Source: an uncultured bacterium (GTDB lineage: Bacteria; Bacillota_I; Bacilli_A; RFN20; CAG-826). From it: a stretch of DNA of 63,790 nt. This document shows, in pieces, positions 1 to 63,790 of the stretch. The notes below the pieces were generated by a model, which was not told where the DNA came from, did not search any database, and saw only the letters and a list, made by a program, of their open reading frames with translations. The DNA lies in the NCBI GenBank assembly GCA_949292105.1, contig CASEYK010000023.1, positions 1 through 63,790 of the forward strand, in the 5' to 3' direction. Position 1 is the stretch's first letter, and each line of letters starts with the position of its first letter. The translations under genes and the position numbers were made by a program.

Positions 1-1392
1 GATAGCGTTTCATTAAGGTAGGTGGAAGAGATTCCATCTGCTTTTTGCTTCTAGATAATTTTAGCATCATATCCATCACATATTCTATCGAAGAATTTTT
101 TCATCTCATAAGTCATTCCGTCTGTGTTAATTACATTACGATATATATCTTCAAATGTTACTGTTGTTTCTAAATCATAAGGCATATCGTAATAATCGTC
201 TTTAAATCCAATTTTTACTATATTTTTATTTTGTTTCGCTTCTATTATCTTTGATAACTTCTCTATTGTTTTAAGTTTCCAAACATTAGGAACTTTATCA
301 AATCTAGTTGCGTAATAATGTGAGTTCATACATTCTTGTGAACATCCCTCGTAATTAGGATCTAAATAACATCTGAGACATTCTGAATTTGTTTTTAATA
401 GTTTTAGTAGCTTTCTAGACTCTGGATTTATATCGTCTTTGAGACAAGAGATAATATCTTTTTGAAAATCTTTATCATTTAATTCTTTCTCATTAGCGAT
501 TATTCCTGTTTGTTGCTTCAATGTATGTTCAACATGGAATTTATCTGGAACATATATTGCTTTGCAAACATATATCTTTTCTGGGGAAGATTGTATATAA
601 GTTGCTAAATCTCCGGAGACATATATTTCTTCACCTGTTAAAACTTTGTATTTCTTTTCTAAAATGTTATTGATTCTTTTAAAGAAAGTATTGATTTTAC
701 TTCCAGATATGATGGTTCTATTCTGTAATATTCTTTTCTCCCCTTTAACTTTGACTCCTTTAAAGATTGTTGCAGTTAATAAACGTTTTTGATTTTTCTC
801 ACCTTTTATATGAACATATTTTTCATCAATTTGAAGGTGTATTTTAGAATCATTTTTAATTATTTTATAGTTATCTACTATGTAGAATTCCGTTTGTTTT
901 ATTAATCGACATACAGTAGCTTTAGAAGCCGGTAAACCATCTTCGCATCCATATCTACCAGCCTTTTCATAGCTCATCTCACTTGCGGCTTCTATGATTT
1001 TTAGCTTTACAGAATCCATATAACGGTTTCTTTTGGGAATCGATAAAAATGCATCAAGAAGGTACCGATATTTATTTTCGTAGGTATCGTAATAATACCT
1101 TCTTTTAAATCTAAGCATTCCTATTGAGGTTTGTATTACTCGTTCCTTAAATTTAATTACCTTTAGATGCGATTGTCTGTTTTCATATAAAAATTGATCT
1201 AAGTTTTCTAGAAACAAAGCTATATTATTTAGACCAGATAATTTGATATCTTTTATAAAATAATTAACTATTTCTTCAAAAGAAGTTGTGTTGGTAGGTA
1301 TAATGTTCATGGGAGTTCTCCTTATTTCTTAAGCAAAAATAATTATAGAACTCCTTTTTATATTTCACGACCTACCTTTGTGAAACGTAATC
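1..1392 (-). mobile_element. ISLre2-family (UPF0236) insertion sequence, near complete
   Basis: Imperfect terminal inverted repeats bracket the transposase gene. The left end has CGTTTCATTAAGGTAGGT at 6-23. The right end, read on the minus strand, has CGTTTCACAAAGGTAGGT at 1387-1370. These differ at two of 18 positions, and flanking GAT matches may extend the repeats to 1 and 1392. The element is about 1.39 kb with a single transposase. The outer left flank lies outside the window, so a target-site duplication cannot be tested. Confidence 0.85.
51..1310 (-). CDS. ISLre2 family transposase (UPF0236)
   Basis: A 419-residue protein of the UPF0236/ISLre2 transposase family, which moves the surrounding element by a DDE-type reaction. 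Visible features are an IDEKYVHIKG segment (Asp162) and a VSGDLATYI segment (Asp234) that match the two conserved acidic blocks of the family. A Cys/His cluster lies near residues 305-330. Length is close to the usual 400-470 residues and no frameshift is visible, so it may be active. The start lies about 60-80 bp inside the right terminal repeat and an AAGGAG-like SD precedes the ATG. The family assignment comes from motif memory, not a search. Confidence 0.85.
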   Translation of the reverse strand: MNIIPTNTTSFEEIVNYFIKDIKLSGLNNIALFLENLDQFLYENRQSHLKVIKFKERVIQTSIGMLRFKRRYYYDTYENKYRYLLDAFLSIPKRNRYMDSVKLKIIEAASEMSYEKAGRYGCEDGLPASKATVCRLIKQTEFYIVDNYKIIKNDSKIHLQIDEKYVHIKGEKNQKRLLTATIFKGVKVKGEKRILQNRTIISGSKINTFFKRINNILEKKYKVLTGEEIYVSGDLATYIQSSPEKIYVCKAIYVPDKFHVEHTLKQQTGIIANEKELNDKDFQKDIISCLKDDINPESRKLLKLLKTNSECLRCYLDPNYEGCSQECMNSHYYATRFDKVPNVWKLKTIEKLSKIIEAKQNKNIVKIGFKDDYYDMPYDLETTVTFEDIYRNVINTDGMTYEMKKFFDRICDGYDAKII

Positions 1393-1522
1393 AAATTTAC
1401 TTATCAATTTGTATTGTTACTTTTGGCAATTAAAATTAAAAAATACAATACAATATTTATTATATTTAAGCGCTTAAAATAATTTTTTTGTCAGCATTTG
1501 TTTTGAAAAATTTAATGCTTGT

Positions 1523-2089
1523 CTAAAAATATTTTAAAATGACTGCTTGGTTTAGTCTTGCTATCTTGTCTGCTACAAGTTCTAATTCTGGTTTATAATT
1601 ATTTTTTGCCCATTCGGTTGCAATAGAAACTGAGCCATTTACCATAAAAATGATAATTGTTTCTATATCGTTGCTAATCGAGCGTTTCTTCGAATCTTTG
1701 CCAAAATATTTTAGAAGAACGAAGTCGATGATTTGATCAGTAGTTTGAAGGCGATAATCATCAGAAATCATCAGTTCAAATAGTTTTCGATTTCTTTTGA
1801 TGTAAGATAAAACATCAATAAGAATATCAGTGCTAATATTAATCTTTTCTGATTTAATTTTTGAGAAACATTCACAGACGAAATCGTTACACATAACTTT
1901 AATCAAGTCTTCAATTGAGTTGTAGTGGTTATAAAAAGTCCCGCGATTGATATTGCATCTTTGAATTAATTCCGCGACCGATATTTTGGTCGTCTTTTTT
2001 TCGCTGATAATATCAGCAATTGCGCGCTTTATTAAATCTTCAGTAAATCTATAGCGCAAATCGTTTTTGTTATGCGTTTTTTCATTCAT
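1523..2089 (-). CDS. TetR/AcrR family transcriptional regulator
   Basis: A 188-residue one-component repressor candidate. The N-terminal helix-turn-helix reads KISVAELIQRCNINRGTFYN (about residues 37-56), the TetR_N signature, followed by an all-helical ligand-binding part without a recognisable ligand class. I chose ATG 2089, not the longer frame to 2143, because a TTGAAC-16-TATAAT promoter on the minus strand ends 7 nt before that ATG and the upstream 18 codons would overlap it. It is divergent from the ABC exporter across 99 bp, so it probably regulates the exporter and itself. No SD is visible, suggesting a leaderless transcript. Confidence 0.85.
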   Translation of the reverse strand: MNEKTHNKNDLRYRFTEDLIKRAIADIISEKKTTKISVAELIQRCNINRGTFYNHYNSIEDLIKVMCNDFVCECFSKIKSEKINISTDILIDVLSYIKRNRKLFELMISDDYRLQTTDQIIDFVLLKYFGKDSKKRSISNDIETIIIFMVNGSVSIATEWAKNNYKPELELVADKIARLNQAVILKYF

Positions 2090-2188
2090 ACCAATAATTA
2101 TACACTTAATAGACGACTGTTCAATAAAATAACAAATGTTCATTATTTGACTATTGATTTAGCTTGTTTCATTCATATAATGAAAAGT
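2090..2188. promoter_or_regulatory. Divergent TetR/ABC promoter region with palindrome
   Basis: Minus-strand promoter: TTGAAC (2124-2119), 16 bp, TATAAT (2102-2097), then 7 nt to ATG 2089. Plus-strand promoter: TTGATT (2154-2159), 16 bp, TATAAT (2176-2181), then 7 nt to ATG 2189. Between them, CAAAT (2133-2137) and ATTTG (2145-2149) form an imperfect inverted repeat that could be a TetR operator. Neither ATG has an SD. Confidence 0.6.
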
Positions 2189-2893
2189 ATGGAATATATG
2201 TTAGTTGCAAAAAATGTACGAAAAGAATATAAAGTAGGTGAAATCAAGATTGTCGCCGTTGACAATATATCTTTTGAAATTAAAAAAGGTGAATTAATTG
2301 TCATTTTAGGGCCTTCCGGCGCTGGTAAGACAACGCTTCTTAACCTAATTGGCGGTATGGATACCGCGACAAGTGGTGAGTTAGTTGTGAATGGTGTTGA
2401 TATCACCAAATTTAATAAAAAACAACTGACAGATTATCGTCGCAATCAAGTTGGATTTGTTTTTCAATTTTATAATTTGATGCCGAATTTAACTGCTCTT
2501 GAAAATGTTGAACTTGCTACTGAATTAAAAAAACGATGTTATGATCCTAAACAAGTATTAGCAGCTCTAGGTTTGGAAAACCGCTTGGATAATTTTCCTT
2601 CACAACTTTCTGGAGGAGAACAACAGCGTGTTAGTATCGCTCGCGCCATCGCTAAAAATCCTGATATCATTCTTTGCGATGAACCAACAGGAGCTTTAGA
2701 CTATAAAACTGGAAAAGTTATTTTATCGATTCTTCAAAATATTTGTCGCAAAAACAACAAAACTGTGATTATTGTGACTCATAATAGTGCGCTTAAAGAC
2801 ATGGGCAATAAAACGATACATGTTAAAAATGGTCGTATCGAAGAAATTGTGGTCAATGAACATCCGATGGATATTCGCAACATCAAGTGGTAG
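2189..2893 (+). CDS. ABC transporter ATP-binding protein (MacB/LolD type)
   Basis: A 234-residue ATPase that powers the adjacent FtsX-like permease. It has Walker [13 protein letters not shown], signature [16 protein letters not shown] and Walker [13 protein letters not shown], the layout typical of the MacB/LolD/BceA group. ATG 2189 is taken as the start because it lies 7 nt after a TATAAT box. ATG 2198 (nine bases on) is the alternative. The permease follows after 12 bp, so the two are cotranscribed. Substrate is unknown. Pairs of this type under a TetR regulator often export peptides, lipids or drugs, or act mechanically on the envelope. Confidence 0.9.
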
Positions 2894-2905
2894 TAGGGCA
2901 GCGTT

Positions 2906-4744
2906 ATGAAAGCATTTGGAAAAACTGTCGCTCGCATGTTCAAAGTCAACAAAGCGCGATTTGCTTTGATGGTTTCGATTATTTCTGTCTCTCTTTTTCT
3001 TTGTGCTGGTCTTGGCGTATGTCCTGACGCCATGACGAAAAGCTATCGTTATAATTTAGAAGAACACAATGTTTCTGACTTATTAGTCAAATCACAAAAT
3101 AGTACTGGATTTACCAGCGACGAGCTTGATTACTTTGAAAATAATAACAATATTCTTAAATATGAATCGTATTTCACAATGGACAACAAGCAATCGAATG
3201 ACAATCAACTTATTCGATATTATTATTTAGATTTAGATAAGCAAGATGTTAATACCATCGAGTTAAAAAGAGGGCGATGGCCACAAAACGAAAACGAATG
3301 TGTCATCGAACTGCCGGATGGTTTTCTGACCGACTACAAAATCGGCGATACAATAACTATTGAGAATCCTATTTTAAAGACTGAACAAGAAATAACAGTG
3401 GTAGGAAAAGTGTTTTCACCTTTATATTCGGCTAATGTTGGCGAGCCCTATCTTTTAGATTCTGATTTATACCTCGATATAATTATGTATTTTGATACCG
3501 GTTTTTCTTTTATGGGTGTACCAGCCTCTTTTATTCCTAATAACGAAATTAGCATCAGACTGCATAAAGATACCAAACTGTTAGAAGACGACTACGAAAA
3601 ATTTGTCAACGAGACTAAACTTGAATATGAAGAAGCGCTCGGCACAGAAAATGTTGCTGTTTTAACACTTTATGAAAACGCCGGCTATGCTTCCTTTGAT
3701 GCGGCTATTAACAAAGTTGGCTTGATAGCAATCATTTTTCCTATTTTTTTCATTTTGGTTTGTGCATTAGTGGCCTCGATTTCTACTAATCGTCTAATTG
3801 CCGATGACCGTTCGGTTATTGGCTGTTATTATTCGCTAGGGATACAAAGAAACAAAATTATTGGCAAATATTTTTGGTTTAATGCTCTTATTGTAATTAT
3901 CGGTGCAGTTGTCGGCATCACGACAGGTATCTTTTGTTTGCCCGCTATCATTCATCCAACTTTTGACATATCTTTTCATATGGGGCCGTTAATGTTTAGC
4001 GGTAATATTTGGATAGGTTTATTATTTTCAGCTATTCTTTTACTTACAGTTTTGGCTATTTGTTTGAGTGTTATTATTTCTAATTTAAATGAATCTCCAG
4101 CAAGTTTGTTGACTTATAAAGCTCCAAAGCCAGGTAAAAAGATTTTGTTGGAAAGAATCCCTTTTATTTGGAAACACTTAGCATTTCGTTTTAAATCAAG
4201 CGCTCGAAATATATTCAGATACAAGAAAAACATGATTCTTACTATTCTTTCTGTCATGGGATCGACTGTTTTAGTATTTGTGGGTCTAGGATTACTCGAT
4301 AATTCGTTTGCTCTTGTTGATGATCCTCTTTATGGTGGTATAAGTGATCCGATGAAGATTATTAGTGCTGCTGTAACAATTCTAGCGTGTGTATTATGTG
4401 CTTTAATCATCTTTAATCTAGTCAATATGAATGTCAGTGAAAGGTCGAGAGAATTAGCTACACTTAAGGTTTTGGGCTATCGTGACATCGAGTGTTCGTT
4501 TTATACTTTTAGAGAAACATTTACTCTGTCGATTGTGGGTGGATTATTTGGGCTGCCAGTCGGTCATGTTTTAATGAAATATGTCTTGATTTGGCTTGAT
4601 TTTGGCAGCGTTAACAATATTAAGTGGTACTCATATATTGGATCGTTTGTTCTAATAGTTGTTTTAACTTTACTGGTTAATTTTTTCCTTTACCCGAAAG
4701 TTGAAAAAATTGATATGAGCGATTCATTAAAAACTATTGATTAA
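2906..4744 (+). CDS. FtsX-like/MacB permease
   Basis: A 612-residue membrane subunit of the exporter. Hydrophobic segments fall near residues 18-38, 270-292, 322-345, 368-392, 441-462, 484-508, 540-562 and 575-596. A large extracellular domain lies between the first two. This is a duplicated FtsX layout as in bacitracin-type or YtrF-like permeases, larger than a simple MacB half-transporter. The C-terminal FtsX core contains NVSERSRELATLKVLGYRD, a strong family signature. It follows its ATPase by 12 bp. Substrate cannot be read from sequence. Confidence 0.88.
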   Translation: MKAFGKTVARMFKVNKARFALMVSIISVSLFLCAGLGVCPDAMTKSYRYNLEEHNVSDLLVKSQNSTGFTSDELDYFENNNNILKYESYFTMDNKQSNDNQLIRYYYLDLDKQDVNTIELKRGRWPQNENECVIELPDGFLTDYKIGDTITIENPILKTEQEITVVGKVFSPLYSANVGEPYLLDSDLYLDIIMYFDTGFSFMGVPASFIPNNEISIRLHKDTKLLEDDYEKFVNETKLEYEEALGTENVAVLTLYENAGYASFDAAINKVGLIAIIFPIFFILVCALVASISTNRLIADDRSVIGCYYSLGIQRNKIIGKYFWFNALIVIIGAVVGITTGIFCLPAIIHPTFDISFHMGPLMFSGNIWIGLLFSAILLLTVLAICLSVIISNLNESPASLLTYKAPKPGKKILLERIPFIWKHLAFRFKSSARNIFRYKKNMILTILSVMGSTVLVFVGLGLLDNSFALVDDPLYGGISDPMKIISAAVTILACVLCALIIFNLVNMNVSERSRELATLKVLGYRDIECSFYTFRETFTLSIVGGLFGLPVGHVLMKYVLIWLDFGSVNNIKWYSYIGSFVLIVVLTLLVNFFLYPKVEKIDMSDSLKTID

Positions 4745-4766
4745 AAATAGGTTAAATTATTCGTGT

Positions 4767-4795
4767 TTTACATTTTTTGTATCTTAATTTATAAT
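4767..4795 (+). promoter_or_regulatory. Promoter TTTACA-17-TATAAT, 9 nt before ATG
   Basis: TTTACA (4767-4772), 17 bp, TATAAT (4790-4795). The ATG of the next gene is at 4805 with no SD between, so translation would begin at or near the 5' end of the RNA. Confidence 0.65.
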
Positions 4796-4804
4796 TAAAT
4801 CGCT

Positions 4805-5218
4805 ATGGCGAAGGTAGTTTTAGACCATCAAGAAGATGGTATTTGTTTAATGTATGGCTTAGCTCAATTATGTGAAGGAGAAAAATTTTCTCAGACAGCA
4901 GTTATGCTTACGCCAAAAGAAATCCTTTTTTATGATGACAATACTCCAAACCAAGTTGTTAGCGATGCCCATTATCATCAAGCGCGCTTGAGAATTGTCA
5001 TTTCAGAGTTAAAAGCAGTTGTGGTACAAAAAATCAAATTTCGCGAAACTACCCCACTTTTTAAAATAATGTTCGTTAACAAAAATGTGAATTTAAACAA
5101 CATTCATTTATTTTGCTCAAAAAGTGATATGAAAATAGCAAAAAAATTTTTTCATTATTTACATTCTGCTGGGCTTAAAATCAAGCATAATAAATTTATG
5201 CACAGAGCTGACTTTTAG
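4805..5218 (+). CDS. Hypothetical protein, 137 aa
   Basis: No family recognised. The protein is soluble, with alternating beta-type hydrophobic stretches, a PLFKIMFVNKN strand and a C-terminal helix (KIAKKFFHYLHSAGLKIKH), a pattern reminiscent of PH-like or GRAM-type folds. That is only a shape impression. It has no signal peptide and no membrane segment. It stands alone between the exporter and the polysaccharide locus with its own promoter, so the context says little. Confidence 0.7.
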   Translation: MAKVVLDHQEDGICLMYGLAQLCEGEKFSQTAVMLTPKEILFYDDNTPNQVVSDAHYHQARLRIVISELKAVVVQKIKFRETTPLFKIMFVNKNVNLNNIHLFCSKSDMKIAKKFFHYLHSAGLKIKHNKFMHRADF

Positions 5219-5288
5219 AATAAGAAGTTATTCAACATTGAATAAATATTTCAAATGTTTATAATCTAATATTTGAGGTGTGTTAAAA

Positions 5289-6743
5289 ATGAACGATTCT
5301 ATTTCCAAATGTTTATCAACATTTCTCGTTTATCGAGATTTGCCAAAAGATGTATCCCCACTTGATTCCAAAATTGACTTGTCTATTGAAAATTTTCCTA
5401 GGGTAGAAATTCGTACCCAAGAGGATTTAGACAATTATCTGAAGGACTTTTTTTCTAAAATTGATTTTACCAAAACAGGAATTTCTCTAAGCGGTGGAAT
5501 TGATTCCGCTCTATTGGCATCATATTGTCCTAAAGGCACAATTGCTTTTACGCTTAAATATCCTGAAGCTGAGGGAGTCGACGAAACTCATCAAGCTAGA
5601 ATCTATGCCGAAAAATTTGGCCTGCGTTTAATAGAAGTGCCTGTCACATTCCAAGATGTTTTGGATAATCAAGATGATTTGATGCTTCAAAAAGGAGAGC
5701 CTTTATCATCAATTGAAATTGGATTGTATAAAATTGGCTTGCGTGCCCTTGATTTCGGCTTAGAAAATATTATTACTGGCTCGGGCGCTGATGGAGTTTT
5801 TGGCGGTTTGTACAATTTGATGTCGAAAAAATGGAAAAATCAAGAATTCATTGAACGATTTACTTTTCTCTCGCCAGAAAAAGTTCTTAAAAATCCTGAA
5901 GAACCATTCGATTTTTATTCTGAATACTTTGGAGATGAATATTTCAATTTGTTTGGTTTTTTATCCGAGATATATGGCGTATCTACGACCAAATACTTTA
6001 ACAATGCTTTTAAATTAGCGGGTATTAAGTATTTATGCCCATATGAATATATTGATCGTTGCTTTGATCTTGATTTTTCAAGAATCGCCAACGGTGAAGA
6101 AAAATATTTTTTGCGCGGATTATTTAAACAAAGAGTAGGAGAATTATTTGTTCCGAGAAAGTATCCTCTGCCACGTCCATTGAATGTTTGGCAAAATTTA
6201 TATGGGCCGCTTAAAAATGAAGAATTTAAACCAAATGCTTATGAACTCTGTACTACAGGAGAAGAAAAATGGATTTTATATTCGCTAGATCATTATCTTT
6301 ATCTCTACAAAAATAAGTGCTTCAACCATTACGACACAATATATACAACAGGCGTTTATGATATGTTTCACATTGGTCATCTTAATGTTTTAAGAAGAGC
6401 AAGCAAAATGTGCAATAAACTTATTGTTGGTGTTACATCAGATGATCTAGTTTCGTATAAAGGCAAACATTCGATTATATGTTTCGAAGATAGAATCAAG
6501 ATAATTAGATGCTTACCCTTCGTTTATAAAGCAATTGTTCAAGAAAACATGGATAAAAAATCAGCATGCGAAAAATATAATGTCGATGCCATTGTTGTTG
6601 GGGACGATTGGAAAGGAACTGACAAATGGAATAAGTATGAAGAAGAATTGTCTGCGGTAGGAGTAGATATAGTATATCTTCCATATACTCAACGCATTTC
6701 TTCAACGAAACTTGTTTCAGACATTAAAGACAAAAAAGATTAG
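5289..6743 (+). CDS. Fused PP-loop (asparagine synthase-like) / TagD-like cytidylyltransferase
   Basis: A 484-residue bifunctional protein. Residues about 60-300 carry the PP-loop SGGIDS (68-73) and a GSGADGVFGG segment (164-173) typical of the ATP-pyrophosphatase domain of asparagine synthase. The N-terminal glutaminase domain with its Cys2 is absent. Residues about 350-480 are a nucleotidyltransferase of the glycerol-3-phosphate cytidylyltransferase (TagD) type: GVYDMFHIGH (355-364), VVGDDW and RISST (469-473). The predicted chemistry is amidation or adenylation of an acid by the first domain and CDP activation of a phospho-alcohol by the second. An SD GAGGTG lies 8 nt before ATG 5289. GTG 5280 is a weaker start. 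It heads a pair with the flippase, 9 nt downstream. Confidence 0.85.
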   Translation: MNDSISKCLSTFLVYRDLPKDVSPLDSKIDLSIENFPRVEIRTQEDLDNYLKDFFSKIDFTKTGISLSGGIDSALLASYCPKGTIAFTLKYPEAEGVDETHQARIYAEKFGLRLIEVPVTFQDVLDNQDDLMLQKGEPLSSIEIGLYKIGLRALDFGLENIITGSGADGVFGGLYNLMSKKWKNQEFIERFTFLSPEKVLKNPEEPFDFYSEYFGDEYFNLFGFLSEIYGVSTTKYFNNAFKLAGIKYLCPYEYIDRCFDLDFSRIANGEEKYFLRGLFKQRVGELFVPRKYPLPRPLNVWQNLYGPLKNEEFKPNAYELCTTGEEKWILYSLDHYLYLYKNKCFNHYDTIYTTGVYDMFHIGHLNVLRRASKMCNKLIVGVTSDDLVSYKGKHSIICFEDRIKIIRCLPFVYKAIVQENMDKKSACEKYNVDAIVVGDDWKGTDKWNKYEEELSAVGVDIVYLPYTQRISSTKLVSDIKDKKD

Positions 6744-6752
6744 TATCATTCA

Positions 6753-8192
6753 ATGGAACAAAAAAAAGCAGCCAAACATAAATCCGAAAAGTTTAAAAAT
6801 ATTCTGCCATTTATTTTTTCTATCATAAGTGCCTTTTTTGGTTTTGGTTTTAATTTTGTTTTAGCTCGATTTTTAGGTTCTTCCGTTTATGGTGATCTTC
6901 AATATTTAGTTTCGATTGCTACGACTTTTTCTTCGTTTTTTGTTTTTGGTCTTTCTTATTTTGTTATTAGGGAAGCAAAAAATTCCGTACACAATGGGCA
7001 ATTGATGGATAAAGTATTTACATTCTTTTTCTTTTTGCTCGCATTTCTTACCCCTATATTATTTTATATTTTGTACAACTATACGACAGGTTTAGAAAAC
7101 AATCTAAATTTATCATTATTGATTTTGGCTGTTGCAATTGTTATGAGTGTTAACACATTGGGCGCATCTTATTACCAAGGAATTGGCAAATACCACGAAT
7201 CCATATTTATTGAAAACATCCTTCCTAAATTGGCAATGTTTGTCTTAACTTTTGTTTTTCTTGGCTTTGGAAAGTTAGTATATTTCAGTGAAAACTATTT
7301 GCTGTATTACCTAGTAATATATGGTTTAATTGCCATATTCATTTTGAGAAAGTTTTTTCATAAACTTTCTTTAACACTCACCAAAAAAGAATATTTAAGC
7401 ATTTCTTTCTTTTTTGGTGTAACTATCACTTATTCACTTACTACGAACTTGACCAAAATTTTTCAAGGTGCTTTTTTCAATAATTCGCAGGTTTTAGGTG
7501 TTATATCTGTTTCACTATCAATGCTTCAATTACTTTCTGTTGTAACAGGAGTTGTTAACAACTTAACAAAACCTTTATATGCAAAGTTAAAGCGTGAAGG
7601 CGATATATCCGGGCTAATTGATATTTATCGACTCAGTACACGCGTAAATTCTTATGTTTGCATCCCGTTTTATATTTTTTTAATTACTCAAAGTGAAAAT
7701 TTTCTTCTGTTTTTTGGGTCCTCTTACACGATTTATCCACTTATTTTAATTATCTTGACTACCCAGTCAGCTGTTAACGAATTGTCTGGACCTACAGGAA
7801 CAATGTTATCAATGACGGGCAATGAAAAATATGAGTTGCTGAACGGCGCTATTAAATTAGGTGTCTTTTCCATTTGCTGTTTTATTTTTTCTTACGATCC
7901 TATTTATGGTTTATGCAATGCTCTTTTGGTTTCGGAAATAATTGTAAATCTTACTAAATATATTGAAGTTTGGGCAATTTTTAAAAGATCGCCAATGAAT
8001 GTTAAAACGATTTTTGGTATGTTGTTAATCTGCCTTTTTGATTTCTTAGCAATCTTCTTTTTGCGATACATCAGTAATTATTGGCTTTGGTTTGTTATAT
8101 CCCTAGTAGTTGGATTAGCTGTTATTTGTGCAAATTTCATTGTTGGGCTACACAAAAATGATTTCAAAAAAATAATGAAAATTGGCGTTTAA
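6753..8192 (+). CDS. Polysaccharide flippase (Wzx/MATE-like)
   Basis: A 479-residue integral membrane protein with about 12-14 hydrophobic helices and the N-terminal signature RFLGSSVYGDLQYL of the polysaccharide-synthesis/Wzx family. It should flip undecaprenyl-linked repeat units to the outer face of the membrane. It starts 9 nt after the fused transferase without a clear SD, suggesting coupling. It is convergent with the minus-strand block, with a 7 bp gap. Length is normal for Wzx. Confidence 0.88.
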   Translation: MEQKKAAKHKSEKFKNILPFIFSIISAFFGFGFNFVLARFLGSSVYGDLQYLVSIATTFSSFFVFGLSYFVIREAKNSVHNGQLMDKVFTFFFFLLAFLTPILFYILYNYTTGLENNLNLSLLILAVAIVMSVNTLGASYYQGIGKYHESIFIENILPKLAMFVLTFVFLGFGKLVYFSENYLLYYLVIYGLIAIFILRKFFHKLSLTLTKKEYLSISFFFGVTITYSLTTNLTKIFQGAFFNNSQVLGVISVSLSMLQLLSVVTGVVNNLTKPLYAKLKREGDISGLIDIYRLSTRVNSYVCIPFYIFLITQSENFLLFFGSSYTIYPLILIILTTQSAVNELSGPTGTMLSMTGNEKYELLNGAIKLGVFSICCFIFSYDPIYGLCNALLVSEIIVNLTKYIEVWAIFKRSPMNVKTIFGMLLICLFDFLAIFFLRYISNYWLWFVISLVVGLAVICANFIVGLHKNDFKKIMKIGV

Positions 8193-8199
8193 CAATTGA

Positions 8200-9051
8200 T
8201 TATTTATTTTCCCAAATATGGTATATTTCAGAATCGATAGTGTAATTTCCAGTCTCGTTAATAAATCTATCATCTTTTTTTGGAGTCATATAATCTGATC
8301 CGTAAGTTTGGTAGAGCATTTTGTTGTATTCAATCGGCGCAGGAAATTTTTGCCCTTCAAAATTAATCAAAACTGTACTTGTAAAACAATCACTATCAAA
8401 AACTTTTTGGTTTATTGGCCGCGATATAAACATTTGTCTGACAAACTTATCAGTTCTTTTACCATATTTTTCTGAATAGTAGTCTATTTTTTTATTTATA
8501 TGGTGCAAACTAAATGGTGATAGAAGTACCTTTAAAAAGAACAAACCTATTCTTTTGGAAAACGTTTGTTTATCGATTAATCTTGTTTTGACATATTGCA
8601 TAAAATTATATGTTTTCATTTTACGCCTTATTTTTTCAAAACATTTTTTATCTTCTGGTATAAAATCTAACACAAAAATGTCGATGTGTACTTGATGATT
8701 ATATTTTTTTGCGAGCATAGCGTTGCTATAAACATTTTTCAAAATAATTCTTATGAATGGATGGATACAATTTTTGTCTTTCTGATAATATTCGGCGTAG
8801 AGAAGTCCGCCGCTATAATTTTCTATGTCGTCAATAAAATTGTACAATTTGTTGAAATCTTCCCTAAGAGTTGCAACATCGACATCATCGTCCCAAGGAA
8901 TAAATCCTTTTTCTCTAACCGCGCCTAGTAGCGTCCCAAACGCCATAAAATATTTAATATTGTGCTCTCGAAGAAAAGAATCTAAAATTACCATTGCTTT
9001 CACATAAATTTTTTGTAATTCTTTTAAACTAATTGCTTGTTTGATACTCAT
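8200..9051 (-). CDS. LicD family phosphotransferase
   Basis: A 283-residue LicD-family enzyme that transfers a phospho-alcohol (phosphocholine, or a polyol/glycerol phosphate in relatives) from a CDP donor to a sugar. The family hallmark is complete: GTLLGA (39-44) followed by GFIPWDDDVDV (49-59). An AAAGGAG SD precedes the ATG. It is the last gene of the minus-strand block, 11 bp after the Wzy-like gene. The fused cytidylyltransferase at 5289 and the LicA-like kinase at 23656 are natural candidates to make its donor. Confidence 0.88.
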   Translation of the reverse strand: MSIKQAISLKELQKIYVKAMVILDSFLREHNIKYFMAFGTLLGAVREKGFIPWDDDVDVATLREDFNKLYNFIDDIENYSGGLLYAEYYQKDKNCIHPFIRIILKNVYSNAMLAKKYNHQVHIDIFVLDFIPEDKKCFEKIRRKMKTYNFMQYVKTRLIDKQTFSKRIGLFFLKVLLSPFSLHHINKKIDYYSEKYGKRTDKFVRQMFISRPINQKVFDSDCFTSTVLINFEGQKFPAPIEYNKMLYQTYGSDYMTPKKDDRFINETGNYTIDSEIYHIWENK

Positions 9052-9062
9052 CTTAAGCTCCT

Positions 9063-10313
9063 TTATATGCTGATTTTAAAATATTTTTGATTATTTTTAT
9101 TTTTTACCATGTAAATTTCAAATAGATTACTATTATCAACTTCGTTGGCAGAACCCATCATAATTGCCATCACGATATAGTCAATTTTAATTGTGTAATT
9201 AGCATAAAAAAATTGTATCAAAAAGATGGCGGTAGCAAACATAATTATTAATTTTTTATCGCTTGTGTTTCTTTTGATAGCTTTGTAGAGCGGAATAAAA
9301 ATTAGTAATTGAAATAAAATCACCTCGATAAATCCATAATTAAACCAAAGCTCAACAATGTTGTTATGAGAAAAGTGGCCAGAAAACGAATAATTGCCAA
9401 ATGTAAATACTCCACCATATCCCAAAAATGGTCTCTTTAAACAAAATTCTATCCCTTCAATAAACAAAAATAGACGGGGCTCGTATGAGTTAAGAATATT
9501 GATTGAAAACAGTGTTTCGATCGAACTAAATAATCTAGTTCTTAAATTAGCCATTGGCGGTAAAAATAGAATTAAAACAAAGCAGCAAGCTGCCACTATA
9601 GTGACTAGTATCGAATATTGAATTTTTTTGCGGCCAAAAAAAGCAAAAATAGCAATTATTAATACTAAAATAGCAATCAATAATGCGCTTCTACTTCCTG
9701 TTACAAAAATTAAAATAACAGAATAAACCGCTGGGATTATTAATAGCCATCGTTTTTTGATTAAGCCAACATATATGTAATAACAAAAAAGATAAAGGAA
9801 AATATATCCAACAATATTCAAATCGCCAAAATCAGCCCCTATTCTCGCCCCATCTAATTTGATTATTGAATCAAAATAAAAAATGGTAAAACTTAGTAAG
9901 AAGCATATACCTGCTATTCCGAATATGGAACATATTGCTACACGATATTTTTTTATTCTCAGTATTTGATAGAAAATAAAACATGTCGCGCTTAATAAAA
10001 GAACAGTGGTATCAAAATAAAAGATGCCATTCAAGATGCTGTTTATAGGAATCAACAAATTGAAAATGATCAGTATAAAAAAGAAATAGTCGAAAATGAG
10101 TTTTTGATATAAAAGGCACCAAGCTAAAATCATTAGAGACAAAATTGCATATAATGCTATATTAACGAGATTCCATGGATATATATAGTTCAATGTCATC
10201 GTGATGTAAAACATCAAGAAAAATAAAATAAAAATAGATAATTCGATAATTATTCTTTGTTTGTTTTTTCCTGAAATAAAACGGAGCCATAAATCACTCA
10301 TGAAGAGTTTCAT
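9063..10313 (-). CDS. O-antigen/capsule polymerase (Wzy-like)
   Basis: A 416-residue protein with about 11-12 membrane helices and one extracellular loop. That loop holds GYGGVFTFGNYSFSGHFSHN followed by NIVELW, the Wzy_C/O-antigen ligase pattern with an acceptor-loop histidine. It should link flipped repeat units into chains. It overlaps the preceding gene by 20 bp, so translation is probably coupled. Sequence identity among Wzy proteins is always low; the call rests on topology and the loop motif. Confidence 0.75.
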   Translation of the reverse strand: MKLFMSDLWLRFISGKNKQRIIIELSIFILFFLMFYITMTLNYIYPWNLVNIALYAILSLMILAWCLLYQKLIFDYFFFILIIFNLLIPINSILNGIFYFDTTVLLLSATCFIFYQILRIKKYRVAICSIFGIAGICFLLSFTIFYFDSIIKLDGARIGADFGDLNIVGYIFLYLFCYYIYVGLIKKRWLLIIPAVYSVILIFVTGSRSALLIAILVLIIAIFAFFGRKKIQYSILVTIVAACCFVLILFLPPMANLRTRLFSSIETLFSINILNSYEPRLFLFIEGIEFCLKRPFLGYGGVFTFGNYSFSGHFSHNNIVELWFNYGFIEVILFQLLIFIPLYKAIKRNTSDKKLIIMFATAIFLIQFFYANYTIKIDYIVMAIMMGSANEVDNSNLFEIYMVKNKNNQKYFKISI

Positions 10314-12054
10314 AAGATTTTTTTCTCCTATTTAATAATTTTTTAACAATTTTTGGCAAAAATAAGACTGTAATAATGCACAAAAAAGATATTAAGCAAA
10401 ACAAACCACCAAACGAGTTTAGAATCTTATATGAAGAAAAATTAAAATTATTTGCTACTTGATATATATTGAGGCAAACGCTAACAAATATAGGAGGAAT
10501 TAGTATTAGCAATGTTAACAACAAGTTAAAAATAATTGGTGAATGTTTACAGAAACTTTCAAGAGATTTTGAATATTTGTAAATTAGCAGGGCAAAAATT
10601 ATTTCCAATATTATGCCAGCAAAAATAAAAAGATATTTTGCAATGTTGCTCCAGTTGCTTTCTTTACCGAAAAGCGAAATAGTGTATAAATTAGATAATT
10701 CGGTAAATTCAGAAATTTCTGTCTTTAATCCCTGAATATAACTATATCCTATGAAGCAATCGCCTTCTTGGAAATAGGGCAGCAACGATGAACTAACTAG
10801 CGTCTGGGTATTAATGTAACTAGACGAGGAATCAAAACACATATTCGCATAAAGACTCTCGCTTAAAAAACTAAGATTTAAGTATGCAAAATCGCCTAAG
10901 AACATCTTAAAAATGGGCGTATGTCCATAATCGTCAACAAGTAAATTTGCAATTGAATATTCGTATTGATACTCGCCAATGGTGAGTATTACATGTTGCT
11001 CGGGATTGGCAATATAATCTTCGATTTTCTCATCTTCGTTTTTAATTTCTTCAATCAGCGATGTGGTTAGGAATAATGTTTTTGAATTATTGTCTCGGAA
11101 ATCGTTGGGCAAGTAAAATTTTCTTTTAAGAGCGATTTTTGAAAAGACATTGTATGTTGATATTGATTCATCGTTTGTTGGGGCTGCATATCCCAAATCT
11201 GTTCCAGATGAAATTAGTGTTATATTTTTAGTTTTTCCGTTTGCAAAGGTTATTTTAATATCGGATAAATCTTTAGAATACGCCCTTATGTAAAACGGAA
11301 CATACTTAGTTTCTCTAAAATCACTAGTTGAAACATAATAATATGGCGTGAAAGAATTATATCCACTAGCTAAATTCATTATTTCATTTGCACCACCTTC
11401 ACCAAGAATGTTGAGGGGAGTATTTGAAATATATTCGGCGTGACTATAATTATTGTCACTTTCATTAGCTTTTTTACCTATATATTGATATGTTGAGTCG
11501 ATTTGCGTGCTTATATCAAAAAAACCAGAAAAGTAAAAACAAGCATTACCAAAACACCCTAATAAAAGGGTTAATAGTAGCATCCATATTCTTTTTGTTT
11601 TAATCTTTGGAACAAACAAAATTTTATTATTAAATTTCACCGACAGATGTTTTTTTTCTACAAAATTTGCTTCAGTGCTATATTTTGTCAACTGAAATTG
11701 TTTAATAAATGAAGGAATTTTAGTTTTTTCGCAACCACTAAAAATTAAAACAGGGCAATCAAAACGGCAATTTAATTTAGAAACCATATTTTGATCATTC
11801 ATTAAAATTCCATCTTTATCGTCAATGCAAATTATTTTAACAGTTAGTTTTTGCGATTTGTTTCTTAAAAAATTATCAATAGATTTTTTTTGATTAACAA
11901 TTTTTTGACTATTAAAACAATTTTTTGCAATTGACCATTTTTTTGCGATAGATACTATTTTTGAGAACAATTCAAAATCATTTGTGAAGTACACATCGTT
12001 TTCAACTACAAAATTTTGTTCATCTAGTCTCAGAATCATATACTTATTTTGCAT
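10294..12054 (-). CDS. Membrane protein of the polysaccharide locus, unknown function
   Basis: A 586-residue protein not assigned to a family. A cytosolic N-terminal part (1-150) precedes one membrane helix (about 156-178), then roughly 290 extracellular residues rich in Ser/Tyr/Asn. Three more helices lie near 475-495, 512-532 and 550-572, with a basic tail. The overlaps with both neighbours (20 bp and 11 bp) show it belongs to the operon. A long outer loop held by helices suggests a role in export, polymer modification or chain-length control, but no catalytic motif is visible. Confidence 0.75.
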   Translation of the reverse strand: MQNKYMILRLDEQNFVVENDVYFTNDFELFSKIVSIAKKWSIAKNCFNSQKIVNQKKSIDNFLRNKSQKLTVKIICIDDKDGILMNDQNMVSKLNCRFDCPVLIFSGCEKTKIPSFIKQFQLTKYSTEANFVEKKHLSVKFNNKILFVPKIKTKRIWMLLLTLLLGCFGNACFYFSGFFDISTQIDSTYQYIGKKANESDNNYSHAEYISNTPLNILGEGGANEIMNLASGYNSFTPYYYVSTSDFRETKYVPFYIRAYSKDLSDIKITFANGKTKNITLISSGTDLGYAAPTNDESISTYNVFSKIALKRKFYLPNDFRDNNSKTLFLTTSLIEEIKNEDEKIEDYIANPEQHVILTIGEYQYEYSIANLLVDDYGHTPIFKMFLGDFAYLNLSFLSESLYANMCFDSSSSYINTQTLVSSSLLPYFQEGDCFIGYSYIQGLKTEISEFTELSNLYTISLFGKESNWSNIAKYLFIFAGIILEIIFALLIYKYSKSLESFCKHSPIIFNLLLTLLILIPPIFVSVCLNIYQVANNFNFSSYKILNSFGGLFCLISFLCIITVLFLPKIVKKLLNRRKKSYETLHE

Positions 12055-13138
12055 TTTCTACAAACAATTTTAAATATTCTTCTGCAGTTTGGTCGATAGA
12101 ATATTTTTTTGATGACTCAACAGCATTGTAAGAAATTTGCTGATATTTATTAGGACAAGTTATTATATCAATTATTTTGTCTGAATATTTCTCTGGAAAT
12201 TCGTTTGAAATCAAGAATCCATTTACTCCATCATTGATTATCGTTTTATTTCCCAAGCAATCACTAGCTAACATGATGCAGCCAGATGAAAGTGCTTCTA
12301 TGATTGAAATTGATTTCATTTCCCACACAGAACACAGAAAAGAAATTTTGGCATTTGACAATATTTCTGGAATTTTTCTATTGTCGACTTGACCTGCTAA
12401 GATTATCGATTCTGACAGCCCTTTTTCGGCGATTGTTTTTTCAATTTCCGGCTTTAAACTTCCGCTGCCGTATAGCACCGCCTTAAAATTCTTTACTTTT
12501 TTAATAACTGTTTCAAAAATTTTGATAGCTAAGGCATGATTTTTTTGCTCTTCGAATCTTGCAAACATAACTAAGTCTGTTTTTCGATTTTTAAGTTCAT
12601 TGGTATTCGCAAACTTAGAAATATCAACGCCATTCTCTATGACTGGTACGTATTGTAATTTGTAATATTTTTTTACATTATCATCGTCGATAATGTTGAC
12701 TGGTATTGCAATTTTCTTTCTAAAAATATGCTTCATCAAGTAATTAGAAATTTTTCCACCTTCCAATCCTGGCAAAGTGTGAATTGTGTGAAGGATAACA
12801 ACTTTTTTTCTTAAATTATTTTTCCTTGTAGCTAAATAAGTCGTTATTAGTGCGTTGTTTTCCGTGTGTATAAAATGAATATTATGTTTGATAATTATAT
12901 CCTTTAACCTTTTTGCACATTTAAAATCAATGCCTTTTTTCTTTCCAAGAAAAAAATATTCAATGTTATTCTGCTCCAACGTATCAATAAATGCTTTCGT
13001 GTGCTCATTGAATAGAATAGCAACTTTTAGATTTACTTTCTTGTTCATTGCCAAACATAAATTTATGGCGAATGTTTCCGCTCCGCCGGTTGGTTTTAAT
13101 GAATTGATAACTTCCAACACATTGATATTTTTGTTCAT
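12044..13138 (-). CDS. Glycosyltransferase family 4
   Basis: A 364-residue GT-B enzyme that adds a sugar to the lipid-linked unit. The acceptor-side motif SLKPTGGAETFAINL is at 13-27. The donor-side half has VIENGVDISKF, RFEEQKNHALAI and SVWEMKSISIIEALSSGCI, the Glycos_transf_1 pattern with the EX7E-type glutamate region. Soluble or membrane-associated at the inner face. It overlaps the downstream membrane-protein gene by 11 bp. Sugar specificity cannot be read. Confidence 0.88.
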   Translation of the reverse strand: MNKNINVLEVINSLKPTGGAETFAINLCLAMNKKVNLKVAILFNEHTKAFIDTLEQNNIEYFFLGKKKGIDFKCAKRLKDIIIKHNIHFIHTENNALITTYLATRKNNLRKKVVILHTIHTLPGLEGGKISNYLMKHIFRKKIAIPVNIIDDDNVKKYYKLQYVPVIENGVDISKFANTNELKNRKTDLVMFARFEEQKNHALAIKIFETVIKKVKNFKAVLYGSGSLKPEIEKTIAEKGLSESIILAGQVDNRKIPEILSNAKISFLCSVWEMKSISIIEALSSGCIMLASDCLGNKTIINDGVNGFLISNEFPEKYSDKIIDIITCPNKYQQISYNAVESSKKYSIDQTAEEYLKLFVENAK

Positions 13139-13184
13139 ATGAATATTTATTGCCTCTTTTAAAACTAATTTTCGTCTTGATTAA

Positions 13185-14243
13185 TTAAATGATATTGTTC
13201 TTTTTAAGAAAATCAACAAAACTTTCACGACTATATTTATTTTTCTCTAAATAGAGTTCATTTCTTTTTCGATTCAATATTTGTTTGTTGTTGTAGATAA
13301 ATATTAATCGTTCAATCAATTGTTCTAAATTATTCATTTCAAAAAAGAAACTATTTGCTTCAGACATGATATATTTGCTCGATTCAAATCTTGAAGAAAT
13401 GGTGGGGACACCAGCAATGAACATATCGATAACGGAGCCAGGAGCACATTCCTGAGAAAAATGTGACGGGAACATATGCAAATCATATTCGCTGAGTCGC
13501 TCATATGATTTTTTATCGGACGCTCTCAATGACAATTTCAAATAATTTATGTAAGAATATTTTTTGCTATATTCTATTACTTTTTTCTCTGTTTCGATAG
13601 TACACGTTTCTTTGCGATTTACGCCACCCGCGATGTCAAGAGTAAAGCATATTTTATTCATTTTTTCATTTACAGCTATGACAGCGTTGATGGCGTCTAG
13701 AACACCTTTTTTCTCGTGTATTCGGGAGAAGTAGATAGCTTTTAATACCGTGTCATTTGTATAAATTTTCTCTCGCTGCTCAAGATCATATATTTTTTTT
13801 ACGCAAGGAAATAAGAGATATTTTGGAGAGTCAACTTTTTGTTTAAGAGTTTGTTCAACAATAGGACTTTCGACGATTAAATAATCACATTTATTAATTT
13901 CGTCATAATAGATTTTTTTATCCTCAAAACCTATATCGCCATTTCCGATGATATAGAACCATTTGCTTGTTTTTTTATTTTTAGGTTGCCATTTATTAAA
14001 AAGTCTTAGAGCAAGACTGCCACCAACAATGCATTTTGAAACGAATAAAACATCATATCGCCTAATTTTGAGCAATAGATATAATTTTAAAATTTGAAAA
14101 ATTTGGATTTTAGTTAAATCGATTACATCTATTTTGCAATTTAACTGTTTTAAGCACCACAAAACCTCTTTTGATTTATTCCTTTCACCATCATACATTT
14201 TTTTCTTATTTGGCAAAGAAGCGATGAACAATAACCTTTTCAT
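13185..14243 (-). CDS. Glycosyltransferase (GT4-like)
   Basis: A 352-residue protein with a recognisable GT-B C-terminal half: YFSRIHEKKGVLDAINAV, then ECAPGSVIDMFIAGVPTISS and an Asn/Glu tail typical of GT4 enzymes. The N-terminal half is more divergent (LLFIASLPNKKKMYDGER). It is the first gene of the minus-strand block, with a GGAGAG SD before its ATG, and 46 bp separate it from the next gene. It faces the divergent GT2 gene at 14359. Confidence 0.82.
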   Translation of the reverse strand: MKRLLFIASLPNKKKMYDGERNKSKEVLWCLKQLNCKIDVIDLTKIQIFQILKLYLLLKIRRYDVLFVSKCIVGGSLALRLFNKWQPKNKKTSKWFYIIGNGDIGFEDKKIYYDEINKCDYLIVESPIVEQTLKQKVDSPKYLLFPCVKKIYDLEQREKIYTNDTVLKAIYFSRIHEKKGVLDAINAVIAVNEKMNKICFTLDIAGGVNRKETCTIETEKKVIEYSKKYSYINYLKLSLRASDKKSYERLSEYDLHMFPSHFSQECAPGSVIDMFIAGVPTISSRFESSKYIMSEANSFFFEMNNLEQLIERLIFIYNNKQILNRKRNELYLEKNKYSRESFVDFLKKNNII

Positions 14244-14321
14244 AAAACTCTCCAGACATTACACCACAAATTATATTAGATTTTTCTAATGTATGAAACA
14301 AAAACTAAGCGCGTGTGTAAT

Positions 14322-14350
14322 TTGACATATTCCTAATCAAGCAATATAAT
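14322..14350 (+). promoter_or_regulatory. Consensus promoter TTGACA-17-TATAAT, 8 nt before ATG
   Basis: A perfect TTGACA (14322-14327), 17 bp spacer and perfect TATAAT (14345-14350). The GT2 ATG is at 14359, 8 nt later with no room for an SD, so the RNA should be leaderless. It starts the plus-strand half of the polysaccharide locus. Confidence 0.8.
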
Positions 14351-14358
14351 TCATAAAG

Positions 14359-15120
14359 ATGGAAATCAATCGCGATATTGTTGTTAGCATAATAACTCCT
14401 TCCTACAGGAGTAAAAATTTTATCTTTGATACTTATAAAAGCGTCATAAATCAAAAATGTTTAACTTGGGAATGGATTATTGTCGACGATTGTTCTGATG
14501 ACGGATCATTTGAATTTATTGAACATTTGGTGGCGGGTGATTCGCGTATACATGTCTTGAAAACGGACAAGAATAGCGGAACATCTGTTGCAAGAAATAT
14601 AGGATTGAAATTTGCAAAAGGCAGGTACATAACATTTTTGGACTCTGATGATTTATTAGATGAAAATTACTTGTCGAATCAACTGGAATTTATCCAAACC
14701 AATGGTCCGTTAATTACATCAAGTTATCGCAGAAAAGCTGAACACACATGTACTGATTTTATAGTTCCAGAACGAATTGATTACAAATTAGCTTTGAAAG
14801 GTAACCCAATGTCGTGCTTAACAACTATGTATGATAGAACAGCAATTGGAGAAGTATATTTTCCAGAAGACATTAGCAAAGCTGAAGATTATGTGTTTTG
14901 GTTGAATATTCTTAAAAAAGGTTTTGTCGCCGTGGGCAACAAAAACGTGCTAGCTACATATATTATTCATGCCAATAGCAAATCACACAATAAATGGAAA
15001 CTCATCAAACACATGTACTACATTTATCATAAAACACAAAAAATTAATTGGCTATCGAGTATGTTTTATGTACTAAGATGGGCATTTTACGGATTAAAAA
15101 AATATAAAAATGTTCATTAA
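14359..15120 (+). CDS. Glycosyltransferase family 2
   Basis: A 253-residue GT-A enzyme. VSIITPSYRSKNFIFDTYKS begins the Rossmann-like fold, IVDDCSDDGS carries the nucleotide-binding aspartates, and TFLDSDD is the metal-binding DXD region. EDYVFWLNIL matches the catalytic-base ED motif. It transfers one sugar in assembly of the surface polysaccharide. The start is fixed by the consensus promoter 8 nt upstream. Confidence 0.9.
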   Translation: MEINRDIVVSIITPSYRSKNFIFDTYKSVINQKCLTWEWIIVDDCSDDGSFEFIEHLVAGDSRIHVLKTDKNSGTSVARNIGLKFAKGRYITFLDSDDLLDENYLSNQLEFIQTNGPLITSSYRRKAEHTCTDFIVPERIDYKLALKGNPMSCLTTMYDRTAIGEVYFPEDISKAEDYVFWLNILKKGFVAVGNKNVLATYIIHANSKSHNKWKLIKHMYYIYHKTQKINWLSSMFYVLRWAFYGLKKYKNVH

Positions 15121-15190
15121 GCCAGCTAGATACAATTATGCAAATGTGCAAAAACAGCATTTTAGTATTTATTAGTTTTCAAATTTATCA

Positions 15191-15196
15191 TAAAAT
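15191..15196 (+). promoter_or_regulatory. -10 box (TAAAAT) 6 nt before ATG
   Basis: TAAAAT at 15191-15196 lies 6 nt before ATG 15203. No good -35 is seen. The spacing matches the leaderless pattern of other unit heads in this window. Confidence 0.45.
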
Positions 15197-15202
15197 ACTG
15201 GT

Positions 15203-16405
15203 ATGTCTTCTATATCATTACGAGAAATACGCAAAAATTGCAGATTAACACAACAAGAAGCAAGCCAAATTGTAGGTATGCCATTAAGAACCTATGTTTC
15301 TTATGAGCAGTGTGAATTAAAAGCTGATCAACTCAAACTCGAAAGAGTCAAAGAGAAGTTAATTGAATATGCCGCCAAAAATGTTTCTATTTTAAAAAAC
15401 AAAATTTTACTTATAACAGGTGGAACAGGTTCGTTTGGCCATGCAGTAGTTGATAGGTTTTTGAATACTGATGTAAAAGAAATTAGAATCTTATCTCGTG
15501 ATGAAAAAAAACAAGATGATATGCGCAGAGCGTACAATAATGATAAATTAAAGTTTTATATTGGTGATGTTAGAAATTTGGATTCAATTATCGATGCTTT
15601 TAGAGGAGTTGATTATGTATTCAATGCTGCGGCTTTAAAACAAGTTCCTTCTTGCGAATTTTACCCAATGGAAGCCGTGCGAACTAATATCATTGGTTCT
15701 GATAATGTTATAACCGCTTGTGTTCGTAACCATGTTAAAAAAGCCATTTTTCTTTCAACTGATAAAGCGGCATATCCAATCAATGCTATGGGCATTACGA
15801 AAGCTTTAATGGAAAAGAATGTTATTGCACGTAGTAGACAAATGCTACCAGGTGATACGGTTTTATGCTTAACTCGCTATGGAAATGTTATGGCGTCTCG
15901 CGGTAGTGTTATTCCTTTATTTTTAAATCAAATTCATGAAGGAAAACCAATCACAATCACCAACCCAGACATGACTAGATTTATGATGACGCTCGATGAT
16001 GCTGTTGATTTGGTACTCTATGCATTTGAACACGGCGAACAAGGTGATTTGTTTGTACAAAAAGCACCTGCTGCAACGATTGAAACTCTCGCTCAAGCTG
16101 TCATCAACCTAACTGGTAGCAAAACTGGCATCAGCTATATTGGAACAAGACATGGTGAAAAGTTATACGAAACACTTGTCACACAAGAAGAAATGCTAAA
16201 AGCAATTGATTTAGGCAACTTTTTCTGCGTTAAAGCGGACAATAGAGATTTAAATTACGACAAATATTTTTCCAAAGGAAATAAAAAACTCAATTTAGGA
16301 GAAAGTTACACATCTCATAATACAGGTCGCCTTGATGTCAAAGGCATGGAAGAATTACTTAAAAAATTAGAATTGTTTGGCGGACCTGTTAAGCAACACG
16401 AATAG
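15203..16405 (+). CDS. fnlA: HTH-fused UDP-GlcNAc 4,6-dehydratase/epimerase (FnlA-like)
   Basis: A 400-residue protein. Residues about 6-47 form an XRE/Cro helix-turn-helix (LREIRKNCRLTQQEASQIV, TYVSYEQ). Residues about 65-400 are an extended SDR of the FnlA/CapE type: GGTGSFG (73-79), AAALKQVP, STDKAAYPINAMGITK (185-200) and RYGNVMASRGS. It should convert UDP-GlcNAc to 4-keto-6-deoxy intermediates, the first step to UDP-N-acetyl-L-fucosamine. Ordinary FnlA is about 340 residues; the 60 extra residues are the HTH. No in-frame start lies between the domains, so the fusion is real in sequence. FnlC follows at 11 bp. The HTH may allow autoregulation, which is inference. Confidence 0.9.
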   Translation: MSSISLREIRKNCRLTQQEASQIVGMPLRTYVSYEQCELKADQLKLERVKEKLIEYAAKNVSILKNKILLITGGTGSFGHAVVDRFLNTDVKEIRILSRDEKKQDDMRRAYNNDKLKFYIGDVRNLDSIIDAFRGVDYVFNAAALKQVPSCEFYPMEAVRTNIIGSDNVITACVRNHVKKAIFLSTDKAAYPINAMGITKALMEKNVIARSRQMLPGDTVLCLTRYGNVMASRGSVIPLFLNQIHEGKPITITNPDMTRFMMTLDDAVDLVLYAFEHGEQGDLFVQKAPAATIETLAQAVINLTGSKTGISYIGTRHGEKLYETLVTQEEMLKAIDLGNFFCVKADNRDLNYDKYFSKGNKKLNLGESYTSHNTGRLDVKGMEELLKKLELFGGPVKQHE

Positions 16406-16416
16406 AGGGTAATGAA

Positions 16417-17565
16417 ATGAATTTTAAAGATAACGGAAAATTAAAACTCTTAATTATTGTTGGCACTCGCCCTGAAATTATTCGTTTGGCTGCTGTCATT
16501 AATAAGTGTCGTGACTATTTTGACACTTTACTTGTTCACACCGGTCAAAATTATGATTACACATTGAATGGTGTATTTTTTAAAGATTTAGGTATTAAAG
16601 ATCCTGATATATATCTCGATGCAGTCGGTAAAGATTTAGGCGAAACCATGGGCAATATTATCGCTAAATCATATCAAGTCATGGTTGAAACTAAGCCAGA
16701 TGCTGTTTTAGTTTTAGGCGATACAAATAGTTGTTTATCTGTTATTGGCGCCAAACGATTGCATATACCCATTTTTCATATGGAGGCCGGTAATCGCTGC
16801 AAAGACGAGTGTTTGCCAGAAGAGACAAATAGAAGAATCGTTGACATTATTTCTGATGTCAACCTCGCCTATAGCGAGCATGCACGACGATATTTAGCTG
16901 ATTGTGGGTTACCAAAAGAGAGAACATATGTCACTGGTTCGCCGATGGCAGAAGTTCTTACTAATAATCTTGAACAAATAGTGGATAGTGACATTCTCAA
17001 AAGACTTAATCTCGAAAAAAATAAATATATTTTGTTGAGCGCTCATCGAGAAGAAAATATCGATACAGATAAGAACTTTTATTCACTTTTCACTGCCATC
17101 AATAAATTGGCTGAAAAATATGATATGCCAATTTTATATAGTTGCCATCCTCGCAGCAAAAAGAAACTAGAGGCATCTGGTTTTAAGTTAGATAAAAGAG
17201 TTGTTATGCATGAGCCATTAGGTTTTCATGATTATAACAATTTACAAATGAATGCCTTTTGCGTAGTTAGCGATAGTGGAACATTACCTGAAGAAAGTTC
17301 TTTTTATGCCTCTATTCATAAGCCGATTGCTGCAGTTTGTATTAGAACATCAACCGAAAGACCTGAGGCTTTAGATAATGCTTGTTTCGTTTTAGCGGGT
17401 ATTGATGAAAAAAATTTGTTACAAGCCGTTGAAGTTGCCGTTAAAGATAAAGAAGGATGCAAACCAGTTGATGATTATACCGATACAAATGTCAGCGATA
17501 AAGTTGTTAAACTCATACAATCGTATACTGGTGTTGTTAACAAAATGGTTTGGAGAAAAGAATAA
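16417..17565 (+). CDS. fnlC: UDP-GlcNAc 2-epimerase family (FnlC/WbjD-like)
   Basis: A 382-residue non-hydrolysing UDP-HexNAc 2-epimerase. GTRPEIIRLAAVI is the N-terminal signature. HTGQNYDYTLNGVFF, HMEAGNRC, EETNRRIVD and SDSGTLPEESSF follow in family order. With FnlA and FnlB upstream and downstream, it should act as the final C2 epimerase giving UDP-L-FucNAc, although WecB-like enzymes look similar. It is 11 bp from fnlA with a GAGGG-type SD and its TAA shares a base with the fnlB ATG. Confidence 0.88.
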   Translation: MNFKDNGKLKLLIIVGTRPEIIRLAAVINKCRDYFDTLLVHTGQNYDYTLNGVFFKDLGIKDPDIYLDAVGKDLGETMGNIIAKSYQVMVETKPDAVLVLGDTNSCLSVIGAKRLHIPIFHMEAGNRCKDECLPEETNRRIVDIISDVNLAYSEHARRYLADCGLPKERTYVTGSPMAEVLTNNLEQIVDSDILKRLNLEKNKYILLSAHREENIDTDKNFYSLFTAINKLAEKYDMPILYSCHPRSKKKLEASGFKLDKRVVMHEPLGFHDYNNLQMNAFCVVSDSGTLPEESSFYASIHKPIAAVCIRTSTERPEALDNACFVLAGIDEKNLLQAVEVAVKDKEGCKPVDDYTDTNVSDKVVKLIQSYTGVVNKMVWRKE

Positions 17566-18608
17566 TGAAAGTTCTCGTCACCGGTTCCAATGGTTTTATT
17601 GGTAAACATATGTGTGTCCTGCTTAAAAGAAAAGGGCATGAAGTTTTTGCTTATGATTTAGAATCTTCCGAAGAGGATTTGCGTAAATATGTTTTGCAAG
17701 CTGAATTTATTGTCCATTTGGCAGGCATCAACCGTCCTTTAACTAATGAAGAGTTTTATGATGGCAATTCAAATTTTACTAAAAAACTTATCGATTTGAT
17801 AAAGACTAATAATCTAATGACACCTATTATTATGTCGAGCTCAATTCAGGCTGTGCTTGATAATGATTATGGCAAATCTAAAAAAATGGGCGAGGATTAT
17901 TTATTTGCTTCTAGATTACCTGTTTATATTTATCGATTAGCAAACGCTTTTGGAAAATGGTGCCGCCCTAATTATAATTCGGCCGCTGCAACTTTTTGCT
18001 ACAACATTGCTCATGATTTGCCGATTGAGATAAGAGATAGAAATTATGTTGTTCACTACAATTATATCGATGATATCGTTGATGAATTTTTAAAAGTAAT
18101 TGAAGCCAAAGAACATCATGGTTCAAAAGATATTTTGTATATAGCACCAACCTACGATTGTTCTTTGGGAAAATTGGCTGATTTGCTATACTATTTCAAA
18201 GGTGAAATAGAATCCGATAGGCATCTACCTATTATTCATGACGAATTTGAATTAAAACTATTCAAAACATTTTGTGATTATTTGAGTGATCCTGGATATA
18301 GTTTCAATTACGCAGCAGATTCTAGAGGATATTTTGAGGAAGTCTATAAATCCAAAAAGTGGGGACAAATCAGTGATAATGTTTCTTATCCTGGCATCAT
18401 CAAAGGCGGGCATTATCACACACATAAAAAAGAGATATTTTATACTGTTATTGGCGAATCAGAAATCATTCAACAAAATGTTCAAACTGGAGAAATTATT
18501 GTTAGTATCGTAAATGGAGATAACCCACAGTTGGTTTCTATAAAAGTACTTTATACGCATAGTATTCAAAACATAGGCAATGGTATTAGCCATACGTTAA
18601 TGAGTTAA
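17565..18608 (+). CDS. fnlB: FnlB/WbjC-like reductase with C-terminal cupin
   Basis: A 347-residue bifunctional enzyme. GSNGFIGKHMCVLLKRKGHE is the NAD(P) Rossmann motif near the N-terminus, and a cupin domain near the C-terminus reads GIIKGGHYHTHKKEIFYTVI. This domain order is that of the reductase/3-epimerase that makes UDP-2-acetamido-2,6-dideoxy-L-talose from the FnlA product. ATG 17565 is preferred: GGAG lies 12 nt upstream and it overlaps the fnlC stop (TAATG). A longer start at 17550 lacks support. Confidence 0.88.
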   Translation: MKVLVTGSNGFIGKHMCVLLKRKGHEVFAYDLESSEEDLRKYVLQAEFIVHLAGINRPLTNEEFYDGNSNFTKKLIDLIKTNNLMTPIIMSSSIQAVLDNDYGKSKKMGEDYLFASRLPVYIYRLANAFGKWCRPNYNSAAATFCYNIAHDLPIEIRDRNYVVHYNYIDDIVDEFLKVIEAKEHHGSKDILYIAPTYDCSLGKLADLLYYFKGEIESDRHLPIIHDEFELKLFKTFCDYLSDPGYSFNYAADSRGYFEEVYKSKKWGQISDNVSYPGIIKGGHYHTHKKEIFYTVIGESEIIQQNVQTGEIIVSIVNGDNPQLVSIKVLYTHSIQNIGNGISHTLMS

Positions 18609-18633
18609 CAGATTTCATATTAATGAAGTCTGT
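18608..18633 (+). terminator. Hairpin terminator after fnlB
   Basis: ACAGATTTCAT and ATGAAGTCTGT form an 11-position stem with one mismatch and a four-base loop. A pyrimidine-rich tail follows but no long T run, so termination may be partial. Confidence 0.5.
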
Positions 18634-18637
18634 CTTC

Positions 18638-18666
18638 TTGCTATACTTACATAATTTAGATAAAAT
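18638..18666 (+). promoter_or_regulatory. Promoter TTGCTA-17-TAAAAT, 7 nt before ATG
   Basis: TTGCTA (18638-18643), 17 bp, TAAAAT (18661-18666), then 7 nt to ATG 18674. No SD, so a leaderless start is likely. Confidence 0.65.
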
Positions 18667-18673
18667 GTAAAAG

Positions 18674-20545
18674 ATGAAAAAAACGAAGAACAAAAAAATA
18701 GCTCATTATTTGTATATTCCTGCTGACTTGCTAATAGGATTTATTGTTAATTTACTTTCATTTCTAAGTTACTTCTCTTTTAATACCTTTTCAACCTACT
18801 GGATTGATTTTACTGTATTTTCGCTAATTGTGTCTTTTGTTTTGGTGGTTGTTTTATTTTTTGCCGGGACATACAAAATTTTAACTCGTAACTTCGGCAT
18901 TAGCGACGCACTCAAAACAATGATTATCGTATTTGTGGTCGAATTGGTGTCATTTTGTGGAATCTTTTTAATACCTAATTATAAAGAATTATTTACTGTC
19001 CGTTTCATTTTTCCTTATTTTTTATCGGCAATTGTTCTAGTGCTTTTAATTCCAGCGTTTCGAGCATGGCACAGGATTTTCGCCTTATTTAATTATTATT
19101 TCAAGCAAAAAACTCAAAAGACTAGAATTAGAACTCTTATAGTTGGCGCTGGCGGTGCTGCTAAAATAGTTATAGACGATAGTGTCAGCAACAAAAAAAG
19201 TAGAAACAATATTGTTGTTTTGGCAGATGATGATCCAAACAAGATTGGTGGTACATTTAGTGGTATTCCTGTTGTTGGCCCAATTAGTAATTTGGCTAAT
19301 TTTATTGATACATACAAAATTGAAGAAGTCATTATTGCTATCTCAGATTTAGAAGAACAAAAATTAAGAACGATACTTGACTACCTAGAGCCATGCGACG
19401 TTCGCGTAAGAAGAATGCCTTTGTTGTCCGAAATGGATTCGCCGAATGCAAAACATATAATTGATGTTGATTTAAACGATTTGCTTTGCCGAGACCCAAT
19501 TAAGTTAGATAATAAAGAAATTAACACAATGCTTCAAAGTAAAATCGTTTTAGTCACCGGTGCCGGAGGATCTATAGGTTCAGAGCTTGTAAGACAAATT
19601 ATTAAAACAAATCCATCGCTACTGATTTTGTTTGATATCTATGAAAATGGCGTATACGACATTCAACAAGAGTTAAATAGATACATTAAAAATAATTCTT
19701 CAATAAAAACTCAATTGGTCACTTTGATAGGATCGACATACAACGAAAAAAGAATAAGACAAATTTTTAAACAATTTAAGCCAAATTATGTTTATCATGC
19801 CGCTGCTTATAAGCATGTTCCACTTATGGAAGATTCTCCAATGGAAGCAATTAGAACAAATGTAATTGGCACTTATAATGTGGCAAAGCTATGTGAAGAA
19901 TTTAAAGTCAAGAAAATGGTCTTGGTTTCAACTGACAAAGCTGTTAGACCAACTAATGTAATGGGAGCTACAAAACGTTTTGCCGAAACAATCATTCAAT
20001 TCTTTGCAAATAAATCAAATTCAACTGTTTATGCCGCAGTTCGATTTGGAAATGTTTTAGGATCTAATGGTTCTGTCGTCCCGTTGTTTAGAAAACAAAT
20101 CGAAGAAGGCGGTCCAGTAACTATCACACATAAAGATATCATCAGATATTTTATGACAATACCAGAGGCTGTTTCGCTAATTCTTCAGTGTGGTCTTTTT
20201 GCAAAGGGTGGCGAAATTTTTATCCTAGATATGGGAAAACCTGTAAAAATCTACAATCTCGCTCTCAAAATGATTAGACAAGCAGGTTTTATTCCTTATC
20301 GCGATATTGACATTGTTGAGACAGGTTTAAGACCTGGGGAAAAATTGTATGAGGAGTTGTTGCTCGATAAGAAAACGCAGGCCAAGACAAAAAACAATCG
20401 TATTTTTATTGAGCAAAAAGATATTATTTATCCAATTGAACAAGAAATTGTTGATATATCGAAAGCGTTTGATATGGAAAAAAATGATGATGTAAAAAAG
20501 CTGTTAGCAACTATAATTACATCTTACAAGATTGATTTGCGGTAG
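18674..20545 (+). CDS. Membrane nucleotide-sugar 4,6-dehydratase (CapD/PglF/WbpM type)
   Basis: A 623-residue protein with four or five N-terminal membrane helices (within 12-135). A first Rossmann-like domain starts at about 155 (VGAGGAAKIVIDD) and a catalytic SDR domain at about 294 (VTGAGGSIGSELVRQI). AAAYKHVPLMEDSPMEA, STDKAVRPTNVMGATK and RFGNVLGSNGSVVPLF are classic for the inverting/retaining UDP-GlcNAc 4,6-dehydratases. It feeds the priming transferase that begins one base into its stop codon. Together they look like the entry to the lipid-linked unit, for example a 2,4-diamino- or 6-deoxy-HexNAc primer. Confidence 0.9.
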   Translation: MKKTKNKKIAHYLYIPADLLIGFIVNLLSFLSYFSFNTFSTYWIDFTVFSLIVSFVLVVVLFFAGTYKILTRNFGISDALKTMIIVFVVELVSFCGIFLIPNYKELFTVRFIFPYFLSAIVLVLLIPAFRAWHRIFALFNYYFKQKTQKTRIRTLIVGAGGAAKIVIDDSVSNKKSRNNIVVLADDDPNKIGGTFSGIPVVGPISNLANFIDTYKIEEVIIAISDLEEQKLRTILDYLEPCDVRVRRMPLLSEMDSPNAKHIIDVDLNDLLCRDPIKLDNKEINTMLQSKIVLVTGAGGSIGSELVRQIIKTNPSLLILFDIYENGVYDIQQELNRYIKNNSSIKTQLVTLIGSTYNEKRIRQIFKQFKPNYVYHAAAYKHVPLMEDSPMEAIRTNVIGTYNVAKLCEEFKVKKMVLVSTDKAVRPTNVMGATKRFAETIIQFFANKSNSTVYAAVRFGNVLGSNGSVVPLFRKQIEEGGPVTITHKDIIRYFMTIPEAVSLILQCGLFAKGGEIFILDMGKPVKIYNLALKMIRQAGFIPYRDIDIVETGLRPGEKLYEELLLDKKTQAKTKNNRIFIEQKDIIYPIEQEIVDISKAFDMEKNDDVKKLLATIITSYKIDLR

Positions 20546-21180
20546 TGTTTAAGATGGATGTGAAATTTAGCGTACGCCAAAAAATATATTTGCCATTTAA
20601 AAGATTTTTTGACATTTTCTTGTCGTTGCTGACGATTATTGTATTCAGTTGGCTGTATTTGCTCATAGCGATTATTATTAAAATGACATCTAAAGGGCCA
20701 GTATTTTTCAAACAAAAACGCGTTGGAAAAAACAAAAAAATTTTCAATATTTTAAAATTTCGAACAATGAGAATTGATGCTCCGAGCAATGTGCCCACTC
20801 ATTTACTCGATAATCCAGAAATATACATCACCAAATTTGGAAGATTTTTGCGTAAGACATCTCTTGATGAATTACCGCAAGTATTTAATATTTTTGTTGG
20901 ACAAATGTCAATTGTTGGTCCCCGCCCCGCTTTGTGGAATCAAGAGGATTTAATTATTGAAAGAGATAAATATGGAGCCAATCGCATAAGACCAGGTTTG
21001 TCTGGCTGGGCCCAATGCCACGGACGCGACACTTTGCCTATTGAGAAAAAAGCAGAACTTGATGGCTATTATGTTAAAAAGTTTAATATATGGATGGACA
21101 TTAAAATAATTTTTTTAACGGCAATCAAAGCTTTTGTTGGCAAAGATGAAAAGGAAGGCAAACAAAGCGATGACAAATAG
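20545..21180 (+). CDS. Priming sugar transferase (PglC/WcaJ family)
   Basis: A 211-residue (GTG 20545) or 208-residue (ATG 20554) monotopic phosphoglycosyl transferase. KRFFDIFLSLL starts the re-entrant membrane helix. KGPVFFKQKRVGKNKKIF, KFRTM and TSLDELPQVFNIFVGQMSIV, GPRP are the catalytic core of the bacterial sugar transferase family. Small size places it with PglC, not the larger WbaP. It puts the first sugar phosphate on undecaprenyl phosphate. GTG 20545 overlaps the preceding stop (TAGTG), suggesting translational coupling. Confidence 0.9.
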   Translation: MFKMDVKFSVRQKIYLPFKRFFDIFLSLLTIIVFSWLYLLIAIIIKMTSKGPVFFKQKRVGKNKKIFNILKFRTMRIDAPSNVPTHLLDNPEIYITKFGRFLRKTSLDELPQVFNIFVGQMSIVGPRPALWNQEDLIIERDKYGANRIRPGLSGWAQCHGRDTLPIEKKAELDGYYVKKFNIWMDIKIIFLTAIKAFVGKDEKEGKQSDDK

Positions 21181-21199
21181 TCCTAACTATATTTATAAT
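21170..21199 (+). promoter_or_regulatory. Promoter ATGACA-18-TATAAT, 7 nt before ATG
   Basis: ATGACA (21170-21175), 18 bp, TATAAT (21194-21199), then 7 nt to ATG 21207. No SD. Confidence 0.6.
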
Positions 21200-21206
21200 T
21201 GCTAAT

Positions 21207-22400
21207 ATGAAAATTATTATTTTTGGGATAGGGTATGTTGGATTATCCAACGCTATTGTTTTAAATAAACACAACGATGTTGTTTTAATTGATGTCGATA
21301 AAACTAAAATTGATTTGATTAATAAAGGACATCCGACTATTGTTGATAAGGACATAGAAGACTATTTTAAGAGCAATGACACACATTTGTTAGCAACGGA
21401 TGATTTAAAAATTTGTAAAAATGCTGATATCGTTTTGATTGCGACACCAACGGACTATGATTCACAAATGAATCGTTTTGATACATCGAGTATTGAAAAT
21501 GTTTTGAATAAATTGCTAAAAATCAATAGAAAGTGTATGGTGATTATCAAATCAACTGTCCCGGTTGGATACACAAGACATTTAATTAATCAATTTGGAT
21601 ATGACAATATCTTTTTTTCTCCTGAATTTTTGCGAGAGGGACATGCTCTATTTGACAATCTATATCCATCTAGAATTATTGTTGGTGTCTCTAAAAAAGA
21701 TAAAAAACATATTGAAAAAGCACAGAAGTTTGCCAGCCTGTTGAAAGATGGTGCGTTAAAAAAAGACACATTATCTCTTATTTTGGGGTTAGAAGAAGCT
21801 GAGTCAGTTAAATTATTTTCTAATACATATTTAGCAATGCGAGTTGCGTATTTTAACGAACTTGATACATTTGCTGAAACAAATGACTTAAACACACAAG
21901 ATATTATCGATGGAGTTTGCGCTGATCCGCGAATAGGCGATTTTTATAACAATCCTTCATTTGGATATGGAGGATATTGCTTGCCAAAAGATACTAAGCA
22001 ACTAAATGCTAATTTTTCTAATGTCCCAAGCTGTTTGCCCCAAGCGGTTGTTGAATCTAATGCAACAAGAAAAAAATACATCGCCAATCAAATTCTTGCT
22101 CGCATAAATGACGGCGACACAATTGGCATTTTTCGACTTGTTATGAAAACTGGAACATCCGATTTTCGACAAAGTTCAATTCAAGACATCATTGATTGCA
22201 TTTTAAATAGCAAACGAAAAGTTCGCGTTATTATATACGAACCATTATCTAGCAGGAAGGATTTTATGGGAGTAGAAATCATCGATAACATCGATGAATT
22301 TAAACATCAATCTAATCTTATTGTCGCCAATCGTTTTGAAGAATGTCTTAACGATGTTGTTCAAAAACTCTATACACGTGATTTATTCAAGAGAGATTAG
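21207..22400 (+). CDS. ugd: UDP-glucose/nucleotide-sugar 6-dehydrogenase
   Basis: A 397-residue dehydrogenase that oxidises a UDP-sugar to the uronic acid with two NAD+. GIGYVGLSNAIVL (7-19) is the NAD-binding motif, KSTVPVGYT and SPEFLREGHALFD follow, and NPSFGYGGYCLPKDTKQL carries the catalytic Cys258. Length fits the short bacterial Ugd group. Its product would be a uronic acid residue, a plausible substrate for the PP-loop amidating domain at 5289. It is a separate unit with its own leaderless-type promoter. Confidence 0.92.
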   Translation: MKIIIFGIGYVGLSNAIVLNKHNDVVLIDVDKTKIDLINKGHPTIVDKDIEDYFKSNDTHLLATDDLKICKNADIVLIATPTDYDSQMNRFDTSSIENVLNKLLKINRKCMVIIKSTVPVGYTRHLINQFGYDNIFFSPEFLREGHALFDNLYPSRIIVGVSKKDKKHIEKAQKFASLLKDGALKKDTLSLILGLEEAESVKLFSNTYLAMRVAYFNELDTFAETNDLNTQDIIDGVCADPRIGDFYNNPSFGYGGYCLPKDTKQLNANFSNVPSCLPQAVVESNATRKKYIANQILARINDGDTIGIFRLVMKTGTSDFRQSSIQDIIDCILNSKRKVRVIIYEPLSSRKDFMGVEIIDNIDEFKHQSNLIVANRFEECLNDVVQKLYTRDLFKRD

Positions 22401-22415
22401 TCTAAAAGGCGATTA

Positions 22416-22444
22416 TTGTTTATATATCAATTACCATTTATAAT
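22416..22444 (+). promoter_or_regulatory. Promoter TTGTTT-17-TATAAT, 9 nt before ATG
   Basis: TTGTTT (22416-22421), 17 bp, TATAAT (22439-22444), then 9 nt to ATG 22454. No SD. Confidence 0.6.
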
Positions 22445-22453
22445 ATTTTTGTT

Positions 22454-23659
22454 ATGCTAAAAATATTAATCGAATCAACTCATGGTAAAAAAGAAAACGA
22501 AATTTTGTTTGAAAGCGAATATTTGAATAAGGTTATTCATTTGAAACAAAACGAGTATTTTCTTTTTGATTTTTTGGAAAACAATGATTTTGATAGCGAA
22601 AATCGATTCAATAAAGTCACTTTATCCTTTGATGATATGCAAATTGAATTTCCGCTTCAAGATAGCAGTGATGTTATTTGGGTAAATTATAAAGTTAATA
22701 GTAAAAACATTGTTTTGCGCTCTTTTTTTAATACAACCAAAGATAAATTGTCAGAATTAAAAGATTCGATTTATAACTCTCTTATTGAATTAAAAAAACT
22801 TCCTACTGAAACTGAAGAACAGATTCTTGATAAAATAAATCAAATTTTTGAGAACTTAACTAAATTAAATTGCCGATATGTGTCTATAGATTTAAGTGAT
22901 TTTATCAATAACGATAATGCGACAGCGATTAAAAAAGCATTAGTATCAAAAACGAATCTCTCTTTTCCTATCTTTATCAAAGATAAAGAAAATGTGAAAG
23001 AGATTGATAAAACAAATAACAAATCATCATCAAAAAAAGATGAAATCCCTCAAATCAAAGAATCCAACAACGAATTAGAATCTGAAGATAATTATTATTT
23101 TATTGTTGTCGGCGCGGAAAAAGATGAAGAGAAGGACTCTTCAAAATCGCAAAATACTAAAGGTGAAAATGCCAAGTTATTCGCTAGACATGTCTTTCAA
23201 TCGGCTAAAAAGAATTGGTCAAGTATTTTATTAATTTTATTTTCCTCATTTTTGATGGTTTTATTCTCTTCTTTAATCATCTATTCGTTCAAGAATAATG
23301 AGTTGCTCGATTCTGTTCTCATACTAATTATTTCGATTGTTTTCTTTGGCATTTCTGGTTTTATTTATATTTCTTGCTTTGATTTTTTGCTCACCAAATC
23401 GAATGACAACAAAAAGCGAATTTTAACTGTTTTAGTTATCGTTGAACCAATACTTATTCTTGCCGCAGGCATTGGCTATTTATGCTTATATTTATTTTAT
23501 TTATCCAATTTTTTGGTCAGCAAAGAACAATTTAACTTCGTTGACATATACCCATCATTTATCTTTTTGGCGGTTATGATGCTTTTGCCTCTAGTCGCCA
23601 AGCCAATGAACATCTTATTTGCAAAAATTGCCAAATTATTTTCAAAAAAGAAAAATTAA
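22454..23659 (+). CDS. Four-helix membrane protein with large cytosolic N-terminus, unknown
   Basis: A 401-residue protein with no recognised family. Residues 1-250 are soluble, charged and Lys/Glu/Asn-rich, ending in a low-complexity linker (SSSKKDE, EKDEEKDSSKS). Four membrane helices then lie near 256-278, 285-307, 322-346 and 362-385, followed by a Lys-rich tail. It closes the polysaccharide locus and its stop overlaps the stop of the opposite-strand kinase gene by four bases. A scaffolding or regulatory membrane role is possible but unsupported. Confidence 0.75.
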   Translation: MLKILIESTHGKKENEILFESEYLNKVIHLKQNEYFLFDFLENNDFDSENRFNKVTLSFDDMQIEFPLQDSSDVIWVNYKVNSKNIVLRSFFNTTKDKLSELKDSIYNSLIELKKLPTETEEQILDKINQIFENLTKLNCRYVSIDLSDFINNDNATAIKKALVSKTNLSFPIFIKDKENVKEIDKTNNKSSSKKDEIPQIKESNNELESEDNYYFIVVGAEKDEEKDSSKSQNTKGENAKLFARHVFQSAKKNWSSILLILFSSFLMVLFSSLIIYSFKNNELLDSVLILIISIVFFGISGFIYISCFDFLLTKSNDNKKRILTVLVIVEPILILAAGIGYLCLYLFYLSNFLVSKEQFNFVDIYPSFIFLAVMMLLPLVAKPMNILFAKIAKLFSKKKN

Positions 23660-24516
23660 TTATTAATTAGTTGAAAAGAACATTCTTTCGCATTATTTAA
23701 AAAGAATTGCCCAATTGCGTTAAAATCGCAGTTCAATAGTTTTTGGTCTTCGCTTTGGCTTTTAATCATAGCCAGTACATACCATTGAAGTGATAAAAAC
23801 ATCCGATATAAATAAAATCTTTTATAATCGTCATCAGTTATTTTGCCTTTAAAATAGAATTTTAATAATTTAATGCCTTCCTCCATCTTGTTGTTGGCAA
23901 ATGCCGCAATATCATATATTGGGTCGTTGTTCATCGCGAATTCAAAATCAATCATATAATATTTGTCATGCGCTGAACATACGATATTGCTCTTTTGAAA
24001 ATCATTGTGGCAAAGGATTTTTTCAAACGAATTAAGATAGAGATAGTTTTGCTTGAAATATTCAAACATTTGGTAAAAAGAAGAATCGAGTAAAATGTTC
24101 TTACTTTTGGCAATTTCTAGATAATTTGTCATCGCTGAAAGAGGTTCAAAAGTCTTTTCGCATTTTATTTTTTTATCGTGAAGCGCATGGAGTAATTTCG
24201 CTACTGACTCATAAGAAAAATTATCTATATTATTCAGCGATTCACCAGTAATAAATTCGTTAATCTTGACACCGTTAGTGGTATCGAAATAAATATTTTT
24301 ACTCGTTAATCCAAGCGAGTAGATAACAGCTTGTATTTTTTGTTCTAAATCTCGGTCGATGGTTGAATTAGCAAATTCGCTTCCCTGATAGAGAATATAA
24401 TATTTTCCTTTCGAAAAAATAAGATGAGAAAAATTAGTCATCCCACCTTCTATTTTTTTGACAACTTGATAATCTTTTTTAAAAATATTGTCCAAAAGTT
24501 TATAATCAATTTCCAT
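23656..24516 (-). CDS. Choline/aminoglycoside-type kinase (LicA-like)
   Basis: A 286-residue protein of the protein-kinase-like phosphotransferase fold. LCHNDFQKSN is the catalytic Brenner motif and YMIDFEFAMNN the metal-binding DFE motif, arranged as in choline/ethanolamine kinases and LicA. GGMTNFSHLIF is the degenerate nucleotide-binding loop. With LicD at 8200 and a cytidylyltransferase domain at 5289 in the same region, phosphorylation of choline or a similar amino alcohol for surface decoration is plausible. It overlaps the upstream ferredoxin gene by 11 bp. Confidence 0.82.
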   Translation of the reverse strand: MEIDYKLLDNIFKKDYQVVKKIEGGMTNFSHLIFSKGKYYILYQGSEFANSTIDRDLEQKIQAVIYSLGLTSKNIYFDTTNGVKINEFITGESLNNIDNFSYESVAKLLHALHDKKIKCEKTFEPLSAMTNYLEIAKSKNILLDSSFYQMFEYFKQNYLYLNSFEKILCHNDFQKSNIVCSAHDKYYMIDFEFAMNNDPIYDIAAFANNKMEEGIKLLKFYFKGKITDDDYKRFYLYRMFLSLQWYVLAMIKSQSEDQKLLNCDFNAIGQFFLNNAKECSFQLINN

Positions 24517-25423
24517 TTTTTGCCCGCTCTTCTTTTACCTTTAAAAGTTTACTATAATCTGAATCGATTTGAGCGAAATATTTGATAAAGCATTTATAAA
24601 ATCCTTTACTTTCGCTTGTTATGTACGGTTTTCTATCGGCTGATGTTTGTTCTAAAGAAGGCAAATGGTAATAATGATTTACTTTCCAATTTTGTAAAAA
24701 GCCAATCTTAATCGCATCACTCGGACAATAAAACGAGCATCTCATGCACATATCACATCGATGGTGGAAAACAATCTTGCCTTTTTTCTCGTAAATGTTG
24801 CCGCTGGGACATTGATCAATACATTTATAACATTTAATACATTTATTCTCATCAATTCGATAAAAAAATGAATTAATTGGACCTCCAATTTTTTGAATTG
24901 AAATGCAAAAAGATAAAAAGTCATAAAATATATTAGACTTAATTGTTCTATAAATGCCGTTGCATAGGTTATAGACCATCAGTTCACATAATTTATGATC
25001 TTTTTCAATCATTTCTTTAATAAAGTTTTCATCGAAGGGGAAGTGGATGTTGTACGGCATTACAAAATGATATTCGCCTGTTAAATTTAATTTTTGATGT
25101 TTCATTCTTCTTTTAATAATGCGACTTGAGCTGTTGTTGAGCCCTAGTGTTTCGCCGCTATTTTTGTAGATGAAATAATTTTGTCCTTTTTTAAATTTAA
25201 CTTTTGTTTTTAAGAATCGATTGAACGGAAGAGGGGAATTAAAGGCATAAATCGGATAACCCAGTCCAATTAAGTCATAATTATCGGTATTGATACTTTC
25301 GGTTTTATAGTTGACTTCAACCATTTCAACGCTATGTCCATATTTGATGAATTCGTTCCTTACCATTTCAGTAATGAAACGAGTATTAAATGTTCCTGTA
25401 AAATAAATAAGAAGAATGTTCAT
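24506..25423 (-). CDS. EFR1-type flavodoxin/4Fe-4S ferredoxin
   Basis: A 305-residue electron carrier. The N-terminal flavodoxin-like part begins LLIYFTGTFNTRF and includes GLGYPIYAFNSPLP. The C-terminal part has two 4Fe-4S motifs, Cys195/198/201/205 (CIKCYKCIDQCP) and Cys223/226/229/233 (CDMCMRCSFYCP). This is the layout of EFR1-family ferredoxins of anaerobic Bacillota. Its partner is unknown. A TATAAT box on the minus strand lies 12 nt before the ATG with no clear SD. It overlaps the kinase gene, so the two are cotranscribed. Confidence 0.88.
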   Translation of the reverse strand: MNILLIYFTGTFNTRFITEMVRNEFIKYGHSVEMVEVNYKTESINTDNYDLIGLGYPIYAFNSPLPFNRFLKTKVKFKKGQNYFIYKNSGETLGLNNSSSRIIKRRMKHQKLNLTGEYHFVMPYNIHFPFDENFIKEMIEKDHKLCELMVYNLCNGIYRTIKSNIFYDFLSFCISIQKIGGPINSFFYRIDENKCIKCYKCIDQCPSGNIYEKKGKIVFHHRCDMCMRCSFYCPSDAIKIGFLQNWKVNHYYHLPSLEQTSADRKPYITSESKGFYKCFIKYFAQIDSDYSKLLKVKEERAKNGN

Positions 25424-25475
25424 ATAATCTTAATTATTATATCGTAAACAGAAATAAGTTTATAATTTTATTATC

Positions 25476-25516
25476 AATGCACTTCGTTTGCATTCTTAAT
25501 AAAGTATCGTTATGAT
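25476..25516 (+). promoter_or_regulatory. Promoter TTGCAT-17-TATGAT with overlapping inverted repeat
   Basis: TTGCAT (25488-25493), 17 bp, TATGAT (25511-25516) precede ATG 25544. AATGCA (25476-25481) and TGCATT (25489-25494) form an inverted repeat whose right arm covers the -35, a possible operator. An AGAGGAAA SD lies before the ATG. Confidence 0.5.
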
Positions 25517-25543
25517 TATCGTAAATAAAAAGAGGAAATTTCT

Positions 25544-25801
25544 ATGATGTTCGAATATAAAACGCAAGGCACCTGTTCACGCTTAATCACAATTGATTAC
25601 GACCCAAATACACATCTCGTCAATTCTATTCGTTTTAATGGTGGCTGCCCAGGCAATACCCAAGGTGTCGCTAGGCTATGTGCTGGCAAGAAACTAGAAG
25701 AAGTAAAGGAATTATTGTCTGACATTAAGTGTGGCTTAAGACCAACTTCTTGCCCAGATCAACTAGCTAAAGCCTGTTCGCAAATTTTAGATACTCTTTA
25801 A
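25544..25801 (+). CDS. TSCPD-domain protein (TIGR03905 type)
   Basis: An 85-residue protein ending in the motif that names the domain (RPTSCPDQLAKACSQIL). The N-terminal part carries GTCSRLITIDYD and NGGCPGNTQGVA. TSCPD domains also occur at the C-terminus of vitamin B12-dependent ribonucleotide reductases; the free-standing version has no settled function. The conserved cysteines suggest metal binding. It is a single-gene unit with an SD and a downstream terminator. Confidence 0.88.
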   Translation: MMFEYKTQGTCSRLITIDYDPNTHLVNSIRFNGGCPGNTQGVARLCAGKKLEEVKELLSDIKCGLRPTSCPDQLAKACSQILDTL

Positions 25802-25830
25802 TAGATTTATAAGAAGTAAACAATAAAAAT

Positions 25831-25854
25831 AACCCATGCAATGCATGGGTTTTT
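25831..25854 (+). terminator. Rho-independent terminator (possibly bidirectional)
   Basis: AACCCATGC and GCATGGGTT form a perfect stem with a three-base loop, followed by TTTTT. It ends the TSCPD gene and may also stop the minus-strand tRNA operon, whose last tRNA ends 9 bp away. Confidence 0.8.
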
Positions 25855-25862
25855 AACTTTTT

Positions 25863-25951
25863 TGGTGCCCGGGACCGGAATCGAACCGGTACGGAATTTT
25901 ACTTCCGCAGGATTTTAAGTCCTGTGCGTCTACCTATTTCGCCACCTGGGC
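25863..25951 (-). tRNA. tRNA-Leu (anticodon UAA)
   Basis: 89 nt cloverleaf on the minus strand with a long variable arm, anticodon TAA in CTTAAAA context, T-loop GGTTCGATTCC and encoded CCA. Last of five tRNAs in a row. Confidence 0.95.
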
Positions 25952-25960
25952 CCGAATAAA

Positions 25961-26036
25961 TGGTCTCCCGTAGAAGATTCGAACTTCTGACCCCTTGATT
26001 AAAAGTCAAGTGCTCTACCGACTGAGCTAACGGGAG
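25961..26036 (-). tRNA. tRNA-Lys (anticodon UUU)
   Basis: 76 nt, acceptor CTCCCGT/ACGGGAG, anticodon TTT in ACTTTTAAT, encoded CCA. Confidence 0.95.
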
Positions 26037-26044
26037 TGATGTTT

Positions 26045-26120
26045 TGGCTGGGGTGGGTGGATTCGGACCACCGCGATGATAGAGTCAAAGTCTATTGCCT
26101 TACCACTTGGCTACACCCCA
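26045..26120 (-). tRNA. tRNA-Gln (anticodon UUG)
   Basis: 76 nt, acceptor TGGGGTG/CACCCCA, anticodon TTG in ACTTTGACT, discriminator G as expected for Gln, encoded CCA. Confidence 0.95.
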
Positions 26121-26126
26121 ACGAAG

Positions 26127-26210
26127 TGGTGGAGGGGGGCAGATTCGAACCGCCGAACCCGAAGGAGCTGATTTACAGTCAGCCGCGTTTAGCCTCTTCG
26201 CTACCCCTCC
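26127..26210 (-). tRNA. tRNA-Tyr (anticodon GUA)
   Basis: 84 nt with long variable arm, acceptor GGAGGGG/CCCCTCC, anticodon GTA in ACTGTAAAT, encoded CCA. Confidence 0.95.
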
Positions 26211-26236
26211 ATATTTTGAACGGCGTAGATGTTTAC

Positions 26237-26312
26237 TGGTGGATGCTGAGGGGATCGAACCCCCGACCTCCGCCGTGTAAAGGCGATGCTCTCCCAGCTG
26301 AGCTAAGCATCC
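26237..26312 (-). tRNA. tRNA-Val (anticodon UAC)
   Basis: 76 nt, acceptor GGATGCT/AGCATCC, anticodon TAC in CTTTACACG, encoded CCA. First tRNA of the minus-strand cluster. Confidence 0.95.
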
Positions 26313-26333
26313 GCTTCTCATATACGCTTAAAT

Positions 26334-26363
26334 ACTATATCACTTAATATTGTTGATAGTCAA
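26334..26363 (-). promoter_or_regulatory. Promoter of the minus-strand tRNA cluster
   Basis: On the minus strand TTGACT (26363-26358), 18 bp, TATAGT (26339-26334), about 20 bp before tRNA-Val. The rest of 26313-26412 is AT-rich and shows no gene. Confidence 0.6.
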
Positions 26364-26412
26364 CGAAAAATAAAGAAGAAAACGCTCAAATATAAAACTA
26401 AATAAATTTAGT

Positions 26413-27696
26413 TTAATAACCTTTTTTGCCGAGCAAATGGAACATATTTCTTTTGTATACTTCAACGCCTGGCTGATTGAATGGATTAATCTCTAACAAG
26501 TAAGCGCTCATAGCACAAGCTCGCATAAAGAAATAGAATAAATAGCCCAAATTGTAAGGATTCATGCTATCTAATTCAAGAACGATACAAGGAACCTTTC
26601 CTTCTTGTGTGTGCGCTTGTAGAGTTCCTTCAAAGGCTTGATGATTGACAAAAGAAAGAGATTTATTTTCTAAATAATTTAAGCCATCGAGATCTAAATC
26701 ATCGTGTGGGACTAAGACATCATAAGCAGGCTTTTCGACATAAATGATTGTTTCAAAGAGCACAGGAGACCCGTCCTGAATAAACTGTCCTAGCGAATGC
26801 AAGTCGGTAGAAAAAGTAGCGGAAGTGGGAAACAGACCCTTTTTCATTTTGCCTTCTGATTCGCCGAATAATTGTTTGAGCCATTCACCGATTTGAGTAA
26901 ATTGTGGCTCGTAGGTGACAAAAAGTTCGCAAGATTTTTTAGCTTTGCGATAAAAATAGTCGCGCGAGCAGGCATATTGGTAGCAAATATTTGAGTGCAA
27001 ATCATCGTTATCAAAAGTAGCCATAGCATCATATGCGCCTTTCATAAAGTCATCGATATCAACCCCAGCGCAGGCAAGAGGAAATAAGCCGACAGCACTA
27101 AATACGCTATAGCGGCCACCGATGTCCGAAGGGAGAACATAGGTTTGATATCCTTCTTTTCTTGCCAATGTTAAAAGAGCACCTGTTTCTTTATCAGTTG
27201 TGGCAAATATGGCTTTGCGTGCTGCATCTTTTCCGATTTGTTTTTCGAGCAGTTCTTTTACAAGGCGAAAAGCGATGCTTGTTTCGGTTGTCGTGCCGCT
27301 TTTAGATATAACATTGATTGCAAATTTTTTACCTTTTAAATATTCAAGAACTTGAGCGGTATAATTTGGAGAAAATGTTTGCCCAAAGAATATAATTTCA
27401 GGCTTGCTCGTGCTTTTAATGCCGTTGAGAGCTTCGATTGCCGCTCTAGCACCTAGATAGCTGCCACCGATACCGCATACGACGAGAACATCAAAATGAT
27501 TTCTAACATATTCAGCATCTTTTTTTATTTGTTCAGCTTCTTGCTTGTCATAAGTGAGAGGGTATTTCGCCCAGCCTAAATAATCATTGCCTGGCAAAGT
27601 TTTCTCATTAATAGCTTTATTAATGGTAACAACTCTATCTTTATATTGTTCTAGTTCTTCTTTTTTGAGTGCATTTTCCAAAATTAGTTTCAACAT
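26413..27696 (-). CDS. pgi: Glucose-6-phosphate isomerase
   Basis: A 427-residue PGI interconverting glucose-6-P and fructose-6-P in glycolysis. DVLVVCGIGGSYLGARAAIE, NVISKSGTTTETSIAFR, SDIGGRYSVFSAVGLFPLA and ESEGKMKKGLFPTSATFSTD are canonical family blocks. The length matches the short bacterial type. An AAAGGAG SD lies before the ATG and it follows the S1-domain gene by 2 bp, forming an ispD-cvfD-pgi operon. Confidence 0.96.
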   Translation of the reverse strand: MLKLILENALKKEELEQYKDRVVTINKAINEKTLPGNDYLGWAKYPLTYDKQEAEQIKKDAEYVRNHFDVLVVCGIGGSYLGARAAIEALNGIKSTSKPEIIFFGQTFSPNYTAQVLEYLKGKKFAINVISKSGTTTETSIAFRLVKELLEKQIGKDAARKAIFATTDKETGALLTLARKEGYQTYVLPSDIGGRYSVFSAVGLFPLACAGVDIDDFMKGAYDAMATFDNDDLHSNICYQYACSRDYFYRKAKKSCELFVTYEPQFTQIGEWLKQLFGESEGKMKKGLFPTSATFSTDLHSLGQFIQDGSPVLFETIIYVEKPAYDVLVPHDDLDLDGLNYLENKSLSFVNHQAFEGTLQAHTQEGKVPCIVLELDSMNPYNLGYLFYFFMRACAMSAYLLEINPFNQPGVEVYKRNMFHLLGKKGY

Positions 27697-27698
27697 AT

Positions 27699-28076
27699 TT
27701 ATTTTTGCTCCTTTTTTATCGCTTCTTCGTATGTTTTATCAATCCATTCATCGAGATGTTCTTTAAGAATTATAAATTCTTCTTTATCGATTTTTGGTAT
27801 TCTTCTTTTTGTGTTTTGATGGGTAGAATATCGCTCTTGTTCAGGAACTTGTTTAAGAGAGACACGCATAAATTTCGTGTGCTGATCAATTTGGAGAATT
27901 TTGACTTTTATCTCGTCATCACAAGAGGTATAAAGTTCGATGTCTTTAACAAAGCCATCGCTTATTTCCGATATGTGAAGCAAGCCGCTATATCCGCCAT
28001 CAAAAGATAAAAACGCAGCGTATGGCTTGACCTCTTTTACTTTGCCTATTACTATGTCGCCGACATTGTAATTCAT
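27699..28076 (-). CDS. S1 RNA-binding domain protein (CvfD/YugI-like)
   Basis: A 125-residue protein with one S1 domain (residues 1-75; VGDIVIGKVKEVKPYAAF, YSGLLHISEIS, VKILQID) and a charged C-terminal tail. CvfD/GSP13-type proteins bind RNA or ribosomes and affect post-transcriptional control. It overlaps ispD by four bases (ATGA) and precedes pgi by 2 bp, so it is cotranscribed. Confidence 0.88.
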   Translation of the reverse strand: MNYNVGDIVIGKVKEVKPYAAFLSFDGGYSGLLHISEISDGFVKDIELYTSCDDEIKVKILQIDQHTKFMRVSLKQVPEQERYSTHQNTKRRIPKIDKEEFIILKEHLDEWIDKTYEEAIKKEQK

Positions 28077-28780
28077 TGGCCAACCCCCTTTGTTACCATC
28101 GCTTCAAACACTTCAAAATCGCTCGTTAGTGTAATTTTAAAATTGTTTTCTTCGCTGATAAGTATTCTAACGGCTTGATTATTCATTTTGACTAAATAAG
28201 TATCATCGCTAGCGTTAAATATATTATTGTTAATTGCGTTTTCGTGAGCTTCTTTTATCGTTTTTAAGCGAAAAACTTGAGGAGTTTCAATCAGAGCGAC
28301 TTCGCCTCGATTCACATAGTTATCTATTTCATCGAAATTGATTGTCTTAACAATCGTGTCGTGACAGTTACGAGCTATTGTTATTGCATCGCATTCTTTT
28401 AGGGCGTTGCTTAAACTTTCAAGCATAGAAAGTGATAATAGTGGTCGAGCAGCATCATGAATAAAAACAGCATCGTCATCGTTTGCTATTTGCGACAGAT
28501 ACTTGATGGCTTCGTAGGAACTTTTTTGTCTAGTAATTCCGCCAGGAATAACATCAATAATTTTATCAAATGCTTGGATTTGACCTTTGACATAATTAAT
28601 ATTTTGAGAATTAACAACTAAAAGAATCCGATCGATAACATTGGATTGCGACATTGTTTTCAAAGAATATTGGTATAGAGGTATGCCTAAAACTTTTTTA
28701 AATTGTTTATTGACAGGGTCGAGAAATCTTTTACTCGCACCGCCTAAAAGAATAACACCATAATTCATATTTCTAATCAT
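28073..28780 (-). CDS. ispD: 2-C-methyl-D-erythritol 4-phosphate cytidylyltransferase (IspD/TarI family)
   Basis: A 235-residue CTP-dependent nucleotidyltransferase. ILLGGASKRFLDPVNKQF is the CTP-binding loop, FIHDAARPLLS the conserved IspD block, and ETPQVFR and SDDTYLV follow. The substrate is most likely MEP of the isoprenoid pathway, although TarI ribitol-phosphate enzymes are close relatives. The motif ASKR in place of AGKGxR-type loops is slightly divergent. Start may be 28780 or the in-frame ATG 28768. Confidence 0.82.
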   Translation of the reverse strand: MIRNMNYGVILLGGASKRFLDPVNKQFKKVLGIPLYQYSLKTMSQSNVIDRILLVVNSQNINYVKGQIQAFDKIIDVIPGGITRQKSSYEAIKYLSQIANDDDAVFIHDAARPLLSLSMLESLSNALKECDAITIARNCHDTIVKTINFDEIDNYVNRGEVALIETPQVFRLKTIKEAHENAINNNIFNASDDTYLVKMNNQAVRILISEENNFKITLTSDFEVFEAMVTKGVGQ

Positions 28781-28820
28781 AATCTCTCAAAGAATAAATA
28801 GCAACGAGTTGCTATCGAGA

Positions 28821-29654
28821 TTATTTATTTGCTAAAGAGTTTTCTTTATCTTCAATTTGTTGAGTTAAAGCTGCCGAATCGATGATGAGATGAAGAACTT
28901 TTTCTAAATCGCTACCAGCTGAATAATCGGCGCGACAAATAAAGTTGACACGCCCATCGGTATAAATTTGTCGGACTTTATCGATTTCTTTTTCGGGGTA
29001 CACAGCAATTGATTTACCGCCGTTTTGTTTTAAGAGGGTCATACAAGCGATATCGGTCATTCCATCGCCTAAATAAACGATGTTGCGATAAGGGATGCGT
29101 AGACCTGGTGTTTTGCGATTGACAGCATTGTCATCGGTAATATCTTTGACGCCTTTCGCTATACGGAATAAAAACTGAGTTTTTTGCGTGTAATTGATAG
29201 CTAGTTTTGGCCAAACCGGTTCTCCCGTCTCTTCGTCAAAATAATATTCACAACCAAATACTGATGTAAATTCATTGATGATAGGAGTGCCATCGACAAT
29301 TTCTTTTGTCCCGCTTGATACGAGATAATGTTCAACTTTTACTCCTTTTGATTCTCCGTATTCATTAATTCGTTTAAACCAAGTAGTGACGCCAGGATGA
29401 TATTTGATAGATTTGCCACATTCGTGCAAAAATTCCCGTGTCAATTTAATGCCCTTTTTTTTGGCTTGATAAATCATCATATACATGTATGATAAAATTC
29501 TTTCAACGCCTTCTTTTTCGCTAAACTCGGTCGTTGAATTCCAAAATTCACCAGGAGTCATACCAAGGCGTGGAATAAATTCATAATTTTGCATATCTGT
29601 CGTCGACAAAGTTTTATCAAAGTCGTACATAATGGCTACTATTGGTTTTTTCAT
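28821..29654 (-). CDS. HAD-superfamily phosphatase (phosphoserine-phosphatase-like)
   Basis: A 277-residue HAD hydrolase. DFDKTLST is motif I with the nucleophile Asp, SSGTKEI is motif II and YLGDGMTDIACM is motif IV. The helical cap carries YEFIPRLGMTP. It resembles the PSP-like haloacid dehalogenase group; substrate unknown. ATG 29654 is chosen because GAGGAC lies 9 nt upstream and a TTGTCA-17-GATAAT promoter precedes it. The frame open to 29684 would overlap that promoter. Confidence 0.85.
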   Translation of the reverse strand: MKKPIVAIMYDFDKTLSTTDMQNYEFIPRLGMTPGEFWNSTTEFSEKEGVERILSYMYMMIYQAKKKGIKLTREFLHECGKSIKYHPGVTTWFKRINEYGESKGVKVEHYLVSSGTKEIVDGTPIINEFTSVFGCEYYFDEETGEPVWPKLAINYTQKTQFLFRIAKGVKDITDDNAVNRKTPGLRIPYRNIVYLGDGMTDIACMTLLKQNGGKSIAVYPEKEIDKVRQIYTDGRVNFICRADYSAGSDLEKVLHLIIDSAALTQQIEDKENSLANK

Positions 29655-29672
29655 AAAAAATGTCCTCAATAA

Positions 29673-29711
29673 ATTATCCCACAAAATTTATTTTTTGACA
29701 ACTTGTCAAAA
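29673..29711 (-). promoter_or_regulatory. HAD-gene promoter with 19-bp perfect palindrome
   Basis: On the minus strand TTGTCA (29701-29696), 17 bp, GATAAT (29678-29673). The -35 sits inside a perfect inverted repeat at 29693-29711 with 9-bp arms around one base (TTTTGACAA C TTGTCAAAA). It lies between two divergent genes and looks like an operator. Confidence 0.6.
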
Positions 29712-29772
29712 GAAAACGCCCTTTTTTGTTGTTTAAGTGAAGCGTTAATGTTAAGATACGAGCGAGAATATT

Positions 29773-30318
29773 ATGGTTGTTTTAGCAAAACTTGAATGGT
29801 ATGAATCTCTTCTTATTGCCGTTGGTTCATTTTTTGGACTTTGGCTTTTTGTTTCTCTAATTGGGCTTATCTTTTTTGGTGTGTTTTCTCATATTTTAAA
29901 AAAGCACAATAAGGCGTTGACTCTCGTTTTAAAAGCGAAGTATGACAACATTGAAAAGCTTTTTCTTGTGTTAAAAGATTCTGGCATTAAAGTCGATAGC
30001 AACTACATGCAAAGGCTTCATTCAATTAAAATATCAGATTTTGAAAAGCAAGATAGTGCCACCTGTGCAAAAGCGCGAGAAACGCTTTCTACATTAAGAG
30101 ATGAAGCGATGTTTTTGTCGGAGAGAAAGGAAAATGTCTCCAAAAACGAAATTGTCAAATCAGCCAAGAAAAATATTCTCGACATCGATACCATCTATCG
30201 CAATCATATTGCCATGTATAATGCTGATGTGCTCGGTTATAATTATTGGATTAAATTCTTACCCAATCGTCTTTTATTCAAGATGTTTAGAGTTAAAGAA
30301 AAACATTTAATTTCGTAA
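29773..30318 (+). CDS. LemA-like membrane-anchored protein
   Basis: A 181-residue protein with one N-terminal membrane helix (about 13-38) and a helical cytosolic or extracellular body. The C-terminal segment YNADVLGYNYWIKFLPNRLL, then FKMFRVKEK, matches the LemA ending (YN..V..YN..I..FP..L...F..KE). The middle part is more divergent than usual. LemA proteins are of uncertain function. A TTGTTT-17-TAAGAT promoter lies upstream. It precedes the peptidase gene by 21 bp with an AGGAG SD, so they form an operon. Confidence 0.72.
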   Translation: MVVLAKLEWYESLLIAVGSFFGLWLFVSLIGLIFFGVFSHILKKHNKALTLVLKAKYDNIEKLFLVLKDSGIKVDSNYMQRLHSIKISDFEKQDSATCAKARETLSTLRDEAMFLSERKENVSKNEIVKSAKKNILDIDTIYRNHIAMYNADVLGYNYWIKFLPNRLLFKMFRVKEKHLIS

Positions 30319-30339
30319 AAAAAGCAGAAGGAGAAAATT

Positions 30340-32049
30340 ATGAAACGCTTGGATTGTCTTTTTTCTGAACTGAAAATTAAACCAGTTTCAGAAGAGAAGA
30401 TTGTCGAAAAGATGCAATCTTTTATCGACGAACTAAAAAAATGTGGCAGTGCTCTTACCGCCTCTCAAGTAATGAAGAAATGGAGCAAATATGGCGATGA
30501 ATTATCGACAAATTTTTCATTAATATCAATTCGATATTCTTTGAATACAGAAGATAAAAAAATCGCAATGCTTCAACAAAAAATGGATGAAGTCTATCCG
30601 ATAGTCAACAACTATTCTTTACAATTTTCTAAAATTTTATTAAAGGCTAAATATCGAAAAGATTTAGAAAAAGAATATGGTTCTTATCTTTTCCAAATGC
30701 TTGAAAATTTTGTCAAAACATTTGATGAAAAAATTATTAATGACTCGATTGAAGAAAATAAATTGACGACGGAATATGACCGCATTATCGGTTCCGCTCA
30801 AATCGAATTCCGAGGTCAAGTTTATAATCTATCTCAAATGGGTAAATTTACTCAGTCAGCCGATCGAGAGACTCGAAAAGAAGCGTCTGTCGCTGTTGAC
30901 AAGTGGTTTTTAGATCACGAAAAAGCTATCGGAGATATTTATTCACAGCTCGTTTTGTTGAGGGACAAGATGGCTAAAGCTTTAGGATTTAAAAATTTTA
31001 TTGAACTAGGTTACCTCAGATTAGGCAGAACTGACTACAACGCTAAAATGGTTAAAGAATATCGCAAACAAATTACCGAAGAAGTAGTTCCTCTCGCCAA
31101 CCAACTTTTTAAACAGCAAATTAAATCTTTGGGTATCAAGCATCCACAATTTTATGACTATAATCTTTCATTTAAGAGTGGAAACCCTATGCCCAAAGGT
31201 GATGAAGAGTATTTAGTCGAACAAGCACAAAAAATGTATGATGATTTGTCACCTGTCACTGGTGAATTTTTCACTTTTATGCGCGAGCATGAACTCATGG
31301 ATTTAACTGCTAGAAAAGGTAAAGTTAGCGGTGGATATTGTGCAAGTCTATCTTCTTATAAAGCCCCTTTCGTTTTTGCTAATTTTAATGGCACATCAGC
31401 TGATGTTAATGTTTTGACACATGAAATTGGGCACGCTCTTCAAGGCTATTTGTCAAGTTCAATTAAGGTAAGCGAATATCGCAACCCAACTTTAGAAGCT
31501 TGCGAAATTCATTCGATGAGTATGGAATTCTTTGCTTGGCCGTATATGGAACTATTTTTTAAAGAGGATGCAAATAAATATCGCTATGAGCATTTAAGAG
31601 ATGCTATCACTTTTTTGCCATATGGTATTTCAATCGATGAATTCCAGCATTGGGTGTATGAGAATCCCCATGCCACTCACGAAGAAAGATGTGCTAAATT
31701 CCGCGAAATAGAACTTAAGAATTTGCCTCACAAATCTTATGACGAATGTCCATGCTACAATCACGGCGGATGGTGGATGAAACAGAGTCACATTTTTGGT
31801 TCGCCATTTTATTACATCGATTACACGCTTGCTCAAGTGGTGGCCTTTCAGTTCTTGCTCGAGAGCCGAAAGAACAAAGAAAAAGCTTGGAAGAAATATA
31901 TTAAGTTATGTAAATTTGGCGGAAGAGCACCTTTTGTCTCTTTGCTAGCTGCCAATCATCTTCGCAATCCATTCATCGAAGGCAATGTCAAAAAGAGCGT
32001 GAAGCCACTTCAAAAAATACTTAAAGAATTTGACATAAGCAGCTTTTAA
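30340..32049 (+). CDS. pepF: M3 family oligoendopeptidase (PepF-like)
   Basis: A 569-residue cytosolic zinc metallopeptidase that cleaves short peptides. HEIGH is at 361-365 and the third ligand region reads EACEIHSMSMEFF. SGGYCASLSSYKAPFVFANF precedes the active site as in PepF. The length is typical of M3 oligoendopeptidases. An AGAAGGAGAA SD sits before the ATG. A strong terminator follows at 32074. Confidence 0.93.
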   Translation: MKRLDCLFSELKIKPVSEEKIVEKMQSFIDELKKCGSALTASQVMKKWSKYGDELSTNFSLISIRYSLNTEDKKIAMLQQKMDEVYPIVNNYSLQFSKILLKAKYRKDLEKEYGSYLFQMLENFVKTFDEKIINDSIEENKLTTEYDRIIGSAQIEFRGQVYNLSQMGKFTQSADRETRKEASVAVDKWFLDHEKAIGDIYSQLVLLRDKMAKALGFKNFIELGYLRLGRTDYNAKMVKEYRKQITEEVVPLANQLFKQQIKSLGIKHPQFYDYNLSFKSGNPMPKGDEEYLVEQAQKMYDDLSPVTGEFFTFMREHELMDLTARKGKVSGGYCASLSSYKAPFVFANFNGTSADVNVLTHEIGHALQGYLSSSIKVSEYRNPTLEACEIHSMSMEFFAWPYMELFFKEDANKYRYEHLRDAITFLPYGISIDEFQHWVYENPHATHEERCAKFREIELKNLPHKSYDECPCYNHGGWWMKQSHIFGSPFYYIDYTLAQVVAFQFLLESRKNKEKAWKKYIKLCKFGGRAPFVSLLAANHLRNPFIEGNVKKSVKPLQKILKEFDISSF

Positions 32050-32073
32050 AACTATTAGCATTAAAAATAAAAA

Positions 32074-32106
32074 AAGCGCAGATTCGCAATGAATTCTGTG
32101 CTTTTT
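32074..32106. terminator. Bidirectional terminator
   Basis: AAGCGCAGA and TCTGTGCTT pair around a 13-base loop, with an A run on one side and TTTTT on the other. It can end pepF on the plus strand and the membrane-protein operon on the minus strand. Confidence 0.7.
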
Positions 32107-32130
32107 ATTTGTGTTTTGCGCTTTTTTTAA

Positions 32131-32595
32131 TTAAATGTTATCCAATTTGATAGCAACAATATTCATAGCTGATTGGATGAGAATGAAAGCAACGGCGATG
32201 TATGGACCTGCTAGAGTTGTAAAATTAGCAAATCGATCCATGCAATTGTTTTGTAGACAATAAAATACTTGTGTTAATCCAATTAAAATAGCACCGACAA
32301 GTGATAATGCAATACTTAATCCAAGGATTAATTTTTCAAGTCGATATGATAGTGAAATAAAAGGTAATGAAACAACGAGAGTGGCAATGGCTGAGGCTAA
32401 GACTAACATATATGCAACAAAAGTTATCCATATGCCTTGCCTATCGCCTACTGAACTGTCCCAAAACAACGAAGCGCCACTATAAATAGTTCCATTCATC
32501 ATTTTCATGGCTGGGAGAAACATCATTAAAACTGCTATAATGCCAGCAGCTGCGCTCAATCCCATAAACAAAACACTGCTTACTTGTTTTTTCAT
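32131..32595 (-). CDS. Small four-helix membrane protein A
   Basis: A 154-residue protein with helices near 10-30, 58-80, 87-108 and 128-150. No family recognised. It has an outer loop after the first helix (NGTIYSGASLFWDSSVGDRQ). An AGGAGG SD is present. It lies 33 bp after a neighbour of the same size and topology (32629-33114), suggesting two diverged copies in one operon. Confidence 0.7.
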   Translation of the reverse strand: MKKQVSSVLFMGLSAAAGIIAVLMMFLPAMKMMNGTIYSGASLFWDSSVGDRQGIWITFVAYMLVLASAIATLVVSLPFISLSYRLEKLILGLSIALSLVGAILIGLTQVFYCLQNNCMDRFANFTTLAGPYIAVAFILIQSAMNIVAIKLDNI

Positions 32596-32628
32596 AATTC
32601 CCTCCTCTTGAATAATTTTGAATCAATA

Positions 32629-33114
32629 TTATCGCTTGCTACGCTTACTGCGTGAAAGTAAGTCAAACACAAAGGAAATAGCTAATAATGCGGTAGTAGC
32701 AAATCCACTAATCACCGCAATAATTGATGTAGTGGTTAATTTTATTTCTCCCCCAGTTTTTACAAACAATCCAGCTAGAGTGTTTGCATCAGAGTACAAA
32801 GTTGGCATACATGCTACCAAAACAGCACCAACAAATGCAATAACCGCGCCAACTATATCAATAGTGACTTTACCAAGCTTTTCATTTAGCAAACTACTGA
32901 TTAAAGCAAAAAGACCACCTAGCAATATCATGCAGTATCCAATAAATGGTACAACAGTTGTTCCACCAACATCTTCGCTGAAGAATACATCTTGGAAACC
33001 AATCTCTCCAGTTAAACTCCCAATAGTACCAGATGGATTAAGTTGATTAGTAAAAGCCATGCAAAATGCAACAATAGCAACAAGGACACCAATCCATTTT
33101 AAAATTTTAGTCAT
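32629..33114 (-). CDS. Small four-helix membrane protein B
   Basis: A 161-residue protein with helices near 8-25, 53-75, 83-105 and 128-152 and a Lys/Arg/Ser tail. The first-loop layout (GEIGFQDVFFSEDVG) parallels protein A. An AGAGGT SD is present. It is divergent from the hydantoinase operon. No function can be assigned. Confidence 0.7.
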   Translation of the reverse strand: MTKILKWIGVLVAIVAFCMAFTNQLNPSGTIGSLTGEIGFQDVFFSEDVGGTTVVPFIGYCMILLGGLFALISSLLNEKLGKVTIDIVGAVIAFVGAVLVACMPTLYSDANTLAGLFVKTGGEIKLTTTSIIAVISGFATTALLAISFVFDLLSRSKRSKR

Positions 33115-33232
33115 AATAATTACCTCTTATAATATTATAAATATTTCGTAATTGAATGCCGATAAAAAAATTATTTTTTTAATTTTCTATATGGTAAAAT
33201 GAAAGAAATATAAGCATATGGAGGTAAATACA

Positions 33233-34588
33233 GTGTCCAAAATTTTAATAAAAAATGGTTTTGTTGTTCTCCTAGACAGAATTGAACAAAAGGATATTTT
33301 GATTGAAAATGAAAAAATTAAAATGATTGATGATGATATTGTTGATAGCGATGCTACCATTTTAAATGCGAAAGGAAAATACGTTTTGCCTGGAGCCATT
33401 GATGTTCACACTCATTTTCATATGGCTTTTGGAGGCACATATTCTTCTGATGACTATGAATCAGGTTCGCTAGGAGCACTGCGAGGTGGCGTTACTACAT
33501 ATCTTGATTACGCAATATTGAAAGAAGAAAAGAGTCTAAAGGAATTGATTGATAGCAAGTTGTCGCTAGCCAAAACATCATATGTTGATTATGGTTTTCA
33601 CATCGCGCTTACAAGAAGCGATGATAAAACGCTTGAAGAATTAGATCACATCCGTGATTATGGTGTTGCCTCTCTCAAATGTTTTATGGTTTACAAGAAA
33701 GAAAATATGATGATAAGCGATGACCAATTGAAAAAAATTCTTCTTGTTGCCAAAAAGAATAATCTTCTCGTCAATGTGCATGCAGAAGATGTAGATATGA
33801 TTGATGACAATATTGATCGATTTGTTAAAGAAGGAACGCTCGATAATTATCATCATTATCTATCGAGGCCTGAAGAAGCAGAATATCGAGGTGTGCTCAA
33901 AGCGCTTTCAATCGCAAAAGAAGCTGATGCGCCTCTTTATATTGTGCACAATGCTTGCGAAGATGGTATTAACGCTATTCGCCAAGCAAAACAAAATGGA
34001 CAAAAAGTTTTCGCAGAAACATGTCCTCAATATTTGAATTTTACCTGCGATGTTTATAAGAGAGAAGACGCGCAAAATTATGTGTGTTCTCCGGCGATTA
34101 AAGGTCAAACTTCCCAAGACGCTCTTTGGAAAGCAATCATTGATCATACAGTTGACACTGTTGCTACTGATCACTGCCCGTTCTTGCTTGAGGAAAAATT
34201 GTGGGGAAAGAATGATTTTAGAAAAACACCCAATGGATGTGATGGCATTGAAAATCTTTATCCTTACATGCTCGATAAAGCCAATCAAGGAATTATCACT
34301 TTTGTCGATGCTGCGAGATTGTGTTCTTCAAATCCTGCTAAGATTTTTCAAATTCCTCATAAAGGGGAGATTAAAGTTGGCAATGATGCTGATTTAGTTA
34401 TTTATAATCCTAATGTGCCATCAGTTTTTCATATCGCTGACTCTTTATCTAATTGCGAATATTCAATTTGGGAAGGCTATCAGTATAGCGGAACTATTCA
34501 GACAGTTATTTTAAGAGGAACTATTTTAATGGATTATGGCCGTATTTCTGGCGAAATAGGATATGGCAAATTTATAAAAAGAGGATAA
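33233..34588 (+). CDS. Dihydropyrimidinase/hydantoinase
   Basis: A 451-residue cyclic amidohydrolase that opens dihydropyrimidine or hydantoin rings. VLPGAIDVHTHFHM carries the HxH metal ligands, SLKCFMVYK the lysine expected to be carboxylated, NVHAEDVDM and YIVHNACEDG the further histidines, and TVATDHCPF the catalytic aspartate. GTG 33233 is preferred: GGAGG lies 8 nt upstream, whereas ATG 33218 has no SD. The carbamoylase follows after 5 bp, giving a two-step ring-to-amino-acid pathway. Confidence 0.9.
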   Translation: MSKILIKNGFVVLLDRIEQKDILIENEKIKMIDDDIVDSDATILNAKGKYVLPGAIDVHTHFHMAFGGTYSSDDYESGSLGALRGGVTTYLDYAILKEEKSLKELIDSKLSLAKTSYVDYGFHIALTRSDDKTLEELDHIRDYGVASLKCFMVYKKENMMISDDQLKKILLVAKKNNLLVNVHAEDVDMIDDNIDRFVKEGTLDNYHHYLSRPEEAEYRGVLKALSIAKEADAPLYIVHNACEDGINAIRQAKQNGQKVFAETCPQYLNFTCDVYKREDAQNYVCSPAIKGQTSQDALWKAIIDHTVDTVATDHCPFLLEEKLWGKNDFRKTPNGCDGIENLYPYMLDKANQGIITFVDAARLCSSNPAKIFQIPHKGEIKVGNDADLVIYNPNVPSVFHIADSLSNCEYSIWEGYQYSGTIQTVILRGTILMDYGRISGEIGYGKFIKRG

Positions 34589-34593
34589 ATATT

Positions 34594-35850
34594 ATGTTTA
34601 CATGCAATAAAAAATCTGTTGAAGAAAAAATTAAAAAATTTTCGCAAATAGGTGATGACCATCGAGGTGGTATTACTCGTTATTCGCTCTCAAAAGAAGA
34701 TGAAATGGCAAGAGATTATTTCGTTGAAAGAATGAAAGAAATCGGAGCCATTATCACGACCGATGACTTTGCCAATATGTATGCCACGCTTCCAGGTTCA
34801 GATCCAACTAAAAAAGGCATTGTTATGGCCTCACACATCGATTCGGTCAAAAATGGTGGTAACTATGATGGAGTGTTAGGCGTCATTTCAGCTATGGAAG
34901 TATTACAAACTATCAAGCGCGAAAATATACCGCATGAAAGAAATATCACTGCGATGATTTGGACCAATGAAGAGGGCAGTTTATATCCACCTGCCATTAT
35001 GGTGAGTGGTATGCTGACTAGTCCTTATTTGCCTCCAGAAATTGCTAAAAATTATGAAGTTGAAAAAATGATGAATTCAAAGTCGGTCATTGATAATAAA
35101 ACAACTTTTCGAGAAGCGCTTTCCAAATTTAAATATTTAGGAACAAAGGAGAATCGTTTGTCTAGCGATAAATATATAGCGATGTTTGAAGCGCACATTG
35201 AGCAAGGTCCGATTCTTGAAGCTAATAAAAATGATATTGGTGTCGTTAAATGTGTTTTAGGAATGGTCAATTATACTATTCGCGCTGTTGGCGAAGCCAA
35301 TCATGCTGGTACAACGCCGATGAGTTATCGAAAAGATGCCCTTTTTGCGATGTCTAAAGTTATTCAAATTATTCACGAAGAGCTAGATAAACTTCCTTCT
35401 GATTTAGTCTATACGACTGGTCAATTATCTATCCATCCGAATGTTCATACCGTCATTCCTGATGAAGTTTCAATCATGATTGATATTAGACATGAAAGTC
35501 CAGATGTTATCGCTGAAGCGGTTAAGGTTTTAAATAATTTGCCAAAAGAAGTGTATGGATGCCACATAGAAGTGGAAGTCGGATGGACGAGAGACACTGT
35601 TTATTTTGACAAACAATTAGTCAATTTTATTGAACAAAGCGTCAAGGAACTAGGCTATAAATATCAATTTATCAATTCTGGAGCTGGTCATGACGCACAA
35701 TTCGCATCATATATGCTCCCAACGGCAATGATTTTTGCCCCTTCAGCTGGAGGGCGTTCGCACTGCGATGAAGAATATACCTCACTTGATCATTGCACAA
35801 TGCTAGCGTCAGTTCTGCTTAATGCCGTTTTAAAATGCGATAAAGAATAA
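34594..35850 (+). CDS. N-carbamoyl amino acid hydrolase / allantoate amidohydrolase (M20 family)
   Basis: A 418-residue zinc amidase. MASHIDSVKNGGNYDGVLGV, WTNEEGSLYPPAIMVSG and AHIEQGPILE are the M20 beta-ureidopropionase/hydantoin utilisation protein C motifs, and NSGAGHDAQFASYMLPTAMI closes the active site. It should hydrolyse the carbamoyl product of the upstream hydantoinase to an amino acid (beta-alanine or alpha-amino acid), CO2 and ammonia. Same operon. Confidence 0.9.
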   Translation: MFTCNKKSVEEKIKKFSQIGDDHRGGITRYSLSKEDEMARDYFVERMKEIGAIITTDDFANMYATLPGSDPTKKGIVMASHIDSVKNGGNYDGVLGVISAMEVLQTIKRENIPHERNITAMIWTNEEGSLYPPAIMVSGMLTSPYLPPEIAKNYEVEKMMNSKSVIDNKTTFREALSKFKYLGTKENRLSSDKYIAMFEAHIEQGPILEANKNDIGVVKCVLGMVNYTIRAVGEANHAGTTPMSYRKDALFAMSKVIQIIHEELDKLPSDLVYTTGQLSIHPNVHTVIPDEVSIMIDIRHESPDVIAEAVKVLNNLPKEVYGCHIEVEVGWTRDTVYFDKQLVNFIEQSVKELGYKYQFINSGAGHDAQFASYMLPTAMIFAPSAGGRSHCDEEYTSLDHCTMLASVLLNAVLKCDKE

Positions 35851-35874
35851 AAATAATGTTTATACATTATTTTG
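35850..35874 (+). terminator. Hairpin after the carbamoylase
   Basis: AAAATAATG and CATTATTTT pair around a six-base loop, with a short T run in the 3' arm. AT-rich, so moderate strength. Confidence 0.5.
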
Positions 35875-36127
35875 GCACAAAACATAAATTTAATTAGCTA
35901 ATAATGTCTGCAGTAAAATTTATAGTTATTTCCATATTATTAAATTCTTTTTGATTTTAACAATGCCCATTATTTCGTTGCGTGAATTTCATTTATACTC
36001 AATAGGAAGATGTTTTTAACGCTCAATAATAGTTACACTCCGACTAGAATGTAAGTTTAATGCAATTAAACTATTTTTTGTATTTCAAATTATAATAGTA
36101 TATGAACAAGAATAAGGCACTAAATAT
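35875..36127. other. AT-rich intergenic stretch, no gene seen
   Basis: Between the hydantoinase operon and the tRNA-Leu terminator. There is no convincing ORF, repeat or promoter pair. A small TTACA/TGTAA inverted repeat surrounds a GC-richer patch near 36031-36054. I see nothing else to annotate. Confidence 0.5.
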
Positions 36128-36153
36128 AAAAAAATGATACTCTTATGAGTATC
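36128..36153 (-). terminator. Terminator of tRNA-Leu(GAG)
   Basis: Read on the minus strand, GATACTC, a four-base loop and GAGTATC form a perfect 7-bp stem, followed by ATTTTTTT. Confidence 0.8.
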
Positions 36154-36171
36154 AAAATTAGTGTTTAATTA

Positions 36172-36256
36172 TGGTGCGCGAGATGAGAATTGAACTCACA
36201 CAGGATACCCTATACGCCCCTCAAACGTACGCGTCTACCAGTTCCGCCACTCGCGC
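36172..36256 (-). tRNA. tRNA-Leu (anticodon GAG)
   Basis: 85 nt, long variable arm, acceptor GCGCGAG/CTCGCGC, anticodon GAG in loop TTGAGGG, encoded CCA. It stands alone with its own promoter and terminator. Confidence 0.93.
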
Positions 36257-36278
36257 TTTTTAAAAAGCTTGCTTTAAT

Positions 36279-36307
36279 ATTATCGTTAAGTTTTAACTTT
36301 TTATCAA
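36279..36307 (-). promoter_or_regulatory. Promoter of tRNA-Leu(GAG)
   Basis: On the minus strand TTGATA (36307-36302), 17 bp, GATAAT (36284-36279), 22 bp before the tRNA. Confidence 0.6.
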
Positions 36308-36314
36308 GATAAAG

Positions 36315-38294
36315 TTATCCAATTGATAAATAAAATTGCATTGAAGAAAATAGATACAAAACAAGAGCAGTAGTCGTTGACGCTAATATAAATAATTTGT
36401 TTTTTTGTTTGTTTGCATGTTCAAACGCCAGTCCAAGCATAAAGCCACCGCCCAAATAGATGATTCCGAGGTAGCGGAAATCCATCGTGCAAGCCCACGG
36501 CATTGAGGCATTAAAATAAACGAAAAAGAGTAAGAAACTGATTGTTATGGAAGCGATAAAAATTAATGGTAAATATTGTCTTTTAAACAATTTGTAGCGA
36601 ATAAAGAAATAAACGCAAACTCCGACGATGAGTAAAAAAAGTATCCCCATGATTATTCCTAATGCATTTTTCATTAGGAAAAAGACACCAGAGAGATAAA
36701 AAGAGATAAAACTAGCAATTAATAAAAGATTTCCAAATTTTTTCTGAACTATCCAAAGCATGACAAAATATGCAAAGAAAAGAATAAGTGAACAAACAAA
36801 AACAAAATTCCAAATATAGAGCAATACCGCAAAAATGTAAGCTCCGCCACTGTATGAAAATTCACCAAAAATACTCGATTTCATCATAGCAATATAAATG
36901 TTATAGTCTTGTGATACATCAGTGTTGTTATTCCATAGTTGAACAAAAACGGTTTTGAAGTATTCATTGAATGGCAACGAAAGAAATCGATCGAAAAATG
37001 TTTTTGATTCATCGATAGCTAAATAGCGATTTAAATTCGAAAAAACATACCCAATCGGTTGATTATACTCAACATAATTATAAATTATCCAGTATAAGCC
37101 AACTGGACAGCAGATAAGAAAGAAGACCACGAACATTGGTACTTTTTTGAGCAAAGTTTTGTCTTTGATATATTGAATAAACTTGATTATAAACATTGCG
37201 CCGATAGGAAGAGCAATTAAAGCTCCTGAAGTTTTACTCCCCATTGCTAACCCGATTGATAAAGCCAACGCAATGGTATTGATATAGTTTTGCTTTTTCC
37301 ACCAGCGAATGGCGAAATATACAGAAAGGTAAATAAAAAACCACAAGACAGGATCGTTGTTACTCATTGCGCTAGCTCTAATCAAAAAGGGAGCAAAAGC
37401 GATAAAAGCAGTTCCGACTAATTGAACAATTTTAGAAGAAGATAATTCTTTAAAAATTTTATATGAAACAACTAATTGAATAATCGATAAACCAATGGTA
37501 AAAATGCGGATTGATTGATAAAGAATCCAAGTATCTGTGGTGCCTAATAAGAAAGAGTTAATATGCATCGCAATTGCATATAAATAATAAGCGTACTTAG
37601 GATGATAAAACTGAAAAGAATCAGAGAGCGATGGCACACCATCTTTTAAAAATAGTGGTGGAATATCACCATATTCATAAATATGCATCGTTATAGCATA
37701 ATGACCATTGTAGTTTAAACTCCATACATCGTGTTGTCTAGTAAAGATATTATCTGTATAATTGCCATACGTGATGCGCACAACTATTCCTAACAATATA
37801 ATGAGGAAAATCGCATTTTTAAAATTTAATTTTCTTCGGCATGCTAAAATTAAAGCAATTGTAATAATTAAAATAGATGAAATCTGGCCGAATAAAACAA
37901 TAGGACCGCTGTCCCAACCAAGAACAAATTCTTTCCCAATTAATTGTAATTGTTCGCGGTATGCATAAGTAGCATCTGGTTGATATAAATTGACGCCAAT
38001 TGAACCTAGAGGTAAAGAAAGCAAATAATAAAAAAGAAATGAAATGCCAAATGAAAATAAAACTAAAAATAACCAATTTGCTTTGCTTTCGCATAGTTTT
38101 TTGAATAAATACCTAAATTTTAAAAATATTTTAGAGCAACAAACTTTTGGTGTTTTTATGAGCGAAGCATCTTTTTGCGTCTGAATTTCACCATCTGTTT
38201 CGTGCCGGAAGCGTAGAATTAATGCAAATAAAAAATAAATGATAATCAAGATGATGATAGTTTGAGCTATTATTCGAAACACTTGGTTAAACAT
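36315..38294 (-). CDS. GT-C membrane glycosyltransferase (GT39/ArnT-like)
   Basis: A 659-residue multi-pass protein with about 12-13 helices. The region after the second helix holds LYQPDATYAYREQ and a later loop reads TRQHDVWSLNYNGHYA (Asp189), acidic/His motifs typical of polyprenyl-phosphate-sugar-dependent GT-C enzymes. SNNDPVLWFFIYLSVYFAIR is a further GT39-like block. It should transfer sugar from a lipid carrier on the outer membrane face. It follows the FAD oxidoreductase by 2 bp and GtrA lies upstream, a set expected for lipid-linked glycosylation. Confidence 0.8.
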   Translation of the reverse strand: MFNQVFRIIAQTIIILIIIYFLFALILRFRHETDGEIQTQKDASLIKTPKVCCSKIFLKFRYLFKKLCESKANWLFLVLFSFGISFLFYYLLSLPLGSIGVNLYQPDATYAYREQLQLIGKEFVLGWDSGPIVLFGQISSILIITIALILACRRKLNFKNAIFLIILLGIVVRITYGNYTDNIFTRQHDVWSLNYNGHYAITMHIYEYGDIPPLFLKDGVPSLSDSFQFYHPKYAYYLYAIAMHINSFLLGTTDTWILYQSIRIFTIGLSIIQLVVSYKIFKELSSSKIVQLVGTAFIAFAPFLIRASAMSNNDPVLWFFIYLSVYFAIRWWKKQNYINTIALALSIGLAMGSKTSGALIALPIGAMFIIKFIQYIKDKTLLKKVPMFVVFFLICCPVGLYWIIYNYVEYNQPIGYVFSNLNRYLAIDESKTFFDRFLSLPFNEYFKTVFVQLWNNNTDVSQDYNIYIAMMKSSIFGEFSYSGGAYIFAVLLYIWNFVFVCSLILFFAYFVMLWIVQKKFGNLLLIASFISFYLSGVFFLMKNALGIIMGILFLLIVGVCVYFFIRYKLFKRQYLPLIFIASITISFLLFFVYFNASMPWACTMDFRYLGIIYLGGGFMLGLAFEHANKQKNKLFILASTTTALVLYLFSSMQFYLSIG

Positions 38295-38296
38295 AT

Positions 38297-39853
38297 TTAT
38301 TTTTTCTCGTGATATTCTTTTTCAACATTGACATTCCAAATATCTTGTTTATTTTTTCCTTCAGGCGAAAGAATATAATCAATACACACCATACTCGTCA
38401 GCATAGAGTGATCCATATTGTTGTATCTATGCTGTCCATTTCTACCGACACAAAAAAGGTTGTCAATAGAATTGATGTAGGATATTAAATAATCGATTTG
38501 ATCATAAGTATCAAAATATCCTGGATAAGCCTTTTTGACACGCACTAAGCAGGCATCGATTACTGAAGTTTTATCATTAATGACTTTAATTTTAATTAAC
38601 TCATCAATTGCCATTGTTATGAAATCTTTATCATTTGATGTCCACATTTCGTCGCCTTCATTAACAAAATATTCAAGACCAATCCAAATGTATTTATCAA
38701 AATCTTTTACCATATAAGGCGACCAGTTGTTGAAAATTTGTAAACGCCCTAACTTAACTTGTTCTTCTTGGACGTAAATCCAAGTGTCTGGAACTATATT
38801 GTTAATTGTCTTAATTTTGGTTTCGTTTTTAATTGCGAGATGGTCGACTAGAAGCCCGACAGTCATAAAATCGCGGTACGATAACCCAACAGCAATGTCG
38901 TATGCCTTTTGATCCATGTTTTCTTTGCCAATGGCTACTGCCAAGTCTTTCAATGGCATAGAAGAAATATAGTAGTCGCCTTGAAAAATTCTGCCATCTG
39001 AGGTTTTAAGATAATCGATATGATTTTTATCTTTGAAAACAATTTGAGTTACTTCAGAATTCATTAATACTTCACCACCCATTTCAACTATTTTGTCTCT
39101 CATTATTTCATATAGTTGACCAGGTCCTTTTTTTGGATAGGAAAATTGTTCAATTAAAGATGTTTCAACCTTTTTTGAATCTTTTTTGCGAAAAGGCTTG
39201 GCAATTGCGTTACCTAGACTTTTCCATAATGATAAACCTTTAACTCGCTGGGCACCCCAACTAGCTGATATGGTGCTTGGATGCCTACCCCATACCTTTT
39301 CAGTGTATTTTTCAAAAAACATTCGATAAAGTGGTTTTCCAAAACGATTGATATAAAAGTTTTCCAATGAAGTTTCTTTGCGTTTATGAAAGCAAGATCC
39401 GAGATAGCCAAAACCAGCTTTCATCGTGCGAGCAAAACCCATATTAGCAAATGTTCGATATTTAATTGAAATTGGATAATCAAAAAATTTGTGGAGATAA
39501 AGAATGCGCGACACGCGGTGTCTTACAAGCATAACATCATCGACTTTTTCTGGATCTGGTCCATCTTTAGCTAATGGAATATCGCGATTTAAAATAATAT
39601 CATCTTTGCTTTTGGCCCCTTGAAGCGGCATAATTTCGTTCCAAAGTGCCACAACATCATCGTTTTTTGAGAAGAAGCGGTGTCCGCCGATATCCATTCG
39701 ATTGCCGTGGTGTTCATGCGTTTTGGAGATGCCTCCAATTTCGTTGCTAGCCTCTAAAACGATTGGATGGATGCTTTTTTCCTTTGCTAATAAGTATGCG
39801 GCGGTTAAACCAGCCGGTCCAGCGCCGATGATAATTGCCTGTTTTTTATTCAT
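38297..39853 (-). CDS. FAD-dependent oxidoreductase (amine oxidase/UDP-galactopyranose mutase-like fold)
   Basis: A 518-residue flavoprotein. [15 protein letters not shown] (8-22) is the dinucleotide-binding motif and [12 protein letters not shown] (54-65) the second FAD block. [13 protein letters not shown]-like text ([19 protein letters not shown]) and a C-terminal [15 protein letters not shown] complete the family pattern seen in UGM-like and protoporphyrinogen-oxidase-like enzymes encoded beside GtrA genes. The substrate is unknown; a nucleotide- or lipid-linked sugar is plausible from context. It overlaps gtrA by 8 bp. Confidence 0.85.
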
Positions 39854-40373
39854 TTGTTTCTTCTTTCGGTTTTTTATACAAAATAAATTTTCTTGTCAAA
39901 TAATTCCAAATTAATCCGATGAGAGTTCGAATGCAGAAACTGATAAAATATGCCCAAAAGACAACATCAGTCCAAAAATTAAAGGTAAATATTTGTTCTA
40001 AACTGCTATCAGAAATATCGATACCCCAACTAGCATTACATATATATTGACAAAGAAGCATTGTGCCAATCGACAAAAATAATCCGCCGAGCGATAAAAG
40101 TACAAACCAAAAGATAAAAAGTGGAGTTCTACTCTTTTTTTTCGTCTCATCTGAAACATTTTTAAAAACCCAAAAAGTTGATAGGACAAAATTTAAGGCA
40201 ACGCCAAAAACGAAGCCCATGGCTGTTGAGATGGCTTGACTCCAGTTGTGGTTAAGGTTTTTGCAAATTTCAAGAAATAGTTGGGAAATTAAAAAATCGA
40301 GAAGAGCACACGCGATACCAGTAATTGTGAATCTAACTATTTCAAGACCTAATGATTTATTTTTGTTGGACAT
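39846..40373 (-). CDS. GtrA family membrane protein
   Basis: A 175-residue four-helix protein. [16 protein letters not shown] at the N-terminus and [17 protein letters not shown] are the GtrA signature; [20 protein letters not shown] ends the domain. GtrA proteins are thought to move lipid-linked sugars across the membrane. It has a TATAAT box on the minus strand 10 nt before its ATG, inside the mgtE end, so it may have its own leaderless start as well as readthrough from mgtE. Confidence 0.88.
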
Positions 40374-40384
40374 AACTTAAATTA

Positions 40385-41809
40385 TTATAGACCGAGAATT
40401 GGTCCAAAACAAAGTACCCAAACTAGAAAATAAGAAAGCAGAGCAATTACATCGACAATCGTTGTCATTAACGGACCGCACATAACAGCTGGATCCCTTT
40501 TTAATGCCTTGGCAATGAAAGGAAGAGAACAGCCGACTAAACGTGAAAAAATCATCACGATAAACAATGTGATAGCCACCAAACCAGCAACACAAAGTCT
40601 AACAATCCAATCATTATCGATTTTTATCAATCCTATTTCTGCGTGGCATTCAACAATGCCCGTCGCCATTTCAAACATCAGCCATGCAAATGCAAAGACG
40701 CTCACAATCAATCCGATGATGACCGACAATCGAAACTCTTTCCAAAAAACTTTTTTAACATCGCCGCGGTTGAATTCATTTAATGCCAAACTTCTCACGA
40801 TAATTGTCGTGGTTTGTCCTCCGGAATTACCTCCAGCGTCCATAATTAAAGGAGTAAAGACGCTTAAAACTGAAAATTTGGCGATTTCAGATTGAAATCC
40901 GGAAAGAATTACAGAAGAAAAGATTTCTAACACCATCAAAACAATAATCCATGGAACGCATTTTTTTACTAAAGTAAAAAGAGGAGTGTCGAGGTATTTT
41001 TGCTCCATAGGAGCAGTTTTGTTTAAAAGAGCCATATCTTCGGTAGCCTCTTCAACGATAATATCGACAACATCGTCGATGGTAATAATTCCGCACAATT
41101 TATTTTCACGATTTACAACCGCCATCGCGTTTAAGTCGTATCGTTTAAACATTTCAGCTACTTGCTCTTGATCAGTATCGACATTTACATAAACATAGTT
41201 GCGATTCATGATTTCTTCTAGAGTCTGCTCATTTTGGGCAAAAATTAAATCATCTAAATTGACGGTGCCGATTAGTGTTCGAGTGTTGTCACGAACAAAA
41301 ATAGTGTAAATAGTTTCGGCTTCGCGACCGTTTTTGCGAATTTTGTCAATGGCATCGCTAACTGAAATATCTTTTTTCATTTCGATATATTCAGTTGTCA
41401 TCACAGAACCTGCGGTGTCTTCTTTGTAATTAAGAAGTCGATTGATATCGGTTCTTAAATCTGATGGTGCAACTTTTAAAATACGATTGACCATGTTGGC
41501 TGGCATTTCATTCATTGAATCGACAACATCGTCAGCAAAAGAATGATCAAGCAATTCGATTAATTGCTTATCTCCAAATGCATCGATAATTAATTGTTGC
41601 TGCTTGTTTGTTAGTTCAGTGAAAAAAGGAGCAGAAAATTCTGATGGGACAACTTTAAAAATATAAAGCAGTTTAGTGACATCTTCGACATCTTCTAGTG
41701 TTTCAGCAATATCAATCGCTGGTGTATTCACAAATATTTCGTTAATCAAAGACGAGTTTTTTTCTTGAATGGCGTTCAATATTTTTTCTTTGAGTTCTAA
41801 ATTTTCCAT
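40385..41809 (-). CDS. mgtE: Magnesium transporter MgtE
   Basis: A 474-residue MgtE channel. The N-terminal helical superhelix domain (1-130) is followed by two CBS domains (about 140-255; YTIFVRDNTRTLIGTVNLDD, GIITIDDVVDIIVEEATEDM) and five membrane helices with FTPLIMDAGGNSGGQTTTII, which carries the pore-lining motif. Intracellular Mg2+ binding to the N and CBS domains gates the channel. An AGGAGGA SD is present. No M-box riboswitch fits in the 135 bp upstream. Confidence 0.95.
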   Translation of the reverse strand: MENLELKEKILNAIQEKNSSLINEIFVNTPAIDIAETLEDVEDVTKLLYIFKVVPSEFSAPFFTELTNKQQQLIIDAFGDKQLIELLDHSFADDVVDSMNEMPANMVNRILKVAPSDLRTDINRLLNYKEDTAGSVMTTEYIEMKKDISVSDAIDKIRKNGREAETIYTIFVRDNTRTLIGTVNLDDLIFAQNEQTLEEIMNRNYVYVNVDTDQEQVAEMFKRYDLNAMAVVNRENKLCGIITIDDVVDIIVEEATEDMALLNKTAPMEQKYLDTPLFTLVKKCVPWIIVLMVLEIFSSVILSGFQSEIAKFSVLSVFTPLIMDAGGNSGGQTTTIIVRSLALNEFNRGDVKKVFWKEFRLSVIIGLIVSVFAFAWLMFEMATGIVECHAEIGLIKIDNDWIVRLCVAGLVAITLFIVMIFSRLVGCSLPFIAKALKRDPAVMCGPLMTTIVDVIALLSYFLVWVLCFGPILGL

Positions 41810-41914
41810 TTTCTTTTCCTCCTTCTCTCTTTATTTATAAACTTTAGGAAAATAATTTTACAAAGTATTTTCGTTCACTTATATTTCTTTTTATCTTTTT
41901 TTGCGCTAATTTGC

Positions 41915-41920
41915 TACAAT
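41915..41920 (+). promoter_or_regulatory. Extended -10 (TGCTACAAT) before pduL
   Basis: TACAAT at 41915-41920 preceded by TGC gives an extended -10. A GAGGT SD follows at 41933-41937 before ATG 41945. Confidence 0.5.
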
Positions 41921-41944
41921 AGTTATGAATTCGAGGTATTACAC

Positions 41945-42517
41945 ATGAAAGAAATTTTAGTAGAAACAAGCGCAAGACATATTCATTTGAACGAAGAGCA
42001 ATTCAAAATTTTATGTGGCGAAGACGCCAAATTGGAAGTTCGAGCTCCTCTTTCTCAACCAGGACAATTTGTCTCAACCACTAGATTAGAAATTGTTGGA
42101 CCAAAAAGAAGCATTCCTAATGTTTCCATTCTTGGACCATTTCGCTCAAAAGCTCAAGTCGAGGTTTCGATGACCGATGCTCGTACATTGGGAGTAACAC
42201 CAGTTATTCGCGAAAGCGGTGATACAGCTGGTAGTGCTCCGATTCGCCTTGTCGGTCCAAAAGGAACTCTTGACTTAGATGAAGGATGTATTGTGGCTAA
42301 ACGTCATATTCATATGACCCCTGCTGACGCTGAAGAATTTGGCGTTAAAAATGGTGATAATGTTCAATTGTCGGTCAAAACAAATGGTCGTTCGTTAATT
42401 TTTGACGATGTCGTTGTACGAGTCAGTGATAAATTTGCACTAGCTTGCCATATCGATACCGACGAAAGCAACGCGGCATCAGCGTCTGGCGTTGTTTATG
42501 GCCAACTCATTAAATGA
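41945..42517 (+). CDS. pduL: Phosphate acyltransferase PduL
   Basis: A 190-residue PduL that interconverts acyl-CoA and acyl-phosphate (acetyl or propanoyl). Two repeated barrel halves each carry the zinc-binding RHIH (11-14 and 120-123). PLSQPGQFVSTTRLEIVGPK and RESGDTAGSAPIRLVGPKG are family blocks. It lacks the N-terminal encapsulation helix of microcompartment forms and no shell genes are nearby, so it is likely a housekeeping phosphotransacetylase replacing Pta. It ends in TGA inside its own terminator hairpin. Confidence 0.95.
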   Translation: MKEILVETSARHIHLNEEQFKILCGEDAKLEVRAPLSQPGQFVSTTRLEIVGPKRSIPNVSILGPFRSKAQVEVSMTDARTLGVTPVIRESGDTAGSAPIRLVGPKGTLDLDEGCIVAKRHIHMTPADAEEFGVKNGDNVQLSVKTNGRSLIFDDVVVRVSDKFALACHIDTDESNAASASGVVYGQLIK

Positions 42518-42524
42518 GTTTTTT
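42504..42524 (+). terminator. Terminator overlapping the pduL stop codon
   Basis: AACTCAT and ATGAGTT form a 7-bp stem around TAA, followed by TTTT. The stop codon TGA lies in the 3' arm. Confidence 0.7.
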
Positions 42525-42533
42525 ATTCATCGC

Positions 42534-42562
42534 TTGCAATTTAATTGTCAACTAATTAAACT
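42534..42562 (+). promoter_or_regulatory. Promoter of the SAM riboswitch-metK unit
   Basis: TTGCAA (42534-42539), 17 bp, TAAACT (42557-42562), ending 12 bp before the aptamer P1 stem. Confidence 0.5.
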
Positions 42563-42574
42563 TTAATCACATAT

Positions 42575-42713
42575 CTTATCAAGAACCACATAGTAAAGAT
42601 GAAATAGTGTGGTAGCAACTCTTGTTTCAAGTAAGTGCTCTCTTTAGCGGGTAATCCCGAACGATAAGTTAGGAAAAAAGAATAGTGCCTTCCTAACTAG
42701 GAAGGCTTTTTTT
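42575..42713 (+). ncRNA. SAM-I class (S-box) riboswitch with terminator, controlling metK
   Basis: P1 pairs CTTATC (42575-42580) with GATAAG (42663-42668). P2 pairs CCACA (42586-42590) with TGTGG (42608-42612). The conserved TGAAA (42600-42604), GCAAC (42615-42619) and GTGCT (42635-42639) are in place. P3 is CTTG/CAAG (42621-42631) and P4 CGGG/CCCG (42648-42659). The loop TAAAGA (42594-42599) is fully complementary to TCTTTA (42641-42646), the expected pseudoknot. AGTTAGGAA (42667-42675) can pair with TTCCTAACT (42690-42698) as antiterminator; SAM-stabilised P1 would release the terminator (42687-42713). P2 is unusually short and lacks an obvious kink-turn. Confidence 0.9.
42687..42713 (+). 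terminator. Riboswitch expression-platform terminator
   Basis: GCCTTCCT, a four-base loop and AGGAAGGC form a perfect 8-bp stem followed by seven T. Its 5' arm overlaps the antiterminator partner. Confidence 0.9.
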
Positions 42714-42729
42714 ACAAAGAGGAAATGTT

Positions 42730-43914
42730 ATGAGCAAAGAAAAAATTTTATTTACATCTGAATCTGTTTCTGAAGGGCACCCAGATAAAGTTTGCGACCG
42801 CATTGCCGATCGCATTCTCGATGCATATCTTGCAAAAGATCATCAATCACATGTGGCGTGCGAGGTTTTTGCAACCGGCAATTTTGTTCTTGTTGGTGGA
42901 GAAATTACTTCTCCGTTGAATGTTGATGTTGATATCGAACATGAAGTCAAAGAAGCACTTAAAGAAATTGGTTATGATAGAGCAGAATTGGGAACGGATT
43001 ACCACACTGTTCAAATAATGAATAAAATCAAAAAGCAGAGCCCTGATATTAATCTTGGACTTTCACAACCTAAAATGGAAGATTTGGGTGCCGGCGACCA
43101 AGGAATTATGTTTGGCTATGCGACCGATGAAAGCGATGGTTATATGCCTTTAGCCATTTCTGTTGCTCATAAATTAGTTAGAGAAGCAACAAGACAAAGA
43201 AAAGAAGGCTTATTCATTCATTCTCGCCCTGATATGAAATCGCAAGTAACTATTGATTATACACAACCAGATAATATTCGTATTGACTCTATTCTTATGA
43301 GCTGCCAACACGAGCCCGATATTGATATGGATGCATTCAGAAAATATATTCATGAGCAAATCATGATACCGGTTGCTAAATCATTTCATCTCAATGTTGA
43401 TTTTAAATACTATATTAATCCCACTGGATCATTTGTGATGGGAGGGCCACTTGCTGATACAGGTCTAACTGGTCGAAAGATTATTGTCGATACTTATGGC
43501 GGGACAGCTGAGCATGGTGGTGGCTCTTTCTCTGGCAAAGATGCGACCAAGGTTGATCGAAGCGGCGCATATATGGCCCGTTACATCGCTAAAAATTTAG
43601 TTGCTGCCGGAGTGGCGAAACGCCTGCTCGTTCAATTATCGTATGGCATTGGAATGAATGAACCCCTTTCTATTGGCATCAAAACATATCACACTTCTAG
43701 ATATGATGACGAAACAATCTTGTCAATTATCCGTCAACTTTTTGATTGCCGCCCTGGTATGATTATTGATAAGTTTCATCTTGACCATCCTTCTTTTAAA
43801 TACTGCTCATTATCTTCTTATGGCCATTTTGGCCGACCAGATGTTGATGTGCCTTGGGAACATCTCGATAAAGTGGATGAAATTCAAGTTGCTTTAAAAA
43901 AGCAGACAAAATAA
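42730..43914 (+). CDS. metK: S-adenosylmethionine synthetase
   Basis: A 394-residue MetK making SAM from methionine and ATP. SEGHPDKVCDRIADRILDAY (14-33) holds the catalytic His17, GAGDQGIMFGYA (about 120-131) is the adenosine-binding loop and GGGSFSGKDATKVDRSGAY (about 261-279) the phosphate-binding P-loop-like motif. Full length. An AGAGGAA SD is present. Its product is the ligand of the riboswitch upstream, so it is under feedback control. Confidence 0.98.
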   Translation: MSKEKILFTSESVSEGHPDKVCDRIADRILDAYLAKDHQSHVACEVFATGNFVLVGGEITSPLNVDVDIEHEVKEALKEIGYDRAELGTDYHTVQIMNKIKKQSPDINLGLSQPKMEDLGAGDQGIMFGYATDESDGYMPLAISVAHKLVREATRQRKEGLFIHSRPDMKSQVTIDYTQPDNIRIDSILMSCQHEPDIDMDAFRKYIHEQIMIPVAKSFHLNVDFKYYINPTGSFVMGGPLADTGLTGRKIIVDTYGGTAEHGGGSFSGKDATKVDRSGAYMARYIAKNLVAAGVAKRLLVQLSYGIGMNEPLSIGIKTYHTSRYDDETILSIIRQLFDCRPGMIIDKFHLDHPSFKYCSLSSYGHFGRPDVDVPWEHLDKVDEIQVALKKQTK

Positions 43915-44021
43915 TTAAAAAATGTGAAAACTAATATATTTTTTACAAATTTTCATCGTAATCAGTTATAATTATTACGACAGCTTTTCTAATTAATAAT
44001 TTGGAAAGGAGTGAATATAGT

Positions 44022-44573
44022 ATGAAATACCAAATTATCGGAAAAAACATTGAAGTAACCGACGGTATTTCGAGTGCCGTTCAAAAGAAACTTGCTCGCA
44101 TGGACAAGTATTTCTTGATTGATGAAGAAGTAAACTGCCGTGTGGTTGTGAGCGCGCACATCGGAATGCAAAAAGTTGAAGTGACCATCTTTATGCCGCG
44201 TTTAACTTTGCGCGCAGAAGTGGAAGATCCTGATCTTTATGCTGCAATCGATTTAGCCATCGATAAGCTTGAAGGGCAGATGAGAAAATTAAAAACGCGA
44301 ATGGATCGAAGCAATGTTCGTCTTTCGCTTGGCGAAGCAATCGCTTTTGAAAATATTGAAGAAGAAAAAAATGATTCAAAAGACGATGTTGTTGTGCGCA
44401 CTAAATCCTATTATCTTGAACCAATGACTTTGGAAGAGGCAATTGCTAGAATGGAAGCTTTAGGTCATGACTTTTTTCTCTATCTCGATGAAGAAGATGA
44501 TCGCATTTCTGTCGCTTATGTCCGTCGCGACGGAGGGTATGGTGTTATTCAAGCGGAAAATCCAATAAAATAA
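44022..44573 (+). CDS. hpf: Long-form ribosome hibernation promoting factor
   Basis: A 183-residue HPF with the N-terminal ribosome-binding domain (1-100; KYQIIGKNIEVTDGISSAVQ) and C-terminal dimerisation domain (about 125-183; KSYYLEPMTLEEAIARMEAL, GYGVIQ). It pairs 70S ribosomes into inactive 100S dimers in stationary phase. ATG 44022 has a GGAAAGGAG SD; the frame upstream to 44001 contains that SD and is not coding. A terminator follows. Confidence 0.95.
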   Translation: MKYQIIGKNIEVTDGISSAVQKKLARMDKYFLIDEEVNCRVVVSAHIGMQKVEVTIFMPRLTLRAEVEDPDLYAAIDLAIDKLEGQMRKLKTRMDRSNVRLSLGEAIAFENIEEEKNDSKDDVVVRTKSYYLEPMTLEEAIARMEALGHDFFLYLDEEDDRISVAYVRRDGGYGVIQAENPIK

Positions 44574-44593
44574 TCAAAAGATAAAATCACATT

Positions 44594-44617
44594 AAAGAGA
44601 CCATTGGTCTCTTTTTT
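44594..44617 (+). terminator. Terminator after hpf
   Basis: AAGAGACC and GGTCTCTT pair around ATT, followed by TTTTT. Confidence 0.85.
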
Positions 44618-44631
44618 ATTTACTTTTTCAT

Positions 44632-44660
44632 TTGGTTTTCTTTGCACATATGTGTATAAT
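44632..44660 (+). promoter_or_regulatory. Promoter TTGGTT-17-TATAAT, 10 nt before ATG
   Basis: TTGGTT (44632-44637), 17 bp, TATAAT (44655-44660), then 10 nt to ATG 44671. Any SD (AGG) would lie at the very 5' end of the RNA. Confidence 0.6.
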
Positions 44661-44670
44661 ATATAGGCGT

Positions 44671-45522
44671 ATGGAACAGAAATTGCTCGCTGTCGATTTG
44701 GATGGCACATTGTTTTATCCCAAGCAAATAGGACGATGCATTTCTAAAAAGAATGTAAAATTTTTGCAAGAATTTATCGATCAAGGCAATAAGGTTGTTC
44801 TTGTGTCTTCACGAAGCTATTTTTTTACAAAAAAACTTCAAGAAGAAATTAATCGTCCAATTGATTTCATTAATTGTACTTCTGCACAAATTATCGCTGA
44901 TGGCGAATGTATTCGCGATGAGGTGATGAACAAAAAACAATTGAAAGATATTCTTTCTGAAATTGATCAGCAGTTTAGACCACTTGGCTATTTTTTAACA
45001 TCAAAGAAATATTCGATTGTTATTAAAGAGGCGAAAAGAGTCTCTCTCTTATTCAAATTATTTTATGGCATTTATTATTTCTTTCAGTTCAAGTATCGTG
45101 AAAATTATATTTTGGATAATAAATTGTTCGACCAAGAAATTGAAGAAGGCGATGTTTACAAAGTGATGATTTTCTTTGGACTCGGTCACAAGAAAAAGAC
45201 ATTGACGAAAGAAATAAATAAAAAATTGAGAGAAGAATATCCACAAATTGAATCATCTTGGACATCGAAGTTGAATGAACTTACTGCATTAAAGTGTACA
45301 AAAGGCGATGGATTGGAATATTATTGTAATAAACTAAATATTGACAAAAACAATGTTTATGTGGTTGGCGATTCAGGCAACGACATCACGATGTTTAATA
45401 AATTTTATGAGCATAGCTACGCTATGCGACACGCCCCAAAAAGCGTGAAAAAATATGCTAAAAACACCGTTAGACGTGTTTATACACTGTCAAAATTATT
45501 ATTAAAAGGAGAGAAAAAATAA
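44671..45522 (+). CDS. HAD hydrolase, Cof/YkrA-like
   Basis: A 283-residue HAD phosphatase. LAVDLDGTLF (motif I) at the N-terminus, LVSSRSYFF (motif II) and VYVVGDSGNDITMF (motif IV) identify the Cof subfamily with a C2 cap; such enzymes often act on sugar or cofactor phosphates. ATG 44671 is chosen because the promoter ends 10 nt upstream and the frame open to 44632 runs through it. It heads an operon with two genes of unknown function. Confidence 0.88.
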   Translation: MEQKLLAVDLDGTLFYPKQIGRCISKKNVKFLQEFIDQGNKVVLVSSRSYFFTKKLQEEINRPIDFINCTSAQIIADGECIRDEVMNKKQLKDILSEIDQQFRPLGYFLTSKKYSIVIKEAKRVSLLFKLFYGIYYFFQFKYRENYILDNKLFDQEIEEGDVYKVMIFFGLGHKKKTLTKEINKKLREEYPQIESSWTSKLNELTALKCTKGDGLEYYCNKLNIDKNNVYVVGDSGNDITMFNKFYEHSYAMRHAPKSVKKYAKNTVRRVYTLSKLLLKGEKK

Positions 45523-45525
45523 TTT

Positions 45526-46389
45526 ATGAATCAAACTAGTCAATTTATATTCAACATTTATCACTATTTGCTCAACCTTCGCGATACTCTTGAATACGCT
45601 CTACCACGCGAACATGAATTATTAATGTTTGAACAGCGAAAAAAGGTCTTGCTACAAGGATTGAACGAGGGCTCGGCGTTAGGCAATTTTCTTATTCAAA
45701 ACAAAGAGAATGGAGAAAAAATTAAAAACGCTTTGAGTGAGGCTATTGATGAACTTTATGGCGATGATTCGACTGTTCTTAAAAAAGCTGGAGATAAAAT
45801 TCGCGTTGATCATACACAAAATTTAAAAATCTTTGAAGTCATCGTTGGCAATTCTGAATCGGTCAGAGATATTGTTTATGGCTATTTAAATTTCGCTCGT
45901 TCCAAAGGCGAATTAGAGGATGAAATTGTTGATTTGGTAAAAAAAGACGAAGTCCTTTATCGTACGATTTTAGCTACTCTTGTCATCCGAGAATTTGAGA
46001 AATCATTTGCCGAATTCCAAAAGGTTATGACTGATAACAAAGGTAAACCTTCTCCACAAAGCAATTATATTGTTCAAAATGAAATCAATAAACTTTCTGG
46101 CTTTTTACGCTTCTCGAGGCAGCATTGCCACGCCACCGACAACACGACTCTTGATTTACTCGATGATGTAAACAAGGTTATTGAAATGTGTGAAGGAAGA
46201 CGCGACCGCGTTGATAATAAATCATTTAAAGATATCTTCACGGATATCAATACGCATTTGAACAATTATCTTAAAATCGTTGAGCCAGCATGGAAAGAAC
46301 AATACGAAAAAGTTTTTAAGGAAATGGTTGAACTCGAAAGAAATCGTAAAAACCAAACACCATCCGAACCATCTGAGCCCAAGGCATAA
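45526..46389 (+). CDS. Helical cytosolic protein, unknown
   Basis: A 287-residue, mostly helical, charged soluble protein. No family recognised. It starts FIFNIYHYLLNLRDTLEYAL and ends in a Pro/Ser/Glu tail (TPSEPSEPKA). It begins 3 bp after the HAD gene with an AAAGGAGAG SD and is followed at 16 bp by a small membrane protein, so a function shared with both is likely. Confidence 0.75.
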   Translation: MNQTSQFIFNIYHYLLNLRDTLEYALPREHELLMFEQRKKVLLQGLNEGSALGNFLIQNKENGEKIKNALSEAIDELYGDDSTVLKKAGDKIRVDHTQNLKIFEVIVGNSESVRDIVYGYLNFARSKGELEDEIVDLVKKDEVLYRTILATLVIREFEKSFAEFQKVMTDNKGKPSPQSNYIVQNEINKLSGFLRFSRQHCHATDNTTLDLLDDVNKVIEMCEGRRDRVDNKSFKDIFTDINTHLNNYLKIVEPAWKEQYEKVFKEMVELERNRKNQTPSEPSEPKA

Positions 46390-46405
46390 ATAGGAGTGAT
46401 TAAGT

Positions 46406-46771
46406 ATGAAAATGACCAAAAAACAAAGTTTAGCATTTGAAATAGTATGGTATTCGATTTGCGGAGCAATCGCGTTATGGGGATTGACATACATCGTTCT
46501 AGGATTGCTTTCCAAATATTTACCTCTTCCATCCGAACAAAATCCTCTTGTATCGTTCGATACAACCATTAAAAATTTGTTTGGACTAGATTCTTTATCT
46601 TGGGGATTAATTCTTCTCGCAATTGGTAGTTTGCTCGCAATTATTGTCCTTCTCAGTTTTGCCAAAACTGCTGATCGTTCCTACGACAAGAGTTTAAGAC
46701 GCAAAGCGCGACTTTCTCATCTTGACGAAGCCAAAGAAGAAGTTAATGCTGAGGCTCCAAAAGAAGAATAA
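46406..46771 (+). CDS. Two-helix membrane protein, unknown
   Basis: A 121-residue protein with membrane helices near 10-33 and 70-92, a short outer loop between them and a charged C-terminal tail (SLRRKARLSHLDEAKEEVNA). It closes the HAD operon, has a TAGGAG SD and is followed by a terminator. Confidence 0.72.
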   Translation: MKMTKKQSLAFEIVWYSICGAIALWGLTYIVLGLLSKYLPLPSEQNPLVSFDTTIKNLFGLDSLSWGLILLAIGSLLAIIVLLSFAKTADRSYDKSLRRKARLSHLDEAKEEVNAEAPKEE

Positions 46772-46797
46772 TCATTATCTTTTTTCTAAATAATAAC

Positions 46798-46820
46798 ACC
46801 TTCTGAAAATGAAGGTTTTT
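46798..46820 (+). terminator. Terminator of the HAD operon
   Basis: ACCTTC and GAAGGT pair around a seven-base loop, followed by TTTTT. Confidence 0.75.
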
Positions 46821-47067
46821 TATTGGCTAGACAAATAATTATTAAAGGTAATCAAATAAAAGGCTATCTTGAATAGCTACTGAAAGTAGAAAACACAGCT
46901 TGCAATCTTATTTTCTTTAATCGTTCTATATATAGTTCTTTTTTTCCTTCTTCTGCAATTGCTATAGCGCAGTTCAATTTTGTTTTGTCAAAATTAAGGG
47001 CTTTTTGGTTAATATAAATTGGTAGAGCATAAATTTAATAACGATAAAATATTGATAGGAGTGGACT
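46821..47067. other. Non-coding stretch with two abutting hairpins
   Basis: No gene is seen. GCTAT/ATAGC (46863-46877) and CTACT/AGTAG (46877-46889) are two small stem-loops sharing one base. The rest is AT-rich. The AGGAG SD of the next gene lies at 47057-47061. Confidence 0.45.
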
Positions 47068-47529
47068 ATGAGTTTAGGCAAAAAATTATCATTAATCAGA
47101 AAGAAAAAAGGCATTTCGCAAGAAGAACTTGCCTCCAAATTAAATGTAAGTCGACAAACTATTTCCAAGTGGGAAAACGATGAAACGATTCCAAACATTT
47201 ATGAAGTCAGCGCTGCTTCAAAATTTTTGAATGTAACGATTGAAGAATTGTTGAATTATGAAGAAGAGATTAAAAGCATTGAAGAAAGTATTAGTAGAAC
47301 AGATGAAGCAACAATTGCTAAAGTCGATTGGACTAAAGTTTGGGGTAAAAGATATCCAGTATTACTCGAATACGAAGAAATAGTGGATTCTTTAAAGTAT
47401 AAAGAGACTTTAGATTATTTGATTAAAGATTTAAAAAATAATTATCATTATAATAATCGCGATGCTTTTTTGGTTTTAAAAGATATTTTAGGAAAATTAT
47501 ATAAAGAATATACTGAATTTAAAAAATAA
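47068..47529 (+). CDS. XRE family transcriptional regulator
   Basis: A 153-residue DNA-binding protein. Residues 3-62 are an XRE helix-turn-helix (IRKKKGISQEELASKLNVSR, QTISKWE). The C-terminal 90 residues are a helical, acidic region of unknown role, possibly for dimerisation or a partner. A GGAGTG SD is present. It is a lone gene next to hsp20, with no visible toxin partner. Confidence 0.9.
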   Translation: MSLGKKLSLIRKKKGISQEELASKLNVSRQTISKWENDETIPNIYEVSAASKFLNVTIEELLNYEEEIKSIEESISRTDEATIAKVDWTKVWGKRYPVLLEYEEIVDSLKYKETLDYLIKDLKNNYHYNNRDAFLVLKDILGKLYKEYTEFKK

Positions 47530-47604
47530 AGTATAGTCAATTTTTGTTTGTTTTTTTGTTATTTTTTTCATGTGTTTTTCTCTAAATACTTTGTATTTAA
47601 AAAA

Positions 47605-47645
47605 TTAGCACTCTCTATTGACAAGTGCTAAAAATGGTATACAAT
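47605..47645 (+). promoter_or_regulatory. CIRCE operator and promoter of hsp20
   Basis: TTAGCACTC (47605-47613), nine bases, AAGTGCTAA (47623-47631): the HrcA-binding CIRCE element with one mismatch in the right arm. TTGACA (47618-47623), 16 bp, TACAAT (47640-47645) overlap it, so HrcA binding should block transcription. Confidence 0.9.
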
Positions 47646-47682
47646 ATAGTTAGTCCTTAAAAGAGGACAGGAGGTAAAAATA

Positions 47683-48102
47683 ATGAGCAAATATGAATTA
47701 GGATTTTATGATCCATTTTATGAAGACTGGGATGATTTATTCCGCTTTCCGAAAGAATTAAACCATAAATCGCACTTGATGAGAACGGATGTTAAGGAGA
47801 ATGAAAAATCTTATCAACTCGACATCGAACTTCCAGGTGTAAAGAAAGAGGATGTCGATGTAAGTCTCCACGACGGTTATCTAACTGTGTCATATGAGCA
47901 CAAAAACGAAAAAGAAACGAAAGAAGAAGGGCGCTACGTTAGACGCGAACGCTTCTATGGTTCTCTTTCTCGAAGCTTCTATGTCGGTGAAAATGTGAGT
48001 GAAGAAGATATTTCTGCTTCGCTTGATAATGGCGTGTTGACTATCGAAGTTCCAAAAGAATCAAAAGTCAATAAAGAGACCAAAAAAATCTCCATCAAAT
48101 AA
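47683..48102 (+). CDS. Small heat shock protein Hsp20
   Basis: A 139-residue alpha-crystallin-type chaperone that holds unfolding proteins. The crystallin domain spans about 38-135 (ELPGVKKEDVDVSLHDGYL, GVLTIEVPK). A strong AGGAGG SD and the upstream CIRCE element show HrcA-controlled heat induction. A terminator follows 30 bp later. Confidence 0.94.
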   Translation: MSKYELGFYDPFYEDWDDLFRFPKELNHKSHLMRTDVKENEKSYQLDIELPGVKKEDVDVSLHDGYLTVSYEHKNEKETKEEGRYVRRERFYGSLSRSFYVGENVSEEDISASLDNGVLTIEVPKESKVNKETKKISIK

Positions 48103-48133
48103 TTTATCAACAATAATCAGAAATGATAAAGAA

Positions 48134-48156
48134 AAGAAGGCTTTGCCTTCTTTTTT
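48134..48156. terminator. Bidirectional terminator between hsp20 and the minus-strand gene
   Basis: AAGAAGGC and GCCTTCTT pair around TTT, followed by TTTT on the plus strand. It reaches the stop codon of the opposite gene. Confidence 0.8.
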
Positions 48157-49708
48157 AATTGATATTAATTTTTATTCCGCTTTCGCTGAGTTCAGAAGTC
48201 AAGGTTTGTACTGTTCCACCAAGCTGACTATCTTCTAAAAATTTTTGAAAATCGATTGTCAATGTTCGGCTGCTTTGGTTACAAACAATATATTCGTTGT
48301 TATCTTTAAGATTGTTATTGAGCAGCTGAAAGAGCAAATCAATCATTCCATCTTCTAAAGAAACATTTCCAAGTGTTGCATCATCAAAAGTAAAAATTGT
48401 TTGGTTGTTCCTATTGGCGTGAATGAAATTTAGATTTGCGCTTATCTGGTAACCGTTAACTGAAAGTCCATAGTGAAGAGTTATCTCATTTTTATCTCCA
48501 TAATAAATCGAACAATCATTAATCGATAAGTGATTGATTGCGTTATTTTCGATAAGGAAGTACGCATTACCATATAAATCTGAGCTTCGCAAATAACTTG
48601 TTAAACTTTCGAAACTTAATACTCCATCCAATGTTGTTGATGAAGTAATTGAGTCATAAATTAAATCATACGAATTACTCAGAAATTCATTTTTTGTCCC
48701 CGAATAATTTAAAACATCGTTTATCCCAATTGTTGTAAGATTTTTTACACGCACCAACTCTTGAACCTGCTTAGAACATTTTTCATATCCGTTAAGAAGA
48801 AAATAATAGATGTCTTCAACTTCGCTTTCATTTATTAATTCATTCACGAGAAGCGTTTCTAATTTTGCTACATATGAAGGCACATCGCATACGCCGATTG
48901 AACTTGTATCAACATGATAAGGAGATAAATCGCTTGTCAGTCCCAAAAATACATTGTCTTTTTGAACAAACAAAGTCGTGCTTTGGATGAAAAAAGCGAA
49001 GAGAAAACTATTTACTAATTCATCATCGGATTGCGATAAAAGAAACGCTATATCATCCCTAAGATGATTGATTTTGTAGATAAAGCGATCATTTTCTTGC
49101 TGATAAGTTATGTTAAAACCTGCATTTTTAAATGATTCAGCAATGTCATTGAAGCTGATATATGGAGATAATTGTTTGACGAAGAAATTATAAAAATTGC
49201 CTAATTTTCCGATTTTAATTTCGCTAATTCCAAATTGTAGGTATGGTTCGCTATCTTCGATATACTCAATTTCAATAGTTGCGCTTAGCCGTGTTTTAAA
49301 CCATGAAAAATCTAGTTCAAAATATACTCGGCTTTTTCCGTTTTTAGTCTCGATATAATAATTGTTTAAATATGATAGGTCTATTTCACTTTCACTAGTG
49401 GTGCCACTGAAAGCCGTATGAAGATAGCTATTAATATCATCTTCTTCCAAATAAAAATCGACGCAGCCAGTATTTGCTGTTTTTTCTATACTATTGAATA
49501 GCGCTCGATTTACCATTTCGCTTATTGATGCATTATCGTCATATTTTTTATTCGATTGATATCCATCGTATACGAAGCCGTAAATTAAAATGATTGGTAA
49601 AGCGAGCAAAATCAATATCAAAACAATAGCGACGATGAGAATGATATGCTTTTTCTTTTTCTTCTTTGGTGTTTCTGTTAAATGCTCTTTGTTGATTGCT
49701 TGTTCCAT
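48155..49708 (-). CDS. Membrane-anchored extracellular protein, unknown
   Basis: A 517-residue protein. A cytosolic Lys-rich stretch (15-20) precedes one membrane helix (about 21-46), leaving about 470 residues outside. The outer part is beta-rich with repeated Asn/Tyr/Ser segments and contains no catalytic motif I recognise. YYIETKNGKSRVYFELDFSW, then later HYGLSVNGYQISANLNF, suggest repeated lipid- or polymer-binding beta sheets (YpmS/DUF2140-like layout is possible). It is divergent from mscL. Function unknown. Confidence 0.75.
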   Translation of the reverse strand: MEQAINKEHLTETPKKKKKKHIILIVAIVLILILLALPIILIYGFVYDGYQSNKKYDDNASISEMVNRALFNSIEKTANTGCVDFYLEEDDINSYLHTAFSGTTSESEIDLSYLNNYYIETKNGKSRVYFELDFSWFKTRLSATIEIEYIEDSEPYLQFGISEIKIGKLGNFYNFFVKQLSPYISFNDIAESFKNAGFNITYQQENDRFIYKINHLRDDIAFLLSQSDDELVNSFLFAFFIQSTTLFVQKDNVFLGLTSDLSPYHVDTSSIGVCDVPSYVAKLETLLVNELINESEVEDIYYFLLNGYEKCSKQVQELVRVKNLTTIGINDVLNYSGTKNEFLSNSYDLIYDSITSSTTLDGVLSFESLTSYLRSSDLYGNAYFLIENNAINHLSINDCSIYYGDKNEITLHYGLSVNGYQISANLNFIHANRNNQTIFTFDDATLGNVSLEDGMIDLLFQLLNNNLKDNNEYIVCNQSSRTLTIDFQKFLEDSQLGGTVQTLTSELSESGIKININ

Positions 49709-49794
49709 TGATGGTCCGTGCTTATATTTATAATAACTTAATTATTTTTTTAAGTCGTGAAAAGTTGTATCTTTTTATTGTGAGGAATTTGTTT

Positions 49795-50334
49795 ATGAAA
49801 AAAATATTTAAAGAATTTAAAGAGTTTATTTCTCGTGGGAGTGTTGTTGATTTAGCTGTTGGCGTTATTATTGGTTCGGCGTTTACGGCTATTGTCAATG
49901 CTCTTGTCAACAGCATTTTTATGCCTCTTATCGGAGCTTTCACTGGTGGCAATTTGGATAATATTGTCACATTTTTATGGACGACAAAAGTAAGTCCTGA
50001 TCAAGCTAATCCAGGTGATAAAGCTGTTCTTTTTAACGGCGTTTATTACGATAAACTAGCCTATATTGATTGGGGAGCATTTATTGGTGCGGTCATTAAC
50101 TTTTTGTTAATCGCTGCTATCCTTTTTACAATTGTTAAAATTCTTAATTCAATACGAGCAAAAGCTAAAAATGTTGAAGAGCGTATCAAAGAAAAACGTG
50201 CTGGCTCTGAAGGCGGTGCGCCAGTTGATATTGAGCCTGAACCCGAACCCGAACCAGAAAAGAAAAATGAAACAGTGTTGTTATTAGAAGAGATAAGGGA
50301 TTTGCTTAAGCAAAAAGACAAAAATGAAAACTAA
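49795..50334 (+). CDS. mscL: Large-conductance mechanosensitive channel MscL
   Basis: A 179-residue MscL. FKEFISRGSVVDLAVGVIIG and SAFTAIVNALVNSIFMPLIG form the N-terminal helix and pore helix TM1; TM2 lies near 100-120 before a C-terminal bundle (LLLEEIRDLLKQ). It is longer than the usual 130-150 residues because of a larger outer loop (about 60-90) and an EPEPEPEPE linker. ATG 49795 has a GAGGAA SD; the open frame upstream is not coding. It overlaps the next gene by 11 bp. Confidence 0.93.
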   Translation: MKKIFKEFKEFISRGSVVDLAVGVIIGSAFTAIVNALVNSIFMPLIGAFTGGNLDNIVTFLWTTKVSPDQANPGDKAVLFNGVYYDKLAYIDWGAFIGAVINFLLIAAILFTIVKILNSIRAKAKNVEERIKEKRAGSEGGAPVDIEPEPEPEPEKKNETVLLLEEIRDLLKQKDKNEN

Positions 50335-50944
50335 TTTAACTTATTTTGGACACTCGTGCTTTAAATTAGATGATGGTGAAATCTCTATTGTATTTGATCC
50401 ATATAAAGACGGTAGTGTCCCTAATTTATCTCTTCCGCAATTACAAGCCAATTTTGTTTTTATATCGCATGAACATTTCGACCATAACGCTCGTGAAAAA
50501 ATTGAAATTGTTCCATGCAATAAAAAAGTAACAGTCGAGACTATCTCCATTCCGCACGATAATGTTGGTGGGAAGAAACGCGGCGAAAATACAGCTCACA
50601 TTGTTTACTTGAATGAGTTAAAAATAATTCATCTCGGCGATATTGGTTGTATTCCAAATCAAGACATAATTGAAAAACTACGAGGCGCTGATGTTATGCT
50701 TGCCCCCATTAATGGTTTTTATACACTTGGTGCTAAAGAAATATATCGCCTAGCAAAAATGGTTAAACCAAAACTTCTTATTCCGATGCATTATTATCGC
50801 CAAGCTGAAAAAAGCGGATATCCTGACGACAATCAAATTGGCGTTTTCCTCAAACTTTTTCCAAGTACGCACATTATCCCAACTAATTCCATCGGTATTG
50901 AAGATTATCTCAGTAGCAGCGAGCAAATTATTGCTTTTCAATAA
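50324..50944 (+). CDS. UPF0173-type metallo-beta-lactamase-fold hydrolase
   Basis: A 206-residue MBL-fold protein. FGHSCFKLDDG is the N-terminal signature and FISHEHFDH (46-54) the HxHxDH metal site; IHLGDIG and LIPMHYYRQ supply further ligands. UPF0173 enzymes have no settled substrate. The ATG lies inside the end of mscL, implying coupled translation. Confidence 0.88.
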   Translation: MKTNLTYFGHSCFKLDDGEISIVFDPYKDGSVPNLSLPQLQANFVFISHEHFDHNAREKIEIVPCNKKVTVETISIPHDNVGGKKRGENTAHIVYLNELKIIHLGDIGCIPNQDIIEKLRGADVMLAPINGFYTLGAKEIYRLAKMVKPKLLIPMHYYRQAEKSGYPDDNQIGVFLKLFPSTHIIPTNSIGIEDYLSSSEQIIAFQ

Positions 50945-50950
50945 TTAAGC

Positions 50951-50986
50951 GTCGGAATGCCGACAACAATCGAGAAGATGTATAAT
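50951..50986 (+). promoter_or_regulatory. Promoter of add with hairpin/palindrome
   Basis: TATAAT at 50981-50986. GTCGG (50951-50955) and CCGAC (50960-50964) form an inverted repeat over the expected -35 position, either an operator or a weak terminator of the upstream operon (no T run). Confidence 0.45.
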
Positions 50987-51002
50987 ATTAACGGAGAAAT
51001 TT

Positions 51003-52001
51003 ATGATCGATTTACACTTACATTTAGATGGTTCGCTGGATAAAGAAGACTTTATTTATCTCGCAAATAGGCAAAATATCCAATTACCCATCGATTTAGA
51101 AAATAAAATACATGTTAGTCAAGACTGCCGAAGCCTTGAAGAATACTTAATGTGTTTTGATTTGCCCTTATCGCTTTTACAAGAAAAGTGGGCGATAGCT
51201 TATGCTGTTGAAGCACTTATTAACCGACTGTACCAAAAAGGCTATATTTATGTTGAGATAAGATTTGCCCCTCTTTTACATACGCAGAAAGGGTTGAAAC
51301 AATCCGATGTTGTGGAGGCTGCGGTTGGTGGGTTAAAAAAAGCATTGAAAAACAAAGTTGACTTTGATGCTAATTTAATTCTTTGCGCAATGCGTGGCGA
51401 AGATGAAAAAAACAATATGGAAACAATGAGAGTGGCCTCTTTATTTAAAAATGAAAAAGTTGTGGCAGTCGATTTAGCTGGTGCCGAAGCTCTTCACCCC
51501 GCAACTTATTTTAACCGCGTATTTGAAATCGCAAGAGAAGACAAATTAAATATTACTATACACGCTGGTGAAGCAACGACAAGTGATGAGGTTGTTCGCG
51601 CAATTCAAATTGGCGCTCAAAGAATTGGCCACGGAGTCAAATATGATTTATCCGAAGAAAATGTTAAGCTCGTCAAAGAACATCATATTGGATTTGAGTT
51701 TTGCCCAACTTCAAATCTGCAAACGACTTCTTTGCCATCTTATGAATCTAATCCAGTTTTAAGGTTTCTTAAAAACGATATTTTGGTGAGTATCAATTCT
51801 GATAATATGACAGTTTCAAATACTGATGTCTTTGAAGAATTTTCGCATCTTTATCGCCATTTAAATTTATCAAGGGATGATATTCATCGTTTGCTAAATA
51901 ATGCTGCTGAAATGGCGTTTGTATCCGATGATGAAAAAAGGAGAATTATTTCTCAAATCAACGCAAAATTCGATGATTTTATTGAAAATATAACAAAATA
52001 G
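51003..52001 (+). CDS. add: Adenosine deaminase
   Basis: A 332-residue zinc deaminase turning adenosine into inosine (or adenine to hypoxanthine in some relatives). MIDLHLHLDGSL carries the HxH ligands, NITIHAGEA the catalytic His-Ala-Gly-Glu, HGVKY a further histidine, and SINSDNMTVSNT the C-terminal metal Asp region. In that last motif typical ADAs read SxxTDDP, so N-S-D-N is a variant. A GGAG SD is present. It precedes ldh by 10 bp. Confidence 0.9.
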   Translation: MIDLHLHLDGSLDKEDFIYLANRQNIQLPIDLENKIHVSQDCRSLEEYLMCFDLPLSLLQEKWAIAYAVEALINRLYQKGYIYVEIRFAPLLHTQKGLKQSDVVEAAVGGLKKALKNKVDFDANLILCAMRGEDEKNNMETMRVASLFKNEKVVAVDLAGAEALHPATYFNRVFEIAREDKLNITIHAGEATTSDEVVRAIQIGAQRIGHGVKYDLSEENVKLVKEHHIGFEFCPTSNLQTTSLPSYESNPVLRFLKNDILVSINSDNMTVSNTDVFEEFSHLYRHLNLSRDDIHRLLNNAAEMAFVSDDEKRRIISQINAKFDDFIENITK

Positions 52002-52011
52002 GAGGTATTTT

Positions 52012-52968
52012 ATGAAATCGAGAAATGTTGTAATAATTGGTGATGGAATGGTTGGTTCTACACTCGCTTATACATTGATGACGGATAATTATGCACAAGG
52101 TATTTCTATTGTCGATGTTAATAAGTCAAAAGCAGAAGGCGATGCTTTGGATTTAATTCATGGCATGCCATTTGTATCGCCAAAAAATATTAAGGCTGGA
52201 TCTTATGCCGATATTAAGCATGCGCGCGTCGTTGTTATCACGGCTGGAGTTGCCCAAAGGGATGGCGAAACGCGAATTGACTTATTGAAACGAAATTTGA
52301 AAGTATTTGATTCCATTATCGATAGCATGAAGCCGTATGTGCACGATGATTTGATTGTATTAGTAGTCACTAATCCCGTGGATATTTTGACCTACTATAC
52401 ATACAAGAAACTAGGGATTCCTGCTCATCGCGTCATTGGGAGTGGAACTGTGCTCGACACGGCGCGCCTCAAATCTATTATTTCTGAAGAGACACATGTC
52501 GATCCGCGCAATATCCATACTTATATCTTGGGCGAGCACGGTGATAGCGAAGTCGCAGCGTGGAGCGTTACCAATATTGGTGGATTGACACTAGAACAAT
52601 TTTGCAGTGATACTAACTGGTGTAAATGTCAAGATGCATTCCATCTAGAAGAATTGCACGAGAAGGTTAAGAATGCGGCGTACGAAATTATTAATAAAAA
52701 AGGTGCAACATATTATGCTGTTGGCCTTGCAGTCAATAAAATTATTAAGACTATTTTAAATGACACGAGTTCAGTTTTAACCATTTCAACATATATTAGT
52801 GACGAACTCGATGGTGAAGTGACTGATTTCTATTTTTCTCTTCCGGTCGTTGTCGGCGCTAAAGGTGTAGAAAAAGTACTTCATCTTAAATATTCAATTG
52901 ATGAATATAAAGGACTAATTAAATCCGCTCGTATTCTGAAAGAATTAATTAACGAGATTGAAATATAG
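52012..52968 (+). CDS. ldh: L-lactate dehydrogenase
   Basis: A 318-residue NAD-dependent LDH reducing pyruvate to lactate. IGDGMVGSTLAYTL (9-22) is the NAD fold, AGVAQRDGETR has Gln82, the residue that favours pyruvate over oxaloacetate, VTNPVDILTYY follows and LGEHGDSE carries the catalytic His176. AGGAGG SD. This indicates fermentative metabolism. Confidence 0.95.
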   Translation: MKSRNVVIIGDGMVGSTLAYTLMTDNYAQGISIVDVNKSKAEGDALDLIHGMPFVSPKNIKAGSYADIKHARVVVITAGVAQRDGETRIDLLKRNLKVFDSIIDSMKPYVHDDLIVLVVTNPVDILTYYTYKKLGIPAHRVIGSGTVLDTARLKSIISEETHVDPRNIHTYILGEHGDSEVAAWSVTNIGGLTLEQFCSDTNWCKCQDAFHLEELHEKVKNAAYEIINKKGATYYAVGLAVNKIIKTILNDTSSVLTISTYISDELDGEVTDFYFSLPVVVGAKGVEKVLHLKYSIDEYKGLIKSARILKELINEIEI

Positions 52969-52973
52969 ATTAA

Positions 52974-54050
52974 CTAGCCTAATAAATAAGTACTCAAAAA
53001 TGCTTCTAAAAGAGGATTGTGGTATTGCGCCGCAGCCTCTTTTTTCCAACTTACGCTATTCGAAGTAATGTTCAAATCGGATTCTTCAATTTCTAGACCT
53101 TCTAAAACTTTTGTGCCGGTGAAATTGTTTAAGTAGTTGAGATTATTTATTCTCTCTTCTGTGAAAAAAGTTCTTGTCACGATATATTTTTCGCCAACAA
53201 GCGAGATAGCATCATTAAAATATGTATCAGCATCTTTTAAGACGCCTTTTTCATAATGTTGAAAAGTTGGAACAAAACCGCGATCATAACCAAATGTTTG
53301 ATTGCCGGTCGCTGTTAAGCCATATTCATTTAAAAAATTAAGATAGTTTTCGTTTTCACGATTTTTTACTCCATCTTCTAATAGTAGACCTTCAACCTCT
53401 AAATCGATGACATAGAGTTTTTTAAAAGAATTGTGTGTTTCGATAAAAGGAAAAACAGCATTTGGTAAACAATAAGTACAATCAGAACAGCTTTTCCAAG
53501 TATATAAAACATTGAAATCATCCATCGGCGAGACATTAACATATTCATTTAGTAATTCTTCGTCGATATAAATAAGTTTGGGCGAAATGGTATATTCATT
53601 GAGATGCTCTTCTAGGTATGTTGATGAAGTGAAAAATTTTTGAGTATCGCGCGCATTGTAGACCCATTCTTGCTTCAATGACCCATTTTCCATGACGGCA
53701 AGGCTTGGACGATCAGTTGGGAGTGTTAGTCCATAACTATCATCGCTGTTACCCATTAATAAAAATGAATTAATAGCGTAGATGATTCGCTCGTTGTCTT
53801 TGGCGTACTGGTTAAGGTTGTCACGAAAGACAGTCCAACATCCACAAGTTGAATCTTCACCAGGATACAAAACTAAAATAAAGTTTTCTTCATCGAGCAT
53901 CATAATGTTTAATTCGCTCTTATTTATATAGGTTATTCCATCGTCGATTAAACTTCCGTAAGTTAGCAAAGTCCGCTCGCTATTTTGATTATTTTGACAA
54001 GATAACAAACAAAGAATAAGCGGCAAAGTGCATAAAATTTTTTTCTTCAT
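52974..54050 (-). CDS. Lipoprotein with two thioredoxin-like regions
   Basis: A 358-residue secreted lipoprotein. The signal peptide ends in the lipobox LCLLSC (Cys18). Two regions look thioredoxin-like: FILVLYPGEDSTCGCW (Cys69, Cys71; a CxC pair) and FNVLYTWKSCSDCTYCLPN (Cys188, Cys191, Cys194). A role in extracytoplasmic thiol redox or metal handling is inferred from these motifs only. ATG 54050 is chosen because AAAGGAATG precedes it with a TATAAT upstream; the frame open to 54143 lacks support. It is convergent with ldh with a 5 bp gap. Confidence 0.78.
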   Translation of the reverse strand: MKKKILCTLPLILCLLSCQNNQNSERTLLTYGSLIDDGITYINKSELNIMMLDEENFILVLYPGEDSTCGCWTVFRDNLNQYAKDNERIIYAINSFLLMGNSDDSYGLTLPTDRPSLAVMENGSLKQEWVYNARDTQKFFTSSTYLEEHLNEYTISPKLIYIDEELLNEYVNVSPMDDFNVLYTWKSCSDCTYCLPNAVFPFIETHNSFKKLYVIDLEVEGLLLEDGVKNRENENYLNFLNEYGLTATGNQTFGYDRGFVPTFQHYEKGVLKDADTYFNDAISLVGEKYIVTRTFFTEERINNLNYLNNFTGTKVLEGLEIEESDLNITSNSVSWKKEAAAQYHNPLLEAFLSTYLLG

Positions 54051-54383
54051 AAAAACATTCCTTTTCAATATTATATAATTAGTTATTTTTATATTAAAAG
54101 TTTTAATCAAAAAAACAGGTTTATTTTTTCGATAAAATTTCAATCAAAAAATTCTAAAAAAAATGAGCGAGATTTCGAAAGAAGAAAATTAAAAACTTTT
54201 AGATAAATCTAAAAACATTAGAAAAATGATTTAAAAAACGCTCAAAAAAAACGAGTGAAAAAATAAACCGAAAAAAAATCAAAAAAAATTGTTTGAATTT
54301 CTCATTAATTTTATTTATATTTTTTCTCGTGATTTTCAATACACAAAACACGCTAAATTTTTTACGAAAAAAGGGGTAACGAT
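54051..54383. other. A-rich intergenic region between lipoprotein and potA
   Basis: 333 bp without a gene. The plus strand is strongly A-rich from about 54150 to 54290. TTTTAGAT and ATCTAAAA (54197-54214) form a perfect inverted repeat around AA. The potA promoter lies at the right end. Confidence 0.6.
54293..54321 (+). promoter_or_regulatory. Promoter of the pot operon
   Basis: TTGAAT (54293-54298), 17 bp, TATATT (54316-54321), leaving about a 55-nt leader before ATG 54384 with a GGGG SD. Confidence 0.5.
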
Positions 54384-55916
54384 ATGGAAAAAGAAAATTG
54401 CATTATTTCTTTACAAAATGTTAGCAAAGTTTTTGATGGTGTGACAGTCGTCGATAATGTTAATCTCGACATCACTAAAGGTGAATTTGTCACATTGCTT
54501 GGTCCTTCAGGATGTGGAAAAACAACGACTCTCCGCATGATTGCTGGTTTTGAGATGCCAACCGAAGGAAAAATTCTTCTCAATGGGAAAGACATTACAA
54601 AAGTCCCTCCTTACAAAAGACCTGTTAATACAGTGTTTCAACGCTACGCGTTATTCCCGCACCTCGATGTTTATGACAATGTCGCTTTTGGATTGAAATT
54701 GAAAAAAGTTCCAGTCAAAGTCGTCAACAAAAAAGGTGTCGAAAAAATCAAATTCAAACATTTAAGTGCCAAGGAGATTGACGCAAAAGTGGCGCGCGCC
54801 CTCAAAATTGTCGATTTGGAAGAATTAGAAAATCGCGACATCTCGACTCTTTCTGGCGGTCAGCAACAAAGGGTTGCTATCGCGCGAGCTATTGTCAACG
54901 AACCTGAGATTCTTCTCTTAGATGAACCTCTTGGAGCCCTCGACCTTAAAATGCGAAAAGAAATGCAGCTCGAGTTAAAAGAAATGCACAAAAAACTAGG
55001 TATTACATTTATATATGTCACGCACGATCAAGAAGAAGCGCTTACTATGTCTGACACGATTGTCGTTATGAAAACTGGTGAAATTCAACAAGTTGGTACC
55101 CCAATCGACATTTATAATGAGCCAATCAATGCTTATGTTGCCAACTTCATCGGTGAAAGTAATATTTATAACGCTACGATGGTTGGAAAACTCAAGGTTA
55201 AATTTCTCGGTCATACTTTTAAGTGTGTCGATGATTTTAAAACTAATGAAAAAGTTGATGTCGTCATTCGTCCTGAAGACGTCGAAATGAAAAAAGTTTC
55301 CAAAGACTACGATGGCGATAAAATGACTGCTCAAATTGTTAACAAGATTTTCAAAGGTATTCACTACGAATATGTTCTTATGATTGGCAAAAATGAAATT
55401 GTTGCCCAAAGTACAAAAGAATTTGCAGTTGGCGATACAGTTTCTATCGATATTGAACCATCCAATATTCAAATCATGAAGAAAGAGATTACGAAAAATG
55501 TTTATCCTGAAGCATGGATTAACAAAAATAATCAAGTTGTCATTTCTAATGAGCCATTTGATTGCGATATTACGCAACTATTACCAAATTCACATATTGA
55601 TGATGATGGATATTTAGTCGATAAAGATGGGCGTCGATATGATTTAAACGATGCAGATGTTATCGCTGAAATTTCTTTAGATGCTATCGAGTTAAGCGAT
55701 GATCACGATGTCGGTCAAATTGAAGGCACCATTGTGAGCATTGTCTACAAAGGCGACCATTATCAAGTTATGATTCGAACAGAAGAAGAGGAAGACTTTA
55801 TTGTTGATACTTTATATTCATGGAATGAGAACGATATTGTTTCAATGTTGATTAAAAAAGAGGATATTAAGTTGACTTTGAAGGGAGATATTAAAAAATA
55901 TGAAGTCCAACAATAG
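54384..55916 (+). CDS. potA: Spermidine/putrescine ABC transporter ATPase PotA
   Basis: A 510-residue ATPase energising polyamine import. Walker A GPSGCGKTTTLR, signature LSGGQQQRVAIARAIV and Walker B LLLDEPLGALDLKMRKEM are intact. It is about 130 residues longer than usual. There is an insert after FGLKLKKVPVK (KKGVEKIKFKHLSAKEID), and after the normal TOBE region (to about 370) an extra acidic segment leads to what looks like a second TOBE-like end (GTIVSIVYKGDHYQVMIRTE). A GGGG SD is present. potB begins within its stop region. Confidence 0.92.
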   Translation: MEKENCIISLQNVSKVFDGVTVVDNVNLDITKGEFVTLLGPSGCGKTTTLRMIAGFEMPTEGKILLNGKDITKVPPYKRPVNTVFQRYALFPHLDVYDNVAFGLKLKKVPVKVVNKKGVEKIKFKHLSAKEIDAKVARALKIVDLEELENRDISTLSGGQQQRVAIARAIVNEPEILLLDEPLGALDLKMRKEMQLELKEMHKKLGITFIYVTHDQEEALTMSDTIVVMKTGEIQQVGTPIDIYNEPINAYVANFIGESNIYNATMVGKLKVKFLGHTFKCVDDFKTNEKVDVVIRPEDVEMKKVSKDYDGDKMTAQIVNKIFKGIHYEYVLMIGKNEIVAQSTKEFAVGDTVSIDIEPSNIQIMKKEITKNVYPEAWINKNNQVVISNEPFDCDITQLLPNSHIDDDGYLVDKDGRRYDLNDADVIAEISLDAIELSDDHDVGQIEGTIVSIVYKGDHYQVMIRTEEEEDFIVDTLYSWNENDIVSMLIKKEDIKLTLKGDIKKYEVQQ

Positions 55917-56727
55917 CGAAAGCGCAAAAAAGTTTCGCTTTCCAATGTTTCAACGAAAATATCTTTGCATCCCATATGGTTTATTTCTCGTCCTGTTCAT
56001 AATCATTCCAATTTTAATTATTGTTTACTACGCGTTTACCGATAGCAACGGATACCCATCCATTGATGCGCTTGTTGATTTTTTTACAACATGGTCAAAA
56101 ATTAATGTCTTGATTGTTTCAGTTTTCATCGCTTTACAAACAACATTAATTTGCCTCATCATTGGTTATCCACTTGCTTATTTTCTCGCGAATAAACAAT
56201 TCAATAAAAATGTTGTTTTGTTCGCTTTGTTTATCGCTCCAATGTGGATTAACTTTGTCCTAAGAACAGGTGCGACACGAGATTTGCTTACTTGGATGAA
56301 TATCAATGGTGGTAATCACCCTTATTTAGCAACATTAATTGGTATGGTTTACAACTACTTGCCATTTGTCATTTTGCCTCTTTATACAACAATGCTTAAA
56401 CTTGACAAATCTCAAATTGAAGCGGCATCTGATTTAGGTGCTAATCCATTTCAAACATTTTATAAAGCTATTCTTCCTCAAACAGTACCTGGTATCACAT
56501 CAGCCTGCTTGATGACATTTATGCCAACGATGTCTTCTTATGTTATTTCTGATACATTGAGTGAAGGCAAAATCACATTGTTTGGCAATTACATCTATCT
56601 AAACTTCACAAATAATGAGTGGAATGTAGGAAGTTTCATGGCTCTTGTTATGCTGGTGCTCATCGGTATTTCCATGCTTTTCACACGCGGAAGCAAGCAA
56701 GAAGAAAGAGGTGGCGGACTATGGTAA
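55900..56727 (+). CDS. potB: Spermidine/putrescine permease PotB
   Basis: A 275-residue permease with six helices. The EAA loop reads EAASDLGANPFQTFYKAILP and contacts PotA. It overlaps potA by 17 bp and potC by 7 bp. A GGGAG SD lies upstream. Length and topology are normal for the inner permease pair. Confidence 0.92.
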   Translation: MKSNNSESAKKFRFPMFQRKYLCIPYGLFLVLFIIIPILIIVYYAFTDSNGYPSIDALVDFFTTWSKINVLIVSVFIALQTTLICLIIGYPLAYFLANKQFNKNVVLFALFIAPMWINFVLRTGATRDLLTWMNINGGNHPYLATLIGMVYNYLPFVILPLYTTMLKLDKSQIEAASDLGANPFQTFYKAILPQTVPGITSACLMTFMPTMSSYVISDTLSEGKITLFGNYIYLNFTNNEWNVGSFMALVMLVLIGISMLFTRGSKQEERGGGLW

Positions 56728-57578
56728 AAAAGATTTTTGCTCAAGCATATATCTGGCTCATTCTCTTTTTGATGTATCTCCCAATTTTAGTGCTTGTCGC
56801 CTTTTCATTTACAACAGCGACAAATGTTGGGGAGTGGACAGGATTCACATTTGATTTATTTCCAAGGCTTTTCCAAAGCAGTGAAATCATGATTGCTTTA
56901 GGAAATACTCTTATCATTGCGTTCACATCCGCTGCCGTTTCAGTTTTACTCGGTGCTAGTGGTGCTGTCGGCGCATTTTATAGCTCCAAAAAATGGAGAA
57001 AAGCATATGATTCAGTTACACAAATACCAATTGTGAACGCTGAAATTGTTATGGCCCTTTCATTGACAGTCATGTTTGTCTTTTTAGGAAGCGTGATCTT
57101 TAAAACTAATTTGTTCAGTTTCTGGACTCTTCTAATTGGTCATGTTGTCTTATCTGTTCCATTTGTCTATGTTTCAGTCAAACCAAAATTGCAACAAATG
57201 GATCCGAGTTTATATGAAGCTGCAATCGATTTAGGTGCCACGCCACGCCAAGCGCTAAATAAGGTTATTATTCCTGAAATTATTCCTGGCGTTATCAGCG
57301 GTTTCTTGCTCGCACTTACTTTATCTTTAGATGATTTCATCATTACTGCCTTTACTCGTGGCAGTGGCTTATTGAATGGCGAAGGAACGATTGAAACTCT
57401 TTCCACACTCGTCCAAGCCAAAATCAAAAAAGGACCTATTCCTCCTGAAATGCGTGCTTTGACAACAATTATATTTGCTGTTGTTGTAATCGGTGCTATT
57501 TCTATCAGCCTTTATCGCGCTTATCGCGCCAAAAATGCATCGAAATTGAAAGCGAGGAAAAAATTGTATGAAAGATAA
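56721..57578 (+). CDS. potC: Spermidine/putrescine permease PotC
   Basis: A 285-residue permease with six helices and EAA loop EAAIDLGATPRQALNKVIIP. ATG 56721 has an AGAGGTGG SD; the frame open to 56619 lies inside potB. Unlike some mollicutes, PotC is not fused to PotD here, but the two genes overlap by 11 bp. Confidence 0.92.
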   Translation: MVKKIFAQAYIWLILFLMYLPILVLVAFSFTTATNVGEWTGFTFDLFPRLFQSSEIMIALGNTLIIAFTSAAVSVLLGASGAVGAFYSSKKWRKAYDSVTQIPIVNAEIVMALSLTVMFVFLGSVIFKTNLFSFWTLLIGHVVLSVPFVYVSVKPKLQQMDPSLYEAAIDLGATPRQALNKVIIPEIIPGVISGFLLALTLSLDDFIITAFTRGSGLLNGEGTIETLSTLVQAKIKKGPIPPEMRALTTIIFAVVVIGAISISLYRAYRAKNASKLKARKKLYER

Positions 57579-59379
57579 TAAAATTTTTAGCAAAGTCCTC
57601 CCTCTAATTTTTGTTTTAGGTGTAGGCATGTCTTTTTTATCTTCTTGTAGCAGTGGAGGTTCTTCTTCCATCGGTTCCCAAACATTAAGAATCTTAAACT
57701 GGGAAGATTACATTTATGAAAATGATCCTCTTAATGGCTATGACGAGGCTGATTTGACCGACCAATTTATTGCTTATGTAAAAGAAAATTATCCCCAATA
57801 TCAAAATGTTAATGTCGTTTACGATACAACCGATACCAACGAAACGATGTATAACGAAATTAAAACTGGCAAGTCACAGTATGATTTGATATGTCCAAGC
57901 GATTATATGATTCAAAAGATGTTATCGGCTGATATGCTTGAAAAGCTCGATAGAAGTCTTATTCCGAATTATGAAAATTATGCTTCCTCACATATTAAAA
58001 ACATTTTGGATAGCATCAGCGCTCATAACAATGTAACTGATACTGATGAATATCTAAAGGATTATGCCGTCGGTTACATGTGGGGAACCCTTGGTATTTT
58101 ATTTAATCCAACCTATTCCAAATTAAATGTCAGCGAAGAACAAATTATTTCAGATACTCAGTCATGGACTGTTTTGTGGAATAAAGACTATAAAGGGACA
58201 ATTTCCGTCAAAGATAGTATGCGCGATACTTATGCGGCTGGTTTGATGTATACATATGATGATGAGTTGACTGCTTTGCGCGAAGAATATCTTGGCGGTG
58301 TGATAGACGAAACCACATATAACGCTGAATTAACTGAAATTTTCAATCGATGCGAAAAAGATCAAGTTAACGCTGTTGAAAAATCTCTTAATGAATTAAA
58401 GAAAAACATTTTTGGTCTAGAAGTCGATTCAGGAAAAGAAGATATTGTAACAGGAAAAATTGGTATTAATCTTGCCTGGAGCGGTGACGCAGTTTATTCC
58501 ATGGATCAAGCCGAAGATGAAGAACTTGTCACGACTCCACATGAGCTTTGCTACGCTGTTCCTGAAAATGGTGGCAACATCTGGTTTGATGGCTGGGTTA
58601 TGCCAAAATTAAGTGAAGACAATCCTCGTAGTCAAGCACAATATGAGCTTGCTCATATCTTCTTAAATTTCATTTCCGATCCTGCTAATGCTTCACAAAA
58701 TATGAATTACATCGGATATACTTCTTTTATTGCTGGAGATGCTATTTTAGAACTCGTTCGTGACTGGTACGATTATAGAACTGACCTTCTTTGGTACGAT
58801 GAAGAAAATGATGACTATTTTGATAATGTTTATTACGTTGACCCACTAACAAATGAGGTTGTTGATGCTGATTATCCTGATGTTCATTTTGCATCAGAAA
58901 GCGATAGTGCATATGACAATGTTGAATTGTTTGGTGTGTATGAAGGCGAAGAAGAAGTGACGATTGGAACTTATAATGACCGCTTTATTCTTCCTGATGA
59001 CATTGAAGAAGTAGATTTAACTTATTTCTTTGCTGGTACTCTCGATGAGTATGAAGATGGTGTCGACACTATTTTTTATAGCGATTGTTATTTGCCTTAT
59101 TATAATGAAGACGGTTCTCATAATATTTGCGTTGGAAGACAATTTTTCACACAGTATCCAAATTATGAAACTATTGTGCGTTGCGCGGTCATGGAAGATT
59201 ATAAAGAAAACAATCAATACATTCTCACAATGTGGGAAAATTTCAAAAGCGATCCGCTTCCAACTTGGGCAATTATTTTGTTTGTCTTAGAAATTGTTGC
59301 GATTGGTGGAATGTCAATCTTCTTTATTGCCCGCCGAAAAATCTCCAAGAAGAGAAGAATCAAAAGAAAACAAAATTAA
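57568..59379 (+). CDS. potD: Polyamine-binding lipoprotein PotD, enlarged with C-terminal membrane helix
   Basis: A 603-residue solute-binding protein, against about 350 residues normally. The lipobox FLSSC (Cys27) gives an N-terminal lipid anchor. The PotD core is clear: LRILNWEDYIYE, YDLICPSDYMIQKML, YAVGYMWGTLGILFN and WSGDAVYSMDQAEDE. The extra part contains an acidic C-terminal domain and a second anchor, a membrane helix at about 567-588 followed by a Lys/Arg-rich tail. It captures spermidine or putrescine outside the membrane and delivers it to PotBC. Confidence 0.9.
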   Translation: MKDNKIFSKVLPLIFVLGVGMSFLSSCSSGGSSSIGSQTLRILNWEDYIYENDPLNGYDEADLTDQFIAYVKENYPQYQNVNVVYDTTDTNETMYNEIKTGKSQYDLICPSDYMIQKMLSADMLEKLDRSLIPNYENYASSHIKNILDSISAHNNVTDTDEYLKDYAVGYMWGTLGILFNPTYSKLNVSEEQIISDTQSWTVLWNKDYKGTISVKDSMRDTYAAGLMYTYDDELTALREEYLGGVIDETTYNAELTEIFNRCEKDQVNAVEKSLNELKKNIFGLEVDSGKEDIVTGKIGINLAWSGDAVYSMDQAEDEELVTTPHELCYAVPENGGNIWFDGWVMPKLSEDNPRSQAQYELAHIFLNFISDPANASQNMNYIGYTSFIAGDAILELVRDWYDYRTDLLWYDEENDDYFDNVYYVDPLTNEVVDADYPDVHFASESDSAYDNVELFGVYEGEEEVTIGTYNDRFILPDDIEEVDLTYFFAGTLDEYEDGVDTIFYSDCYLPYYNEDGSHNICVGRQFFTQYPNYETIVRCAVMEDYKENNQYILTMWENFKSDPLPTWAIILFVLEIVAIGGMSIFFIARRKISKKRRIKRKQN

Positions 59380-59398
59380 CATTAAAAACATTAAAAAG

Positions 59399-59420
59399 AC
59401 AGCAAAATTGCTGTTTTTTT
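59399..59420 (+). terminator. Terminator of the pot operon
   Basis: ACAGCAA and TTGCTGT pair around AA, followed by seven T. Confidence 0.85.
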
Positions 59421-59489
59421 ATTTATTTGCTTTCTTTTATTTAATGTTCCGCTATAATGAAAAAGTGTTTTTACAAAGGAGGGAAATTT

Positions 59490-61055
59490 ATGAAAAAAAC
59501 ACTATTATTTGGCGTTGCCGCTTTGTCATTAGCGATGGCGGCGTGTGGTAACAACTCTTCGAGCGAACCAGTTGAACTAACTCAAACAGATGTTGCCAAT
59601 CTTTTGAATGGATTAGCCAGTCAATTCGTTAACGGCTATACATCACTTTCAAGAAATTACATGGATAGTTACTTGGATGGCACGATTTTTACCAACAGGC
59701 TTGAAAAAACAACATTTAGAATTCACGAAAATGGTTTTGATGCCGACGCGTCCATTTGTGAGCCGACTACCGTTCCAACATCGCTTGAATACGAATCATC
59801 AGTTGAAGGCCGCTATGCCGCTTATATTCTCGACGATGACTATTATATTCGTGGATTTTTAAGTAATGGATCTGATCACAGCGCAGATTATTACGAATAT
59901 AATGAAAACAATCTCTATACCGATTTGCCATCGCTTGCTCTTTCTAGTTTTACTGGTATGCTAAGCGATACAACGCGAGCGTTTTCTGCCCCTGAAGAAT
60001 TATGGCCTTCTTCATACAATTTTACGGTGAATGAATTTGTTTCGGAGATTAGTGAAGATAACAATATCATTTGTAGCATTTCTGCATTTGCTCCCGAAGA
60101 TGATTACTATGCCTACGAAGAGGGTAAGGCAACCATTACCATTTCTGGGGATGGAAAGACAATACTAGGCATGGACTTTACTGTTATTGTTTATGATTTT
60201 GGATTTAGTACAGATCCAGAGTTGCATGCTGCAACATACAATTATTATTCAGTGACTGACATTGAATATGGCAATCTTTTAACATCGGCTGTTGAACCTT
60301 TTGATGTTAATGATTTTAGTGCTGATGGAATTGTTAATGCTCCTCACCAAATTGTTGAGAATATTCCTTCTGGACAAATTGAGGCTGATGTCGTCCAAGA
60401 AATTATGGCTAATTACAAGGCATATAATGAAGGCATTGTATCTTCTTCAACCACTGGATATGCTTTAGAAAATTATGATAGTTCTTGGAATGATGTTGGG
60501 CCTGCTGTGATTACGCAAGAAGCAACTCGATATTTAGATAACATCATGATTGTAGAGACTAGTTATGATTATGATGATGAAACCATTGCTGATTCACTAA
60601 TTTATTCTCAACATGTCGCTGGTGAAGACGGCATTGAAATAATGGAGAAAAATGGAACAGAACTAACTGGCATACTCAACAATAAGGAATACATTGCTTC
60701 TTTGAATGATTATTTAAATCCTTCTCCGCTATATCGAGATATGACACTTCCATCCGCTTTATCTTTTATCGGCAGCAATGGCTTTGGGTCATTTGAAGAT
60801 TCTTATTCAACGACTGATGTTGCACTCGTTTCAGCAGTTAAAGAAGGTACAAATATCACTATTAAAATGACATACGATGTCACATCGGTTTTTTACACTC
60901 TTGATTATGATTTAGAAATTGTCATCGTCGATGATTTTATGACAACAATCAATATGGATTCCGACGATGGAACTTATAGTCATTACAGCATGGTTAAAGG
61001 AAATTTGACCCAATTCGACGGTGAGTTAATTCCGTTTGAACCGACGCTTTATTAA
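59490..61055 (+). CDS. Putative lipoprotein, unknown
   Basis: A 521-residue secreted protein with lipobox AMAAC (Cys19) and a Ser/Asn-rich linker. The body is acidic, rich in Tyr/Asp/Asn, with two halves that look alike in composition (about 40-270 and 290-515). No motif is recognised. A strong AAAGGAGGG SD precedes ATG 59490; the frame to 59457 contains the SD. It stands between pot operon and tRNAs with its own terminator. Confidence 0.8.
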   Translation: MKKTLLFGVAALSLAMAACGNNSSSEPVELTQTDVANLLNGLASQFVNGYTSLSRNYMDSYLDGTIFTNRLEKTTFRIHENGFDADASICEPTTVPTSLEYESSVEGRYAAYILDDDYYIRGFLSNGSDHSADYYEYNENNLYTDLPSLALSSFTGMLSDTTRAFSAPEELWPSSYNFTVNEFVSEISEDNNIICSISAFAPEDDYYAYEEGKATITISGDGKTILGMDFTVIVYDFGFSTDPELHAATYNYYSVTDIEYGNLLTSAVEPFDVNDFSADGIVNAPHQIVENIPSGQIEADVVQEIMANYKAYNEGIVSSSTTGYALENYDSSWNDVGPAVITQEATRYLDNIMIVETSYDYDDETIADSLIYSQHVAGEDGIEIMEKNGTELTGILNNKEYIASLNDYLNPSPLYRDMTLPSALSFIGSNGFGSFEDSYSTTDVALVSAVKEGTNITIKMTYDVTSVFYTLDYDLEIVIVDDFMTTINMDSDDGTYSHYSMVKGNLTQFDGELIPFEPTLY

Positions 61056-61072
61056 TTCAAAAACACGATATA

Positions 61073-61101
61073 AAAGCCAGAATTTGTCGTTCTGGCTTTT
61101 T
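61073..61101 (+). terminator. Terminator after the lipoprotein gene
   Basis: AAAGCCAGAA and TTCTGGCTTT form a perfect 10-bp stem around a seven-base loop, followed by T residues. Confidence 0.88.
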
Positions 61102-61137
61102 ATTTTTCTAATAAAAAATAGTTCGATATTATTTTCC

Positions 61138-61167
61138 TTGTCTATTTAAAAAAGATAGTGCTATAAT
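61138..61167 (+). promoter_or_regulatory. Promoter of the plus-strand tRNA cluster
   Basis: TTGTCT (61138-61143), 18 bp, TATAAT (61162-61167), 17 bp before tRNA-Cys. Confidence 0.65.
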
Positions 61168-61184
61168 TTAATGCGCTACGCGGT

Positions 61185-61259
61185 GGTTCCTTAGCCAAGT
61201 TGGTAAGGCAGTTGACTGCAACTCAACGACCATCGGTTCAAATCCGGTAGGAACCTCCA
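61185..61259 (+). tRNA. tRNA-Cys (anticodon GCA)
   Basis: 75 nt, acceptor GGTTCCT/AGGAACC, anticodon GCA in ACTGCAACT, encoded CCA. Confidence 0.95.
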
Positions 61260-61273
61260 TTTCTAGCAACGAT

Positions 61274-61350
61274 GCGCCTTTAGCTCAACTGGATAGAGTG
61301 TCAGACTACGAATCTGGAGGTTGCGAGTTCGATTCTTGCCAGGCGCGCCA
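61274..61350 (+). tRNA. tRNA-Arg (anticodon ACG)
   Basis: 77 nt, acceptor GCGCCTT/AGGCGC, anticodon ACG (inosine-modified by TadA in bacteria), encoded CCA. Confidence 0.95.
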
Positions 61351-61360
61351 AAAGTCATGT

Positions 61361-61438
61361 CGGGATGTAGCGTAGCTTGGCTATCGCGTCTGCTTTGGGA
61401 GCAGAAGGCCGCTGGTTCGAATCCAGTCATCCCGACCA
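61361..61438 (+). tRNA. tRNA-Pro (anticodon UGG)
   Basis: 78 nt, acceptor CGGGATG/CATCCCG, anticodon TGG in CTTTGGGAG, encoded CCA. The D-arm is one base longer than the common 77-nt form. Confidence 0.93.
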
Positions 61439-61459
61439 TTTATTAAAAAATGTGGAATT

Positions 61460-61535
61460 GGGGCTGTGGCTCAGCTGGGAGAGCGCCTGATTTGCATTCA
61501 GGAGGTCGAGGGTTCGATCCCCTTCAGCTCCACCA
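61460..61535 (+). tRNA. tRNA-Ala (anticodon UGC)
   Basis: 76 nt, acceptor GGGGCTG, anticodon TGC in ATTTGCATT, encoded CCA. Confidence 0.95.
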
Positions 61536-61547
61536 AGAGAAAAATAT

Positions 61548-61624
61548 GGCTGCGTAGCTCAGCTGGCTAGAGCAATCGGTTCATACCCGGTCGGTCGAGG
61601 GTTCGAATCCCCCCGCAGCTACCA
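61548..61624 (+). tRNA. tRNA with CAU anticodon, elongator Met type
   Basis: 77 nt, acceptor GGCTGCG/CGCAGCT, anticodon CAT in TTCATAC, encoded CCA. The GGCNNCGTAGCTCA start is typical of elongator Met. The first acceptor pair is a G-T wobble. Confidence 0.85.
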
Positions 61625-61638
61625 TTTTTTATTAAGGA

Positions 61639-61715
61639 GGACCGTTAGCTCAATAGGTTAGAGCTACCCGCTCATAACGGGTTGGTTCTGGGTTCAAGTC
61701 CTGGACGGTCCACCA
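61639..61715 (+). tRNA. tRNA with CAU anticodon, probably Ile (lysidine) type
   Basis: 77 nt, acceptor GGACCGT/ACGGTCC, anticodon CAT in CTCATAA, encoded CCA. The GGACC start and CTCATAACGG arm resemble tRNA-Ile2, whose C34 is modified to lysidine by TilS. Met cannot be excluded. Confidence 0.8.
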
Positions 61716-61760
61716 AACGCATATTTTATCGAAGAGATATGAACATATAAATGTCATGCT

Positions 61761-61848
61761 GGAAGGTTGGCCGAGTGGTCGATGGCACCTGTCTTGAAAA
61801 CAGGAGATGCGCAAGTATCCGTGGGTTCGAATCCCTCACCTTCCGCCA
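61761..61848 (+). tRNA. tRNA-Ser (anticodon UGA)
   Basis: 88 nt with long variable arm, acceptor GGAAGGT/ACCTTCC, anticodon TGA in CTTGAAA, discriminator G, encoded CCA. Confidence 0.95.
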
Positions 61849-61875
61849 TTTTTATTATCTAGACTTGTTTTGGGC

Positions 61876-61904
61876 TTGATTTTTCTAATTTGATATATGA
61901 CAAT
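61876..61904 (+). promoter_or_regulatory. Promoter TTGATT-17-GACAAT, 6 nt before ATG
   Basis: TTGATT (61876-61881), 17 bp, GACAAT (61899-61904), then 6 nt to ATG 61911. No SD. Confidence 0.5.
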
Positions 61905-61910
61905 TTACGT

Positions 61911-62945
61911 ATGGAAAAGTTAAAAATTAATATGTATGCAGGTGGTCTTAAAATTGAAGGCCAAGGTGTCGGAGCGAATTTTTTTGAACAAGTTGATCTA
62001 GTACAAAAAATTCCTTCTTTGGAAATAACTATTAACGGTAAGCATCCGAAACGTTATGACATCAATCATTTTCATACGGTCAATCCTCATTTTTACTTCA
62101 AATTTAGGAAGAAAAAAATTAACGTTTGTTACGTTCATTTTATTCCTGAAAAAGATGATGGTTCTTTAAAGATGCCGAAGTGGATGTTTGGGCCATATCG
62201 TTGGTACGTTTTAAAGTTTTATAAAAAGGCTGATGAAGTTATAGTCGTTAACCCTTACTTCATCAAAGATTTGATTAATATTGGTATTCCTAAAGATAAA
62301 ATTACTTACATTCCTAATTTCGTGAGCGATGAAAAATTTCATCCTTTAAGCGAAGATAAAATTATTAAAATCAAAGAAGAATTTAAGATTCCTCTCGATA
62401 AATTTATCGTCTTAGGAGTGGGTCAAACTCAAACCCGTAAAGGGATCTTAGATTTTTATGAAGTAGCGAAGGCAAATCCGCATCTACATTTCGTTTGGGC
62501 CGGTGGTTTTTCCTTTGGAAAAATTACAGCCGGTTACGAAGAAATTAAAAAGATCATGGATAATCCGCCTTCGAATTTACAATTCCTCGGCATCGTTCCA
62601 AGAGCGAGGATGAACGATATTTTTAATACTTCGGATATGTTATTTTTACCATCTTATCAAGAATTATTCCCGATGACGTTACTTGAATGCATCAACGTCG
62701 AAAAGCCTTTCTTAGTAAGAGATTTAGATTTATATAAAGATATCTTTCTATCTCCTTACCTTGTGGGTCATTCCAATGAAGAATTTTCGACCTTAATTAA
62801 TAAAATTAAAGACGATGAAAAATTTAAGGATTTAGTCAAATCTTATTCTCTAGCGATAAGAGATTTCTATAGCCGCGAACACGTCTCGAAATTATGGGAT
62901 GAATACTATCATCGCATCTACGATAAATATCCTCATAAACACTAG
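61911..62945 (+). CDS. Glycosyltransferase family 4 (possibly glycolipid synthesis)
   Basis: A 344-residue GT-B enzyme. YAGGLKIEGQGVGANFFEQV is the acceptor-side start, YIPNFVSDEKFHP, GVGQTQTRKGILDF and PSYQELFPMTLLECI are the donor-side motifs with the EX7E-like glutamates. Its look recalls the GT4 diacylglycerol glucosyltransferases of Acholeplasma-type bacteria, but this is a guess and sugar and acceptor are not certain. ATG 61911 is chosen because the promoter ends 6 nt upstream; seven in-frame codons before it overlap the -10. Confidence 0.82.
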   Translation: MEKLKINMYAGGLKIEGQGVGANFFEQVDLVQKIPSLEITINGKHPKRYDINHFHTVNPHFYFKFRKKKINVCYVHFIPEKDDGSLKMPKWMFGPYRWYVLKFYKKADEVIVVNPYFIKDLINIGIPKDKITYIPNFVSDEKFHPLSEDKIIKIKEEFKIPLDKFIVLGVGQTQTRKGILDFYEVAKANPHLHFVWAGGFSFGKITAGYEEIKKIMDNPPSNLQFLGIVPRARMNDIFNTSDMLFLPSYQELFPMTLLECINVEKPFLVRDLDLYKDIFLSPYLVGHSNEEFSTLINKIKDDEKFKDLVKSYSLAIRDFYSREHVSKLWDEYYHRIYDKYPHKH

Positions 62946-62994
62946 TGATATCTTTTAAAATTTAGTGCTAAAATAATTTTACGAGGTGAGAGAT

Positions 62995-63453
62995 ATGAAT
63001 AAATTTATGAAACTCGCTATAAGCGAGGCTAGAAAAGGCATAAGAAATGGTCATGGTGGACCATTTGGTGCGGTCGTGGTTAAAGATGGCGAAGTAATCG
63101 CTAAAGGACATAATCAAGTTTTAAAAAACGATGATCCGACGTGTCACGGCGAAATGATGGCTATTCGTAAAGCGTGTAAGAAACTTCATACTTTCGATTT
63201 ATCTGGTTGTGAAATTTATACGACTGGTGAACCTTGTCCGATGTGTTTAAGCGCTATTTTGTGGGCGAACATCGAAAAAATTTATTATGGTTGTAACATT
63301 ATCGATACGGAAGATATCGGTTTTAGAGACGCTAAATTTTATGAATTATCAGAGCCTAAAAATCGTGATAAACTCCTCGTCGAGTTGGACCGTAAGGCTT
63401 GTTTAAAACTTTATAACGAATATAAGCTTATCAAAGATAAGACTATCTATTAA
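62995..63453 (+). CDS. Nucleoside/guanine deaminase (CDA fold)
   Basis: A 152-residue zinc deaminase. CHGEMMAIRKA is the HxE motif and TTGEPCPMCLSAILWA the PCxxC motif. GIRNGHGGPFGAVVVKDGEV and the C-terminal region with HxxFDLSG-type spacing fit the guanine-deaminase group more than tRNA adenosine deaminase TadA. ATG 62995 has a GAGGTG SD 8 nt upstream; GTG 62986 lies within it and is rejected. The CDF gene follows after 2 bp. Confidence 0.88.
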   Translation: MNKFMKLAISEARKGIRNGHGGPFGAVVVKDGEVIAKGHNQVLKNDDPTCHGEMMAIRKACKKLHTFDLSGCEIYTTGEPCPMCLSAILWANIEKIYYGCNIIDTEDIGFRDAKFYELSEPKNRDKLLVELDRKACLKLYNEYKLIKDKTIY

Positions 63454-63455
63454 TT

Positions 63456-63790
63456 ATGATCAATCTTCTAAGAAGATTATTCATCAAAAATTATCGTGAC
63501 GTCAAATATGAAAAAGTCAGAGCTGCGCATGGAAAACTCGGGGCGTGGTTCGGTATTTTTAGTAACGCTATTTTGTTTTTAGCTAAATTTATTAGTGGTC
63601 TACTTTCTAAAAGTGTTTCCGTCGTTAGTGATTCGATTAATAACTTGAGCGATTTCGCTAATTCATCCATCACTTTAGTGGGCTTTAAAATTTCTTCTAA
63701 ACCTGCGGATAAAAAGCATCCTTTTGGCCACCAAAGAATGGAATATATAACTGGTTTAATCGTCTCAATTGTCATCATTGCTCTAGCTAT
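63456..63790 (+). CDS. Cation diffusion facilitator transporter, 5' part (runs off the window)
   Basis: An open frame of 111 codons to the window end without a stop. The translation contains GKLGAWFGIFSNAILFLAKF, SVSVVSDSINNLSDFANSSI and HPFGHQRMEYI, the TM1-TM2 region of CDF metal exporters with the conserved Asp/Asn metal site and HPFGHxRxE motif. It begins 2 bp after the deaminase stop with no strong SD, implying coupling. Likely substrate is Zn, Mn, Fe or Co, undecided. Confidence 0.88.
   Translation, partial: MINLLRRLFIKNYRDVKYEKVRAAHGKLGAWFGIFSNAILFLAKFISGLLSKSVSVVSDSINNLSDFANSSITLVGFKISSKPADKKHPFGHQRMEYITGLIVSIVIIALA

Follow-up and report, generated by a model that had tools for sequence, protein, structure and literature searches.

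The window, a 63,790-nt stretch of an uncultured gut bacterium (GenBank assembly GCA_949292105.1, contig CASEYK010000023.1), carries at positions 5289–6743 of the plus strand a single uninterrupted reading frame that encodes 484 amino acids (aa) from an ATG at 5289, or 487 aa from an alternative in-frame GTG at 5280. Pfam analysis of the whole frame returned two families above their cut-offs, Asn_synthase (PF00733; aa 62–191, 60.1 bits against 21) and CTP_transf_like (PF01467; aa 352–475, 66.7 bits against 21), and no class-II glutaminase domain. The first part of the gene (5289–6332) is predicted to encode an asparagine synthetase-like (AsnS) adenylating amide-synthetase domain with an SGGIDS P-loop (aa 68–73), Glu143, Asp168, Lys272 and Arg276, and the second part (6333–6740) a TagD-like cytidylyltransferase (CTase) domain with HIGH, DDW and RISST motifs, the HIGH motif (HxGH) and the PF01467 match assigning it to the cytidylyltransferase superfamily. 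The original prediction, which had placed SGGIDS, HIGH and RISST motifs in one polypeptide without a glutaminase domain, was correct on both counts. When an AlphaFold model of the fusion (mean pLDDT 71, 7-row alignment) was searched with Foldseek, one half matched AsnB, carbapenam synthetase and beta-lactam synthetase, and the other half matched the Fom1 CTase domain and TagD.

The fusion gene is part of a glycan cluster. A gene for an oligosaccharide flippase (6753–8192, plus strand; PF01943, 37.6 bits against 28.2) starts 10 bases past the fusion stop codon, and is followed on the minus strand by genes for a LicD-family phosphotransferase (8200–9051; PF04991, 121.2 bits against 22.6), which is the proposed transferase of the CDP-activated group, a Wzy/O-antigen-ligase-like membrane protein (9063–10313; PF04932), and an uncharacterised membrane protein with two glycosyltransferases (10294–14243); the flippase and LicD genes are those anticipated by the original prediction. 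Further genes on the plus strand encode a TuaG-like glycosyltransferase (14359–15120) and nucleotide-sugar and initiating-transferase functions (15203–22400), which are cluster context only and, as read from their translations, resemble FnlA/C/B, a CapD-like protein, a priming glycosyltransferase and a UDP-sugar dehydrogenase. The first three of these have homologues (88%, 79% and 59% identity) beside a broken fusion in L063. In L051, one strand carries in order a GT2 gene homologous to the TuaG-like gene, a fusion, a flippase (66% identical to that of the window), two glycosyltransferases, the membrane protein, Wzy and a LicD (60% identical) that ends the block. Because the window holds the same genes and differs by an inversion that spans LicD through the glycosyltransferases, we assign LicD to the fusion. 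The membrane protein at 10294–12054 gave no Pfam match and has a 45% identical homologue in the same glycan cluster of L051. A choline/ethanolamine-kinase-like gene (PF01633; 23659–24516) lies at the end of the cluster, and a transposase-like frame, recognised by eye, lies at the window edge (51–1310).

Recurrence and decay of the fusion

Three further genomes encode the fusion intact, at 76% (G019, measured across the full protein), 71% (G018) and 60% (G236) identity. Nei–Gojobori estimates gave dN/dS values of 0.10–0.22 for the AsnS domain, rough ratios because they lie near synonymous saturation, and dN values of 0.15–0.24 for the CTase domain, where synonymous sites are mostly saturated. 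Both domains are clearly under purifying selection. A true two-domain fusion had been predicted, with a frameshift joining two genes named as the finding that would speak against it; the frame is single and intact in all four genomes, and no such frameshift was seen. That a frameshift or mis-assembly produced the gene is exceedingly improbable, since the same continuous fusion occurs in four genomes and its AsnS–CTase domain order is the reverse of the usual CTase–AsnS gene order in Bacilli, although a related gene in G428 is split into two frames (L063:8367–9820).

G427 retains only fragments of the fusion and of LicD. Because the gene is split in G428 and reduced to fragments in G427, the AsnS–CTase unit is accessory and able to decay, and it is being lost in the genus represented by L063 and L065. 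Broken fusions were observed in two genomes of this genus, and LicD is truncated in L065.

The two domains compared with known enzymes

The AsnS domain shares with AsnB (PF00733/TIGR01536) the synthetase-domain fold, the SGGxDS P-loop and the active-site Asp and Lys, and it belongs by these features to the AsnB-fold adenylating synthetases, but it scored only 48.8 bits against the cut-off of 267.1 for the curated NCBIfam AsnB profile. All 18 AsnS family members compared share S68, G69, G70, D72, S73, E143, D168, K272 and R276. At position 165 the four intact fusions have Ser (as in the window) or Met, and the remaining 14 members have Glu or Asp. A Glu and an Arg of AsnB take part in catalysis; beta-lactam and carbapenam synthetases are AsnB-like enzymes that form amides without using ammonia, and they retain a vestigial N-terminal domain. 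In profile alignments to AsnB and to the beta-lactam and carbapenam synthetases (1jgt and 1q15), which are remote (22–40 bits) and make residue matches tentative, E143 aligned with an Arg of AsnB (TIRAS) and with a Glu of the two synthetases; residue 165 aligned with the Glu of AsnB (Glu348, in GEGSDE) and with a Tyr of the other two. The fusion therefore differs from AsnB at Glu143, at position 165 of its fused members and in having no glutaminase domain, and from the two synthetases, to which its similarity is remote (21.6 and 26.2 bits), in carrying Ser instead of Tyr and no vestigial N-terminal domain. Because Glu143 replaces the AsnB Arg, as it does in the beta-lactam and carbapenam synthetases, the domain is compatible with an amine that may not be ammonia. 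The chemistry of fused AsnS domains may also differ from that of unfused members, because Ser or Met occupies the position of Glu in AsnB and of Glu or Asp in the unfused proteins.

AsnS family members occur in 5 of 392 genomes sampled from the phylum, 7 of 395 from the class and 9 of 224 from the window's family, three samples that overlap, and in 5 of 192 genomes from the order of L002. Plain asparagine synthesis is unlikely, since so few genomes of the window's family have the gene; the argument rests on the family and not on redundancy in the window genome, where no other Asn_synthase match was found. G136 has a full AsnB besides its AsnS family gene.

The CTase domain resembles the glycerol-3-phosphate cytidylyltransferase TagD in fold, in the HxGH and DDW-G motifs and in the IS-S/T-T end motif. 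In CTases of the fusion type, however, the Arg of TagD RTEGISTT is Tyr, the Arg of TagD IRYVD is Pro or Lys, and an extra TxKW-YE segment is present. Synthesis of plain CDP-glycerol, the other finding that the original prediction had named against itself, is not the default reading of the predicted product, because the domain falls below the cut-off of the curated glycerol-3-phosphate CTase profile TIGR01518 (81.8 against 165.4 bits) and is without the two TagD arginines. At L091:1438–2646 and L092:736–1896 a short-chain dehydrogenase and a related TagD-like CTase form one protein, which is predicted to serve another CDP-alcohol route in the window's family; this suggests by analogy that the partner in such fusions provides the substrate of the CTase. 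A PdxA-like gene adjoins a TagD-like CTase at L089:1474–2723, as judged by eye.

AsnS, CTase and phosphotransferase genes in other genomes

Within the window's family (220–224 genomes), eight genomes have a CTase that reaches 226 bits or more with the profile of AsnS-linked CTases, and all eight have AsnS, which in G428 is a fragment. One further genome with AsnS, G427, holds remnants only and no CTase at this score, and the next-best CTases (188 bits or less) occur in 13 genomes, none with AsnS. In the CTase tree the fused proteins group together (support 1.0), and AsnS-linked CTases lie within one broad part, the two exceptions inside it being the CTase of G746 and the pair of dehydrogenase–CTase fusions. 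The G746 CTase is 72% identical to that of L. plantarum and adjoins LicD in a genome in which no AsnS family member was found; this type of CTase therefore does not require the AsnS step.

Adjacent but unfused AsnS and CTase genes were found in L004/L124, L052, L061, L068, L069, L119–L122 and the phage contig L012. Unfused genes of both kinds thus occur together in further Bacilli, on L. plantarum plasmids and in a phage, and in most cases a phosphotransferase adjoins them, although their companions vary. L. plantarum plasmids carry a CDP-glycerol-type transferase, CTase and AsnS in this order, L052 and L068 carry LicD, CTase and AsnS, and L061 carries a divergent LicD, a CTase and two AsnS genes. 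In L062 and L064 an amidohydrolase stands between CTase and AsnS; LicD adjoins the CTase in L062, and the L064 contig ends soon past it. In L002, from an uncultured group, LicD and AsnS are fused to each other and followed by a CTase. L069 holds the end of a CTase, an AsnS remnant and a flippase. AsnS precedes CTase in L119–L122; no phosphotransferase was found near the pair in L119, and Pfam did not recognise the genes beside it in L121 and L122 as phosphotransferases. L123 has one AsnS copy without an adjoining CTase. In the 166-kb phage contig L012, where TGA encodes Trp, CTase, AsnS and a Stealth phosphotransferase lie in a row (7545–10122). Pfam confirmed LicD, Glyphos_transf and Stealth among the partner phosphotransferases examined, and several neighbour genes were identified from translations rather than profiles. 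AsnS, CTase and a phosphotransferase of the LicD, CDP-glycerol or Stealth type form a conserved recurring unit, and this recurrence, together with the LicD–AsnS fusion of L002, upholds the functional link to LicD put forward in the original prediction.

The tandem AsnS genes after the CTase of L061 (8743–10853) lie outside any capsule locus. The intervening genes of L062 (7374–8942) and L064 (10675–12243) belong to the Amidohydro_3 family; an L. plantarum plasmid carries the remnant of an amidohydrolase gene, to which they show no detectable relation. The L012 unit lies near apparent virion genes; it may decorate the virion or change the host surface. No AsnS family member was found in 247 sampled Bacteroidota genomes, in a search run without a positive control, and the phage record collection and other plasmids yielded no further AsnS matches.

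Proposed pathway and its alternatives

Guided by the fold and the conserved residues, we propose that the AsnS-like domain would adenylate a carboxylate with ATP and couple it to a small amine, which may be ammonia, so that a small phospho-alcohol or phospho-acid comes to bear an amide. Because the units of L061, L062 and L119 lie outside capsule loci and hold little else, this precursor should be drawn from central metabolism. The fused CTase would then couple the phosphate to CTP, producing a CDP-linked amide donor, and LicD, or elsewhere a CDP-glycerol-type or Stealth phosphotransferase, would move the amide group with its phosphate onto a glycan or glycolipid of the cell surface. The fusion would thus be the front half of a surface-decoration pathway, a reading that we consider probable. 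It resembles the lic phosphocholine system, which also combines a CTase with a LicD phosphotransferase acting on surface glycans; however, the partner there is a choline kinase and here AsnS. The kinase-like gene of the window was rejected as a pathway member, since it does not track the unit, being present with and without it and absent from some genomes that have it.

The strongest objection to this pathway is G746, with the same kind of CTase beside LicD and no AsnS. For this reason the order of amidation and CTP activation is one that we infer, and the steps could be reversed, with the CTase first making a CDP-linked acid that AsnS would amidate afterwards, either while it is still on the nucleotide or once the group has been transferred. 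We regard this as unlikely but deserving of weight: G746 fits it, as does L002, where AsnS is fused to LicD rather than to the CTase, whereas the dehydrogenase–CTase fusions by analogy place the partner before CTP activation, an argument that is not decisive.

Alternatively, the two domains could serve separate targets, the CTase making an ordinary CDP-alcohol and AsnS amidating an acid of the glycan, such as a uronic acid. In O-antigen pathways, amidation of uronic acids has been proposed for AsnB-like proteins such as WbpS and WbtH, which lends this some plausibility. Yet L061 and L062, which lie outside glycan clusters, have units of little or nothing more than AsnS, CTase and LicD; AsnS is fused in two different combinations; and in the window's family the CTase subfamily linked to AsnS is distributed as AsnS is, so that we give separate targets a small chance. 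It is very unlikely that the AsnS domain has lost catalysis and acts as a scaffold or regulator of the CTase, as the Ser or Met at position 165 of all four fused members might suggest, because the P-loop, Glu143, Asp168, Lys272 and Arg276 are invariant and dN/dS is about 0.1–0.2. Activation of a phosphonate, as in Pnt pathways, was prompted by the Fom1 CTase domain being the top Foldseek CTase match, and was rejected as highly improbable: PEP mutase was found in none of the 10 genomes with the unit (no match at E ≤ 1e-5), although the same loose search was positive in six control genomes.

Returning to the amidated, CDP-activated group, the original prediction had called an amide-bearing surface substituent undescribed, which was too strong: D-glyceramide 2-phosphate, an amide-bearing phosphorylated alcohol on a surface glycan, is reported for the O-polysaccharide of Providencia alcalifaciens O22, in work cited in PMC6222762. 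The likeness is a chemical analogy only, and phosphoglyceramide is one plausible candidate substrate, with a rather low chance of being the right one. Searches of the openly licensed literature for AsnS with CTase, LicD, glyceramide, Providencia O-antigen and L. plantarum exopolysaccharide found no description of the AsnS–CTase unit. We tentatively suggest, as a possibility short of an even chance, that the unit makes an undescribed class of surface-glycan donor. A ligase that has no glutaminase domain and resembles beta-lactam synthetase would attach an amine different from ammonia to a carboxylate, and the amide, in CDP-linked form, would be handed to transferases of the LicD, CDP-glycerol or Stealth type; the carriers of this route would be bacteria, plasmids and a phage.

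If the proposed pathway is true, an amide-bearing group would be added to the CDP-activated decorations known from bacterial surfaces, and likely genes would be named for substituents of the glyceramide-phosphate kind. The combination of AsnS, CTase and phosphotransferase would then serve as a marker gene set for finding such substituents, and L. plantarum strains with the plasmid-borne cluster would be food organisms in which the chemistry could be read directly.
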